NCBI GenBank assembly: GCA_000697475.1
Contig: JNEU01000777.1
Location: 62,001-126,000 of the forward strand
DNA from: Lichtheimia corymbifera B2541
Taxonomy: Eukaryota > Mucoromycota > Mucoromycetes > Mucorales > Lichtheimiaceae
Length of the DNA: 64,000 nt
Direction: 5' to 3'
Below, in pieces: positions 1 through 64,000 of this stretch; position 1 is the first letter of the stretch, and each line of letters begins with the position of its first letter. The position numbers and the translations under genes were made by a program. Under the pieces are notes generated by a model. It ran no database searches, was not told where the DNA came from, and was given only the letters and a program-made list of their open reading frames with translations.

Positions 1-963
1 CATGCATGAGTGAGTGAGTGTGTGTATGAAAAGAAACATGCATAGATGATTACCATATTTGAGATCGCGTTCCTGCATAAGTCTAAAAGGGTCGTAGTCG
101 ATATCACAAGAAAATTTGACACCAGGTTCAACGCGCCTATAGGATGGGTTAGGCATGAGCGTCTGGCATAGTAGATGATATATATACACAAGCATCACTT
201 ACCAGTAGTAGTCCAAGTTATCCAGTAATGGGTGCATATAAAAGAATCCAGATTGATATCGACACATGTGACGATAACTTTCACTGCCACCATACACGAT
301 GCCTTGACTAGCCATCTGTTGTCTGCACTCGGCAGCAAAGTTTTGGTCAATCCATTCAGGATAGCTCCAATGTTCGGTGGGTACTTGGCCATAAAACGTC
401 TCTGCGTTGGTCATTTGACGTGTGAGGTTGATAAATTCCTCGGAAAACGGCTCTTCATTCAAAAAGATCCATGGGTAGTTGTATTTGTGATTGAATCGAT
501 CTTCCAAATATCGCATGGATGATCGCATTGCATGCACTTCACGATTGCGTGCCAATGTTACGAAGGCTGCCTTGATACGCCCTTGGCCTGGATCGGTCAA
601 TCGCTGGTATTCTTGTTCTTGTGGCGTCAAGCTTTTGACGATAGTCACTTGCTCTTCTTTGGAGTCCTCTTTTTTATCGTCAAGCTGAACAACAGATGGC
701 TGTGGTATTGATGATGAAGATGATGAAGAGTCTGCCATGGATTGCTGTTGTTGAAGGAAAACACCTTGATCTTTGGGGGCAAGGGCAATACGTTTGGCTG
801 TATTAACAAATGATTCATAGCATTGCTTGGATGAGTCGCACCCTAACGTGGATGTGGTATCCGTTTGCGATAAGCCCACCCATCCAATGGCTACCATGAT
901 GAGAAACAATATCAAAAGTCGCATCATCCAACGAGGCATGCATTGCCTGGCTGGTCGAAACAT
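1..963 (-). CDS. GT15 alpha-1,2-mannosyltransferase (Kre2/Mnt1/Ktr family), 3' end beyond window
   Basis: Type II Golgi mannosyltransferase that would add alpha-1,2-mannose to N- or O-linked glycans using GDP-mannose. The start is the ATG at 963. Residues about 12-30 form a hydrophobic signal anchor, followed by a Ser/Gln-rich stem and then the GT15 domain. Family motifs visible are AFVTLARN, RFNHKYNYPWIFLNEEPF, a W-S-Y-P segment and YRHMCRYQSGFF. Exon 1 runs 963-203. It splits the Trp codon of the family motif YYWRVEP, which resumes in exon 2 (136-54, GT-AG intron of 66 bp). Exon 2 carries the Asp-rich CDIDYDPF motif. A donor GTAAT at 53 shows the gene continues past base 1, so the C-terminal third is missing. 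It lies in tandem with the minus-strand GT15 gene at 1238-2966. Family assignment is secure; acceptor and linkage specificity cannot be told from sequence. Confidence 0.93.
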
Positions 964-1237
964 GTTGTTGTTGCTAGTGGTATATGAAGATGTGAATGAT
1001 TATGGTGTCAATGTCAAACGAAAAACAATAATAATGATGTCTGCAAACAACACATGCACAATGGGAGGTGCTTTGAGAGTAAAATAAAAGTGAAAGATAA
1101 TGTTCTTGTTGTTATTAAAGAAAACACACTATTGATGTAAAAGACGTTCATTCCAACTATGCAGCACGGTGTTGTACGTATATGTCTTCTATCGATTAAT
1201 AGGTCTGAATTAAAATATTGCCGCCGTCGTCGTCTCG

Positions 1238-2966
1238 TCAAATAGGTGGCCTAGCTAAAAGTTTGCCGATAGCATCGCCTACGCCCAGACTATCTTGGTA
1301 CTTGTTGGCGAATTGCGCTACTTGATGAAGGATATTCTTGTCAAGGAGTCGAACGAGGTCGAGTGTACAGCTATCAACGTTGAAATCTGTTGTTGCGGAG
1401 AATGTTGCATGTTGTTGTCAGTTCATTTATCGTGTGCATGCATCCCCCCTCACCCCCTCTTGTACCCCTTATAGCATCACCACCAACCCGCTTTTTACCC
1501 CCTCGCATGACCCACTTGCCTGTTGCTGAAGTAATGTCACAGCTGCATGTTCCAAGATCCGTGCTACGCCATGGGCAATGCATTAGACGTTCAAAGGTGT
1601 ATCCAATGTGATTAAAAAAGTGCAACTGACTCCGAGGCAAAAACATGGCAGCTGCCATGGTTTGTACTGACGCATCGTTCCATCTACATCCATAGGCGAT
1701 ATCGATTATTACCAGAATGAGGAATATGGAAATCCATCGAACCTTTCATAGTAAAACCCGCCAGTGCTATCGAGAAACGAAAAATAGCTCTGATACTCAG
1801 GCGACCGCAGATACGACAGCTTGACAATCATGAAATTCGACTCGATTTGGCAATAATTGAAGCCATTTGCTTTTGCATACATTGGATCCTTGTTATCAAC
1901 AAGCCATGGAAAGATGCTCTCCTTGAGTGGTGCCATCAACTGCAGATTTTCCTTCATGAATTGCAAAGTCAGAGGATAAAGACTTCGGACCGCCAGTGGC
2001 TCTTCACGTTCCGTGAGAATGAAACCTACATGAATAGCACTGTTTGTCAATCATTCCACCCGTTACCTTCCATATGTATGATATATTTACCCATTGTCTT
2101 GTTCCTTTGCTCCATTTCCACAAACGGGTCGGTATCCATAATACAGCTGTAATCCGATCCAGGCTCGACACGCCATGCATACTCGACATTTTGTAAGAGG
2201 GAATGATGAAAAAAGAAACCTGCGTGATATCTCTTAGGCAGTCAATATACAAGCATATACATAGGACAATGGGATGAAGTAAATACCTCGCCCGCTGACG
2301 AAAGAGAAAACTCGATGCGTGCTTTACATCGGATGAAGAGAAGTAGTTCATGTACTCTTCTGCGCGTACTCCAGAGACCCATGATGGGTAATCCCAAAGC
2401 GCTGCATCAATTTTGCCGAAGAATATGGGTGAAGTGGTGAGCTTGGTGATGTAATTGCGAAAACTAGCAGTAAGGTGTTGATTGCTCAGTAAAATCCAAG
2501 GATATCGAAATTGATGGTTGAATCGGTCTTCTACACTTCGAATGGATGCGCGAATATGTTGCAGATCGCCACTGTCAACCACCATATAAAATGCACCCTT
2601 GACTGGTAAATCCTTCCATGTGTTGTCGTCAATCACTGTATCCATTGATATATGATCCTCATTCGCTGTATGTGATGCACGTTGATGTTCCAACAGGATT
2701 TGATTTGATTTCTCCAATACGCTGCCCGGTGATTGTTGTTGATGGTGCTCACATAAAGATTGAATGATCTTTGTGCCTTCCTCGCCAATCATGTTGTCGT
2801 TCTGAAACAGCCGCTTTAGGTTATCAATTGACAGTAGTATCACCAATGCCACCAATGTCAGAAACGCTAGAACACGTATGGTCGCAGGACGTACAAGTAA
2901 TCGATTTCGCCGTAAAGGTGTCTTGGCAGTTTTCAGTATGCTATTGCTTTCGCTTCGGTGAAGCAT
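1238..2966 (-). CDS. Divergent GT15 mannosyltransferase paralogue, five exons
   Basis: Second GT15 enzyme, 471 aa as modelled. Exons are 2966-2287, 2230-2091, 2025-1743, 1683-1520 and 1386-1238; they total an exact multiple of three. A signal anchor lies near residues 25-45, then family blocks SVEDRFNHQFRYPWILL, RYHAGFFFHHSLL, YAWRVEPG, GGFYYER and HFFNHIGY. Two points are unusual. Intron 1 uses a purine-rich AAGAG acceptor, chosen because it restores the RY..GFF block. Intron 4 appears to be GC-AG (donor GCAAGT at 1519). The metal-site region reads CIMDTDPF instead of CDIDYDPF, so the first Asp of the family motif is Ile here. An in-frame ATG at 3014 could extend the N-terminus. The introns after the Gly of TMG|F and inside the Arg of YER|W match positions in the plus-strand paralogue at 3268, showing common ancestry. 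Activity of this copy is uncertain. Confidence 0.88.
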
Positions 2967-3267
2967 GACGTATATAGCAACGGTGATAAAGAAAAAGAGG
3001 GAAAAAAAGATCAACCACCAAGTGGGGAGAGCAGGACAAGGGAGTATCGTATTGCATTACGCACCGTGCCATCGATCACAGCAGCACGTTACAGAAATGG
3101 ACATATATGCAAGTAATCAGTTTGGAATGAAATACCTGCAATTTGACAAATCGATCCCGTTAAACTTGGTTTACATCTCTTCTCCCTTCCTTCAAACGCA
3201 GCTTCTCCTCTTGTACATACCCTCTTGTATTCCATTCCTTGATATAATAATACACCCCATCGCCCAC
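2967..3267. promoter_or_regulatory. Shared upstream region of two divergent GT15 genes
   Basis: These 301 bp separate the start codons of the minus-strand gene (2966) and the plus-strand gene (3268), so both promoters must fit here or overlap the genes. A T/C-rich stretch at about 3175-3230 and an AT-rich stretch at 3240-3252 precede the plus-strand start. No further elements are recognised. Confidence 0.4.
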
Positions 3268-4768
3268 ATGGCCTTCTTTTCACGTCGGTGGTATTGGCTC
3301 TTGGTCCAAGTTCTTGTTGCCATATATACCATTGCATCTGTTGGATATCTCATATATAAACCTCGAAGCCCATGGAATGCGCCACATGAAGAGGGAGAAT
3401 CAATAGTGGGTCGTATATCTAGAAAGCAACCAAATTACTATGTTACCGGCCCACGTGATAACCCAAAACAACTTACGATTCATTTACCAGCACCTGGTAA
3501 TACGACGACACGCGTTAATGCTGGATTCGTGGTGCTTGTCCGTAATTCAGAGCTATCTGGGATGCTAGGATCCATGTATGATGTTGGTATGTATCCCTGC
3601 TGGTAGAAATGAGCGAGCACATACCTTTCTAATACCACGCCCCACCAGAGTCACGATTCAATCGAAAGTACAATTATCCATGGTTGTTCCTGAACAATGA
3701 ACCATTTACTGAGGAATTCAAGCAAAGGACAACCCAAGCAACGAATGCCAAAACTTACTATGGCTTTGTGGATTCTTCAATGTGGTCCTATCCACCATGG
3801 ATCAATCAATCGCTTGCTGCAGAATCACGTGAATTGATGGCTGAACTCCCATATGGTGACAGTGAGAGTTATCGTCACATGTGTCGTTTCCAAAGGTAAA
3901 CTACTCAAAGACGTAAATATGGGGGGGATATGGTTTCAAAAGACAAATGGAGCTCACCAATATTTCAGCGGCTTCTTTTGGCGACACCCTCTTTTGCTTG
4001 AACTTGGCTGGGAGTATTATTGGCGTGTGGAACCTGATGTCCGTTACTTTTGTGAACTCGACTACGATCCATTCGCGTACATGAAGGAGAATGGGAAGCA
4101 GTATGGTAAGTCTCTATCCTCTTGCTGCTCATTGGACTCGAACACTTACTGTGATTGCTGTGGCAGCTTTCACCATTTCGTTTGTCGAGAACATCAACAC
4201 CGTACCTAGTTTATGGGATGCCGTACGACGATTTGCCAAGGAGAGTGTCAGCAAGGGAAAGGATCATTTCAAGTTGAAGGCCAAGGACAGCTTATATCGG
4301 TTCGTGACAGACGACAGAGCAGAGGAGTACAATGCCTGCCACTTTTGGACCAATTTTGAGATTGCGCGTGTCGACTTATGGCATACGGATGCGTACAAGG
4401 AATTCTTTGACTATTTGGACACTGATGGTGGATTCTTTTATGAAAGGTAAAGGGATGAAATAGCAGGGATCTTAGGTCGTATATTGATTAGAAAGAGTAG
4501 ATGGGGAGATGCACCTGTGCATTCGATCTTTGCATCGCTTTATCTCCGGAAGGATGAAATTCATTATTTCCATGACATTGGATACCAGCACTCAACATAT
4601 CAGCATTGCCCAGAATCAGAGGAACTTCAGAGTCGATGTTACTGCGATCCTGCCAACACACTCGATTACACTGATCCAATGAGCTGTCTTACCCGATATA
4701 TGTATGCATTGGAAGAAGATTCACCAGGCACAGATGAAACGGTGGGCGATCTCTTGGTGGCTGCATGA
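3268..4768 (+). CDS. GT15 alpha-1,2-mannosyltransferase, five exons
   Basis: Third member of the GT15 cluster, 416 aa. Exons are 3268-3586, 3649-3895, 3969-4105, 4167-4446 and 4501-4768; they sum exactly in frame. A transmembrane anchor is at residues 10-30 of the first exon (WLLVQVLVAIYTIASVGYLI). Family motifs follow: NAGFVVLVRN, SRFNRKYNYPWLFLNNEPF, YRHMCRFQSGFFWRHPLL, YYWRVEPDV, CELDYDPF, YGFTISFVE, GGFFYER, RWGDAPVHSIFASLYL and HYFHDIGYQH. All catalytic-region motifs look intact, so this is likely an active Golgi mannosyltransferase. The C-terminus keeps the family Cys cluster (HCP...SRCYCDP). It is transcribed away from the divergent paralogue at 1238-2966. The number of GT15 genes in one place suggests local duplication. 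Confidence 0.94.
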
Positions 4769-4958
4769 ACAGCGGATATTGAATTATCACACGATCGGCG
4801 AAATAAGCAATCCTATTGTGACATATAGCATCATCCGGCATTCAAACAAATAAATCATTGTTGCTACAACCAATTTGCTTACTACCAACTTGGTCAATTC
4901 AGACGTCGCATTTACAACTTTGGCTATTCCCTTCCTTTTCAATTATTCTTAATCCATC

Positions 4959-7900
4959 ATGGTTTTGGACTTTGATATTAGTACAACTACAACAACTACA
5001 ACGCCACCATCACCACCGCTATTGTCATCCACCACAACGACAGATAGACAGCTGGTTGGAGGCAAATTCATTGCATATTATCAGCATGGCAACAAGACGA
5101 TCACAGAGCACGTGTAAGTAAATCACCCAATGATCGGTCAGCGCATCACACGTTTTGTCTCATTTCCTGTTACTCTCGTTTTTAGGTTTCACGATGCGAA
5201 ACTGGAATTAGTTGATGCAGCAGCTCCGTTCTCCTATGAGCTGGTTGTTACGCATACGCCATCACCATCCACTCCTCAAGGACTTTGTAAGTCGACACGG
5301 TTATATGCTTATTATAGTCCAGCATGTTCACAGTGTACTCCTCGATTATGAAGATGACAAAGAGCAGAGATTTTCATTATTACCGGAACTACAACTTTCC
5401 ATCCATGAAAGCTATGATTATCCAGAGGAGGTGCCACCATCATTAACTTGGATCGATGCAGTAAGTTTATCTTTGCCTCCTCCTTCTTTCAGTTTGAACC
5501 GGATTATGTATATATGGCGGTTAACTACGTTATACATAGGAATTTGGTGAGGCATTTGAATTCGTCTGCAGACCATGCATTGAGCAAAATGAACTACAGA
5601 GCTTTGTCAAGGAGGTACGCCAGTGCATATACGAGCATACTTTTCAAAAGAGCCACAAGCTTATGTCATCGGAAGATGCCTGTCAATTCGACCTGCCGCA
5701 AGTATTGTTTCTTTATCTTCATCTATAGTAGAGGATGCTCACTCTATTTTTAGTGTCATCAACCTTCCTCTCGGGTCTCGTCGATTAGCCAAAAATATGA
5801 CGATCGCTGATCACAACAACATTCTGTCAACAACAAAGCGCCTACAAAGAAAACGACGACAACAGCAGCAACAAAGACCACCCAAGATCCAATTCATTCC
5901 ACCTGCTGGTAATGAGCCACCTGCCGAGCCAGAGAATTTTCTTGCCAGCATACAGGCCGATCTATTTTTATTTGAAAATGACAATGAGCGCTATGTTCCT
6001 CTCGAATCAGGAGTGGATGTCGACCTGGTTAATTATGATCCATTTCATTGTAAGGCACACACTATTGCCTAGCAACATAACGATGAATATTCACCACGTA
6101 GATTATTTGCATAGATTGGATCCTCATCCAAGGAGATGGTATCCCTCCCATATCACATCCCATAGAGCCACGAACAAATCCAAACTTCACAAGGCATGTA
6201 TAACTTGAATCTGACGCTGAGGATAATCAGCTGATCGTATCACCTATTCTGCTACCACCGGGTATAGGAAGATAAAGTTGTTACTTGGAACTACTATGAG
6301 AGTAAGTATATTAGAAAAGGAGGGAAGAAGTGTATATTGATCCACCTGATTTCTCTATTTAGATGATCGGTGCTATTCATTACTACTCGAGATCATTGAA
6401 GAGGAGACTTGGGATGAATTCGCGGGAGCTTTTGGTCAATGCATATTTGAGACTTTCAGCCACGTGCCATTTTCTAAATCATGCGTATGTATACAATCGA
6501 ACAAGTTGGCGTTATTATCATTGCTAACACAACATGTAGAAAGGCAATCAAGACTTTGTCATTAATGCTCACGAGAACAACGTGCCCTTTGATTGGCGAG
6601 ATTCTGATGGTAGGTTACTGGATGGCATATAAACACAAGGCATGACATTAAAGAATTGTATCATAAAAGACGATGATTGCTCAAGTGAAGGAGAAGCAGA
6701 CGATGAAGATTTGGATCACGTGGAGGAAGGTTCTTTGAGCGAAGATGCTCAGCGATTTTTCAGCAATGAAGCCAAGAACAACAGCATGGTTCTCAGCTAC
6801 AAGGATAATAACGCATGCTTTGTCTTTCGTGGAGGAGAGATGGGCATCTTTTCTCAGCGAGATGACCACCAGCAAATTATGCTATCACATACTGCCAAGA
6901 CGATATTGAAGGATGGAAGGCATTTACGACAAGCAATCCCATACCTTGGAGAATCATCGATCCTGCTAGTGGATTCTGAAAACCAAGTATCACATCTGGA
7001 TCTGGAATGCGAGCAAATTGTGAATGAATGGAAAGTGGCCGGAGATGATCCATGCAAGTATCAAGGCATGAATGGCATTTAACTGATATACATGTAACTA
7101 ATGATGCAATCCTTGATGGTATTATACAGTGATTTCTCTTGCACCAAGCTCCAAGTACGCACAGGCAATGGATGAGCCAACATTGATTGGCATTTCTTCG
7201 AATGCGGTGTTCCGTCTTGATCCACGGCTTGATGGCTCGCACAAGATAGTGGAAGGTGAATGCAAGAAGCATATAGCCAAAACCCAGTTTTCAGTAGTAG
7301 CAACGTCCCCACAAGGCTACATTGCTGTAGGGAGTCGTAAAGGAGACATTCGGTTATTCGATCAGCTCGGTTATATGGCCAAAACTACATTACCACCGCT
7401 TGGTGCACCCATTCTAGCATTGGATATTTCATCCGAAAGTCGCTATGTCCTTGCAACTTGCAGTCAATATCTCATGCTCTTCGATGTATCCAATGAACAC
7501 GGCCAATTGGGTTTCAACAAGGCGTTCGAGAGCAATGAAAAACCTGTTCCACGACTTCTCAAACTGCGCCCAGAACATACCGTCTACATGGATCACCCCG
7601 TTTCATTCACCAAAGCAACATTTGACGTTGGTGACAAAGGAGATAAATATATTATTGCGGTATGTGTGATATCGAGGAGCAATTGTCTACTGAAAGGCAT
7701 TGACATGTCTATCACAGTCAACAGGATCCTATGTGGTGTTGTGGAAGCTGAGTGACGTGTGCAAAGGCAGAACCTATGATTATACAATGCAGAAATTCGA
7801 CAGACCGGTTGTAGCTGCTGGATTTCATTACCAAAAGCGGGATAAGATCATTGTCACGGTAAGCCTATCCACCAAAATGTTCGTCACGATACGTACCACT

Positions 7901-8048
7901 AAACATTACACGGTATCTGATATAGCTGGAGGACGACGTTTTACTGACACCTCGCACTAAACAAAAAGCGCCATCAACCGGACTTTTCCTGCTGCCTGGA
8001 CAAGAAAGTCGGCGACCTGCAACACAAACATCCGGGAGCTCGTCATGA
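4959..8048 (+). CDS. VID27: Vid27 family protein
   Basis: Homologue of yeast Vid27, named for vacuolar import and degradation; its molecular role is poorly known. Exons that read well are 4959-5113, 5186-5286, 5318-5460, one from 5540, one ending at 6049, 6115-6197, 6268-6301, 6363-6484, 6540-6609, 6670-7053, 7130-7659, 7718-7858 and 7926-8048. The N-terminal part contains two PH-like blocks (FHDAKLELVDAAAPFSYELVV, then YWILIQGDG). An acidic linker follows, then the WD40-like C-terminal Vid27 domain with family motifs TLIGISSNAVFRLDPR, GYIAVGSRKGDIRLFD, PRLLKLRPEH and STGSYVVLWKL. The intron after 7053 is best modelled as GC-AG (GCAAGT). The intron after 5286 is only 31 bp. The junction at about 5700-5755 could not be resolved. 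The first ~25 residues are Thr/Pro-rich and unlike the usual Vid27 start. Confidence 0.92.
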
Positions 8049-8876
8049 TCACCCGTGAATGCTATTATGAACAAATAACAACACTACGTTAATATGAGCT
8101 TAGCAGCATAGTACTTTAAACCCTTATAGAGATAATATTCAAAGCTACATCCACCGTCGTATAATAATAAACCAACTAATCAGAAGACCTCAATCACTAT
8201 CGAATACAGCCTTTGTTTAAGACACAATGAGTCTATCAGGTCCTTTCTCTCTTTTTATCGCAGCATTCACTAGCCGATAATCCTACTTTTGCCATACCAG
8301 CGATTTTCCTGCAATGCAATGTATCAAATGCCCACACACAAGAAGGTCTAACTCAGGAAGAAGGAAGAATCTATAAAAAGTTGGTAATGGTTGGCCAGTG
8401 CAATGTCGTTTTTGCTACAATACTTCCCCTAATCCAACATCATCCACAAGACATAGAATGGGCATGAGATGGTGCTCTAATAAGAGATTCATCAATTTGG
8501 AATTTTTCTATCCTTTGGTCGTGCATTGTGCAGAACTGCATAAACGCGATATATAATGCATGGTGTGTCAAAATACGGAGTTGGATGATGATCGCTGACA
8601 GGTCGCACAAAAGTAGCTCTCATGGAGGAGCGTGCAGAACACGATGATTGGAGGTCAGGATGATAGCATCAAGCATAATAACCAAGTTCATAATGGATCT
8701 ATAAGAAAAAAGGCTCTTTTCTCGCGTTGCATATATCCAGATCCTTCCATCCCATTTACCAAACCACAATTAAATCCATATCCATAAGAATTCGCTTGTA
8801 TTGTTGATGCAAGTTACTGCACGTAAATAAAGCTGCTTCTACTTTATAATGGCTATCTGCTGTTCACGTAAAAGGG
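8049..8876. other. Intergenic, no gene seen
   Basis: This stretch holds the VID27 3' flank and AT-rich sequence with stops in every frame. No RNA gene or repeat was recognised. The repeat block begins near 8877. Confidence 0.6.
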
Positions 8877-11520
8877 CTGCAAAGCAAGTAGCTGCAAGTA
8901 GCTTGAGACAATGGGATAAAGACCTTGCTAATAGCACAGCTGCAACGTTTGGTTGATGCGCAAGGAGTGTATGTTGTAGTAGAGTGATAAGGTTATGAAC
9001 GCTGTTTGAGACAATGGAATAAAGACCTTGCTAATAGTAACTGCTGGAATGAATGCTGTTACGATTGGTTGTGGCGGATGAGAGTACAAGAGAAGGTGGA
9101 GTGTCAAGACACGCGGGTACTGTAGTGGGGTGCACACGTCATGGAGTTGCCATTCAGTCAAAGACAATTGGATCAATACAGTTGTAGGATTGACATGATG
9201 GGCTGAAGCAGGACAATCGTTCGCAGCTGGTAGTTGTAGTTGAATGGGGTAACAGTTGAGAATGGGAGGAAGAGGCAAAGAAGGAGTGAGTGGAAGAGGT
9301 GGAAATTAAATCGGTCAGGCACTGTCAGACATATCTATGCACACTGTAAACTGATACATGATCTTGGTATTGCTCACTTGAACTCCAAACTTTCACACAA
9401 GATGCTCTTGGGCATGCTGATCAACTTTGTATTAATAAAGAAGTCATGCTTCATTTGAAGATTTTGAATGGGGAGGTATAATGTGGGGTTTACTATGGAT
9501 GGGCGGAAATCGGGTACGCGCCGGATTTATGATTTATCGAAATAGTATGTATTAACTTGGGATTCCCCATCTCGAACCTGAAACTTTGTCAGAAGGTTCG
9601 CTGGGACATGCTGATCAACTCCATTCATTTAAAAATCGCAGGCTTCATTATAAATGTTTCGAATGCGGGGCGCCCCAAATTTAGGCAACAGTAGGGTCCA
9701 CGCTCCCTGAGCCTGAGATTGCCCACCTCGAGCCTGAAACTTTCATGCAAGGACCCTTTCGACCACGCTGAGCAATTCCGTTCTCATAAAGATGTCACGC
9801 TCCATTATGAAGTTTTGGATGGCAGCGTCCAACTGTATGGACGGAAACCTAGATAAGATGTAAGGGCCGCGCCCGCCGATATCTGTGATCTCGAACATGA
9901 AACTTGGTCAGAAGGTCCTCTCGGCCATGCTGATCAACTTTGTTCTCATAAAGACGCGACACTTCATTATGACAATTTGAAGAAACAGGCACCTTTATGT
10001 TTTTACATATGCTGTGAGAGTGATGCTATATGGAGAGTGATGTTTGTTCATTGTGAAGTATCATGCAAATGAGCTGAGTTACACAAAGAAGTGCGTCTGC
10101 ATCTTCGGCTCTATCAGGGTCAACCTACTTCACAATGAACAAAGACCACTTGCTATATAGCATTACGCTTACAGCATAGTAAAACATAAAGGTGCCTATA
10201 TCTCTAAACTTTACAATGAAACGTGGGGTCTTCAATCGAACAAAGTTGCGCGGCTGGGTGAAGCGCTCCCTGTGTGCAAGTTTCGCGATCGTCGTGGCCG
10301 ATCTCAGAATCACCCAATGTCACCACCAGCCAAAGTTGAACAGGGTCGACCTCTTGAATTTTTTTTCGACGAGGCTGGTGGTGACATTGGGTGATTTTGA
10401 GATCGGCGAGCTAGATCGCGAAACTTGCACACAGGGAGCGCTTCACCCAGCCGCGCAACTTTGTTCGATTGAAGACCCCACGTTTCATTGTAAAGTTTAG
10501 AGATATAGGCACCTTTATGTTTTACTATGCTGTAAGCGTAATGCTATATAGCAAGTGGTCTTTGTTCATTGTGAAGTAGGTTGACCCTGATAGAGCCGAA
10601 GATGCAGACGCACTTCTTTGTGTAACTCAGCTCATTTGCATGATACTTTACAATGAACAAACATCACTCTCCATATAGCATCACTCTCACAGCATATGTA
10701 AAAACATAAAGGTGCCTGTTTCTTCAAATTGTCATAATGAAGTGTCGCGTCTTTATGAGAACATAAATGAATGAAGTTGATCAGCATGTGCGAGAGTACC
10801 TTCTGACCAAGTTTCAAGTGCGAGATGGGGAATCCCAAGAAACTACATACTAATTGACTTTTTCATAAATCCGGCGCTTTCCATATTTCCGTCCGTCATA
10901 GTAAACCCCACATTATACACTCCCATTCAAAATTTTCAAATGAAGCATGGCTTCTTTATTAATACAAAGTTGATCAGCATGACCAAGAGCATCTTGTGTG
11001 AAAGTTTCAGGTTGGAGAGGGTCAATCAAGGTCATGGATTCATTTATAGTGTGCATGGTTTAGTCTGACAGTGCCTGATCTATTTAATTTCCACCTCTTC
11101 CACTTTGAGCTTCTTCCCTCTTCCTCCTCCCATTCTCAACTGTTGCCCCATTCAACTACAACTATCACCTGCGAACGATTGTTCTGCTTCAACCCATCAT
11201 GTCAATCCCACAGCTGTCTTGATCCGGTTGTCTTGGACTGAATAGCACACTCCATGGCCTGTGCACCCCACTACAACACCCGCGTTTCTTGACACTACAC
11301 CTTCTCTTGTACACTCCTCAAACACGACCAATCGTAACAGCATTCATTCTAGCAATTGCCATTAGCGAGGGCTTCATTTCATTGACTCAAACAGCATTCA
11401 CAGCCTTACCACTCTACTACTACAACACATGCTCTTGTACACGTCTCTGCCACAACCAAACGTAACAGCAGTTGCTATTAGCAAGGTCTTCACAAGCTAC
11501 CTGCAGCAACTTGCTTTGGC
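8877..11520. repeat. Large imperfect inverted repeat (palindrome) around a 41-bp spacer
   Basis: The left arm is about 8877-10331 and the right arm about 10373-11520, with the spacer at 10332-10372. The inner 450-460 bp of each arm (about 9890-10331 against 10373-10840) are nearly identical when one is reversed. Further out the arms are diverged but still clearly alignable, for example the block ending in GTTGTAGTTGAATGGGG at about 9230-9250 against its reverse complement at about 11140-11165. The right arm is about 300 bp shorter because one or two subunits are missing between the CTGATCAACT blocks. Short ORFs in both arms follow the repeat rather than a protein. The structure looks like two copies of a repetitive element joined head to head, or a transposon with very long inverted ends. 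Confidence 0.9.
9383..9985. repeat. Diverged tandem subunits of about 155-195 bp inside the left arm
   Basis: A core of the form TGAAACTT...(A/C)GCTGATCAACT...ATTCATTTAAAAA/TTCTCATAAAG...CTTCATTATGA recurs at about 9390, 9583, 9737 and 9897, spaced 154-193 bp. The same core occurs inverted in the right arm and five times at 62.88-63.70 kb. The subunits are diverged, so the array is not recent. Confidence 0.8.
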
Positions 11521-12090
11521 ACATACGGCGATGGATGGGATGACATATCTGCTATCAAGTATACCGCAATACAAGCAATCTTCACCTGGATGAGCTGCGA
11601 TGGAAGAAAATGACCAAGAAAGGATCGACCAACTGTCGGATGGAGAAGGAAGCATATCAGCAGCGATCATATGGCTCTTTTCAATCAACACATTGGATTT
11701 TGTGGATGGATGCAATCAAGGGCAGTGATGAGATGCCATGGAATGTTGCTCTGGTTACGTGTCGCGCTGTCAGCAAGGAAATGGATCATGTCACGTGGAT
11801 ACGTCTGAGGAGGATGATGGATTGGATGGAATTGACGAAGATTGTTTTACAGCCGTGGATGATATTGGCAATACTCGATACAATGCATGCAGCAGCTATT
11901 TTGCAACATGGATGAAGGACGATTACGGCGCAGCAACCGAGAGTACAATGCCACAATCATCCCTCTTTGTGATTCACCCGTATCTTATTCAATTTGTAAT
12001 GTTATTCCTTTATCACATTTGCTTGATAAACATCTCCACTGCCATATGCTATTCTTCGACTTTCCATCAAATGAAATTGGATTCAACATA
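11497..12090 (+). mobile_element. Coding-like relic attached to the repeat, copy A
   Basis: This segment is alignable along its length, in opposite orientation, with 61790-62440. Both copies share short peptides: one ORF starting MEEN(D/E)QERIDQ (here 11600-11728, 42 aa, stop at the same place in both copies) and a later segment NACSSY...WMKD. The same segment in this copy has EEDDGLDGIDEDC just before it. No complete ORF survives and no known transposase or polymerase motif is seen. It probably represents the internal part of an unidentified mobile element, or an old duplicated gene carried by the repeat. Confidence 0.5.
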
Positions 12091-12105
12091 ATATTAAGGG
12101 CATGA

Positions 12106-15100
12106 TACTATCAGCTCATGTGTGCAAAATGTGGATCATTTTGTTGGTTTCTGGAGTGGAAGGGGGAATGGTGGGAGAGCGATATTGGATCATCTATCTG
12201 GAAGACGCTGTTCTTCCTCCTCATGCGGGAGACGTGGTGGCGAGGAACATTCACGCTTGTATGCTCTGCTTATCGGTCATGGAGATGCCAACGACTTTTC
12301 TCTTTGAAACGAACATTTTATAAATATCCTCCAACAACGTCTTATTTCATAGTAGAACGTGAGCACAGCGAGTGATTTGAGTGATACATTGTTCGATGAC
12401 CTCGTCCTGCTTTATGCATGCATATCATCCAATCACACCAAAGCTCTCTGTGAAGCCGTCCCCATCAATCTATCAGCTCAACAGCTATTTCATCAGTATT
12501 TGTGGTCACAGAAATACCCACGCCCACCGTGCAGATATAAACAAGATGGATGTTGTCGTCGATTGCTTTTCTCCCACACATCTCTTTCTTTCCATCATAT
12601 CCACTCTGTGATTGCTGTCACCTTCAGAAGCCCTTGGTGAGTACACTTTATGATTGAGAGCCGTTCTTGTGAGAGATCCATGTGTTAATATTTGTGATGA
12701 TCGTGAAGGTTTCCCTGTTGTCATTGTGATTTTTGGCTCTGTCTATAAGGTAAAACTAATCATCTCGCTTGAAGAAACATGTAATCATATATATATTAAA
12801 CCACCATTCACGCATTGAAAATAAAGACTTTAACGAGACCAGATTCGTCGAGTGATGCGCAGACACCTGCGATATCGGTGACAAGGGGCTTCGCATCCAT
12901 TGCGACTGGATTCCCTGCGTTGTTGTCAACATGTAAGTCATCGCGCTTATTGTGCTGTGGAAAAACATCTTGCTGAGTCTTTTGTTTGCCTTAACAAGAT
13001 TGGCATCCTTCCCCTTCTTGGAGTCCATAAACCTGACCCGAAGAGAGATTGCTGGTATCTACTGACGCCATTGTAAGTATCCGGTCCGCAGGAATATCCT
13101 AATGTTGATTGACAATATCCATTCGCTGCAATATAGAGCTACAGGCGGTGACCTGGACTGGAAGATCAGAGCTTGGCAGGAGGCTTGAATGCGCTTTCGG
13201 ATGGGGCAAAAAAGCAACCGCACCTCAAACTTCCATTCCTAGGGTGTAACACAAGGGTATATGTGCAGAATATGCTACTCCAGTCCGAGTATTCGTTGAT
13301 CATCTTCCTGCGGTACAACATGAACAGCAAGGAATCCAGCATCCAATCAGCACAAGGCGAGCAGTGTCGAGTTCTTTTTGAACCATTCGGCTTGACAATT
13401 CAATTTGTTCACATCTTTGGGTTCTTCGTGCTGTGACAAGTCGTACGAGGCGTAGTGTGTCAATGATAGGCATCTGCATCACCGTGCTTGCTATCGATCA
13501 AGCCCCATACAGGATCACAGATGGTGGTGGTAGTAATGAGTCGATGTCATCAGACTCAGCCAATGTCCCTCAATATGCTCACAAGTACACAATGCGATAT
13601 CATCCATAGCATCCCACCTGTCGTGTGCATGAATAATTACGTGTACCTATTACCCAAACTCCAATCTTAGTTTCCTGTTCTTCTTCAGAATAAATCAACC
13701 CACACCGCGTATTACTTAATTCCACCACGTCTCTTTATACATATATCTAAATCAAAAGATTTACATGCAATGCGCAAATAACATCATCATAAAAACAGCT
13801 GTACTATGCAGTAGCAAACTCTAATGCAAAGTTTAGTAGATTATATGCATAGATCACGATGGCATACTTTGATGAGTTGTGGATGCGCTAAAATGGCGCT
13901 AGCGTGGGGTAAGGAAAGTCATACGTTCTCATGTTGCATCACAAACAGATAAGGACTACATACCGTTTCCACAGTTTATAATGGTTTAGAATCGCCATCA
14001 CCGTTACGTATCTTGCGCACACGTGGAGCTAATTTCGTATAGTCATCTCATATGACCATGATAGCTCATCATCCATTGATGAATAATCTGGCACCCACAT
14101 ACCTTGATTCAGCAATAAATAACCATTCTGTAACAGCAATGGAGATTTAGAACAATGGTAAATCGGCTGTATTTTTGTGTTTTGGTGCCAGTAGACTTCC
14201 TCCCAAGCAGGATTATTTAATCATGAATCGTATGCTTGTACCACCAACTAATACTGCTGGCAGAGCCAGTGGTGTTGGTTGTTTCACAATGATTGTTCTG
14301 GTTGCTTTCCCTTTTCGAGGTGAAATTCTGAATATGATCCAAGGCAACGTGTTTAAGAGAAACGCCAAGGAAATGAACATTGAAACAATCAGTCCCGCTT
14401 GTGACATGAAGAAATGAAAAAAGTGCCCGCTGCTAGTGTGCTGCATGATAATGCATTGCATGCATCCGAATCGATTTCTCACGGATATTGAATATCTCCC
14501 TCCCATCATCTTCCTCCGATAGCATATAAGAGCACCAGCAGGGCGATCCTTTAATCGTTATGGTAGCAGTAGCAGCATTGTTGTCCTACCGATATGCGCA
14601 TAAACCTGTTTACCCACCAATAGTGCGTTATGCATTATTATTCACATCCATTTTGGGGATTCTCATCAGTTTCATGTCGTTGCTACAACAGTCAATGATT
14701 GGAATATGATTGGCATTGGAATGTTACTACTGTTTTGGGTAATCTGTGTGGGAAAGATGCTACAGTAACAAAGTTTACCTGTGGTGGGGAATGCGTTATT
14801 GACGCAGAGACGATCATCATGATTAGCTGTTGCTGCAAGTGGCAACCTTCTCATCATGCATGCATGCATACTTTTGCATGAGATTTTCTCTATCTCTCTC
14901 CCGTTTTACCCAATTCTCCTGGAACGGGAACAAACAAACATGGGGCTATTGAATGAAAATGGAAAGATACAATGCTAATGTGGTGCGCTCTTGCAATGGT
15001 TGTATTTACATTATCTACGATATAAGGGGAAGGCAAGGGGATGAAAAAGAACAATGGCAGGAGAAACAAAAAGGGAGAATGAGAAGGCATGTGGGATGGT

Positions 15101-15169
15101 ATGTCAAATGTGTATGTGGTAGTAGTAGTAGTGGTGTATGCGAGTGGTGGTGGTGGTGCTTTTAGCTTT
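12106..15169. other. Gene-poor stretch with decayed coding-like fragments
   Basis: No confident gene. All three plus-strand frames are open for 60-85 codons around 12110-12375, which is odd but gives no recognisable protein. At about 12880-13195 there are exon-like pieces on the plus strand, with donors GTAAGT at about 12932 and 13072 and an AG near 13137. One possible final exon reads ATGGDLDWKIRAWQEA then stop, but the pieces do not join cleanly. Both strands are open around 14213-14509 with no known product. The 3' end is the downstream flank of the PH-domain gene. A relic of a mobile element or a decaying gene would fit. Confidence 0.4.
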
Positions 15170-16186
15170 TCATATAAGAATTTCATGTTGTGCCATCCTC
15201 CTCCTTTCACGAGCCAATTCAAGCTCGACAGCTCTTGGAGTAAGGGTATCTGCAGCTAGTCGACGATGAGGAAGTGTGATGAATTTGGGCATAGGCCGTT
15301 GTTCAAGGTCAAGTGAAATATTGATAGCTAATAAAAGCAAAAGCCCTATTAATGGTCTAATTCACCTCATTCCATATTGCACTTCCACATACCAGCTTGC
15401 ATATGCTCAATCCATGAGATCATTTCAACTTTGCTTGGCAAACGTATCAGCCATTGGGGTCCATCAGCAAGCGTAAGTCGTAGGACATGGGGCCGTTTTG
15501 CATAGTCAAGGGCACGCTTAGCTTCAGCACCTGCAAGGGACATGGTCATGATGGGCTGTGGCTTCTGGTGTTTGCTGTTGTTGCCGCGTAACCACCATCC
15601 TAACATACTTGCCCTGCTGTTGGGATCCGAGTTGTATACACGTAGCATTGTTCCCCAAACTTCAATATAGTATTTCCTATGCAAGGCGTGTCAACATTTA
15701 TATATTTGAAAGGGCATTAAAGATAACTTACCTCCAATGACGCCAACGTGTTTGAACACCAGGTGCATCCATCTCAGGTTTTACACGTACAGGGCCCATC
15801 TTAAACACGGTGCATTTGTAAGGAGGTAATTCTTCATGACCCTCTTCCTCTCGTGGTAAGACAAGCGACTTGCACTTTTCCCAACGTGGTAGATGGATAA
15901 CCGATTCAAGATAATCTGGTGGCTCGTCGTCAATATCCATCATCAATGGTGGCATTGACATGGGTCGAGGTTTCTTGATTGAAAAGTCATCTGCCATAAA
16001 CGTGCTATCGGTGGGTGTGGAAAGCATAGGTGATGGTGGTGGTGATGCGGTGCTGTTGCGTGATAAAGCTGGTGGATGAAACAAAAAATCACTGCTGCTG
16101 GTATGTTGAGATAGATCGAATGAGACCATGGATCGCCGTGTGTTGTTAGGTTCGCGTATGGTCGTTTCTGCCGTTAATGTCGACAT
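15170..16186 (-). CDS. Fungal PH-domain protein
   Basis: 298 aa in three exons: 16186-15732, 15676-15393 and 15327-15170, summing in frame. The first ~90 residues are Ser/Pro-rich and probably disordered. A conserved lead-in (PPDYLESVIHLPRWEKC, then LPPYKCTVFKMG) precedes a PH domain containing KYYIEVWGTMLRVY, PHVLRLTLADGPQWLIRL and WIEHMQAAINISLDL. The tail RPMPKFITLPHRRL is characteristic of a fungal family that includes uncharacterised yeast PH proteins. The role is probably phosphoinositide or membrane binding; no catalytic domain is seen. The splice junctions were set by restoring HWRKYYIEVW and MQAAINISLD. The stop lies in a TGA at 15170-15172. Confidence 0.88.
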
Positions 16187-18887
16187 TGTTCATGAGAGGC
16201 TGACAAAGTGACAGGTATTGTGATGTCCGCAGTAAAAGAAAAAGAGCAAAGAGCAACAAAAGAAAGAAGAGAAGGGAAAAAGAAATGCACAAAGGATTGC
16301 ACAAAAAAGTACAAGCCGCCTTCTTCCGAGCGCCCTTGGGCTTATTTGGGATGTTCTAAATGCAAATGCTGCTGTGCGTCTCGCTGATTAGAAACAAACA
16401 GAACGCTGATCACAGCAAAAGACACAAAATTGGGTTAGCTTAGCAGCATAATAGGCAAGTGGATGACAACGCATGTTCCCCCCAGTGCCATTCCATTACA
16501 CAGGCACACACACATTGGTAATCATTTCACTTGCCTATCATGATCCCCTTGCTGACCTTGGTCTTTCTCTTCCTTTCCACCATCCGCGCATTGTAAATGC
16601 GTGTCCCATTTCCCTTACTGCTCCATGGATCAACACCCGCTCAATCGGGCTCTTTGATGCGTGGGAGACAATGCATGAAATAAAGTAGAAACCTGACACT
16701 GGACCAATAATCGTTTTGTATTCATCAATCTCCGTGTATGGTGCTGTAGACTTAATCTTAGCACTAAGCAGTAGCAAACAAGGAGTTTGATCACAAGCTT
16801 TCTTCCTGTCTTACCAACACAACGATGTGCAAGAAAATGCAAACGTAAAAATTGTGCCTCGCATAATTGCCCTGGGTACAGCAACCAGATGGGTACCCCG
16901 GCGTATAGATTAATCAAGGCAAGGTGTACCACCAACCACCTAATCTTGCTTGACGATAGTAGCATCCGTACTCAATTGATGGAAGCTGATGGATCGGCAC
17001 CAAAGTCTTTTTGGTTGGCAGGAACAAGCAACCTTGGTACAACTTGTCCCACGTGCCAAAATGAGTGTGCTACAAGCGGACTTGCACAATTCGGCTTAGG
17101 ATGACGCCGTCATCGGTTTCCGTTTCATATGAATTGTCGTGTATCAAAGGTGATGCCACAGTATTCTCTATTGTCTAGATTCCCTTCTTTTTCCCGCAAC
17201 CGCAGCAACAAGACCCATATTTCGGCATAATTCAATTCCTACGTTCCTTCATCGAAAGAACAATTATCCGCAACCCTGCCACGCATGCATGTACGACCTC
17301 ACTGTTACACTTGTGGGCCCCGATATTTACGCCCACTGAGAGGAAAAAGGTTAAAGGAAAACCATGGAGTAAGGCCCAGAACGACCCTAAGAGTCATGAT
17401 GCATAATACTGCAACCTACCAGGGGGTCAACTTTTGTGATTCATAAGCCGACATCATTACTAGGTTTTTGTACATAAACATACGTACACACCAAACGATT
17501 GGTTTGCATAAAGAACGGGCTCTCATGTGTCCATTGACGACTGTAACCTCGGAGAAGCTGGCAGACAACCACCGGGTACGCCCGATCATCGATGGGCCTT
17601 TCTCACGTGTGCCCTGAGAAAAATGACTCATGAAACACAAAGGTGTCATTTCAATAGACCAACACGATGGATACCATGTCGATCAGTGATCTTTTATTTG
17701 GGTGGAATGATGAATTGAAGTTAAAGTGTAAAGCAGATCACAAAAAAGCACGTAATGATTTTCTTTGGTGTCTTTTTTTGTTCCGATCCTGGATGCAAAT
17801 AGCGGATCGGATGCAACAATGAAGAGAGAAAGGTGGGGGGGGGGACACATGCAGCACTATCATCTCCGTTTTCTAATCCTGACCCCACTCCTCCCCCAAA
17901 CGATGATCCAGGTGGCTGCTACCTTAAATCACCCTTGTCGTCTTCCAAGATGCCAGCCTTGTTATCGTTCTACCTTTAATCCATTGGCAAGGAACAATGA
18001 TACCATAACGATGGATTTCAAGGAGATACAGCAGCTACCCCTGATTATTTCTGCATCCACATATGAAGCATACCAAACAAAAACGTCTTCCCAAATGGTG
18101 TCTGTTACATGTGAAAATGACTTTTTACAACTTAACAAAGAATGAGTCAGCATTCCAATGCCATGTAGTGAGGGCCTTGTCTTTTGATACTTTAAAGCAC
18201 GGGGATTCACAAGAAAGCCATCATTCATCATGTGATTCTAAAATCGGCAGTAGTAGTTAAATGAACCCTTCGTGATACAGGCGATGCATGGAGTAATATC
18301 AGTCTAGCATGCTGATTTTGATTGTGAGCTATGTTTATTGTGCTAGTGCCCAATTCTGGATTGCTCATTTTTGATGTATGGCATCTTGAAGCTTTCTATT
18401 GCCGCATCAAGTTGACTCGTTATGGCGTCCTGCTTTGAGCAAAACGACACTTCAACATGACGTGGATTGTCATAATATTACAAGCTGAATCATCAATCAG
18501 CTATCACGAATCATTATCTCTTCCCAATTGCAACAGTCTGCTATGTGTAATCAAGAATGGATCATTGTTCCCGAGATGCTTCATTGAAAACAAAAACTCG
18601 TGAAGTTCCTCTTGGCTCATCCATGGCGTCAGTAGTAGTAAAGCTAGCCTTTCCATCATGATATGTGGATTGCATTGGCACTCTCCAAACATGCATCAAA
18701 GAGGTCAGGGTCAAAATGAATTTCATTGGAGTGATAAGCTTTAATTGATGGATTGCAATACTAGTAATAATAAGCATGGGGATCTATGGCAGTGCAATGA
18801 ACAAATTTATGCGTAATACAGGTCAAAGACAATTTCCAGCACCACTTGTCTCTTTACTCCACACCTCTTTTGCTTCAGACGCTGATA
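16187..18887. other. Long intergenic region, no convincing gene
   Basis: It contains the 5' flank of the PH-domain gene and the 5' flank of the SR140 gene. A 105-codon Cys-rich ORF at 16787-17104 (plus) has no recognisable family or intron support. A run of ten or more G lies at about 17835. No tRNA or repeat family was recognised. Confidence 0.5.
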
Positions 18888-22167
<3,280 letters not shown>

Positions 22168-23579
22168 TTTCTTTGTATTAAACAACGTTTCAAACGACAC
22201 TTGTGCGTTCTTGATCCGGATATTTAAACACACGTGGATGTTTGTGTTGGGCGTGTTTCCACCATAAATGAGTATATATAAGTTTATTGTCACAGAAACA
22301 AGTACGACTACTGGTCTTCTATAGTAACAACGCCTAGCTTTATTTAAGGCTTTTGTTCTTGTAGGTAGGAATTGACATTGGAGTGGTTGTCTAGGAATAA
22401 GAATCAGTGTGGCGGGGTGTGTGTCAATGGTAACCAACGAGAGGGCGGGGAGTGAATTTCCATGGAAACGTCACCAGGCGCGTGAGGGACGCGATTTAAC
22501 GAGTACGATTCCCGCAGTCTGTGCCCTTCACACCCTTTTCAAACCATGGCATCTGGCACTGCATGATCTGGCTATCGCTTATAGCACTTTTGCGGCTTGT
22601 TCCAATAGACAAAGTCTCACTAACCCTAAACCTTTACAGCTTGTCCCGGCGTTATTTCCAACCGTGTAGGCAATGGGGCACTTCTAGGTCTTTTTCTTCT
22701 TGGGGTCTTGGATTATTCTCCTCGAGGAAGTCAAACTCAACCAGAACAATTGGAAGACTCTCTTTGTGAGGAACTTGCTTGCGATCGTCTTGTGGCTCGT
22801 GGTTCTACCCCCAATAGTCAACTGTGGTTGTTCACGTCGTGCTTTGTCAGTTTGCCTTTCCAAATGCCGTTGATCGATTTCTGCCGACAGGTTTGTCAGG
22901 GATCCAAAGGGGTTGCCAACAAATGTTGGAGTGCTGTTGCATGTTGGTGAGGGTGGTATGGTTTGGAGTCCTACTCACAATAGGATGGGCTTGTATGCCG
23001 TTCCAAGCTATATTATTCATTACCATGGGTCTTTTGGCCAGTGCGGCAGAGCCTGGAAGACCTTGGCTTCCTCGAGGCACATCATCTCGGCTTCTCTTTT
23101 CCTCTTCGCTGCCAAATCAGGTCTTCGTCCTGGAGGGGATGGATCCAGTAATATAATGGCTTATGCCTTTTTGCTGGTGAACGAAGAATTTGGCCTTCAT
23201 TATGCTAGCTTTTGTTCTCTTTTCAATAATAAAGTACTTTTCTATTGAAATCGAAATAGTAATGGCTATCACTTTAAATTATATTTGGTTCAAGGATCAA
23301 TAAACATGTATATCTTGTTCTTATACTTTATAACTGCTGCAAGTAATGGGTTTTGTTTCAAGTGTATTGTTTAATGAAATGCATCTTGTTTATTGTTGTA
23401 AGGTGGATATAAATGATAGAGAATGAATATGCAACTATAATATCATGACCAAGAGTGTCAATCAGTGGAGAACAATCAACAGCCATTGGGTAGTGTTGAA
23501 ACTCAGGTGGATGTGTGCGGCTCCATATTGCTCGAGTCAGCTGCCAACCATTGCACTTCCTTTCGAATCCGTTGTAAAA
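22168..23579. other. Intergenic segment with unexplained open frames
   Basis: Between SR140 and eL33. From about 22409 to 23248 plus-strand frames are open for 80-110 codons (22409-22669, 22521-22769, 22708-22950, 22824-23156, 22913-23248) and one minus-strand frame for 77 codons. This stretch is less AT-rich than typical intergenic DNA here. No product is recognisable and no splice model was found that joins the pieces. It could be a pseudogene, an inserted mobile-element fragment or a non-coding transcript. The last 300 bp are AT-rich. Confidence 0.4.
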
Positions 23580-24146
23580 ATGGCTGAAAACGCTCGGTAG
23601 GTGTCGATATCATAACAAAGCTCATGGATGGATGGATGAATGGATGAAAGAGACGATGGATGGATCTATTTCAGTATCGGATGAATGATAAAAAAGGGGG
23701 AGGAGGAAAGGGTTGGGCAGTCTACAAGGAACCAGCATCTCGATTAACACAACCATATGCATTCGAATACAGTCTGTACAGCAAGGGCCGCGTCTTGGGC
23801 TTCGCTCGTTCCAAGCACAACCAATACTGCGACACTTCCTTGATCAAGCTTGAAGGTGTTCAGACCACCCAGGATGCTCGTTTCTACCTCGGCAAGCGTG
23901 TTGCTTATGTCTACCATGCCAAGAGAGAAAAGAACGGCAGCAAGCTCCGTGTTATCTGGGGCCGTATTGCTCGCACTCACGGTACCTCTGGTGTTGTTCG
24001 TGCTCGTTTCCGCAAGAACTTGCCTCCCAAGACCTTTGGTGCTTCCGTTCGTGTCGTAAGTATCAGGAATCATGGATAAATTACAAAAGTTAAAGGACTC
24101 ATGTTGTATTCTCTTTGCATAGATGCTTTACCCCTCCAACATCTAA
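23580..24146 (+). CDS. RPL33: 60S ribosomal protein eL33 (L35A/Rpl33)
   Basis: 107-aa cytosolic large-subunit ribosomal protein. Exons are 23580-23596 (17 nt of coding), 23773-24055 and 24123-24146 (24 nt); they sum in frame. The spliced start reads [20 protein letters not shown] and the end ASVRVMLYPSNI, both typical of eL33. Other family blocks are [19 protein letters not shown] and [12 protein letters not shown]. The codons are strongly biased to C-ending forms, as in highly expressed genes. Intron 1 (176 bp) contains imperfect GATG/GGAT repeats near 23626-23660. Early introns are common in fungal ribosomal protein genes. Confidence 0.98.
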
Positions 24147-24653
24147 ATTGAGAGGTGTAGTAGATCTTGAAATGGAATAAAATCCAGTTTATATCGTGCA
24201 GACGAATTCTCATATTCATTGTGTGATAAGGATATCCCATCAATGCTGTCTGTGTGTGAATGTTGTAAGCAAGGAGCTTTTTTTATTGGTGTGCTATGGT
24301 TATCAAAAGGAGGGGGAGTGCACCTATTTTGTATTTTAAAAGATACGGGGATGGACCTGTGCAACAATGATCTAGAACAAATGCTTAGATTGCATTGATG
24401 TATCCAGATCTCTAGACATCAACTATGAAATGGTACTCAACATGGTCTCTAGTTGAAAGTATGGTATACTTGGATTAAAATAGAGTTTATCATCATGCGC
24501 AGCACCCCAACTCAACGTTTTCGCACGGGCAAGTTCACTAAAAAGAGAGTAAATGGGACCTTTGGAGTTTCTCCGATATCTTTTACATCTCTCTCTCTCT
24601 TTTATATTTGTGGTTTCCCGCCCTTGACTAAAAAAAACAACAACCCAAAAGAT
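24147..24653. other. Intergenic, probable promoter of the TCO89-like gene
   Basis: An AT-rich flank of eL33 is followed by a CT-rich tract (TCTCTCTCTC at about 24590-24600) and an A-rich leader just before the ATG at 24654. An in-frame ATG at 24453 exists, but the residues it would add do not look like the family start. Confidence 0.45.
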
Positions 24654-26015
24654 ATGGCCCAACCATTAGCACCTCCCTCGCCACCTACTACGACTACTTC
24701 AACAGGTCATCACACCACGCACAAGAAACACAATCGCCATCATGTTAAACGACGTTCAGCCGGTCGAGTCCATGTCACCAAATTGGCTCCCATGGCGAGG
24801 GCTAATACTTCACATACCGACACAGAGGCTGATATAGAGCACCATGACAACAATAACGGCAACCATAAGCGACCTCATATGCGTAGATCACAGTCGCAAC
24901 GTTCATTAAACCGACTCTCTAATGGCGAAAGAAAAGGTGGAGGAGGATTAACTGCACTAGCACCCATTCATCCATCCAAGACATCATCTGCTGCAGCTGC
25001 TACGACATCATCACCACCCACTACGCCATCACCACCACCAAGTGCTACTGAAAATGACGAAGAAGAAGAAGAAGAAGAGCAAAAGCCATCACGATCCAAG
25101 AAACAACAACCACAGCAGCAACGTAGTAAACAAGATGAGAAGGGACAAACATCATCATCATCATCAACAACAATAGCGCCACGTAAAGATAGCCCCGCGT
25201 TCTTTGTTTCAAGTCAAGCGCCCGCTGCACCTATCGAACAAACATTCAACGCAGTAGCCAAGAACCTTGTCTCATCTAATAATACTTCACATACTTCACT
25301 ACCCTCTATTCAACCATCATCCAATCATCGATCTTCTCAACCATTACGATCTCAATTCATTGATGAAACAATCGATATCCACCATCATCACCCTAAGCAA
25401 CGTACTCCAGTAACAACAGCACCACCAACAACAACAACACCAGCTGATGCGAATGGGAAACGATTAAGTAATGTTGCAGCAGCAGCCAATGCACAGCCTC
25501 CCGGCATGTCACGCACTCAACAGAAATTACTTTTGCAACGCCAACATTGCCTAGTGGATGATGAGAATAACCTTGGTCACCCAAAGAATATGCGAAGACT
25601 TACTCGAGAATTGGAACGCGTGGGTCGTGAATACCAATGTGTGAGACGATATCATGATCCAATGATGGAAAGTTTACAACGATGTCTTGAACAACAACAA
25701 CAGCAACAACAACAACCAAGAATGAGATTGAGCCAACGTACTCGGTCATCAGCCGTATTACCTACATTCACCGAATCCGCTGCAACTACCACGACAGCGC
25801 ATCTTGAACCCCATTATGAACAACGTCAAGCTATTCATCGTCGACATTTACAATTGAAAATGATGGCTCAGCAAGGACATAGTCATTATCATCCGGTGGA
25901 TCCTCCTCCATCCCCCACTCAGTCAGCTGCTACAGGTACTTTAAATATCATCCGTTGGAGTGCCGGCGTGCTTTTGGATCGTGTGTGGAATGGCAGTAGT
26001 AGTAGTTATAGTTAG
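24654..26015 (+). CDS. Low-complexity protein resembling TORC1 subunit Tco89
   Basis: Intronless, 453 aa from the ATG at 24654. Two conserved-looking blocks stand out from Ser/Thr/Pro/Gln-rich sequence. The N-terminal block has KRRSAGRVHVTKLAP and RRSQSQRSLNRLSNGE. The C-terminal block has GMSRTQQKLLLQRQHCLVDD, then LTRELERVGREYQCVRRYHDPMMESLQR. These resemble fungal Tco89-domain proteins, accessory subunits of the TORC1 nutrient-sensing kinase at the vacuole. Tco89 proteins evolve fast and are mostly disordered, so the assignment rests on short blocks recalled from the family. There is a Glu/acidic run at about residues 135-145 and polyGln near residue 345. A different disordered regulator remains possible. 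Confidence 0.5.
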   Translation: MAQPLAPPSPPTTTTSTGHHTTHKKHNRHHVKRRSAGRVHVTKLAPMARANTSHTDTEADIEHHDNNNGNHKRPHMRRSQSQRSLNRLSNGERKGGGGLTALAPIHPSKTSSAAAATTSSPPTTPSPPPSATENDEEEEEEEQKPSRSKKQQPQQQRSKQDEKGQTSSSSSTTIAPRKDSPAFFVSSQAPAAPIEQTFNAVAKNLVSSNNTSHTSLPSIQPSSNHRSSQPLRSQFIDETIDIHHHHPKQRTPVTTAPPTTTTPADANGKRLSNVAAAANAQPPGMSRTQQKLLLQRQHCLVDDENNLGHPKNMRRLTRELERVGREYQCVRRYHDPMMESLQRCLEQQQQQQQQPRMRLSQRTRSSAVLPTFTESAATTTTAHLEPHYEQRQAIHRRHLQLKMMAQQGHSHYHPVDPPPSPTQSAATGTLNIIRWSAGVLLDRVWNGSSSSYS

Positions 26016-27494
26016 TTATCCTCTTTTTTTTTTCTCACCACCCACCATTACCTCATTTATTCCCTCCATGTATTCTTTTTTTCCACCTTGTCACCTACCT
26101 TGTTCAACATTGTAAAGGATTTGTTTGTTTTTTTTGTATTTGATATTTCCCCCGCTTGTTTCCCAACCACCCATAGAATATTGTATAAATATAGCATCAC
26201 ACTTTTTGATGATCATGTGCACGGACCTCTTGTACTATTCGATAATCCTCCTAATCACTCATGCATACCAAGGTATAATGTGACATTGAAATCAGTAATA
26301 TTGCTATACAAGCTTGCTTATTGTACAATTGAGAGTGGTCTGAGATGAATACATAAAAGACATAAGATGGTGTTCCATAGCACATACGCACTCACGATCT
26401 TCATCCTGTGCAACCATTATATTGTGTAACATGCAACAATGGAGGTGCCGTCTTTATGGAAATTCCCAGTTAATAGTATTATGAGTGGTTCATGTCTATC
26501 CGAGATGGCGGGATGATTCTATACTCCTCACGAAATAATATTCAATCACAATCTTAAGAGAGGTGACCCTATCAGCCCATGGTGCATCAATCTCAAAAAT
26601 TTACCACGCCGCTTTCCAACCTCCTCCTCCTCTGTACGGTCATCATAGGAATACCCACGTCCATGCATGCAAGGGTGCTGCCTCGTCGCATCTTCAATTG
26701 CTGCCTATTCCATTAGCATTATTGCTGTCATTGTGATGCTTGCCTCTTTTTATTAACATAGAGCCTAGCCATCTTGCCATGATGAAGGACATACACCATA
26801 CATTCCTTTTGATATAGCTATCTCCAAAGACGCATCTGCAAAGGAATAACGCTGCAGTCTACTACATGGGGTTGATGCACATGACGGCTTCTTCAAGCTT
26901 GTAACATATAAGAAAGGTAACCAGAAGCATAGCATCAACCCTAGACCAGGGCTACGACGTGAAAGGAACACTCGTCGTAATGGATCAAAATACATAATAC
27001 AAAGAGCATTGAACAACGAGACGACACAATGTATAAGAGCAAGAGAAACAAACAATGGCTACCCTATACGTAGTGGCACATTTCACACGCATGACTTGCA
27101 CAAACCACTCTTTACTCCATCACCCAGAGCAGTATTATATTGCTCGCTTGAAATGAAACATATAGTCTCAGTGTACCTTGGTCTCTTTTAGTGATATGTA
27201 TTTATTTGTATGCATTTCAAAGCGTGATAGAATGTAAAAGAGTGATGCGAAAGGGCGTTTTTCCCTTGCATATTGAATGGGGTGGAAGAATAAACAGAGA
27301 TGAGTGATGGCAAATAGTCTCGTTTTAGGTTGGAAAAGAAGGGCGGAGTCGTACAGAATTTGACACACTAAGAAAGGGAAGGGGTTGAAAAGTGATGTGC
27401 AACGGAGACGCTCTCTCTTTTTTTTTTTCTTTTATTGATATCCTCGCAACCCTTCCTTCGTTGTCACCCGACCACCAGATTCATCATTGTCATT
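26016..27494. other. Intergenic, no gene seen
   Basis: This holds the 3' flank of the TCO89-like gene (T-rich) and the 5' flank of the phosphotransferase gene, with a long T-rich tract at about 27411-27435. A 96-codon minus-strand ORF at 26765-27055 with hydrophobic stretches has no family match that I recognise. Confidence 0.5.
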
Positions 27495-29142
27495 ATGTGG
27501 TTGCAACGTTATCTAAAGAACAACTTTGATATCGAGTTTCCTACCCAAGAGCAACTGGAGAACCTTCGTTACTACAAATATGCAGCCGTCGACAAGTCTT
27601 ATGTAACAAAGTACATTCTATCGCATTACTGGAACTGGGCAATTACTCTCTTTCCAATGTGGATTGCGTAAGGATCCCTTTATTCGTACAACAACAATGA
27701 CAGACATGACGCCCATTGACACACACTCTTTTTGATAGCCCCAATCTCATTACGCTTATTGGACTTGGCTTTATGGTCTCCAACGTGCTACTAGTGGTCT
27801 ATTATGTGCCCGACCTAGGTACAGATGCACCCAACTGGATCTATTTCAGCTTTGCTGCCGGGCTATGGCTCTATTCGACCTTTGATAATGTGGATGGAAA
27901 GCAAGCACGACGTACTGGCACTTCATCACCTTTGGGAGAGCTCTTTGATCATGGCTGCGATGCCCTTAATACGGCCTTTGTCTCCATCCTCCAATGTGCA
28001 GCGCTCGGTTTAGGCCATACTCAGAACTCATTGATCATCTTCATCACTACTGTCTTTGGATTCTACATGTCAACAGCAGAGGAATACTATACCAAGGTCC
28101 TGTATCTCGGCGTGGTAAATGGACCCACGGAAGGCATTTTACTCACCTGTTTTGCATTCATTTGGAGTGGCTTCAATGGTAAGATATATAATTCAATCCT
28201 GTGTGTGAATTGTCTTATTCATCAGCTGTGGTGGGGTTATGTATGTATCATTAGGTGCAGCGTCGTGGCACGTGCCACTAAGCAAGGGCATTCCATTTGT
28301 TGCTCCCTTGTTTCCAAATGGTACAACAGCAGCTGACGTCTTTGTTTGGGCACTTGTACTTTCGTTTGTATTCACCCTCTTGATCCCATGGTAAGATGAC
28401 TGGATGAAGAAGAAATGAACAACATTTACTTATGGTGCGTCTTACTTAGCTTACATTCAATTTACACTGTTTGCCGAGACAAGAAGCAGGATTGGGTCGA
28501 AGCTTATGCCAATGTGCTATTTCCCATTATTGTATTTGCTCTTGCGGAGTTTTGCTGGGTCATGTCACCAACATCGAGTATTCTTAAAGGCGAACATTTG
28601 TGCCTGTTTGCATTGACAGTCGGCATGCTTTTTGGTTTGATGGCTTCCAACATTATCCTTGCTCATTTGACACGCTCGCCTTATCCCAATCTCGGTTTTA
28701 TCGTGGCTCCTGTTGTTGTCATGGCCATTCTTGTCAATAGCGACTTGCTGATCTCCATACGCATCCTCTCTTCGAATGTTGAAATCGGCTTACTATGGGC
28801 TATGTTTGTCATTGGCTTTATCTCTTATGGTGTTTGGGCCACACTCGTCATTGATGGATTTTGCCGGTTCCTTGGTATTCGATGCTTGGTGATTCGTCGT
28901 CAAAAGCAACCCGAACATCGCATCGACGTGGAAGGTATGGTTCAAAAGCCTTATATTGATTCTTGTTTTCGATACTGATGTGTGCATATACAGCTGATCC
29001 TGAGGCAGATGCCTTGCTTGATGCTGAGGAAGCAGTAGCTGATGTGGCAGGTGGTAGCAGTAGTGCTAGCAATAGCGCAGGTGCATCAACGAGACGACCC
29101 GCTGACGATGATGGCCGGAATTCGTACAGCACTTTCCATTAG
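27495..29142 (+). CDS. sn-1,2-diacylglycerol choline/ethanolaminephosphotransferase
   Basis: Last step of the Kennedy pathway: transfers phosphocholine or phosphoethanolamine from the CDP-alcohol to diacylglycerol in the ER/Golgi membrane. 460 aa in five exons: 27495-27667, 27739-28178, 28255-28390, 28450-28934 and 28994-29142, exactly in frame. The CDP-alcohol phosphotransferase signature DG..AR........G...D...D is intact in DNVDGKQARRTGTSSPLGEL followed by FDHGCD. About eight to ten hydrophobic segments follow. The cytosolic tail is acidic and Ser-rich. The start MWLQRYLKNNF is close to a T-rich promoter tract. It cannot be told whether it is of the CPT1 (choline) or EPT1 (dual) type. Confidence 0.95.
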
Positions 29143-29780
29143 ACATCAGCATAACGATATCATTATCTTATTCATCATCTCATCCTATTCTTACATCATT
29201 TCACTCTTTGAACACGACACCACTTACAACACAACATATCAACGTCACCCATCGCTACAACTATTGTGCATTCCCCAGCCATCCCCTCTTCTTCCAACAA
29301 CACAATTATACGCATATTACGGATTTATATTTATCACTCATTCGCTCACTCACCTACCTCCCAGATCCATCCATTGATATATATATAGAGAGAGAGAGGC
29401 AATAGACAAAAAAGTTCTTCTTTTGCAATATCACCTTAATGGTTTATCTTTGGAATTGTACTATGAGGGCCATATATGGAGATGATGAGAGAGAAAATAG
29501 ATGTATGTGTGTATGTGTGTGTGTACGCGACTAGTGGGATGATGGTAGAATATGCAAAGAATGAATGTGTGACATAAAAGGAATGGTATGCTTATGCGGA
29601 TGAGAAGAAGGGGGTAAAGGTTGGGAAAAAAGGAGATATAGATATGTCTCCATTTTCCATTAGCCCAGACAAAGAAATATAAAAACGAGGCGAATAAAGT
29701 AAAAGAAAAACAAGCATAATGAAGAATTGTCTATACAAAGAAAGGGCATGAAAAAGGGCAAGAATTAATAATAAACGTGG
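29143..29780. other. Convergent 3' flanks of phosphotransferase and C2H2 genes
   Basis: The two neighbouring genes converge here. The sequence is AT-rich, with a short GA repeat at about 29385-29398 and a GT-rich run at about 29505-29525. No gene is seen. Confidence 0.6.
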
Positions 29781-31607
29781 CTAGCACGATGAAGAGGGTG
29801 TCCAAAAGGGAGTCATATCGGTTGAAGAGGAGGGTGATGAGAAACAGGATGAAAACGAATGTTGTTGTTGTTGTCGACGTCGTTCTTCATGGCGTTGATG
29901 GGTCTTGATATGTTGGGAAAGATTGTCTGAACGAGAGAATGTCTTTTGGCATCCGGGATACGTGCATGCAAATGGGCGTTCCAGTGTATGTATACGCATA
30001 TGGCGTTTAAGGTGTTCAAGTCGCTTGAAACGTCGTTGGCATTGCATAACCGGGCACATGTGAGATTTTTGTTGCTCAGGTTTATCATCATGACTACCAC
30101 GTCGAGCATATTGAGTACGTGTCTTTTTACTACCACCAGTAGCAGCCTTGGATTTCTCCTTTTCACCAAGAGGCTCAATACTTGGTAAAGATGATTGTTG
30201 GATTGTCGTCGTTGTTGTTGTTGAAGCTGCAGCTGCTTGTGCCGCGGCAGCAGCTGCAACCATAGCCGGATGCTGTGGTTGGTTGCTGTTAATACCAGCA
30301 GAAGAAAAAGCTGCCATGGATGGTGTTGTCATACTATACGATGCTGGATATCCGAAATGTTGTGCTGGTGGTGGTCGCACCTCGGGTGATGGTAAAAAGA
30401 GAGATGACGATGATGATGTCGTAGTAGCAGTAGCAGTAGCTGCCATAGATGGTTCATGATTCAACAATGAGTTATTGTGGTTGTTTGGGGAACCAAAGAT
30501 GGATTCTTGTTCCTGCTGCTGATTCTGCATATAGGGTGGCACCAGATTACCATACATCGACTGCTTTTAAAAAAGGGGGGTTGGGTTGCACATGTCAATA
30601 TGGCACACATACAGCTGTCATGGAAGCACACAACCTACCTCGCATGATGTTGATGTTGCAGCTGAAGAAGCAGTATATTGCTCACCCAGAGTATTATGGG
30701 TTGAATCGCAATTTGGTTGTTGTTGTTGTTGTTGGTTCTTTGCCAAGGATGCTGCTCTTTTCGTATGTGTACGAGAGTGCGCATGAAAGTTGTCGGATCG
30801 ACTAAAGCTCTTGCCACATCCTGGAAAATGACACACAAAAGGACGCTCGCCTGTGTGAACCAGCATATGTCGTTTCAAATGCTCGTATCGCTTAAAGCTC
30901 CATCCACAAAATGGATACTGGCATAGATGCTTGTGGCCCTTTTTGCGTCTACCACCAGAAGCAGCAGGAGCCGAACTACGCCGTTTTTCTTCTGATCCAG
31001 CCTTGTTATCCATTTTTGTCGGCGTAATTGAATCGACATCCAATACAGTGGGCGAAGGTACTGAGTTGTTGTCATGATGAGGATAAGGGTCATCGTCTTG
31101 TTGGAGCAATCCTGCAAAGTTGGTGGCGTGAAAACTTGTTGTCGTGGTGGCTGGAGAAGAGACAGGGTCATTGTTGTAAGACATGGCCCCAACAGCACTG
31201 CATGTCGACATACGACGGTACATGTCGTCATGGTGTTGATATTGCATTGCTTGTTGTGCATCATTCATGGTATAGGGATGATGGGTAAAAGTGCCTGACA
31301 ATGTTGCTGCTGTTGCTGCTGCTACTGCTGTGCGCTGCTTGTTGAATTGATGCTGCATCGAATCAAGCAAAAATGATGATGGTGATACGGCTGGTGTAAG
31401 TGGAGGTGAGACGACATTTTGAGCATACAATGGATGGCAGTATGTTGTATTCATCATTGATGAGGAAGACATTAAAGAGGCATACGAGGTGGTCGGCATA
31501 AAATTGCTGCCTTGTTGTTGTTGTTGTTGAGCAGTTGCATCAAGCATGGCGATACTCGGTAGTTTCTCAGGTTGGGGAGGTGTGTTTGGTTGTTCGAAAG
31601 AAGACAT
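29781..31607 (-). CDS. C2H2 zinc-finger transcription factor with two finger pairs
   Basis: Modelled as one 583-aa protein of two exons, 31607-30639 and 30563-29781. The 75-bp intron has a GTAGGT donor and a pyrimidine tract ending AAAAG, and it is phase 0, so both halves stay in frame. Exon 1 encodes Gln/Ser/Thr-rich sequence, a basic stretch and fingers [19 protein letters not shown] and [19 protein letters not shown]. Exon 2 encodes another low-complexity stretch and fingers [19 protein letters not shown] and [19 protein letters not shown]. All Cys and His ligands are present. The linkers HTGERPF and HTLERPF are typical of DNA-binding tandem fingers. The alternative is two tandem genes, each with one pair; only 60 bp would then separate them. 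Targets are unknown. Confidence 0.8.
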
Positions 31608-33287
31608 TAAAATAGGTTCAAGAAAGAAACCAGAGAAAGAATGAAATGGTGTCTAAGATGACAGCCGTATTTAAAGGTACCAGCCGCATGTGCATTTGAT
31701 CGACAACAGCCAAAAGGAGTATCTTGTGCAATCAAGCACTTGCGGACCTGGATGCTGGTGGTGGTGGTGGTGCTGCTGCTGCTCATCAGTAGTAGTGACT
31801 CAAAATGTAGACTCACTGCACTGCACCCCTTTCTTTACCTCGAAAGGAGAGATCTCTCGACAATTATGATTCAGGGGCCCACCATCACCATTATCCATCA
31901 TTCATCCATACACTCACATACACACACGAGCACTCATTTCAAGCTGCTGTACTTGGAATAACAGCAGTAAGGTGCCTAACTGATACCTCGCTCCTTCTTT
32001 AAAGTCAATTTTTCCTTAACTGGTTGTAGAAGGAATGATACAAGTTAAGATCCTCTCTCCCAAAGATAGCTCCTCTTTTGACCATTTTGAGATCCCACCT
32101 GTCAAACCACCTTGGGCTCCTCATCCGATGCACGTTATTCCGGATGTTGTGTATGTATGTATACATGTTGGTTGAAACACACACACATTCACCCTGGTCA
32201 AAACGTGCTGTTCGTGTGTGATTTGGAGAAAGGACAAAGACCAGCCATGCTATGCAATGCATTACAATATCCCAATACTCCGAACAAATGGCCTGTAATA
32301 TCCTCCTCCTGTACAAAGAATAGGCAAGTATGATCGATCCGGATGCATCTAATGTATTCATCATTATACCAGGATAGTTGGAATGCTTATCATTATTCAT
32401 CTAGCGTACACCCACACATGTCGATTATGGGTCTAGTCCTCCTCCTCATAAGAGCACATGAGAAACTAAGGAGGCCCTCTTTGTTGCTCCAGCCAATCCA
32501 ACCATCAAGCGCGTGCACCTCGTGTCGCTTTTGATAGTTCCACATTTTTACATTCTTTTGTTTTTCATCCTAACCCCTCTTCCGATTCACTGGTGAACAC
32601 GTAACATCACGGTCTTTTTTCCTTTTCTTGATGCGTATGCGTTTTTATGGATCGTCTCGTTGATCTCCTTTGATAAAAGTTGATGGGTTGAGAGAGAAAA
32701 AAGAGCCCAGCTGCATAAATTTCCCAATACAGGACTCCTATCCTTAAGTTACAAAGGCAGCTTGTTAATCCACATTCATCATTAGGGGTGGGGGAGCTAT
32801 CTTTTTTCTTTGTTATTCATGTATGGATCGGAGCACATTTCATTCTTGCCATTGTGCATGAATACCCGATAATTAACATCAGCAGATATAAACAAGATTG
32901 CCGGCTCAGTAATAATAATGACAAGCCGAGAAATGGGATACTACATTCTCTATCGTATTAGGTAGCTCAATTTTCCCACTATGCTTATAGAAATGACGTA
33001 TGCTAATGCATATCCATTTATTGTGATGTATGTAGTCATGGGTAACAAAATGCAATGACCTTGGGCTTGTGATGATGTTGATGACGATGATGATGGAAGT
33101 GGGATAAAGCACAGACCAACCATGAGTGACTGGGACCGACCGATTACAACACGGCATCACCCGTGAAACAGAGATGATGTGTGACACCTGCTACTACTAG
33201 TATATTAAAGATCAGACCGAAAGGGCATTTTTTCCCCACGCCTTCGTGTCGTTTTCCTTCCGCAAGCCAGAACGTGTTGATCGTCTA
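31608..33287. other. Intergenic between divergent genes, no gene seen
   Basis: The 5' flank of the C2H2 gene holds a GGT/GCT repeat at about 31756-31790. The rest is AT-rich with scattered short frames. A poly-T stretch at about 33229 precedes the next gene. Confidence 0.5.
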
Positions 33288-34161
33288 ATGTCAACATCGA
33301 CTCTCATTGACGAGAAGAACAAGATCCAACATCGCGATCGTCTATTGCAACTGTATGGCGTCGACTTTGCTGCTGCTGCTTCGTCTTCTGCTTTAGTGGC
33401 ACCTTTTATCTCCGTGGTTGACAGGTACTTTCCAATGGTTTCTTTAATATCCCTATGTAAACTGATGGTGTGGATTGGATATTTTCAGGGCAATCATTGA
33501 AAATGCCAATGGCAAACGTCCCCTTGGACAAGGATTGAAGATGGGGTTGACACGTATCTTTACACAACCTATGCAGTTTGCAGGCACGCCCCAGTTTCGA
33601 ATGATCTTTGGGTTATATTTCAGCACTTATGTTACTGCGAATGTGATGGATACAACAAGTGAGCATTGGGATGTGGCACAAGGAACAGCGGCATGGTATA
33701 AGTTCTTGGCAACGTCAGCTATCAACATGTCATTATGCGTGCTCAAGGATCGTGCATTTGCTCGGATGTTTGGTGTCACTGCCAGCCATAGTCTGCCGTT
33801 GATGTCCTATCTACTATTTGCTGCAAGAGATTCACTCACGATTGCTGCCAGCTTCACTGCTCCACCTGTAGTCACTCGATGGCTCTTTGAAGAAAAGCAG
33901 GTCTTTTCATCTCATAAGAATGCAGCTGTCACAGCTCAACTCGCGTGTCCTGCCGCCATCCAATTCATTAGTACCCCGTTACATCTCCTTGGTTTGGATC
34001 TATACAATCGATCTAATGTCTCTCCTGCTCAACATTTCTCTCTCATCCGTGCTGAATATCTCAAGAGTACTCTCGCCCGTGTCGCAAGAATTGGTCCAGC
34101 TTTTGGTATTGGAGGTGTGGGCAACACATACTTTAGAAGCTTCCGTTCCAAGGTGATGTAA
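33288..34161 (+). CDS. Mitochondrial carrier-like membrane protein
   Basis: 269 aa in two exons (33288-33424, 33489-34161). It resembles uncharacterised fungal proteins with a degenerate mitochondrial-carrier fold: APFISVVDRAI, then STPLHLLGLDLYNR, followed by a Gly-rich IGPAFGIGGVGNTYFR C-terminus. The classical P-x-[DE]-x-x-[KR] signatures are imperfect, so transport is not assured. Several moderately hydrophobic segments are present. The open frame continues upstream without an ATG, so the start was taken as the first ATG. Function is unknown. Confidence 0.65.
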
Positions 34162-34227
34162 TGGTCATCCACATCTTTTATTCTCTGCATCATGGGTTGT
34201 ATAATACATATAATATATTCTCGTCTA

Positions 34228-34487
34228 TCAATTCTTGTCGTTGTCTTGGTTGTTGGTGGTGGTTGTCTTGGGCACAGGAATAGTCTGGATACCATGTGAG
34301 ATGAAATGCACTATAAACCCCCATCATCACCTTACCATATCAGGCTTCATAATCTGGATATACTACAAGTTAAGCTACTGTCGACAACTGCAGAGTGTGT
34401 TTCAAATACCTTGTTAACAGCCGTGCTGCCAATGCCCATGCCAATGCACAAGATGCCAAACGTGTAAAGCTTGTTGATTTTGGCCAT
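34228..34487 (-). CDS. Small single-pass membrane protein, 53 aa, three exons
   Basis: Exons 34487-34410, 34362-34336 (only 27 nt) and 34284-34228 join exactly in frame, with GT donors and AG acceptors at each junction. The product begins MAKINKLYTFGILCIGMGIG, has one hydrophobic helix at residues 8-24, then KYIQIMKPDM and a hydrophilic Thr/Asn-rich tail. Size and layout are like small mitochondrial inner-membrane proteins, but I recognise no family. Its 3' end is 66 bp from the convergent end of the carrier-like gene, and it shares a 207-bp upstream region with the SmG gene. Coding status is inferred from three clean splice junctions. Confidence 0.6.
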
Positions 34488-34694
34488 GTCGTCAAGGATA
34501 CCAAGAGGAACAAGTCGTGACTTGCTGAGTTATCCCGCAGATGAATGCTGAAAGTGCACTCGTGGGTCAGCGGCTGAGACGTCTCCACTCTCTCTTGTCT
34601 ACACATAAGGTATAATACACACAGCTTGACAGTTCAGTCATATCAATAGAGAAAAAGCGATCGCCATCTAACGCATGTTGGTTCTAGATTCGTC
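34488..34694. promoter_or_regulatory. Divergent promoter of the 53-aa protein and SmG genes
   Basis: 207 bp lie between two opposite start codons. No TATA-like element is obvious toward SmG. The two genes may be co-expressed from one nucleosome-free region. Confidence 0.4.
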
Positions 34695-35092
34695 ATGGCT
34701 AAGGCACCCACTCCAGAACTCAAAAAGTAAGCCAACATCTTGTCGATTTTCTACCCTTTGGAGGCAGCGCGTTTTCGATCAAACAGGATTGCTGATCGTG
34801 GGTCTTGTCATTGTAGGTATATGGATAAGCGTTTACTGCTCCAGTTGAACGGCAACCGACGAGTTACTGGTGTCCTTCGTGGTTATGATCCCTTTATGAA
34901 TATCGTGTTGGATGACGCTGTGGAGGAAGTCAGTGCAACAGAGAAGAACCATATTGGCATGGTGGTAAGTATATCAATACACACACGCACGATCATCGAT
35001 AGACATGCTTCTTTTCTTACATGGGATCATGTATATTTTAGGTTATCCGTGGCAACAGCATCTCCATCATGGAAGCACTTGAGCGCATATAA
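34695..35092 (+). CDS. Small nuclear ribonucleoprotein G (SmG)
   Basis: Core Sm-ring protein of spliceosomal U1, U2, U4 and U5 snRNPs. 76 aa in three exons (34695-34726, 34817-34964, 35042-35092). It starts MAKAPTPELKKYMDKRLLLQ and contains the Sm1 segment GNRRVTGVLRGYDPFMN and the Sm2 segment GMVVIRGNSISIMEALE. The length equals the usual SmG size. The Asn of DPFMN and the RGN of Sm2 are the RNA-contacting positions of the family. Confidence 0.98.
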
Positions 35093-36221
35093 AGACAGCA
35101 GCAGCAACAAGAACAAATGTGTAGTTTTTTTCTTACCTCTCAACCCACCCACGTACAAGAGACTTACATGCAAATAAACGAACCGCCTTTCCATTACGCA
35201 CAACATGTTTATCAGAAAATGACGTTATACGGTCAATGATTCAGGAAGAATATACGCCTCATTTCATGTAGTATCCAAGCTGACTCTTTTTGCGAGTATA
35301 GAAGGATTGGTGATACAGTAGCATAGGATGTGGATAGGAGCGTGTGACATGGTCCAAGAGACAAGATGCCATGCTATTCCTGGATCATGAACGAACATAA
35401 TACGACCTCAAGCATAATACTTCAATCGCTGTAATTGCCTCTTTAGACTATACATATAAGTTTATTAAAGATCGATTTGACCGGTACATTATTCATGCAT
35501 TCAATATGCTTGCTAACATGGTATCTTACAAATTGAGCTACATCCAAGGTCGGCTGCATCGTATGCTTTCAATGCGAACGACACCCCATCAAGTTTAAAC
35601 GTCGTGTGGAAGATGGAACAATGATCAGCGATATTGGCTTCACCACCGATTTCATTAAAGCTTAGCTAGTGATGACTACTTTTAGTAATAAAAGCAAGGA
35701 TTGAATACAAGCATAATCGGAAATAGGCGCTTTTCTCTCGTCTGACGGTTGCATGTAAGGATAATAGTCATTGTGACAGTGTTTAATTAGATGGCATGAC
35801 ATCAATGTATACGCGCTTTGCAGAAAAAAGACTGAGATGAAAGATAACTTTTAGCGTGTCGCTGATAGAGGTCAAGACAACGTCATGAATGCATGCAGCA
35901 TCAGCAATAAGAGCAATCATTTAGAGCAAAATGGTCATAGTGCATCAATCGATCAAATACCATCATTATTAGAGTGGACGATCGAATAGTTACAGTAGTA
36001 TTGGAATTATGTGTAGAGGGCACAAGGATATATATGAGATGATTATATTTGAAGCGAGTCGTCACGAACACTAGTGAAGCTATTGTAGACTACCATTGGC
36101 AAATGGGATGGTGTCTTTCAGGCACCGGCTTCGGAACGATTTGTGACCAATCGCAGCTGCCGAGTAAAAGTGCTTTGAGTAGGCGAGCCAAGGCATCCTC
36201 CTTTTACCAAAACCATCCAAC
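35093..36221. other. Intergenic, promoter side of eS1
   Basis: AT-rich sequence with no recognisable gene or repeat. The final part must hold the eS1 promoter. Confidence 0.5.
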
Positions 36222-37429
36222 ATGGGTACGTACATGCAAAAAGTCATCGATCCATTGCACACATGGATCCATCCATCTAGTTTAATAATCCATCAATCGC
36301 TAATCGACCTCTTGTCTCTATTTTAGCTGTCGGCAAGAACAAGTAAGACGATTTCCCCAAACCAGCGCACACACATCACACACGCTCAATTCACCCCCCA
36401 TCGACACCACGAAACGATACTGAATGTTTTTTATTTTCCTCTTTCTAGGCGTCTTAGCAAGGGAAAGAAAGGTTTGAAGAAGAAGGTGTAAGTGTTAACG
36501 ACTCGACATTGCCATGCGCGTGAAACTTATATATATCCCATGACAACTTTAGCGTTGACCCCTTCACCCGCAAGGACTGGTACGATATCAAGGCTCCCTC
36601 TATGTTCGAGGTTCGCCAAGTCGGTAAGACTTTGGTCAACCGTACCCAGGGTCTCCGTAAGTAACGCTGCGAATGATCATATTGGAAGGGAAATAAGGCT
36701 AATATCACGGTTGCTAGGTAACGCCAACGACTCGCTGAACGGCCGTGTTGTCGAGGTTTCCCTTGGTGACTTGAACAAGGATGAGGCTCGTGCCTTCCGC
36801 AAGATCCAGCTCAAGGTTGATGAAATCCAAGGCAAGAGCTGCCTTACCAACTTTTATGGTATGGATATGACCTCGGATAAGCTCCGTTCCATGGTCAAGA
36901 AGTGGCAGGTAAAATATATACATACATCACATCACAGTATAAAGTGGAGAGGTTTATTGATGCATTGGATTATTATTATTGTTAGACTTTGATCGAAGCC
37001 TTCGTTGATGTCAAGACCACCGATGGCTACCTTGTCCGTCTTTTCTGCATTTCCTTCACTGCTCGTCGTCGCAACCAGCTTAAGAAGACCACCTATGCTC
37101 AAAGCTCCCAAATCCGTCAAATCCGCAAGAAGATGTTTGACATCATGACTGAGGAAACTGTCGGCTGCGACTTGAAGGAACTTGTTGCCAAGCTTACTGC
37201 CTCTGCTTCCAACTCTGCTCAAGATGCTATGGCTGTTCGCATTGAGAAGGCTTGCCAAGGTATCTACCCCTTGCAAAACACCTACATTCGCAAGGTCAAG
37301 ATCCTCAAGGCACCCAAGTTCGATGTCTCTGCTTTGCTTGCCCTTCACGGTGGTGCTGCCGCTGCTGGTGATGTCGGTACCAAGGTCTCCAAGGACTTTG
37401 TTGAGCCTCCCGTCTTGGACTCTGTTTAA
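36222..37429 (+). CDS. RPS1: 40S ribosomal protein eS1 (S3A/Rps1)
   Basis: 265-aa small-subunit ribosomal protein in six exons: 36222-36225, 36327-36342, 36449-36487, 36553-36656, 36718-36908 and 36986-37429, exactly in frame. The first coding exon is only ATGG and the second only 16 nt; together they give [19 protein letters not shown]. Family blocks are [48 protein letters not shown] and [17 protein letters not shown]-ending codons dominate, as in eL33, which indicates high expression. The clustering of introns at the 5' end is typical of fungal ribosomal protein genes but the 4-nt coding exon is extreme. Confidence 0.97.
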
Positions 37430-37547
37430 ACCAGATCATCATCATCACACAAAAAAAAAAGATCATTAAAGACTTTTGCCTCAACCTTTGCTCGCTTGTG
37501 GAATTTATATTTTTGTGCTTTTCTTTCTCTCTCTTTAACATTTCATC

Positions 37548-37981
37548 ATGATGCCCTATTCTGGTCGAGATATCGCTCTCTTTGTTATTGCCTTTTTCTT
37601 TCCACCTATCGCCGTGTTGATAAAACGTGGGTGTGGTATCGACTTCCTTATCAATATCTGTTTATGGGCTCTTGGCGCTGGTAAGTGATTCGACTTGGAC
37701 ACCCATTTTACAACGCCCATCCCTTTCTCACATGCATTCCCCATCGCAAGTTCCCGGCATCATTCACGCCTTTTACATCGTCCACAAGTACAACGAGAAC
37801 TTTGAGGATATTGAGCGTGGTGGTCTAGAGTATCAGCCTGTGCCATCCGAGGAGCCAAACCGTGTCGGATATGGTTCCACCAATGCAGCAGGTATGTCTT
37901 CTATCCCACGGTGCTTGGCATATTGTCTATTCTTCTCCTTTTACTAACAATATGCACTCTCATTGTCTCCTTTTAGAATAA
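37548..37981 (+). CDS. Pmp3/UPF0057 plasma-membrane proteolipid
   Basis: Small hydrophobic plasma-membrane protein linked to membrane potential and salt tolerance in the Pmp3 family. 92 aa in three exons (37548-37680, 37751-37891, 37977-37981); the last exon carries only two bases of a Glu codon and the stop. The two membrane segments are DIALFVIAFFFPPIAVLI and LINICLWALGAVPGIIHAFY, with the family PP.AV and G...D..IN..L signatures. A 40-residue hydrophilic C-terminal tail extends beyond the 50-60 aa core, as in longer fungal versions. A second ATG follows immediately at 37551. The eS1 stop is only 118 bp upstream. Confidence 0.93.
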
Positions 37982-38326
37982 CGCTTTTGATGGATCCCCA
38001 TACACATCACATGTTGAAGTTGCTACGCTTTTATTTACCCGATTCCTTGACCACATATATTTTCCGGTGCGTTCAGTAAACATCTCCAATTCAACCCATT
38101 AAAGCAAGTGATTGGTTTTAGAGGACTTTTGGGTTGGCGAATAAGGATCGGAATTAGTGTGTTTGTGGGTGCATGAATTGATTCATTGTTAGCCTTGTTT
38201 TATGCACTTCCCAATAAACGACTACTTTATCCAATATGATGTATCTATCTAATCCAATATCTCGATCGAACAAATACTAGTAAAAGATCGGTTTATTGTT
38301 GTCAAGCGGATATCACTATGAGCATA
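37982..38326. other. Convergent 3' flanks of PMP3-like and acyl-CoA synthetase genes
   Basis: 345 bp of AT-rich sequence between two convergent genes. No gene is seen. Confidence 0.6.
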
Positions 38327-41151
38327 TTACAGCTTTGCTTTTCCTTGTTGCACTGATGTTAAATCCTCTTTGCCAAATGGAACATAAGTATCGCCACATA
38401 GCCAGAAAAGTGGTTGATCATCAGGAACTTTGTCAATGCCTTGTTCACGCAACTCGTGCTTTTGCTGTTTGAAGGTGCCAGTGGCAGACATTTCAGGCAG
38501 GATGCGAATGAAAACAGGGATTGCGTATTTTGCGAGCCGTTTCGCCAAGTATTGGTAAAAGTCACCCATATCGAGCTCCTTGACGTCTGGTTTCAGCACA
38601 ATGGCAGCCATCCCTATTTTGATAACAATCAATACCAGGTCCCCCTAGCCATGCCAAGAATCTCCAATGCTATCCTCAATATATACCTGCTCTTCCGTCA
38701 TGATGTGGCACCAGAGCACCATAAACGTTGGCTTCAGCAATACCAGGATACTGACCTACAACATGGGCTACTTCGGTGGTTGCTACGTTCTCACTGTGCC
38801 TATGGGTAGTGGAAAGAAAGATTAGTCAAGCGTTGTCCACCACAAGCAAAAATGATGCTTACCAACGGAACGTATCACCCAAACGATCATTGAAATAAAT
38901 AAAACCAGTGGGTTCATACCGGATAAGATCACCTGATCGAAAGTACCTTTATACCATATGTAAGAAATCAGATTATTGAATAAATGGAATAGGAATCACT
39001 TACTCATCTCCTTTGATGAACACGTTGCGAGCGATCTTCTTTTCGGTGGCCTTCTTGTTATTGTAATATCCCACAAAAGGCATGTCTGGTCGATGGTTAA
39101 TGCGGCGTATCAATTCACCAGGCTCACCAGGCTTGCACTATATGACAGGATACCTATCAATAATGCATATTCTACCTTCCCAGCTGAAAAGACATACCTC
39201 AATACAGAATCCATTACGATCACGTTCTGGTTCCTCAGTGACAGGATCAACTTTGATAATTGACCAGTTTCGCCGCTCCAAAATATTGAGTAGTGTTCCT
39301 TGCTGCCCAATGGCACCTGCACCCAACTCTCCCGTTGATCGATTGAAAAATCCACCAGTCGATTCAGATGCGCCATAAAACTCGACAATTTTCTGGATAC
39401 CAAATCTATGAAGACGTTGAATATCATATCATAGGCTACTGATCAAAAACACCTACCTTTCACGAATAGGTTTCCAGACGTCAGGTCGCATGCCATTACC
39501 AAAGATTAATCGCAGTGTGTGTTTCCGCTCAAGAGGATGTGTAGGTTGATTCACAAGATAACGGCAGAGCTCGCCAACATACTATGTTGAAAAGACACAT
39601 GTAGTAGGTCAGCTTCACCATCGAGTCTGATCTCGCATTTACCAATCACTTACATGGAAAACGGTGACGTTGTATTTACAAATATCATCCCAGAACCTTC
39701 TAGCAGAGAACTTGCGAGCCAACACCACCTTGCCACCAACAACAAGTGTGCCGAACAGCGTTGTGAGTACTAAAAGATGCAATGATTAGTAGCAGATAAC
39801 AGTTTGGATCTTGCAATACACATACATCCAGTACTGTGATAAAGAGGCAGGCACAAGTAAGTGATATCGTTGGCAGAAAGGCTTTGTTGGGAAGATGTAA
39901 ACCAGGCGATAACTAACAATAAGCTTCAAGTTAATGCGTGCGAGCACAATTCATGTTTCCATCTTACCTTCTGCTCGATAATGAGGAGTGACAGCAGCCT
40001 AAGACAGCATATCATCAACATCATTTCCTCCAGACATGTGACGTTTTAAAGATCCATACCTTGGGCAATCCAGTTGTACCACTTTTGAACGGATAGCATG
40101 AATTAGAGTAAAGCAATTGTGGCACACAAAATGTCTCACAAACCTTGTATAAACCAGTATAGCGGCATCTTCGGGCTCCACATTATGCAAACAAGTGTCA
40201 TCGGGTTGCTCTTTGCTGAAGCTTGCAAGTATCTCGTCCGTCACCATTGGGAAGTCGTCCGTGTAGCCCTCACCATATCCATACAAGGCCATATTAGACG
40301 AACGCGCTTGATCTGCCACAGTAGCCACTTGTTGCGTATACACCGGATCAAACAAAAAGAGCCGTGAGTCTGTCACTCGCAAACAATGGAGAAGAGGTTG
40401 ATCGCTGAGGTTGTTGTTGATTAAGGCTGGCACTGCACCGATTTTGCTGATCGCGAGGAATGCCACCACAAATGAAGGATGGTTTTGGTGCATCATACAC
40501 ACGACATCTGGTTTATCAATGTCAGTGACTGTAACTTTGCGAAACAATAAACTTTTTACCTTTGGGCTTGACATTTTGAGACAGGAGCCAGTGTGCCTAA
40601 CAGTGGGAATAAAGGAGAAAGAGGGGCGGTGTGGTGAATAAATCCGTGGCTGCATAATGCTCGTTAAACCCCGCTCGCCACAAACAACATTCAACTTTTG
40701 GGCAAACTACTTACAAGTCGATTGGATGCTTCAGGAGGCCAAACAGTAAAAGAGGGGGTGTATGCATATGTCATTACTCATCCTGTTTTACACGCACACA
40801 CACGGGTTTTACACACACGCTCCATACCTTGTTCAAGCTGCCTAAAAGTATACGTCTTGTCTTCAAAGATCAGAAATACGCGATCAGGCGTCGCATTTGC
40901 TTTTTCTTGGAATCGATAATAAAGATGTGCACGTTGTCGCCGAATTGCCAATTTTAGCCTATATCATATACCCTTGTCATTATACGAGTGTTTTGTATAC
41001 CTGCTCCATCCATCTACATGCTTGATTCTTACTTGATCAATGTTCCAATAACCGTACGCAGCTGAAAGAAATCTTTGCTAAAGTGTGTCCGGGCGTTCGC
41101 ATACATGGTACCCAATATACCAGCTGAAATAGCAGCCGCTACGTCTGCCAT
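38327..41151 (-). CDS. Very-long-chain acyl-CoA synthetase / fatty acid transport protein (Fat1-like)
   Basis: Activates long and very-long-chain fatty acids to acyl-CoA (ATP to AMP). The start at 41151 gives MADVAAAISAGILGTMYANA. Exon 2 encodes RFQEKANATPDRVFLIFEDK, later exons DVVCMMHQNHPSFVVAFLAI and the AMP-binding P-loop VYTSGTTGLPK, split by an intron at about 40085-40148. The C-terminal exon has GMAAIVLKPD, LAKYAIPVFIRILPEM and TGTFKQQK, typical of the ACSVL family. The protein ends AKL, a type 1 peroxisomal targeting signal, so peroxisomal beta-oxidation is likely. There are many short introns; one exon (40728-40715) is only 14 nt and encodes part of ASNRL. I did not refine all central exons between 38640 and 39980. 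Confidence 0.93.
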
Positions 41152-42399
41152 TGCTGGGGGATGTAAGCTTGCCACATTCAATGTCGGTTTTTGCTTTAAT
41201 ATTTACCGCGTGTCATATTTGTTGTTTGGAGGTGGGAGGGAAGAAGAAAAAAAGTGGGGAAAAGAAAGGAAAAGCTTTCCGAATGTTGTCCCGGTATTGG
41301 TTATGCAAAACGACTAGACCACTTGCCGACCACTTGCCGATCACCTTTATATCCCGCTAATGATCCTCGTCCTCCTTAAGATGCTTCTGTCATCCAAGCT
41401 TTTACCTTGATCAAGCAAATGCTGCCTATTCACAACCCTCACTTTTATCTTGTCACTTGTATCTTTCGGTGGTATACCAATTGTCGTTTTGCACTGCACC
41501 GCTCTGCATATTCTTTATTGAGACCCTGATGGCGTTCAAACGCTACCTATTTCATAGGAAATGATATCATATATCACAAAGGCATCACTGTACACAAGTA
41601 ATCAATCAATAAAGAACTGCATGGAGACGATAACAAAGATGAATGAATGAGCGCTTTTGACCACAAAGAATATCCCTGGCACGCACCGAACAATGAGGCC
41701 ATGATGAAAGATATAGAGTATATGTGCATAGGCATGGGGATTGTAGTCCTCAGGAGCTTGTGGTGGTTTGAGCTGATTGCACGTGCAATACGCATGACCA
41801 GACCCACGTTTGGGTCACGTTTGGGTATAGTCTCCGGGATTCCCAACTTGAAATTGAAGCAAAAGCAATTAGCTGTGATGCCTAGGGGAAAAGAAGATCC
41901 TTCCGCGGATACGGTTACCATTAAACTAAATTTTCCTCGCCTATATTTTCATGTGCACAGCATGCAATGGAACAGGAACAACAAGATAGGCCTCCTACTA
42001 TACTACCAAATAGTGGTTGGATTCTTCTCCTAGTTTGAGTACAATGGATACCATTTGGATGATGTGACCAAGATCCTTGCACTTTATGTGCATGTTCTCA
42101 CTTTTGCAAATAGATTGAAGGGTATGAAGGCTTTCAAATGATGCTATTGGTACTCGGCGTGTGGGAAACCTTGTTGAGGAAACAAATAGTGGGCAATGAT
42201 GACATTTAGAGGGCATGCCATAGTAACCCTTCGTCGGCACTTTTTCTCGAGTGAACAATGTAAGACATGAATGATAACAAATAGCTGCAGCAGGGCGTGA
42301 AAAAAAGAACCTGATATAAAATGAATGGCTAGGTTCACATAACGCATACAACCGAACTTTCTTATCATCCTTTGTTCGATTACACATACTATCTCGATA
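41152..42399. other. Intergenic between divergent genes, no gene seen
   Basis: The 5' flanks of the acyl-CoA synthetase and Ecm33-like genes. Some 100-codon frames appear on both strands at 41574-42033 but without family resemblance. No repeats are recognised. Confidence 0.5.
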
Positions 42400-43795
42400 A
42401 TGAAAGTAACTAGCATCATCCTTGCCGTATCCATGGCCCTGGCGGCTCAAGGTAATGTATATTTTTAGCAGCTGATCCACTGTAACGACGACTGACTTTA
42501 TACATACATAGCACAAAAAAACCAAGCATCGCCCTCTGATGTTTGCAGTACGGATATCACGGGTAGTGGACAAGGCGACTTGGACGCTATCAAAGGCTGC
42601 AAGACATATAAGGGTACCATCACCATGGAAAAACCTCCCGTGGATCAATTGACGTTGGAAGGTGTCGAGTCAATCCAAGGCAACTTGATTATCCGTGGTA
42701 GCGACACGCTTACGAGCTTCCGTGCCCCACAACTCAAGTCCGTCAAGGGTGAATTATCCATCTCGCAGCACACACGTTTGGAACGTCTTGATCTTGGCTC
42801 TCTTACCGAGGTCCAATCGCTTACATTGTCCGTGTTACCTGTATTGGAGAAGATCGATTTCGCAGCTGGTCTGTCACAAGTCGATGATTTGCGTATTGAA
42901 GATACACGTGCATCCAACATTGGTGGTCTCAAGCTTGAGAGGCTTCATTCTTTTGCTCTCACCGAGAATACTCTTATGAAAAAGTTTGAGTTGTCTGCCA
43001 AGGAGATCACCGGTAAACTGTTTGTCGTTGGTAACAGCAATGAAATGGAATTCGATGTAAGTTATTTTGTTTCTCTTGCATATACAATGATCATTAATTC
43101 CTTGCATCCTACAGGCCTCTCAATTGGCATCCGTGCAAGATGCTACATTCCGCAACCTTGCCAAGATCAACCTATCCGGGCTGGCACACGTGCAATCTGA
43201 CATTTCATTCCATCAAAACGGGTTCAGTGATTTGCATATTGACAATGTCGAGGATATTGGTGGCACCCTTGCTATTGCTAATAATGACCATTTGACTGAG
43301 ACGTCGTTCAAGAAGCTCTCTCTTATCACGGGTGCTCTATCCATCGGCAATAACACGCAATTACAATCCATCAGCGGCTTCCCCAGTCTCAATGCCATTC
43401 ATGGCACAGTAGACTTGGCTGGTAACTTTGACAAGTACGAGTTCCCTCAATTGCAAGATGTCCGTGGTGGTATGCGTATTCAAACCACCAGCAGCTCATT
43501 CAATTGCCCAGAGCTTGAGCAAAAGTTCAAAAAGAGCAGTGTTGTCAAGGGTAGCATCTGGGGTTGCAAGTCGAACATGGATGCCAACAATATGGATCCT
43601 ACTATTGGCCAAGGCGGTGCTGGTGGTGCTGGTGGTGGCGGTGGTTTGGGTTCCATGCCCAAGAAACAAAAGACCCACAACTCCTCATCCTCCAACAAGT
43701 CAGGCGATGATCACTCATCTGATGCAGCCTCTATCTCGCTTCGAGGTTCATTTGTTGCCCTTGCAGCTGGTTTGCTTGGTTCTCTTGCAATGTAG
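42400..43795 (+). CDS. Ecm33/Sps2-like GPI-anchored cell wall protein
   Basis: 425 aa in three exons (42400-42451, 42512-43056, 43115-43795). The signal peptide is MKVTSIILAVSMALAAQAQ. The body is a receptor-L-domain/LRR-like solenoid: repeated blocks such as LTLEGVESIQGNLIIRG, LKSVKGELSISQ, VEDIGGTLAIANN and LSLITGALSIGNN. Cys pairs flank the body (VCSTD...KGCKTYKG near the N-terminus, SSFNCPEL and IWGCKS near the end). A Gly-rich and Ser-rich spacer leads to a hydrophobic tail (GSFVALAAGLLGSLAM), preceded by small residues suitable as a GPI attachment site. Ecm33 proteins are needed for wall integrity. The three GT15 enzymes in this window could decorate such proteins, which is inference. 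Confidence 0.94.
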
Positions 43796-43918
43796 ATGAC
43801 ATTTAATTTTCTTCATATGATCATAAAGAATAATTAGTATAATATATTTCTTTACTTTGCAAATGAAAGGTACAAATATGTGCTATATACAAAGAGAGTG
43901 TGGTATTGTCTTTTGATA

Positions 43919-46900
43919 CTAGGAGTGTACACTCATGAGCTCTTCGACTACCTTGCATAAATCTTCAACAGAGGATTCCAGTCTTCGACCGCCGTTACGA
44001 CCATCGACTACATTTTGCATCTCTTGTGGTGTCAAATCCAAGAAACTTTCAATCAGATCACCATCGATAAAGTTGACAGCCTTGTCACGTATATCTCGAA
44101 CATCAATATTTCGCCAGCTAAGAGAAAAAGTATATGAGCACCACTTTTTGATATCAAACCACAAATCAATAATACATACTCTGTATGGCTTAAATGGCCA
44201 ATGCTCGGTACCACCTTGACAAGGTTGCTTTGCATTTGTAGTAAGAGCTTGAAGCGTTCTTCTGATAAATCCGCTAGCACGCCGATAGACCCATTAGCTG
44301 TGCAAAAGATGAGAGAGGGTGCCACTGGTCGAGTGTCTGGATCAGGTGGATTTGTAGCCAAAGAACCAAATCGAAAACTGTGAATACGTTCGCCAAAGTG
44401 CCACTGCCCGACAATGTCAAGACGATCTTCTACTTGATCCATGTTGGTGGTGTTGGCACTGCCGTTAGCACCAGAGATAGCTCTTTCTCCTTCTTCCTCA
44501 ACCTTTGTCGTTGTGTGCTTGTAGACAAATAAATGACCACTTTCCTCAGCTGCAAGATACAGATCATCGCCTAATGCTTCCACAGCCGTTATCTCTTTGG
44601 GTTGCTTGTCATGGGCCACAGCTTCAATGGTTTGCTTTTGTGGATTGTATCGCATTGCCACCACAGCGCGTGCCATATCACCAATCACAATCATGTTGCC
44701 GTGTGTCGCAATAGATTCACAAATAGATGGAATGGGACAAGAGCATACAGGTGCCAGGTGACCGCGTCCGCTTACTTCGAGCTCCCACCGGAACAATTGT
44801 ATCTAGTATATCCGTCAGCAACACCATCATCAAACGAGTCTCCTTTTGTTTTCCATACCGTTTGTGAAACGCTTGCCAGAAGCTTTCCTTGAAACAATCG
44901 CAAATTGTCGGCAATACCGTTCACCTTGAGTTGATTCACGAATTCCAATTTACGATCCGCTGTAATGCGATACACCACCAGTCTTCCAATAGCATCTCGT
45001 TCGTATGGATCATTGGTATATCCTGTAGCGAGCACATAGTATTCATCCCCATCATTGTCGAAAACAGCATTGACCACTGACATGATCCTCTCATGGTTCT
45101 TGACATATATACGATCGATTACTAAAAGGTCAATGTAAGTTTCATATTGACTTCAAAACCAGCGATGCATATCCTTACATTCAAAAGTTTGATCATCGTG
45201 TACTTCAAAGGCACTGGTAGTGGCATTGGGTGACTCATACTTTCTTGCAATCAATCGTGATGTGATGACGCCAAATGTCTTTGATGATTCTTGATAGACG
45301 ATCCTGCTCTGGGTATCTCGGGTGCCAATCTTAGTAATGTGCAGCTTTTGGATCTCCTCCATTTGGCCAATGATTAATCCATCTTTAGTCGTCAATGCAA
45401 CGGCGTCGGGAAATGAGGAGCTGTTGAACGAGGTAACACAACGCACATCCTGCATGACAAAAACATATTTAATCACCCATACTCTCCCATCGCTCTTATT
45501 CCAAAGGTTACCTTCAAGTTGACGTTAGAGTAGATAAGCTTTTGATTGCGACTGTGGATGACACTTGGCTTGTCAGATGCGGCAAAGACGTGTGTGGTGT
45601 CATTGGATGAAAAGGTGCCAAGGGCAATAGGCATTTTACCCAAAAAGGAACGCTTCTTGTCCCATAACCGCCCTTCACGGGTGTCAAGCTTAAAGTTGTA
45701 GAATTGACCATCACCTAAGCAAGGATGAGTGAGCTGATGGATCAACGTATTCCAATATAAACAACATACCAAGAGCAACCAAAAGATAAGATATGTCTTC
45801 AAATTTGGCCATTAGAATCGAACGAGGCATAGCTGTACCAGCCAGTATTTCCTCGGCCACCACTTGCATTGTTGGTAGGGATAAAAGGCGAACGCCAACC
45901 TGTTGCCACACACCAATCGCTACGACCGATGTTTTTTGCGGGCTTGATGTATCCAGCGGGGTAATGTCGATACATGAAATCTCATCATTGAGCTGTGTTT
46001 CCCTATAAACGTTGTCTTAGTATAATAAAAAACACATAGTATATATATCTCAACGAACCCTGTCTCCATAATACGATGATCTTGAACCTCGAGCACAAAA
46101 AGTCGACCATGACCTGTTGATAGGACGCACTGTGTTGGATTCAAACTTGCCACAGTAATTTGTGCACCATCCTTTGGTATCCATTCATCCAGCAGATTTC
46201 CATGCACACCGGTCTCCATCAATCGCACGCTTTGATCCGTGACTTGGATAATAAGGTTGCCCACAACATTGCCTGCTGCCAGTGTTCGTCGAGAAATGTC
46301 AAAGCTTGCGTAGGGGTGTATCTGGCTCATCTCATAGTCGCGTAGCTGCAATATACTCGTTTGGTTGATAAAGGAGAATACAATCATGTCATCGTGGCTG
46401 TGTATATGATATATCCAAGTTAAAGGTCTCATTCAATTCAAGCAATATATGTCACGTACCTGGAATCAAATGCCGGTCTTAGAGACCATATCCCTTTCAC
46501 TCCCGTAATATCAATAGCAGCCAGCTCATTCAATCCAACGCCATTGCGAATAATCCTTAATGAACTATCTTGACCCGCCCCTGAGCATGTCACCAATTGC
46601 GCCTGACCCTAATCATAAAATATATAAGGAAAACGCCCATCCCATTTCCAATACCATGCTTGCCTGCTTATCCAAATCCACAACACAAAAGTCAGGGATG
46701 GGTGCCAAATTAGGGAATTCTTCCATGACTTCGAGGATGTCGTCAGTAGAACTGGTTTGGCTGCTGTTGATATGAACCAGCTGAGAATCACCAACGTGTG
46801 AGCCCACAAACACAACGTCATTGTCCAGGTACGCTAAGCATATTGGTGCAGATGTCTTCCAAGCTTTGAATGAGTTGACAGGTTCTTCCTCACATAGATA

Positions 46901-48153
46901 TGTATCTTACCTGACCCAGTCGTATAAAGTTAATCTCATCCACACCATCGTCGATCACCTTGAGCGTGAGAAGATACAAATGGCCCATGGTCCGATCACC
47001 CAGCAAAAACCGTGTTCCTTCCCGATTAATCATAGTGTAGCTGTGTACATGAGAAGGAGCATGTTAACGCGGAAGAAGACCCATACCATGTATAAACAAC
47101 TTACCAATTGATACTACAATTGCGTATACCAACAGCTTTTGGATTATGATCTTTCTTGAGATAACGAATGGTTGTTTCGCCGATGAGTAATACACCACTG
47201 ATGGGAGATGGGATAGCGATCAAAAGATTGTCATTCTCGTCGGCACGTAGTTGCGATATCAAGAGCTGATCTGGGAAAAATACGCCTGATCGTGTGTGAA
47301 GTACAAATGTCTGCAGGAAACGTTCTCGATCTGGATCGTCGTACAATACTGCAAGCGTTGGTTCCTTTGCATCATGCAAAAACACCATGTTCACCAACTT
47401 TTTTTCACCGAGTCTATTGTGATCCATCCAATAAGCATCTTACACATACTTGAATCCGGTTCATGTACTTACCCAAGATTGATTTGGTTGGATGGTTCAG
47501 GTCGTTGATAATGGGTTGATGATTTGCGTCGAGTTTCTCTCGTTTTCAGTGAGCTTCTGCGAGTTGAATATCCCTCACGTGCTTGGATTTGTGTGAAAGC
47601 GTCGTGCGTTAAGACTGATATCATGCGTTCGTGTAGACCAATAGCAAAATAACGACTTGTCGGGTCAAGTAAGCCGAACATGCGATTCGACCAAAGATGT
47701 GGTGGCCCTGTTGGTCCAATCTCGCCGTTTGCTTCAGTGATGATTTGCTGCGTGCGTTCCGAGTAGGACAAGATGCAAAACATGCGTCGACTGGTGAGCA
47801 CAAATAATGATGCCTTGTCTCGTCCCTGCAAAACAAAGAATAGGTGAATCACTCGTTACAGGAACATTTACACGCGCAACTTACACGAGGCTTATATAGA
47901 TCGAGCGCTCGAATCGTGCCATAGATGCTGAATTCAAGTGTGGGCTTCAAGCCATCTGGTGTCAATGTATAGATCTCGATGCGTGTTCCTTTGCTGTCAT
48001 TTGGATCAATAAAAGAGTCGTTCTTTACTGAATCGCGTATATCGCTTACCCAAGGATAAGATTAACATCGGTGCTAGCAGTGAAGGGACCCTTGACTGTA
48101 AAGTGCGTAGCCGTTGGTTTTTGCGCTGTGACAACGTACTTGTAACAGGTCAT
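43919..48153 (-). CDS. DDB1: DDB1 (damaged DNA-binding protein 1), CUL4 adaptor
   Basis: Large WD40-type three-propeller adaptor of CUL4 ubiquitin ligases, acting in nucleotide-excision repair and protein turnover. The start at 48153 gives [20 protein letters not shown], matching the family start; in-frame ATGs further upstream (48231) would add unrelated residues. Diagnostic blocks in order: LGDSQLV-type motif (VGDSQLVHI), [56 protein letters not shown]- and [11 protein letters not shown] segments, and the CPSF_A end [20 protein letters not shown] with [15 protein letters not shown]. At least ten short introns split it. RSE1 and CPSF160 share this fold but lack the start and end seen here. 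Budding yeast lacks a clear DDB1, so the gene argues for another fungal lineage. Confidence 0.96.
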
Positions 48154-48173
48154 GCCGAGAGGGGAGGGGGCTG

Positions 48174-48614
48174 TTATACTTGGACAAAGAGGCGATCCAA
48201 GTTGAACGTGTAAAAGGCAAAAGGGATACAACCATCTTCCGCCCTGTGCTGTTGCTGGAATTCAAATGGGCTTCCATAGCTTTGTCTACAGCCATTGACG
48301 ATATCTTACAACTATATAATTAAAAAAATAGGCATCACGTGAGCAGTTAGCTGCTAATTCACAAAAAAGGCATCAACCTTACAGAAAACACTGGAATCTT
48401 CCAAAGACTGCATTGTTGTCGCATACACTTCTTTACTGTTGATGATGAGCGTAATCCTTTCCAACACATTCCTTTTAACATTGACATGCGATGTATGGCC
48501 ACAACTTTCCAGTATTTTCGATTCCCTTTGTTTCCCGGTAGACTACCATACACACATAAATAATAATATGACTACAGCATGATCAATCACCGGTTTCGAT
48601 CCTTTGGCATGCAT
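48174..48614 (-). CDS. Unrecognised 104-aa protein directly upstream of DDB1
   Basis: Three exons (48614-48591, 48542-48383, 48304-48174) join in frame. The product starts MHAKGSKPSTGKQRESKILE, continues with VLERITLIINSKEVYATTMQ and QSYGSPFEFQQQ, and ends FYTFNLDRLFVQV. The donor of intron 1 is the weak GTGATT; intron 2 uses GTAAGG and the second of two possible AGs (the first gives an early stop). The stop codon ends 20 bp before the DDB1 start codon on the same strand, so the DDB1 leader must overlap this coding sequence or the two are transcribed together. I recognise no family. It could instead be a longer gene's C-terminus or an upstream ORF region of DDB1; balanced composition and three consistent junctions favour real coding. 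Confidence 0.5.
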
Positions 48615-48887
48615 TGTGCAAAGGTAAATGGGCGGATGAGAGATGGCATTCGAGATAGCGTGGATATGCATACAAAAGATGATGGTTGTAGCTGCCGTGT
48701 AACTGACTATAAGGTGCCATGATCTTCCTTATGCGCATGGTAACGTAAGCCCCGACAAACTAAAAATCCTCCCCCTTTCTCCACTCACGACACACAGCTC
48801 TTTTTATTACTTACTCGCTTGGCTTTATCGCTTCACCAATTCAACGATTCATCGACGACGACGGTGTAATTCACGACTCCATTTACA

Positions 48888-49096
48888 ATGAGCAGACACG
48901 CTTCGTACAATCCTATCTCTTTTCGCAGTTTTCCCACTGTTTTTGTACCCGTAAGACAACACCACTTTGAATAGCTACGCTTTTATTGTCTACCCTAATC
49001 TACTTCTTGGTTACCATTGCTATTGAGCTACTTGACAATGACCAGCAGCAGCAAAGAGATGGATCTACAACCTTCGCGTTTTCGGTGGTAGAATAG
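48888..49096 (+). CDS. Candidate 43-aa spliced small protein
   Basis: Two putative exons, 48888-48950 and 49028-49096, would give MSRHASYNPISFRSFPTVFV and then PLLDNDQQQQRDGSTTFAFS to a stop. The donor GTAAGA is good and the intron (77 bp) has a T/C-rich end, but its acceptor is GAG. The ATG follows a C/T-rich leader that looks like a fungal promoter. It is divergent from the minus-strand 104-aa gene. No family is recognised; it may be a non-coding leader. Confidence 0.3.
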
Positions 49097-49510
49097 ACAT
49101 AGACAAGTAGGCTGCACAACAACAATAAAGTGGGAGACGCTTTTCAGAACACGAGTACGTTGGTCATATCAGCAGCGAATTATCATAACTTCATTATATG
49201 ACATGAGTGAGAAAACGAAGGCAAGGATACAGACGCATATGCTGAAAGGATAAAGGCAAATGAGTACGGTAACAGGAAGGATTGGTATCCTCATACCAGA
49301 GGATCGTTTGGAGGAATGGATGATGGATGGGTTAAGGTCATACAATTGAATCCTTGGCTTTTAACTTTGGAGAGGGCATGAGCATCCATATCAAGGGACA
49401 CCTTTTTCCTTTCAATAAATCGCGTCAATTCAATGGCTGCACGCCTTTTCACATGCAACACTTTTATAACTAACTAAAGCGATGAACGATAGTGGATGGG
49501 TGTGGGTGTG

Positions 49511-49590
49511 GCGGTGAGTGGCGGTGAGTGGCGGTGAGTGGCGGTGAGTGGCGGTGAGTGGCGGTGAGTGGTGGTGGGTGGTGGTGGGTG
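49511..49590. repeat. 10-bp tandem repeat, unit GCGGTGAGTG
   Basis: Six exact copies (49511-49570) are followed by two variant copies GTGGTGGGTG (49571-49590). This is a minisatellite in an intergenic stretch. Confidence 0.97.
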
Positions 49591-49725
49591 AGTGGATGGT
49601 ACAATGAGCTTCTCCATCCAATGAACTATTACTTTCCCCATGGTTACACATTGATCCTGCAGCCAGCAATCCTATTCATGCTTTTCCCCAATGCATTCTT
49701 TTGCCCCTAATGATAATCCTTCCTC

Positions 49726-49907
49726 ACAAAATCGACGTTTACGAGCGAAGCAATCAGTTGGATGGCTTCTCAAGTTACATTTATGTAGCCCCAACACAAG
49801 TGTGGTTTCTTAAAGATTTGAGCTTATTGCAAGCCCATTGCCGAATACATAGTGTTAAGCCCTGCCACAGAAAATCGACGTTTAGCGAGCGAAGCGAGCC
49901 AGTTGGA
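49726..49907. repeat. Pair of related 40-45 bp segments sharing AAAATCGACGTTTA
   Basis: Segments at about 49724-49762 and 49862-49907 share AAAATCGACGTTTA, then (G)CGAGCGAAGC and CAGTTGGA. The second contains the self-similar GCGAGCGAAGCGAGC. They may be remnants of a small dispersed element. Confidence 0.6.
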
Positions 49908-50190
49908 GCGCTAGTCCACCTATTATTACTATTACTACTACAATTTGTCTCTTTCTTGTATATGGGCTGTGCCCCATTGGATCATAATCACTCTCTTGCA
50001 TTTTTAGAAAAGTTTCATCCGCAAAGATGGGTTCCCATACAATGCATCAATAAAATGATATGGATCGGATCATGTTCCATATTCACACGGACATTACAAG
50101 TTTCATGCGTGTGCCATGTATCTCGTGGTTGCATTTGTTGATAATAGGATTCTAATACCAATCATATCATGCCCCACGAAAAAAGTGAAT

Positions 50191-50370
50191 GCCGTACAAG
50201 ACTTCTTGATACAGTATCTCCTCTTGTTTCTTTATCATCCATCATCACGCGGAGCTAGCAGCCAATGCCGTACAATGGCCGTACAAACGCCGTACAAAGA
50301 TTCTTGGTCTCTCTCTCTATCACGCGCTTATGCATTCTACGCCGTACAAAACCGTGTAAGGCCGTACAAA
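50191..50370. promoter_or_regulatory. Cluster of six GCCGTACAA motifs
   Basis: Copies start at 50191, 50267, 50279, 50289, 50341 and 50361, all in the same orientation. The related ACCGTGTAA is at 50351. A 9-mer repeated six times in 180 bp is far above chance. It lies about 0.9 kb upstream of the dioxygenase gene. It could be a transcription-factor site cluster or a decayed short tandem repeat. Confidence 0.6.
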
Positions 50371-50631
50371 GAAAACATGATCTTGCCATGTTGAGTAGAA
50401 CCCAAAACAGATGGGTAAACTTTTCATGATGGATGAGATCTTCGGTTTGCTGAAGGACAATAATGATAAATGTATCACACCCAATGTGTTGCTCAAGGTG
50501 GGAAACGATTGGTGAATGCTTGAGGCACATATGAGTGGTGTCAAAAAGAAGGGGACACAAAAAGGGGAGCACGGGCTAATGCTATTACTGCTGCTGTGAA
50601 CACGGCCGATCAATAACAACAGGGCCGTGTG

Positions 50632-50654
50632 GTGTGTGTGTGTGTGTGTGCGTG
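50632..50654. repeat. (GT)n microsatellite
   Basis: About eleven GT dinucleotides with one interruption. Confidence 0.9.
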
Positions 50655-50976
50655 TGCCCGAGGATTGCTTACATCCCATCACACTGTACGCTAGTGCACC
50701 ACCAGTACAAAAATGGCAACTTTCGAAAGAGATGTGACACATGGATCTAATTTATTACCAATTCCTCTTCCAGGATTCGCATATTTTTACATGAGACACT
50801 GCAATTACAACCTGTTTGGGACCATAACTATAATGCATTAAACATAACAGGAATATACATACGCTCTTCATTTTCCCATGGCCATTGTGTTGTTTCCTCT
50901 ATCACTCATGGATGAATGACTGAATGAATCGCAATAATGATTGAGCAAAGCCCGCCGCCTGTGTGTGTGTACGCGT

Positions 50977-50998
50977 GTGGGGATGGCGCCATCCCCAC
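50977..50998. promoter_or_regulatory. Perfect 22-bp palindrome upstream of the dioxygenase gene
   Basis: The half-site is GTGGGGATGGC, followed by its exact reverse complement. GTGGGG matches the CreA/Mig1-type SYGGRG consensus, present here as an inverted pair. It is 249 bp before the start codon. A smaller inverted pair, GCGGA...TCCGC, follows at about 51010-51026. Operator function is inferred. Confidence 0.55.
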
Positions 50999-51170
50999 GG
51001 TTGTGGTTAGCGGAATCTAAATCCGCATGATCAATCGTTTACGAAGATTGCGCAATGCAAGAGCATCACCTTCCTACTCGCCGGACGAAAATACACAGTC
51101 ATCACGCAACCATCACGCAATGGAAAGCATTCACACACACATGCACACGCACATAAGCATACGCGTTATC

Positions 51171-51178
51171 TATATAAA
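51171..51178 (+). promoter_or_regulatory. TATA box of the dioxygenase gene
   Basis: TATATAAA lies 69 bp upstream of the ATG at 51247, a normal spacing for a fungal TATA-containing promoter. Confidence 0.65.
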
Positions 51179-51246
51179 CCCCCTACCATGATTACAACAT
51201 CCATATCATTCATCATCTTCATCACTTCTACATTTCTGAAACAATA

Positions 51247-52480
51247 ATGTCTGCCGCTGTTGCCAATACCACTGGTGCTACTCCCAGCAACAATAACTGG
51301 AGAGGCTTTTCCACCACTGAAACCAACGTCATCCAATCCCAATTCCCTGACAGGATTGAAGGCCCCTCAGCATGGGATGGCAAAGAACTTGAGAAGCAAC
51401 CTGAAAAGTGGATCTACCATGTCACCCCTGAAGACATTGCCGACGTTGATAAGGCACTCAAGCATTTCAAGTCACTTGATCTTCCCTTGGTATGTAAAAT
51501 ATCTTTTATCCATCATCCAACAAAATGCTAATTGATATAATCATAGACCGAGATTGCACCATCCAACTTTCCATTGACCACATTTGCTGACGTGATCAAG
51601 AAACAACGTTCTCAGCTATTTGACACACTTGGCTTTGGTTTGATCCGCGGATTCCCTATTCTTGATTACGAACGTAAAGATCAAGCTATTATTTTCATGG
51701 GCATTGGCTCTTATATTGGTATGTAAACGCATGATGGTGGTTGTGTATCTGATATGCTAAACAGCATGTATAGGTAAACGCAAACAACAGAATGGCAAAG
51801 GCCATGTTCTTGGCCATGTCAAAGATCTCACTTATGGATCAACCACCAAGAGTGTATATGATGCAGAATCACCCACGACCCGAATTTATGCTACTCGTAA
51901 AGCCCAACCTTTCCATGTGGATGGTACTGATGTTGTTGGCCTCTTGTGCTTGAACGAAGGTTACGAAGGCGGTGAAAGTTCCCTAATTTCATCTCACACG
52001 GTGTATAATCGCTTGCAAGAACTGCGACCCGATATTGTGGAGCTTTTAAAAGAACCATGGCTGTGGGATCGCAAGGACGAACATGGACCTGGAGAAGCTC
52101 CTTACATTGCTGCTGCGCCGCTCACTTACTATAAGAATCGTCTTTTCACATTCTGGGGCCCACACTTTTTCGAAACCATGAGACGGTTCCCGGAAGTGAC
52201 TATTGATGAACGCAAATTCGAAGCTATGAGGTACATCCAAGAATTGTGCGAACGCGAATCCCTCAACATGTGGCTCAAGGTCGGTGATATGCAATGGGTC
52301 CAAAATTATCAAATCTTGCATGCACGAGGCGCTTACAGAGATCAACCCGGTGCTACCCGTCACTTGTTACGCTTGTGGTTGCTCGTGGATGCAGAACAAG
52401 TTGGCTGGGAAATGCCATTCAAAAAGGGCGACTATGATTTTGGCTATGCCAACCACACCGTTCCTCTGGAGGCCGAGTAA
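51247..52480 (+). CDS. TauD/TfdA-family Fe(II)/2-oxoglutarate dioxygenase
   Basis: 373 aa in three exons (51247-51489, 51547-51718, 51774-52480), exactly in frame. It belongs to the fungal branch of taurine/alpha-ketoglutarate dioxygenases, which often release sulfite from sulfonates or act on related small acids. The iron ligands are visible: H-x-D in QPFHVDGTDVVGLLCL and the distal His in NYQILHARGAY. The 2OG-binding Arg is likely in RHLLRLWLL. Family lead-in blocks are WIYHVTPEDIADVDKAL and LGFGLIRGFPILDYE. A TATA box, a palindrome and a motif cluster upstream suggest regulated expression, perhaps by nutrient supply. The exact substrate cannot be told. Confidence 0.92.
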
Positions 52481-53805
52481 AAACATGGCTCATGGCTTCT
52501 TTTATCAATATCATCGTTTATGTATTCCTTCTTCTATAGTACCATCTTTCATTCCCTCTCACTCTTTCTTGCCGATTGTATACATCCTCTATTTTGTCAC
52601 CCTCCACACCCACTGGTGGTATCGTACGTATTCATCCCAATATCCTGTATAGCACACCCCAACTTTTTACGTCTTTTTTTAAAAATATATCCATTATTGT
52701 TCGCACATAACATGATGGCGCAAATCCGCATTATAAATGATGATGATCATGATTCAGGATAAGCTTCTATGAGTGGTTCAGAAATTAATTAGAAAAGGGA
52801 TGTCTCGAGTTACTATAATAACCCATCTTGAAAGTATACAAAAGGAGATTTTGTCACGAGACGACGACGTCTGACGATGAATTTCTCCTGCTACTGCATA
52901 ACACTAACGTAACTCAAATGCAGCTTCATGTGTCAGTGAGCTACATGCAGCAGTATACCATATGCTGCAGATGACATTGATGCATTACCATAGCTCATGT
53001 CGGCTTGATATCATGTCAACATGGGCTTATTGGATGATTGCATTTGCTGTGTAAATGACCTACTTTTAGAACGGCGAAGACATCGATTTGGGAATAAGGC
53101 AATAAAGGTGCAAGAAAAACAACAACTGACAACATAGCTAACTTGCTGATGCAATGCGTTCAACACCAAAAAAAGGAGTCCAGTGAACGCCCGCTGCAGC
53201 TATACGCACAGGCACGTGATCATTGGATAGCCAAGCACTCATTTTCTGCGATATTGTGATCGGCAGTGATTTTTGGCTGAGTCCCCTATATACAGTCTGC
53301 CTCTCTCCCTTGAGGATGAAATGTGGTTCAATCATTAATCGATATTTCTCTTCTCCTCAATCTTTTACACCCCTTTTCATCCCTACTCAATCCCCTCATT
53401 TTCACACACTCTCTTACACTTTTTTTTCACCCCTGCACATTGGCAACCTGTCACCGGGACCTTGACCGCCCCCCAAACCATCGTCGACAGCATGGCAAAT
53501 GCGCGCCACCATAAGGAAATGGATAAAACAGAGGTGTAGACACCAAGCTATGGATGTGAATTCATTGTGGGTTGCGCTATTTAAGCCAATAAAACGTGGG
53601 CATGTTATAAAATTGCAATGATGAAGGGCATAAACAGCCTAATAACCAGTTGATGACTTCATTGCGGATACCATAAAAAAATTTGCGGAGAATATGTGAA
53701 GGCGCGCGGCATGATAAATGTATTATTGCTTTATAAACCAATTCTGCTCATCACACCTTTTTCTTTTTCTTTTCTTTATACAACGTACACCCATTTTCTA
53801 TATAC
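52481..53805. other. Intergenic, no gene seen
   Basis: This is the 3' flank of the dioxygenase gene and the promoter side of the small coiled-coil gene. A TTATAAA element at 53731-53737 lies about 70 bp before the ATG at 53806, followed by a T/C-rich tract at 53758-53775. Confidence 0.55.
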
Positions 53806-54039
53806 ATGCTGTCATCGCCAAGAATGAACGGAGCAACTGCTAATGGTCACTATGACAACAATGACGGTCTTTTGCGTGATTCGTCAACCAACACACTCAT
53901 GAACCGGGAGCAGCAACTACGTGACGAGATTGCCCGATTGCGACGTGAAGAACAAGAACTGCGCGAAAAAGATTTGTGGATCAAGCAAAATATTGTAGCC
54001 GTGAGGGAAAAGATGATGATGGTTTCAGACAGACGTTAA
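53806..54039 (+). CDS. Small coiled-coil protein, 77 aa
   Basis: Intronless. The N-terminal 30 residues are polar (Asn/Gly/Ser). Residues 33-72 form a heptad-like, highly charged helix (NREQQLRDEIARLRREEQEL, then REKDLWIKQNIVAVREKMMM). A TATA-like element and a pyrimidine-rich leader support expression. The stop is 88 bp from the convergent end of the kinase gene. No family is recognised; it could be a coiled-coil adaptor or a light-chain-like subunit. Confidence 0.6.
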   Translation: MLSSPRMNGATANGHYDNNDGLLRDSSTNTLMNREQQLRDEIARLRREEQELREKDLWIKQNIVAVREKMMMVSDRR

Positions 54040-54127
54040 TAGTGTAGACTTTTCATTGTGTTGTTGCCTCTTTGTTTTATTCCCCCCTTTTATTGTGATT
54101 GTCAACAACCATTTCTTTATCATCTTA

Positions 54128-56176
54128 TCAAGAAGAAAAACGCTTGGGTCGTCTGGAGCTGCAGGATTTCCCTGTAATGTATTGTTGGCAGGATGGATGG
54201 CATTGGTATCGACATGCTGAAAGGAATATGCATAACATATATAACATACCATGAGAAAAAGTGGATGTGGATGATATATATCAAAAGTACATTGTGAGTT
54301 GGGGTTTGCCTTTTTGCTCCTCTCTTCCTCTCTCTCTTTCATCTCCTTTTCACAATCCCTCATTTCTCGTATCCCCTCCTCCATCATCACCTCCTCCTCC
54401 ATCCCTTGGTGCATAAAAGAGATATTTACCTCGGCATACCAATGCACGTGGGCCCCATAGTTTGTCCTGACAGTATTCACATTTTCCTGTTGACACTTTA
54501 ACACTTTCAAACTCATGAGCATCATCCTGCTGAGGGTGCGTCATGGCTATTAGCTATCTACGTAATGCATCCCTTTTTCACTTTTAACACTTGCCTTCAA
54601 TGGTAATCGTTTCATCCGAGTTTCCATTTGTTCCATCGCCCGTTCAAGTTCTAAAGTGGCGGATTTCTTGTTTGTTGATTGTTGTTTGTTGGGCTATTGA
54701 GAGAGCGAGAACATGTTAGAATAGGATGATCCACCACAACAAATAGACTGACCTGGTATGAAAATCCAATAAAGGGCAGGTGATTGATATGGTCAATACC
54801 AGTTGCATTCTTCCATATTATGTCATCATGATCATTGTTGTCGTCATCCAATACAGAAAAGTTCGATGTGTCGTCAGGAGAAGCAAGAGTAGGTCGAAAG
54901 GGTGGAGTGCTTTTGCGCAGGTGGTCCCAGTCAATGCCATTGAAGAAGGGATGTGCCTTGATTTCCTCTACATTTTTGGGTCTCGTCTCGCGTTTCGACA
55001 ATAACCTTTCCCGACACACACGTCAATCCACGTCAAGGAATATCATATGACCGATAATAGACATTTTTACCTGAGAATGAGATCACGACATGCAGGGGAC
55101 ACGGGACGTGGAAATTCGATTGATTTGTGAAACATAATGTTGAGGTAGGTGTCTTTTTCACTCTTGTCGCTGTGAAAGGGTGGATTTTGTTGCAAAGCTT
55201 CATATAAAACGATGCCTACTGACCACCAATCGACTTCTGTACCATAAGTTGATGCACATTGTAACACCTCGGGTGACACATAATCGCAAGTGCCGACTGG
55301 TAAGAGCATATCTTTGTTGCTGTTGTTGCTACTGCTGGTGACACTCTTCATTGCAATACAAGATCCAAAGTCAGCGAGTTTGACGTGGCCCGTGCTGTCG
55401 ATCAAGATGTTTTGTGGTTTAATGTCGCGATGAAGGTAACCTAGCTGATGTAGGCTATCCACTGCAAGGATGGTCTCGGCAATATAAAAGCGCGCTTCCT
55501 TTTCACTCAAGCACAATGTCTCTTTACGATCCAGTACGCTAAATAGATCACCGCCACCAGCGTATTCCATGACAAGATATAAATGATCATCGTCTTGAAA
55601 GGCAGCATGTAAACTTGGGATCCATTCAGTATTAGCTTGTGATAATACGGTACGCTCCTCCATAAAAGATGCACGCTATATGACATGCTCGGCTGTTGTG
55701 AGTTGATATGGATGATGATGATGATGAAAAAAAAGCAGTACCTCGCGTTGTGCAAGCATATGGCGTTTGTTTAATATTTTCATGGCGTAAATCTGGTTGT
55801 CGAGTCGACTGCGGACGATCGATACCTTGTGATTTTATATTAGAAACGCGAATATTTTCAGCTTCAATTTCATTACCTGTGCAAATTGACCTCTTGCCAA
55901 GGGACGTATATGTTCAAAATCATCCTTGTTGATTCGTAACCGAGCAATATCATTATAGATGGGTTCAACTTTTGTGTGTTCATTCCATTAGTTTGGTTAC
56001 AGAAAGGAATAAAAAAGGTCCGACAACGTACATTGTTTCAAAAAGGATGGTATTTCTGGAAGAGCTTTTGCGTCTTTGTAGATAGCGACGATACAATCGA
56101 ATAAAGCGTTTGAATGAGAATGAAGGAGTTGATCAAGTTGCTGCTGTGCGGCGGAGGTTTTCGGAGTGGAGAGCAT
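54128..56176 (-). CDS. AGC-family kinase of the DMPK/MRCK/ROCK group with C-terminal C1 domain
   Basis: 488 aa in eight exons: 56176-56032, 55968-55877, 55825-55742, 55675-55071, 55005-54753, 54693-54595, 54529-54430 and 54216-54128, exactly in frame. The N-terminal ~70 residues match the capped-helix region of this group. The kinase has AMKIL (catalytic Lys), HRDIKPQN, DFGSC, GTCDYVSPEVL and the AGC tail ending LPFIGFSY. A C1 zinc module follows (HEFESVKVSTGKCEYC, LWGPRALVC, CRYQCHPSC). The Gly loop reads ARGQFAQV, lacking two of the usual glycines. The long coiled coil, PH and CNH regions of animal MRCK are absent. Intron 6 is GC-AG (GCAAGT). It likely acts in Rho/Cdc42-type polarity or actomyosin control. 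It shares a 316-bp upstream region with the CDK gene. Confidence 0.9.
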
Positions 56177-56492
56177 GATGATGGGTTTGTATATGCAATG
56201 TAGTGGAGAGTAGTGAGAAGAAGGGAAAAGAGAGAGAGAGAGTGTGTGTGTGTGAGTAGTTTATGCAACAAGGATGTATGGCCAAGTGTGAAAAAGAGGA
56301 TAGATGAGGCAACAGCAATGATAGGTTTGGACCTGGAAAACATTCTCCTTTCTTGGATAACTCTGGATTCTAATGTTCCGATGGCGAGGATGAGGATGAT
56401 GAAGTTCACGCAGCACCAACACCCAGCAGCAGGAAATATCCATCCTCCGCTCTCACTTTTACACCCCTTGTTCCTACTCTTTTGAACTTGTA

Positions 56493-57443
56493 ATGTCAAC
56501 TGGCAACAGTGCAACTCCCGATCAACGATACACACGACTCGAAAAGCTGGGTGAAGGCACCTATGCAACCGTCTACAAGGGGAAAAGTCGTCTCAGTGGT
56601 GAACTTGTTGCGCTCAAAGAAATCCACCTTGACCCAGAAGAAGGCGCTCCATCGACAGCCATTCGAGAGATTTCACTCATGAAAGAACTCAAGCATCCCA
56701 ATATCTTACGACTCCTGGACGTCATTCACACTGAGGGGAAGCTCATTCTCATTTTCGAGTATATGGATCAGGACCTCAAAAAGTACATGGATGCTACAGC
56801 ACGGTCGTCTGGTGGCAGCAACGGCGTTGGCGGTGGACATCAGCATACTACAGCATTGGACCCTGCTGTTATCAAATCATTGATGTATCAGCTATTGAAA
56901 GGAATCGCGTACTGTCATGACAACAGGGTGTTACATCGCGACTTGAAACCGCAGAATCTATTGATGAGCAAACGACTTGATTTGAAGCTGGGCGACTTTG
57001 GATTGGCACGTGCATTTGGTATCCCTGTCAACACCTTTTCAAATGAAGTGGTGACCTTGTGGTATCGAGCACCGGATGTCTTGTTAGGATCACGCATGTA
57101 TTCAACTTCGATTGATATCTGGTCGGCTGGATGTATCATGGCTGAAATGTATACGGGTCGTCCTCTCTTTCCTGGCACTACCAATGAGGATCAACTGCAA
57201 AAGATCTTCCGTATGATGGGAACACCAACAGAACAAACTTGGCCAGGTGTATCTCAATTACCAGAATACAAGCCCAATCAACCTATCTATCCAGCTCAAC
57301 GATTGAACACCATCCTTCCCACTGTCGATGCATGTGCTATTGATCTCCTCACTCGTATGCTGCAATACCAACCCCAACTCAGGATATCCGCCAAAGATGC
57401 TCTTAATCACCCATACTTTAATGAAGTCAGATATATGCAATAG
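56493..57443 (+). CDS. PHO85: Pho85-like cyclin-dependent kinase
   Basis: Intronless, 316 aa. CDK that pairs with Pcl-type cyclins in phosphate signalling, cell cycle and polarity. The Gly loop is [11 protein letters not shown], the catalytic Lys is in VALKEIHL, and the cyclin-binding helix is [17 protein letters not shown] and [20 protein letters not shown] are intact; the T-loop has Ser in the Pho85/CDK5 form rather than the Thr of Cdc28. [20 protein letters not shown] is typical of Pho85. A Gly/Ser-rich insert at about residues 107-122 is unusual. It is divergent from the DMPK-like kinase. Confidence 0.95.
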
Positions 57444-57611
57444 TAGTAGTATAGCTGTTTATGGACAAAACAAATGAAGAATACGCTTTATTACGATAAC
57501 AATGCCAAGTAAGAGAGTACGCTAGGGGTGTGTGTGTGGAGGAGGGGAATATGCAACAAATGAAAAGGAAAACAAGAGAAATGATGAATAGTGGGGTTGT
57601 TGTTGTTGTTG

Positions 57612-58238
57612 TTACTTTTGCAAGCCATCCCAATCCACAAAAAGTTCATCAAAAGTATTGTTGCTTGGTGGACTATTCCCGGTACTGTGTTCGTCATCGG
57701 ATGAAGAAGAAAATGAGAGCATAGGCGAGGGCATTAATTGTTCTTGTGATGTTGGAATAGCCTCCGCTGCAGGGAAAAGGAGATACAACAGACCACATAT
57801 CGCATTCACAGGCCATCGACAGCAAAAAAAATTACTCCACTGGGTGGGGGTTGTGAGCCTTGGATTGGGTTTCTCAATATTACGGTTATGCTGCGGTGGA
57901 TGCTGTTGCTGCGGTTGTTGCTGTATTCCTCTTTGCGATCCGTGCTGAATCGCAAAAGCCATCCAAACCAAAGGGCAATTTGCTCAACGCCATGAGCTGT
58001 GCACTCATCAATTGTAGCTGTGCTTCAAGGAACTGGTTTCGTTGCGACAATTGATCGTTTTCTTCTTTCAGACGCTTGTTGCTTGTCTCGAGGTCGGTTA
58101 CATAGCGACGCTTTCTGTCCCTTGATTCTTGGGCCGCAGCTCGATTACGCAGAATTCTTTCCTTGGTCTTTTGGTCCTTATCGTCAAGCGTAAGCTTCAT
58201 TTTCTTTCGGCTGACGTTGGTAATATCGGTTGATGACA
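57612..58238 (-). CDS. HAC1: HAC1/XBP1-like bZIP factor with probable Ire1-spliced mRNA
   Basis: Master regulator of the unfolded protein response by similarity. From the ATG at 58238 the first frame encodes a basic region (KTKERILRNRAAAQESRDRK) and a leucine zipper (ETSNKRLKEENDQLSQRNQF), then stops at 57886 after 117 aa. A second frame, open from 57971 to 57612, ends in an acidic, Ser-rich tail ending FDELFVDWDGLQK. Removing 57944-57770 (175 nt) joins the two frames: GAT TCA G + CA GCG GAG. The ends of that segment are not GT-AG; they sit in hairpin loops that resemble Ire1 targets. This is the arrangement known for HAC1, HacA and XBP1. The basic region resembles XBP1/Hac1 more than other fungal bZIPs. 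The spliced product is about 150 aa, shorter than HacA. Confidence 0.8.
57770..57944 (-). other. Putative Ire1-type unconventional intron (175 nt)
   Basis: The 5' cleavage loop is CAGCACG (57947-57941) on a 9-bp stem (TTTTGCGAT pairing with ATCGCAAAG). The 3' cleavage loop is CTGCAGC (57772-57766) on a 5-bp stem (TTTCC pairing with GGAGG). Ire1 cuts after the third base of seven-base loops of the form CNG|CNGN. The 3' loop fits exactly; the 5' loop differs at position 6 (C instead of G). Two CCGCAGC sequences at about 57917 and 57896 fit the consensus but show no stem. Using either of those instead also restores the frame. Confidence 0.6.
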
Positions 58239-58634
58239 TAGTTCCCACCCAATGGAGTAAAAATAGTTGAAAAATAAAGAGAAAACCAAAGAATTCCAAG
58301 CAACAAAGCAAAGTGGAATCTTTATGTTCATTGGCAGCCAATCACAATGGAACACGATCCGAGGAAGATGCCGATATTTTTGGAAACCCATGGATGAACT
58401 GGGCGCTGGTATTCATTGTCCCGCGGATTAATACTTCGAGACCACACCCACCCCCCTTCAATATGCCCCACACTCAAACATCACATTTAGACAGCTCCGC
58501 TCACATGAAGACCTTCCGGTATCTCCCGTCATCAACCTCATTCATATAAAAGCCGACAAACTTGATTCCATGCCTCTTTGAACAACCCATAATTTCTCTT
58601 TAAACAAGATTCACCCTTCTCTCTCTATGTCAAT
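58239..58634. promoter_or_regulatory. Divergent region between bZIP gene and 58635 gene, with TATA box
   Basis: 396 bp between divergent genes. CATATAAAAG at about 58543-58552 is a TATA box about 85 bp before the ATG at 58635. A CCACCC-rich patch lies at about 58443-58458. No obvious UPR element (CAGCGTG-like) was found. Confidence 0.5.
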
Positions 58635-59204
58635 ATGTGGAACAACAAGCGATCTGCCCCTGCTACACCATTTGCTCGTCAATTATCACCTCGTCAGGTA
58701 GCCTCCAAGGCCCATTCCTTAGCTTGCAAAAAGCTGGATCGAGACGATCGTCGTCGCAGACCACAATATCACATGCGTGAACGTGTCTTGCTATACAACA
58801 CCATGTCAAGTGCAGACTCTTATCTCAACAAGCGCACTCCACGTTCAAATCGACGAGTCTTATCTGCTGAAGAAGATGATCTAGTTGGATACGATGAACA
58901 ACCACAAAACCACCATCACAATAATCAGCATCATCCACCACATCATCATTCACCACTCTGTGATAATCCTATGACCGATGACGACGATGAAGAAGATGAT
59001 GAAGACGTTGATGAGCCTCAAGAAATCAATAACTCAATCATGACACCCCAAGATAACAAGCATGATAATGCGCAGGCGCACTCTTCATCATCATCATCTA
59101 TACCCCCATATTCCGCCACTGCTATTGCTGATTGCCGGATTAATGATCTCTTTAATGCATACCATCCCCCAAGGCTCTCCTGCCTTTCTCCAGTCATCAT
59201 TTAA
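58635..59204 (+). CDS. Unrecognised 189-aa acidic/His-rich protein
   Basis: Intronless. The N-terminal ~75 residues are basic and look conserved (ATPFARQLSPRQVASKAHSL, then HMRERVLLYNTMSSADSYL). The middle is low complexity: His/Asn/Pro-rich at about 91-115, then a long Asp/Glu run, then Ser-rich. The end, DCRINDLFNAYHPP, again looks ordered. The gene has a good TATA box and leader. I do not recognise the family; short conserved ends around a disordered acidic core suggest a regulatory or scaffolding protein. Confidence 0.65.
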   Translation: MWNNKRSAPATPFARQLSPRQVASKAHSLACKKLDRDDRRRRPQYHMRERVLLYNTMSSADSYLNKRTPRSNRRVLSAEEDDLVGYDEQPQNHHHNNQHHPPHHHSPLCDNPMTDDDDEEDDEDVDEPQEINNSIMTPQDNKHDNAQAHSSSSSSIPPYSATAIADCRINDLFNAYHPPRLSCLSPVII

Positions 59205-61789
59205 AACCCTCCATCATCATTCTCTCTCTTCTCATCCCAAAATCTTGCATGTATCATAATGTCTCATTATTAAAACAAAAAACAATGAAGCTTTTTGCTT
59301 TACAATGCCGGCAAAGTCCAAGCCGGCTTTACCCGAAACATTCCGTTGGTCGTTAATGCATGTCGCAATAGTAGTCGAGATCATCATATGAAGAACAACA
59401 GGGTCGACGGGAAGGGATTTCAAAAAAATACCGCGGATCCTAGATTCCGAGGTGTGAGCAAAAATAAGGAGTGGGTGTGAACGCAAAAACAGCGCATCGT
59501 GTAAATGTCCCATCACAGGCAGTGCTTGTTCATTCAACAACAAACCTACACACTTGTACTCTATCCATTTTCTTTTTCTTGTTCACATCAACCCCTTTTT
59601 GTTCATATAAATGATGCCAAGAAGTGGATTGTCGTTGAATTATTATAGTCTAGACCCAAACTGCTGCTGCTGCTCTGCAATGCAGCCATCTGTTTCCCCT
59701 TGCAATCCAAATGGCTAATATCGACATCAATTTGGTTTCGCTTTCACACCTCCGCATGTACAAGAATACATTTCATAATGTCCGATCTGGCCTATCGTGA
59801 AGAATATCAAACATTGCCAGTCGGGTGGGATCGGGGTGGTGTGCACGCAGTGCGGTTCCTGCATATGGTCAAACATAAACGTCATTATTCTAATCCATTG
59901 ATGCGATCCATGATAAGTATGATCTCCTATCCTAATCATGTTGTCATCCTGATCAATCTAGGACCCATGATAAAGAGAAAAAAAAGACCCCATTGAAAAG
60001 TTTGATCCATCCATCTTGTAGGCGTAAAGGAGTTGTCATTGTTGCAATTGGGATTCAAGCAACACAAACAAAGAAAAATATAACGGTCCCGATCCAACAA
60101 ACCAAACCTGCGGTTGTTTTTTTGTTTTTCCCATACCCAAAGAGCTGACAATGCCATTTGGTATATGCCGTGGAGGGGTGGTTTGCATTACAATGGTGCA
60201 AGGCATCATTTTGTGAAAGCATAATGCATTATGGTGGCTTTTCCGAACAATAAATGACTTTTACGATCCCACGCACAGATCGATGTTTCGTGTAACCAAC
60301 CCCGTGGTTTCACAGACACAAATTTGCCACACCCGTGACGATAGAAATCTCAGACATATCACTGCCACATTAGCCGATCCCCACCTTCTACTTGTGTCAT
60401 ATGACGGTTGCCATGTTGAGCAACACCAATTCCAAATATCATAGCAACGCTTCATTATGGATGATAGCTGATATCGTCAATGATGTTGGATGTTGACTAG
60501 CGACGGCACCACGGCTGACTGATCTTTAAAACATCAAACACATGTCGTCATGGCTATAATGTCCGTCGTTCTCCGAAACATGTGCTAATGGAGCTGGGGC
60601 CACCAAATGACTTTTTCTTTTCTTCAAATGACGTCCTTGATTAAACCCATTGATTGATGGATGCTGATAATCGGATATTCTTGCATAATGGTTTTTTTGA
60701 TCCACCGTTCGTAAAGGATGGAGGGACCACATCCGGACTCATGCTCGCATTCGGGTTCATTGCAAATTAGAGTTTTATACTTGCCCGTGGGTGCGCATGA
60801 CAATCATCTGGTGGTTTACAAATGCAACGACAATGACAGAAGGGATCGATATAGGCTGCATATGGGATGGAGGGCGATGAGACATTATATTACAGTATTG
60901 TAATGGCTGGTTCCTGGCATACAATGGATGATGATGGGATAGGATGCTTACACGATTTGATTGATGGTGTTCACCTTGACAATGATTCAGGGCTGGTCTT
61001 TGCCACCATCACTCTTTGATTGACAACGTTAATGGTAACCCCAACTATTGAATTTTCCCAGCCTTTGACTGCCTCGCTTTCCAAGGGGCATCAGTAAATC
61101 ATCATGTGACATACGAGTTGTCCTCCACAAACAGTGCTAGCGGCCCAGTGACTGAGGGTTGTTGAGTATGCCTTGAGACACATCCAGACCACCGTGAGCA
61201 AAGCCGTATGCATACCCATGCACATGACCCGTCCATCGCTAATGAGCAACAATTACACACATGTGGTGTAACCATAACCTTCACAAAGATTCTTCGTGGT
61301 GCTCAAGCTTCAGGTATATTTCGTCTCCTTGAGAAAACGTTGTATCTTTGGTACAGCTTCTTTGATTGTAACCGGCATTTACATCCATGGTTTTAAACAA
61401 GCGACTACAAGTATATGACTGTGATGCAAGGTTGGTAACCTGTGAGGAATCATTTTTATGAGAGCTTATCTTGACAATGCCTCAAACATTCATGTCAATT
61501 ATTCACAGCAAATAAAAATAAACAACGCATTCTGCTCAATCCTGATTACCAATAAATTGCAATGCAAGGGAGGGTTTGGGAACCATTCCTGCCTTTCGTC
61601 TATCAATACATGAACTATGTAGGACCAGTGACAAAAGAACAAAAGCATCTCGATACGATGATGTAAATGATCCAATCTCACTTTCCAACCTTCAAGTCTC
61701 TATTCCCCTTCCTTTCAATCCAGAAATCAACCCAGTGATCCACAACTTAAGCATATGAACGGATTGCATGATGCTCTTTTATATAAAAT
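59205..61789. other. Long intergenic region, no convincing gene
   Basis: Only short frames (up to about 100 codons) appear and none resembles a family. A CTG repeat (four units) lies at about 59660-59673 and an A-rich run at 59980. No tRNA-like cloverleaf was recognised. Confidence 0.5.
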
Positions 61790-62440
61790 ATGTTGAATTT
61801 AATGGAAAAGTCGAAGAATAACACATGATAATGTGTTGTTTATCGAGAAAGTATGATAAGGGAACATCATTGTAAATTGAATAAGCTACGAGTGAATCAC
61901 ATCGAGTCGACAGGGACAACTGTGCTATTGTATTCTTGATTACTGCCGTCATAAACATCCTTCATCCACGATTGTAAATAGCTGCTGCATGCATTGACCT
62001 GAGTATTCCAATAGCATCCATGGCTGTCAGGCACCTTTCACCAAAATATAACCCATGTTGCCAATCCCATCCAATCCATCATCATCCTCAGAGGAATCCA
62101 CGTAAAATGATCCATCGTTTCTGCTGCCCGCGCGACACGTAACCAGAGCAACATTCCAGGATATCTCGTCACTGCACTTGATTGCATCCATCCATAAAAT
62201 CCACTATGTTGGTCGAAGATAGCCATGTGATCGCTGCTGGTATGCTCCCTTCTCCATCCAACTGTTGATCAATCCGTTCTTGCTCATTTTCTTCCATCGC
62301 ACATCAACCAGGTGAGATTGCTTGTATTGCGGCGTACTCGATAGCTGATATGACATCTCATCCATTGGAATTCTTAACACAAGCTGCGGGAAGTAACTTG
62401 AGACATCGAAGCAAAGATCTTGATAATAGCAACAGCTGTA
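61790..62440 (-). mobile_element. Coding-like relic attached to the repeat, copy B
   Basis: Reverse complement of this segment aligns with 11497-12090. Shared peptides include MEENEQERIDQ with the same downstream stop, PQYKQS, SSEDDDGLDGI and NACSSYLQSWMKDVY. The copies differ at many positions, including amino-acid changes, and copy B lacks part of the segment between DGLDGI and the NACSSY block's lead-in. No complete ORF is present. Order relative to the repeat arm is the same as in copy A. Confidence 0.5.
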
Positions 62441-63760
62441 TGTTTGGTCGCGGCAGAGAAGTGTGCAAGAGCGTGTGTTGTAGTAGAGTGACGAGGTTGT
62501 GAACGCTGTTTGAGACAATGGAATAAAGACCTTGCTAATAGTAACTGCTGGAATGAATGCTGTTATGTTTGATTGTGGCAGAGGAGTGTGCAAGAGAAGA
62601 CGTGGTGTCAAGAAACGCGGGTGTTGTAGTGGGGTGCACACCATGCACTTGCCCATTTAGCCGAAGATAATCAGATCAAGACAGTTGTAGGATTGACATG
62701 ATGGGTTGAAGCAGGACAATCGTTTGCAGTTGTAGTTGTACTTGAATGGGGCAACAGTTGGGAATGGGAGGAGGAAGAGGGAAGAAGCTCAAAGTGGAAG
62801 AGGTGGAAATTAAATTGGTCAGGCACAGTCAGACTAAACTATGCACACTGTAAATGAATCCATGACCGTGATTGCCTCTCTCAAACCTGAAATTTGCACA
62901 CAAGATGCTCTTGGTCATGCTGATCAACTTTGTATTAATAAAGAAGCCATACTTCATTTACAAATTTTGAATGGGAGGGTATAATGTGGGGTTTACTATG
63001 ATGGTCGGAAATTGGGAAAGCGCCGGATTTATGAAAATGCCATTTAGTATGAGTAAACTTGGGATCGCCCATTCCGAACATGAAACTTGGTAAGAAGGTT
63101 CTCTGCGTCATGCTGATCAACTCCATTCATTTAAAAACCGTACATTTCATTATGATGTTACAATGAATCGGGCGGTCCAAATTTAGGAGAGACGACGGAC
63201 GGACGGAACGCAAGTAGGGTGCATAGTGCACACCCCCGCGGTTGTCCACCTCCATCCTGAAATTTGTGTCATACGGTGGGCCTCGACGTGCTGATCAACT
63301 CCATTCAATTAAAAGTCGCAGGCTTTATTGTGAGAAATAAAATGGGGGCGTCCGACGATAAACGGACGTGCATATATATAGGGTGGGCGGCCCCATGACT
63401 CGAGATTCCCTTTCTCAAAGATGAAACTTTCACACAAGATGCTCTTGGACATGCTGATCATTTTCGTTCTCATAAAGCCCTCATGCTTCATTTGAAAATA
63501 TTGAATGGGAGGGTGTACTGTAGAGTTTACTATGAAGGACGGAAATTCCGTACCCGTCCAAAATCATGAAATGTCAGTTAGAATGAATAACCTTGAGATT
63601 CCCCATTTCGAACATGAAACTCGGTCAGGACATTGTCTGTGTTATGCTGATCATCTCCATTCATTTAAAAACCATTTGCTTCATTGTGAACCGTTGAATG
63701 GGAGGGTACAAAATGGAGAACGGACCTGAATATAGGTAGTGTGGATGGTCCAAGAGCTTG
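62440..63760 (+). repeat. Repeat arm, copy B, with five tandem subunits
   Basis: Same family and same orientation as the left arm at 8877-10331. After a shared lead-in (for example GAAATTAAATTGGTCAGGCA near 62806-62825) the CTGATCA-centred subunits recur at about 62885, 63079, 63265, 63420 and 63615, spaced 155-195 bp. The remaining 240 bp to the window end show no recognisable feature, so the element's outer end is not certain. Confidence 0.8.
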
Positions 63761-64000
63761 ATTACTTATCTCGCACAGGGCTTATCATCTTATTATTATT
63801 GGGGAAGGACCTACCATTCATCCAATACCTGCAGCATTGACCTTTCAAGTCTTGCTCTCATCAGTGGAGGGATTTTATGAACACAAACTTCGGGATGATG
63901 CATATAATTCGAGGATATAATGAACCAAGAGCTGCATATGTAATCAACAGTCGACATTACCCAATACAGGCAGGTGACAATATGCACCCAAAATCAAACA

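What the first reader, a model, noticed from the sequence alone, without database searches (positions are those of the whole stretch)
57612..58238. HAC1/XBP1-like gene with a candidate Ire1-excised 175-nt intron
The bZIP frame stops early at 57886, while an overlapping second frame encodes an acidic tail. Deleting 57944-57770 fuses them in frame. The segment ends sit in seven-base hairpin loops: CTGCAGC at the 3' end matches the CNG|CNGN rule of Ire1, and CAGCACG at the 5' end sits on a strong 9-bp stem but deviates at one position. No plausible GT-AG intron reconnects the frames; the only upstream GT is GTTTGG, a poor donor. The non-consensus 5' loop would be a variation of the known rule.
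Basis: partly seen in the sequence, partly recalled or inferred. Interest (0 to 1): 0.8.

Follow-up and report, generated by a model that had tools for sequence, protein, structure and literature searches.

The report
Mould stress gene with Ire1-type intron
A Mucorales mould carries the gene for the main endoplasmic-reticulum stress switch (HAC1/XBP1) with an intron that the stress sensor Ire1, not the normal splicing machinery, most likely cuts out; its first cut site breaks a rule known from yeast, and the intron can pair with the mRNA's own leader much as in baker's yeast.

Summary
The finding holds, with corrections. On the minus strand, ATG 58239 starts a 117-aa bZIP protein (stop 57886); an overlapping frame encodes an acidic tail. 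Removing 57944-57770 (175 nt) gives a 150-aa fusion. Mucorales orthologues carry the same tail, and two annotated proteins (Mucor lusitanicus, Hesseltinella) have exactly this junction. Ire1 and a Trl1-like ligase are in the genome. The 3' cut CUG|CAGC is canonical but its hairpin is weak; the 5' cut CAG|CACG sits on a strong hairpin but lacks the +3 G that yeast Ire1 needs. That loss is lineage-wide: 68 of 122 proteins examined encode Ser-Ala-Arg there, which excludes the G; outgroups encode Ser-Ala-Ala/Val, which restores it. New here: 17 nt of the leader, ending 4 nt before the ATG, can pair with the middle of the intron (one G.U); their 15-mer core has only these two exact places in 35 Mb, and the intron element seems kept in Rhizopus and Apophysomyces. 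This resembles HAC1 silencing in S. cerevisiae, which one review calls not shared beyond its close relatives. Pseudoknot-free folding does not predict the helix, and there are no RNA data. A new variant of a known kind.

The parts
57945..58239 (-). exon 1: bZIP coding part, ATG 58239 to the 5' cut after CAG (57945)
   Evidence: Pfam bZIP_2 E 5.7e-11
57886..58239 (-). unspliced reading frame, 117 aa + stop (P0002)
   Evidence: unspliced orthologues end in the same FCDSARIAK region
57770..57944 (-). proposed Ire1-excised intron, 175 nt
   Evidence: frame join; exact junction in P0050 and P0057
57931..57957 (-). 5' splice-site hairpin, 10 bp, loop CAG|CACG at 57947-57941, +3 base is C
   Evidence: 29-nt fold -12.9 kcal/mol, z -4.88, 0 of 200 shuffles as good
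57761..57777 (-). 3' splice-site hairpin, 5 bp, loop CUG|CAGC at 57772-57766; weak
   Evidence: -2.1 kcal/mol, z +1.21, 179 of 200 shuffles as good
57612..57769 (-). exon 2: acidic tail AEAIPTSQEQLMPSPMLS...FDELFVDWDGLQK and stop
   Evidence: conserved in orthologues
58244..58260 (-). leader element UUACUCCAUUGGGUGGG, ending 4 nt before the ATG
   Evidence: 17-bp match to the intron; 15-mer core exact at only two genome places
57832..57848 (-). intron element CCCACCCAGUGGAGUAA, complementary to the leader element
   Evidence: core 12-mer compatible with 5 of 9 intron translations of relatives
57952..57963 (-). exon 1 arm of the exon-exon helix
   Evidence: 38-nt joined junction -16.4 kcal/mol, z -3.69, 2 of 200 shuffles as good; pair probabilities 0.55-1.0 in the unspliced RNA for 9 of its pairs
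57755..57767 (-). exon 2 arm of the exon-exon helix
   Evidence: as above

Best explanation
This is the HAC1/XBP1 orthologue of a Mucorales fungus. Without stress the unspliced mRNA encodes a bZIP protein without activation tail, and its translation is probably held down because 17 nt of the leader beside the ATG pair with the middle of the intron. Under ER stress Ire1 cuts after CAG (57945) and after CUG (57770), a Trl1-type ligase joins the exons, which an exon-exon helix may hold together, and the 150-aa activator with acidic tail is made. Shown: the frames, the conserved tail, the matching junction in two annotated orthologues, the genes of the enzymes, the complementarity. Inferred: cleavage at these bases, stress dependence, ligation, silencing. 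The confidence given is for the Ire1 intron at these sites; for the leader-intron silencing it is about 0.5.
For: In-frame join. Tail conserved in eight proteins that carry bZIP and tail, exon 2 entering at the same Glu in the 12-row alignment. P0050 and P0057 read FCDSA-AEV, the predicted join. FPAAE in eight downstream fragments fixes CNG|CNGC at the 3' cut. 5' hairpin z -4.88; inner codon pairs of its stem are all complementary. Ire1 kinase and RNase and Trl1-type ligase. No consensus GT-AG alternative. Leader-intron match: 0 of 4,000 shuffles, two exact genome places, intron core in two other lineages.
Against: No RNA data. The 5' loop has C, not G, at +3, which yeast Ire1 needs (PMC549064, PMC6037481, PMC8104961, passages). 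The 3' hairpin is no better than shuffles and has pair probability at most 0.25 in context. Six of the eight bZIP-plus-tail proteins have other junctions. The leader-intron helix has pair probability 0.0 in ordinary folding, forcing it costs 5.8-12 kcal/mol, cofolding leader and intron gains only -1.4 kcal/mol where 392 of 400 shuffled introns gain as much or more, and 20 of 6,000 random pairs from the window match as well, from three places. No DNA of relatives could be fetched.
Confidence: 0.87

Rival explanations
1. An ordinary spliceosomal intron joins the frames, with the AG of CTGCAG|C (57767) as acceptor and an upstream GT as donor, for example GTTTGG at 57968 (202 nt).
For: 52 GT-AG pairs would join the frames, several with the acceptor at 57767; six annotated bZIP-plus-tail orthologues have junctions other than the Ire1 one, which I read as GT-AG models.
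Against: None of the 11 donors is of a consensus type; one CTNAY-like branch motif only, at 57857. The 202-nt join would remove GFCDSA, which is kept in the orthologues and on both sides of the cut. It explains neither the hairpin nor the FCDSA|AEV junction of P0050 and P0057.
Confidence: 0.06
2. The frames are never joined: the bZIP protein is the only product and the tail frame is not used, or is reached by ribosomal frameshifting in the 98-nt overlap.
For: Most annotated orthologues are the unspliced form; the frames overlap at 57983-57886.
Against: The tail is conserved and starts at the same Glu in relatives, while the intron translation before FPAAE differs between them; frameshifting would keep the intron part, P0050 and P0057 lack it.
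Confidence: 0.04
3. Splicing by Ire1 is right, but the leader-intron match is coincidence, or the leader copy is a CCAAT promoter box read in the other sense.
For: Pair probability 0.0 in ordinary folding, weak cofold, 20 of 6,000 random pairs as good; RNAduplex over the whole leader and intron gives -46.7 against a shuffle mean of -35.5, sd 4.4. The leader's other strand reads CCCAATGG, and CCAAT is a common promoter box (recalled).
Against: Chance or a promoter box predicts neither the intron core in R. arrhizus and Apophysomyces at like spacing nor that the only two exact genome places of the 15-mer lie in one transcript in opposite sense.
Confidence: 0.45

Closest known systems
S. cerevisiae HAC1
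   Same: bZIP frame ended inside an Ire1-removed intron, tail supplied by exon 2, long intron (252 nt there), intron complementary to the 5' leader (PMC6627864, PMC5114014, passages)
   Different: 175-nt intron; 5' loop CAG|CACG lacks the +3 G; the leader element sits 4 nt before the ATG; Ire1 has the S. pombe/human-type interface residues; silencing not shown
Human XBP1
   Same: 3' loop CUG|CAGC is the XBP1 3' loop (hairpin letters in PMC6037481, passage); the cut falls after the first base of an Ala codon in a Ser-Ala context (human ESAALR recalled); removal shifts frame to an activation tail
   Different: 26-nt intron in human (PMC4084626 abstract); human 5' loop CCGCAGC with +3 G (recalled)
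Cryptococcus HXL1 and ascomycete HAC1/hacA
   Same: Ire1-removed intron behind the bZIP region (PMC3154848, PMC6222058, passages)
   Different: introns of 56 nt and 19-29 nt there; no leader complementarity found in HXL1 and said to be absent from shorter introns (PMC3154848, passage)

Membership tests
HAC1/XBP1-type Ire1-spliced bZIP gene | bZIP domain upstream of the intron | tested here: met
   Pfam bZIP_1 and bZIP_2 over cut-off
HAC1/XBP1-type Ire1-spliced bZIP gene | intron removal changes frame to a conserved tail | tested here: met
HAC1/XBP1-type Ire1-spliced bZIP gene | both cuts in 7-nt loops of hairpins | tested here: inconclusive
   5': strong stem, 7-nt or 5-nt loop; 3': weak, no better than shuffles
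HAC1/XBP1-type Ire1-spliced bZIP gene | 3' loop CNG|(C/A)NGN | tested here: met
   CTGCAGC at 57772-57766; motif fixed by FPAAE in eight fragments
Substrate of an S. cerevisiae-type stringent Ire1 | 5' loop CNG|(C/A)NGN, with +3 G | tested here: not met
   CAGCACG; Ser-Ala-Arg in 68 of 122 proteins examined (P0005 added by eye)
HAC1/XBP1-type Ire1-spliced bZIP gene | Ire1 and a joining ligase in the genome | tested here: met
   ligase CPD domain PF08302 not found, but that search was silent in its controls too
HAC1/XBP1-type Ire1-spliced bZIP gene | Ire1- and stress-dependent excision; activation of stress genes | not testable with these tools
   no RNA data
S. cerevisiae HAC1 intron-leader silencing | leader complementary to the intron | tested here: met
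   17 bp, one G.U, 0 of 4,000 shuffles
S. cerevisiae HAC1 intron-leader silencing | helix forms in the mRNA | tested here: inconclusive
   probability 0.0 in pseudoknot-free folding, cofold weak; opening cost 13.3 against duplex -31.4 kcal/mol
S. cerevisiae HAC1 intron-leader silencing | both arms conserved with compensation | tested here: inconclusive
   intron core compatible in 5 of 9 translations; no leader of a distant relative available
S. cerevisiae HAC1 intron-leader silencing | translation blocked until splicing | not testable with these tools
   needs an experiment
Spliceosomal GT-AG intron | consensus donor joining the frames | tested here: not met
   11 GTs, none GTAAGT, GTATGT or GTTAGT; the one conventional intron I modelled in this genome, in Ire1, starts GTTAGT

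The most novel reading that the evidence does not exclude
Intron-leader silencing of HAC1, held to be peculiar to close relatives of baker's yeast, also works in Mucoromycota, here as a pseudoknot crossing the exon-exon helix, so that removing the intron frees the start codon; and in the common ancestor of Mucorales and Umbelopsidales the 5' Ire1 loop lost its +3 G (Ser-Ala-Ala/Val to Ser-Ala-Arg), giving a stem-closable CNG|CN(C/A)G loop that is cut by an Ire1 with the S. pombe/human-type dimer interface.
Probability: 0.45. Interest if true: 0.8.

Novelty: new variant of a known kind. Interest (0 to 1): 0.66.

Why it matters
Most annotated Mucorales HAC1 proteins in these searches are the truncated unspliced form, so the active stress factor is missing from gene sets. 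If the 5' loop is cut, the +3 G rule for Ire1 splicing is not universal, and a whole fungal order shows how it was relaxed. If the leader-intron pairing works, HAC1 silencing is either ancient or arose twice. Both points can be tested with existing genomes and RNA-seq and with simple cleavage and reporter assays.

Tried and rejected
Alternative 5' cuts at CCGCAGC (57914 and 57896; 142 and 124 nt): in frame but with no stem and in a stretch that differs in P0004 and P0005. Rfam at E up to 10: four weak matches, all far below their gathering scores, none to a HAC1/XBP1 family. A tail-only protein search found nothing; the alignment search did (188 proteins, 120 listed). Paralogues in the genome: 12 other bZIP places match the bZIP protein, the best at E 2.8e-8 and 41%; the tail has no other copy at E up to 1. 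PF08302 was not found, but nothing rang in the controls either.

Results that told against me: pair probability 0.0 of the leader-intron helix, cost of forcing it, leader/intron cofold, weak 3' hairpin, random-pair null, outer stem pairs F-N, F-I and F-L that cannot give three pairs, and four of nine intron translations without the element. In one search the printed count 822 used a wrong threshold (-31.3 instead of the observed -46.7) and is not used.

Literature: the ten searches listed no paper whose title or abstract start is about a Mucoromycota HAC1 intron. I opened only some: passages of PMC4891664, PMC6222058, PMC7341893, PMC6037481, PMC549064, PMC8104961, PMC6627864, PMC3154848, PMC6592678, PMC8674358 and PMC5114014; the five papers and the two were seen as listing only, and only 12 of 164 were listed. 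Hooks and Griffiths-Jones 2011, the broad survey of HAC1/XBP1 introns, is not held, so I cannot say whether it covers Mucorales.

Full report
What is there. The window lies in a genome of 35 Mb in 432 contigs. The nearest named homologue is from Dichotomocladium elegans (80%), and the named homologues are Mucorales except Umbelopsis and Basidiobolus (placements recalled), so the source is a Mucorales fungus (inference). On the minus strand ATG 58239 opens a 117-aa bZIP protein (Pfam bZIP) that stops at 57886. A second frame, open from 57983 to 57612, ends in an acidic stretch. Removing 57944-57770 gives a 150-aa fusion.

The tail is a real exon. The first homology search (47 proteins) returned mostly unspliced forms ending in FCDSARIAK and a short variable end, and two with tails, P0021 and P0023, which align with the window's tail. 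The alignment search (188 proteins, 120 listed) brought more. Eight fetched proteins carry both bZIP domain and tail: P0021, P0023, P0050, P0051, P0052, P0057, P0059, P0072. The other six have other joins, which I take for gene-finder models with GT-AG introns (inference). In the 12-row alignment the Glu that opens exon 2 is invariant. Eight further proteins (P0084, P0085, P0088, P0089, P0090, P0104, P0117, P0121) are downstream fragments running through FPAAEV into the tail: Pro-Ala-Ala-Glu fixes CNG|CNGC, so the 3' motif is kept.

The 5' site. TTTTGCGATTCAGCACGGATCGCAAAG encodes FCDSARIAK and folds back on itself: 29 nt, -12.9 kcal/mol, z -4.88, 0 of 200 shuffles. Its arms are codon pairs: Phe-Lys, Cys-Ala, Asp-Ile. 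The six inner pairs I list (D-I, G-I, N-I, D-V in Mucorales and Umbelopsis; E-L and Q-L in outgroups) can all form three base pairs, whereas 6 of the 15 crosses of these residues cannot, and 84 of 400 residue pairs in general can. The middle pairs fit as well, but so do all their crosses, so they tell nothing; of six outer pairs, F-N, F-I and F-L do not fit. This is protein-level evidence only; no relative's DNA could be fetched.

The deviation. S. cerevisiae Ire1 needs CNG|(C/A)NGN (PMC6037481 and PMC8104961, passages), and each shared element of the motif, the G at loop position 6 among them, was called essential for efficient cleavage (PMC549064, passages). Here that base (+3) is C. Of 122 proteins examined by script (the window's own two frames included) 67 match Ser-Ala-Arg at this site and P0005, which my pattern missed, makes 68; the named ones are Mucorales and Umbelopsis. 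Arg codons (CGN, AGR) never put G at +3. Unspliced Ser-Ala-Ala is seen in 4 (P0061 and P0063, Endogonales; P0097 and P0101, unnamed), Ser-Ala-Val in 4 (P0075, P0077, P0091, Basidiobolus; P0093, unnamed, Mortierella-like by my reading); P0050 and P0057 are spliced forms. The remaining 44 have no such motif: tail fragments, truncated proteins, intron-retaining models, distant bZIPs. In the shifted frame of Apophysomyces P0059, RFSTDR puts ACN over the same bases, which fixes the C (my reading). Arg also fixes G at +4, which can pair with the loop's first C and leave 5 nt. So the loss of the +3 G belongs to Mucorales and Umbelopsis and is not a quirk of this genome. The human XBP1 site has the same codon phase, with ESAALR (recalled).

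The enzymes. The Ire1 RNase domain lies at C169:47388-47837, with a kinase domain upstream. In an alignment to yeast Ire1 (2rio) the residues opposite the Glu and Lys of LEFLLK, which I take as 988 and 992, are Ala and Asp; at the Tyr1059 position (yeast letter recalled) it has Lys, as human IRE1 does. PMC8104961 (passages) describes variable/acidic/basic at these three positions as the S. pombe-like pattern, found in 175 of 230 orthologues, human included, and ties it to looser RNA choice. That fits a non-consensus site but does not prove it; the loosened yeast mutant in that paper still preferred CNG|NNGN on HAC1-derived loops, which is against a simple explanation by these residues alone. 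A Trl1-type ligase lies at C357:30976-31713.

The leader-intron match. Leader 58260-58244 and intron 57848-57832 form 17 contiguous pairs with one G.U. None of 2,000 intron shuffles and none of 2,000 leader shuffles reaches the score. The 15-mer CCCACCCARTGGAGT has two exact places in the genome, these two, in opposite sense; 61 further places have one or two mismatches, about as many as the backward control pattern. Random leader/intron-like pairs drawn from the window reach the score in 20 of 6,000 draws apart from the gene itself, all from three places: a long inverted repeat at 10 kb, a TG repeat at 50.6 kb, and 63219. Back-translation shows the 12-mer CCACCCARTGGA possible in the intron translations of P0085, P0088, P0089, P0090 (R. 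arrhizus type, counted as one lineage, read in three frames) and P0059 (Apophysomyces), its end 57-65 nt before the end of the Pro codon at the 3' cut; the window's is 65 by the same measure. It is not possible in P0084, P0104, P0117 or P0121; P0104 and P0121 are too short for it but start with ATGGA at 58 and 61 nt. Controls: 0 of 1,219 other segments, 4 of 2,700 shuffled intron translations. The variable base is A or G, opposite U in the window's leader.

Folding. Ordinary folding gives this helix probability 0.0; forcing it costs 5.8-12 kcal/mol, and cofolding leader with intron gains only -1.4 kcal/mol, where 392 of 400 shuffled introns gain as much or more. One reason is topological: the helix crosses the predicted exon 1-exon 2 helix, and such programs cannot hold both. 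In the predicted fold the intron element sits in a 4-bp hairpin in otherwise largely open sequence; opening both elements costs 13.3 against a duplex of -31.4 kcal/mol. Without a pseudoknot penalty that favours pairing; I treat it as open. In yeast the corresponding helix was called only marginally stable (PMC5114014, passage).

Known and new. [quoted passage not shown] PMC3154848 (passages) found none in Cryptococcus HXL1 and says shorter introns lack it. The gene, the enzymes and the principle are known. The lineage-wide 5' loop and the leader-intron match in this group did not turn up in my searches, with the caveat that many listed papers were not opened and the main survey is not held.

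Verdict. An Ire1-type HAC1 intron at the stated cuts, 0.87; leader-intron silencing, about 0.5. Ordinary in kind, unusual in two testable details.

Noticed in passing
window 9934-10770: A long near-perfect inverted repeat: arms of 398 nt, 97% complementary, 41 nt apart. Nature unknown.
   Followed up: partly
window 56496-57443 (+): A cyclin-dependent kinase frame with PSTAIRE, Pho85-like by my reading, converging on the HAC1 3' end about 170 nt away.
   Followed up: no
window 55067-55990 (-): Frames of another protein kinase with KLADFGSC, ROCK/DMPK-like by my reading.
   Followed up: no
P0080, P0082, P0083, P0086, P0096: Mortierella-like proteins (by my reading) read GFCQV at the place of the 5' Ire1 site while P0093 reads GFCQSAVLAKK, as if a conventional intron sat just before the site there.
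   Followed up: no
P0075, P0077, P0091 (Basidiobolus): Behind the ESAVLTK site these proteins carry a hydrophobic stretch (such as NISLVLWILIWIFSFGL), which recalls the membrane-targeting part of unspliced human XBP1 (recalled).
   Followed up: no
P0061 and P0063 (Endogonales): A stretch FFSMISW/FFSMIFLTG read in another frame could encode LLDDLLDW, so the acidic tail may lie in a second frame there as well (my reading).
   Followed up: no
P0074 (Umbelopsis type): The leader read in frame as LGGGIKFIM could be TTGGGTGGGGG, like the window's leader element; a hint only.
   Followed up: no
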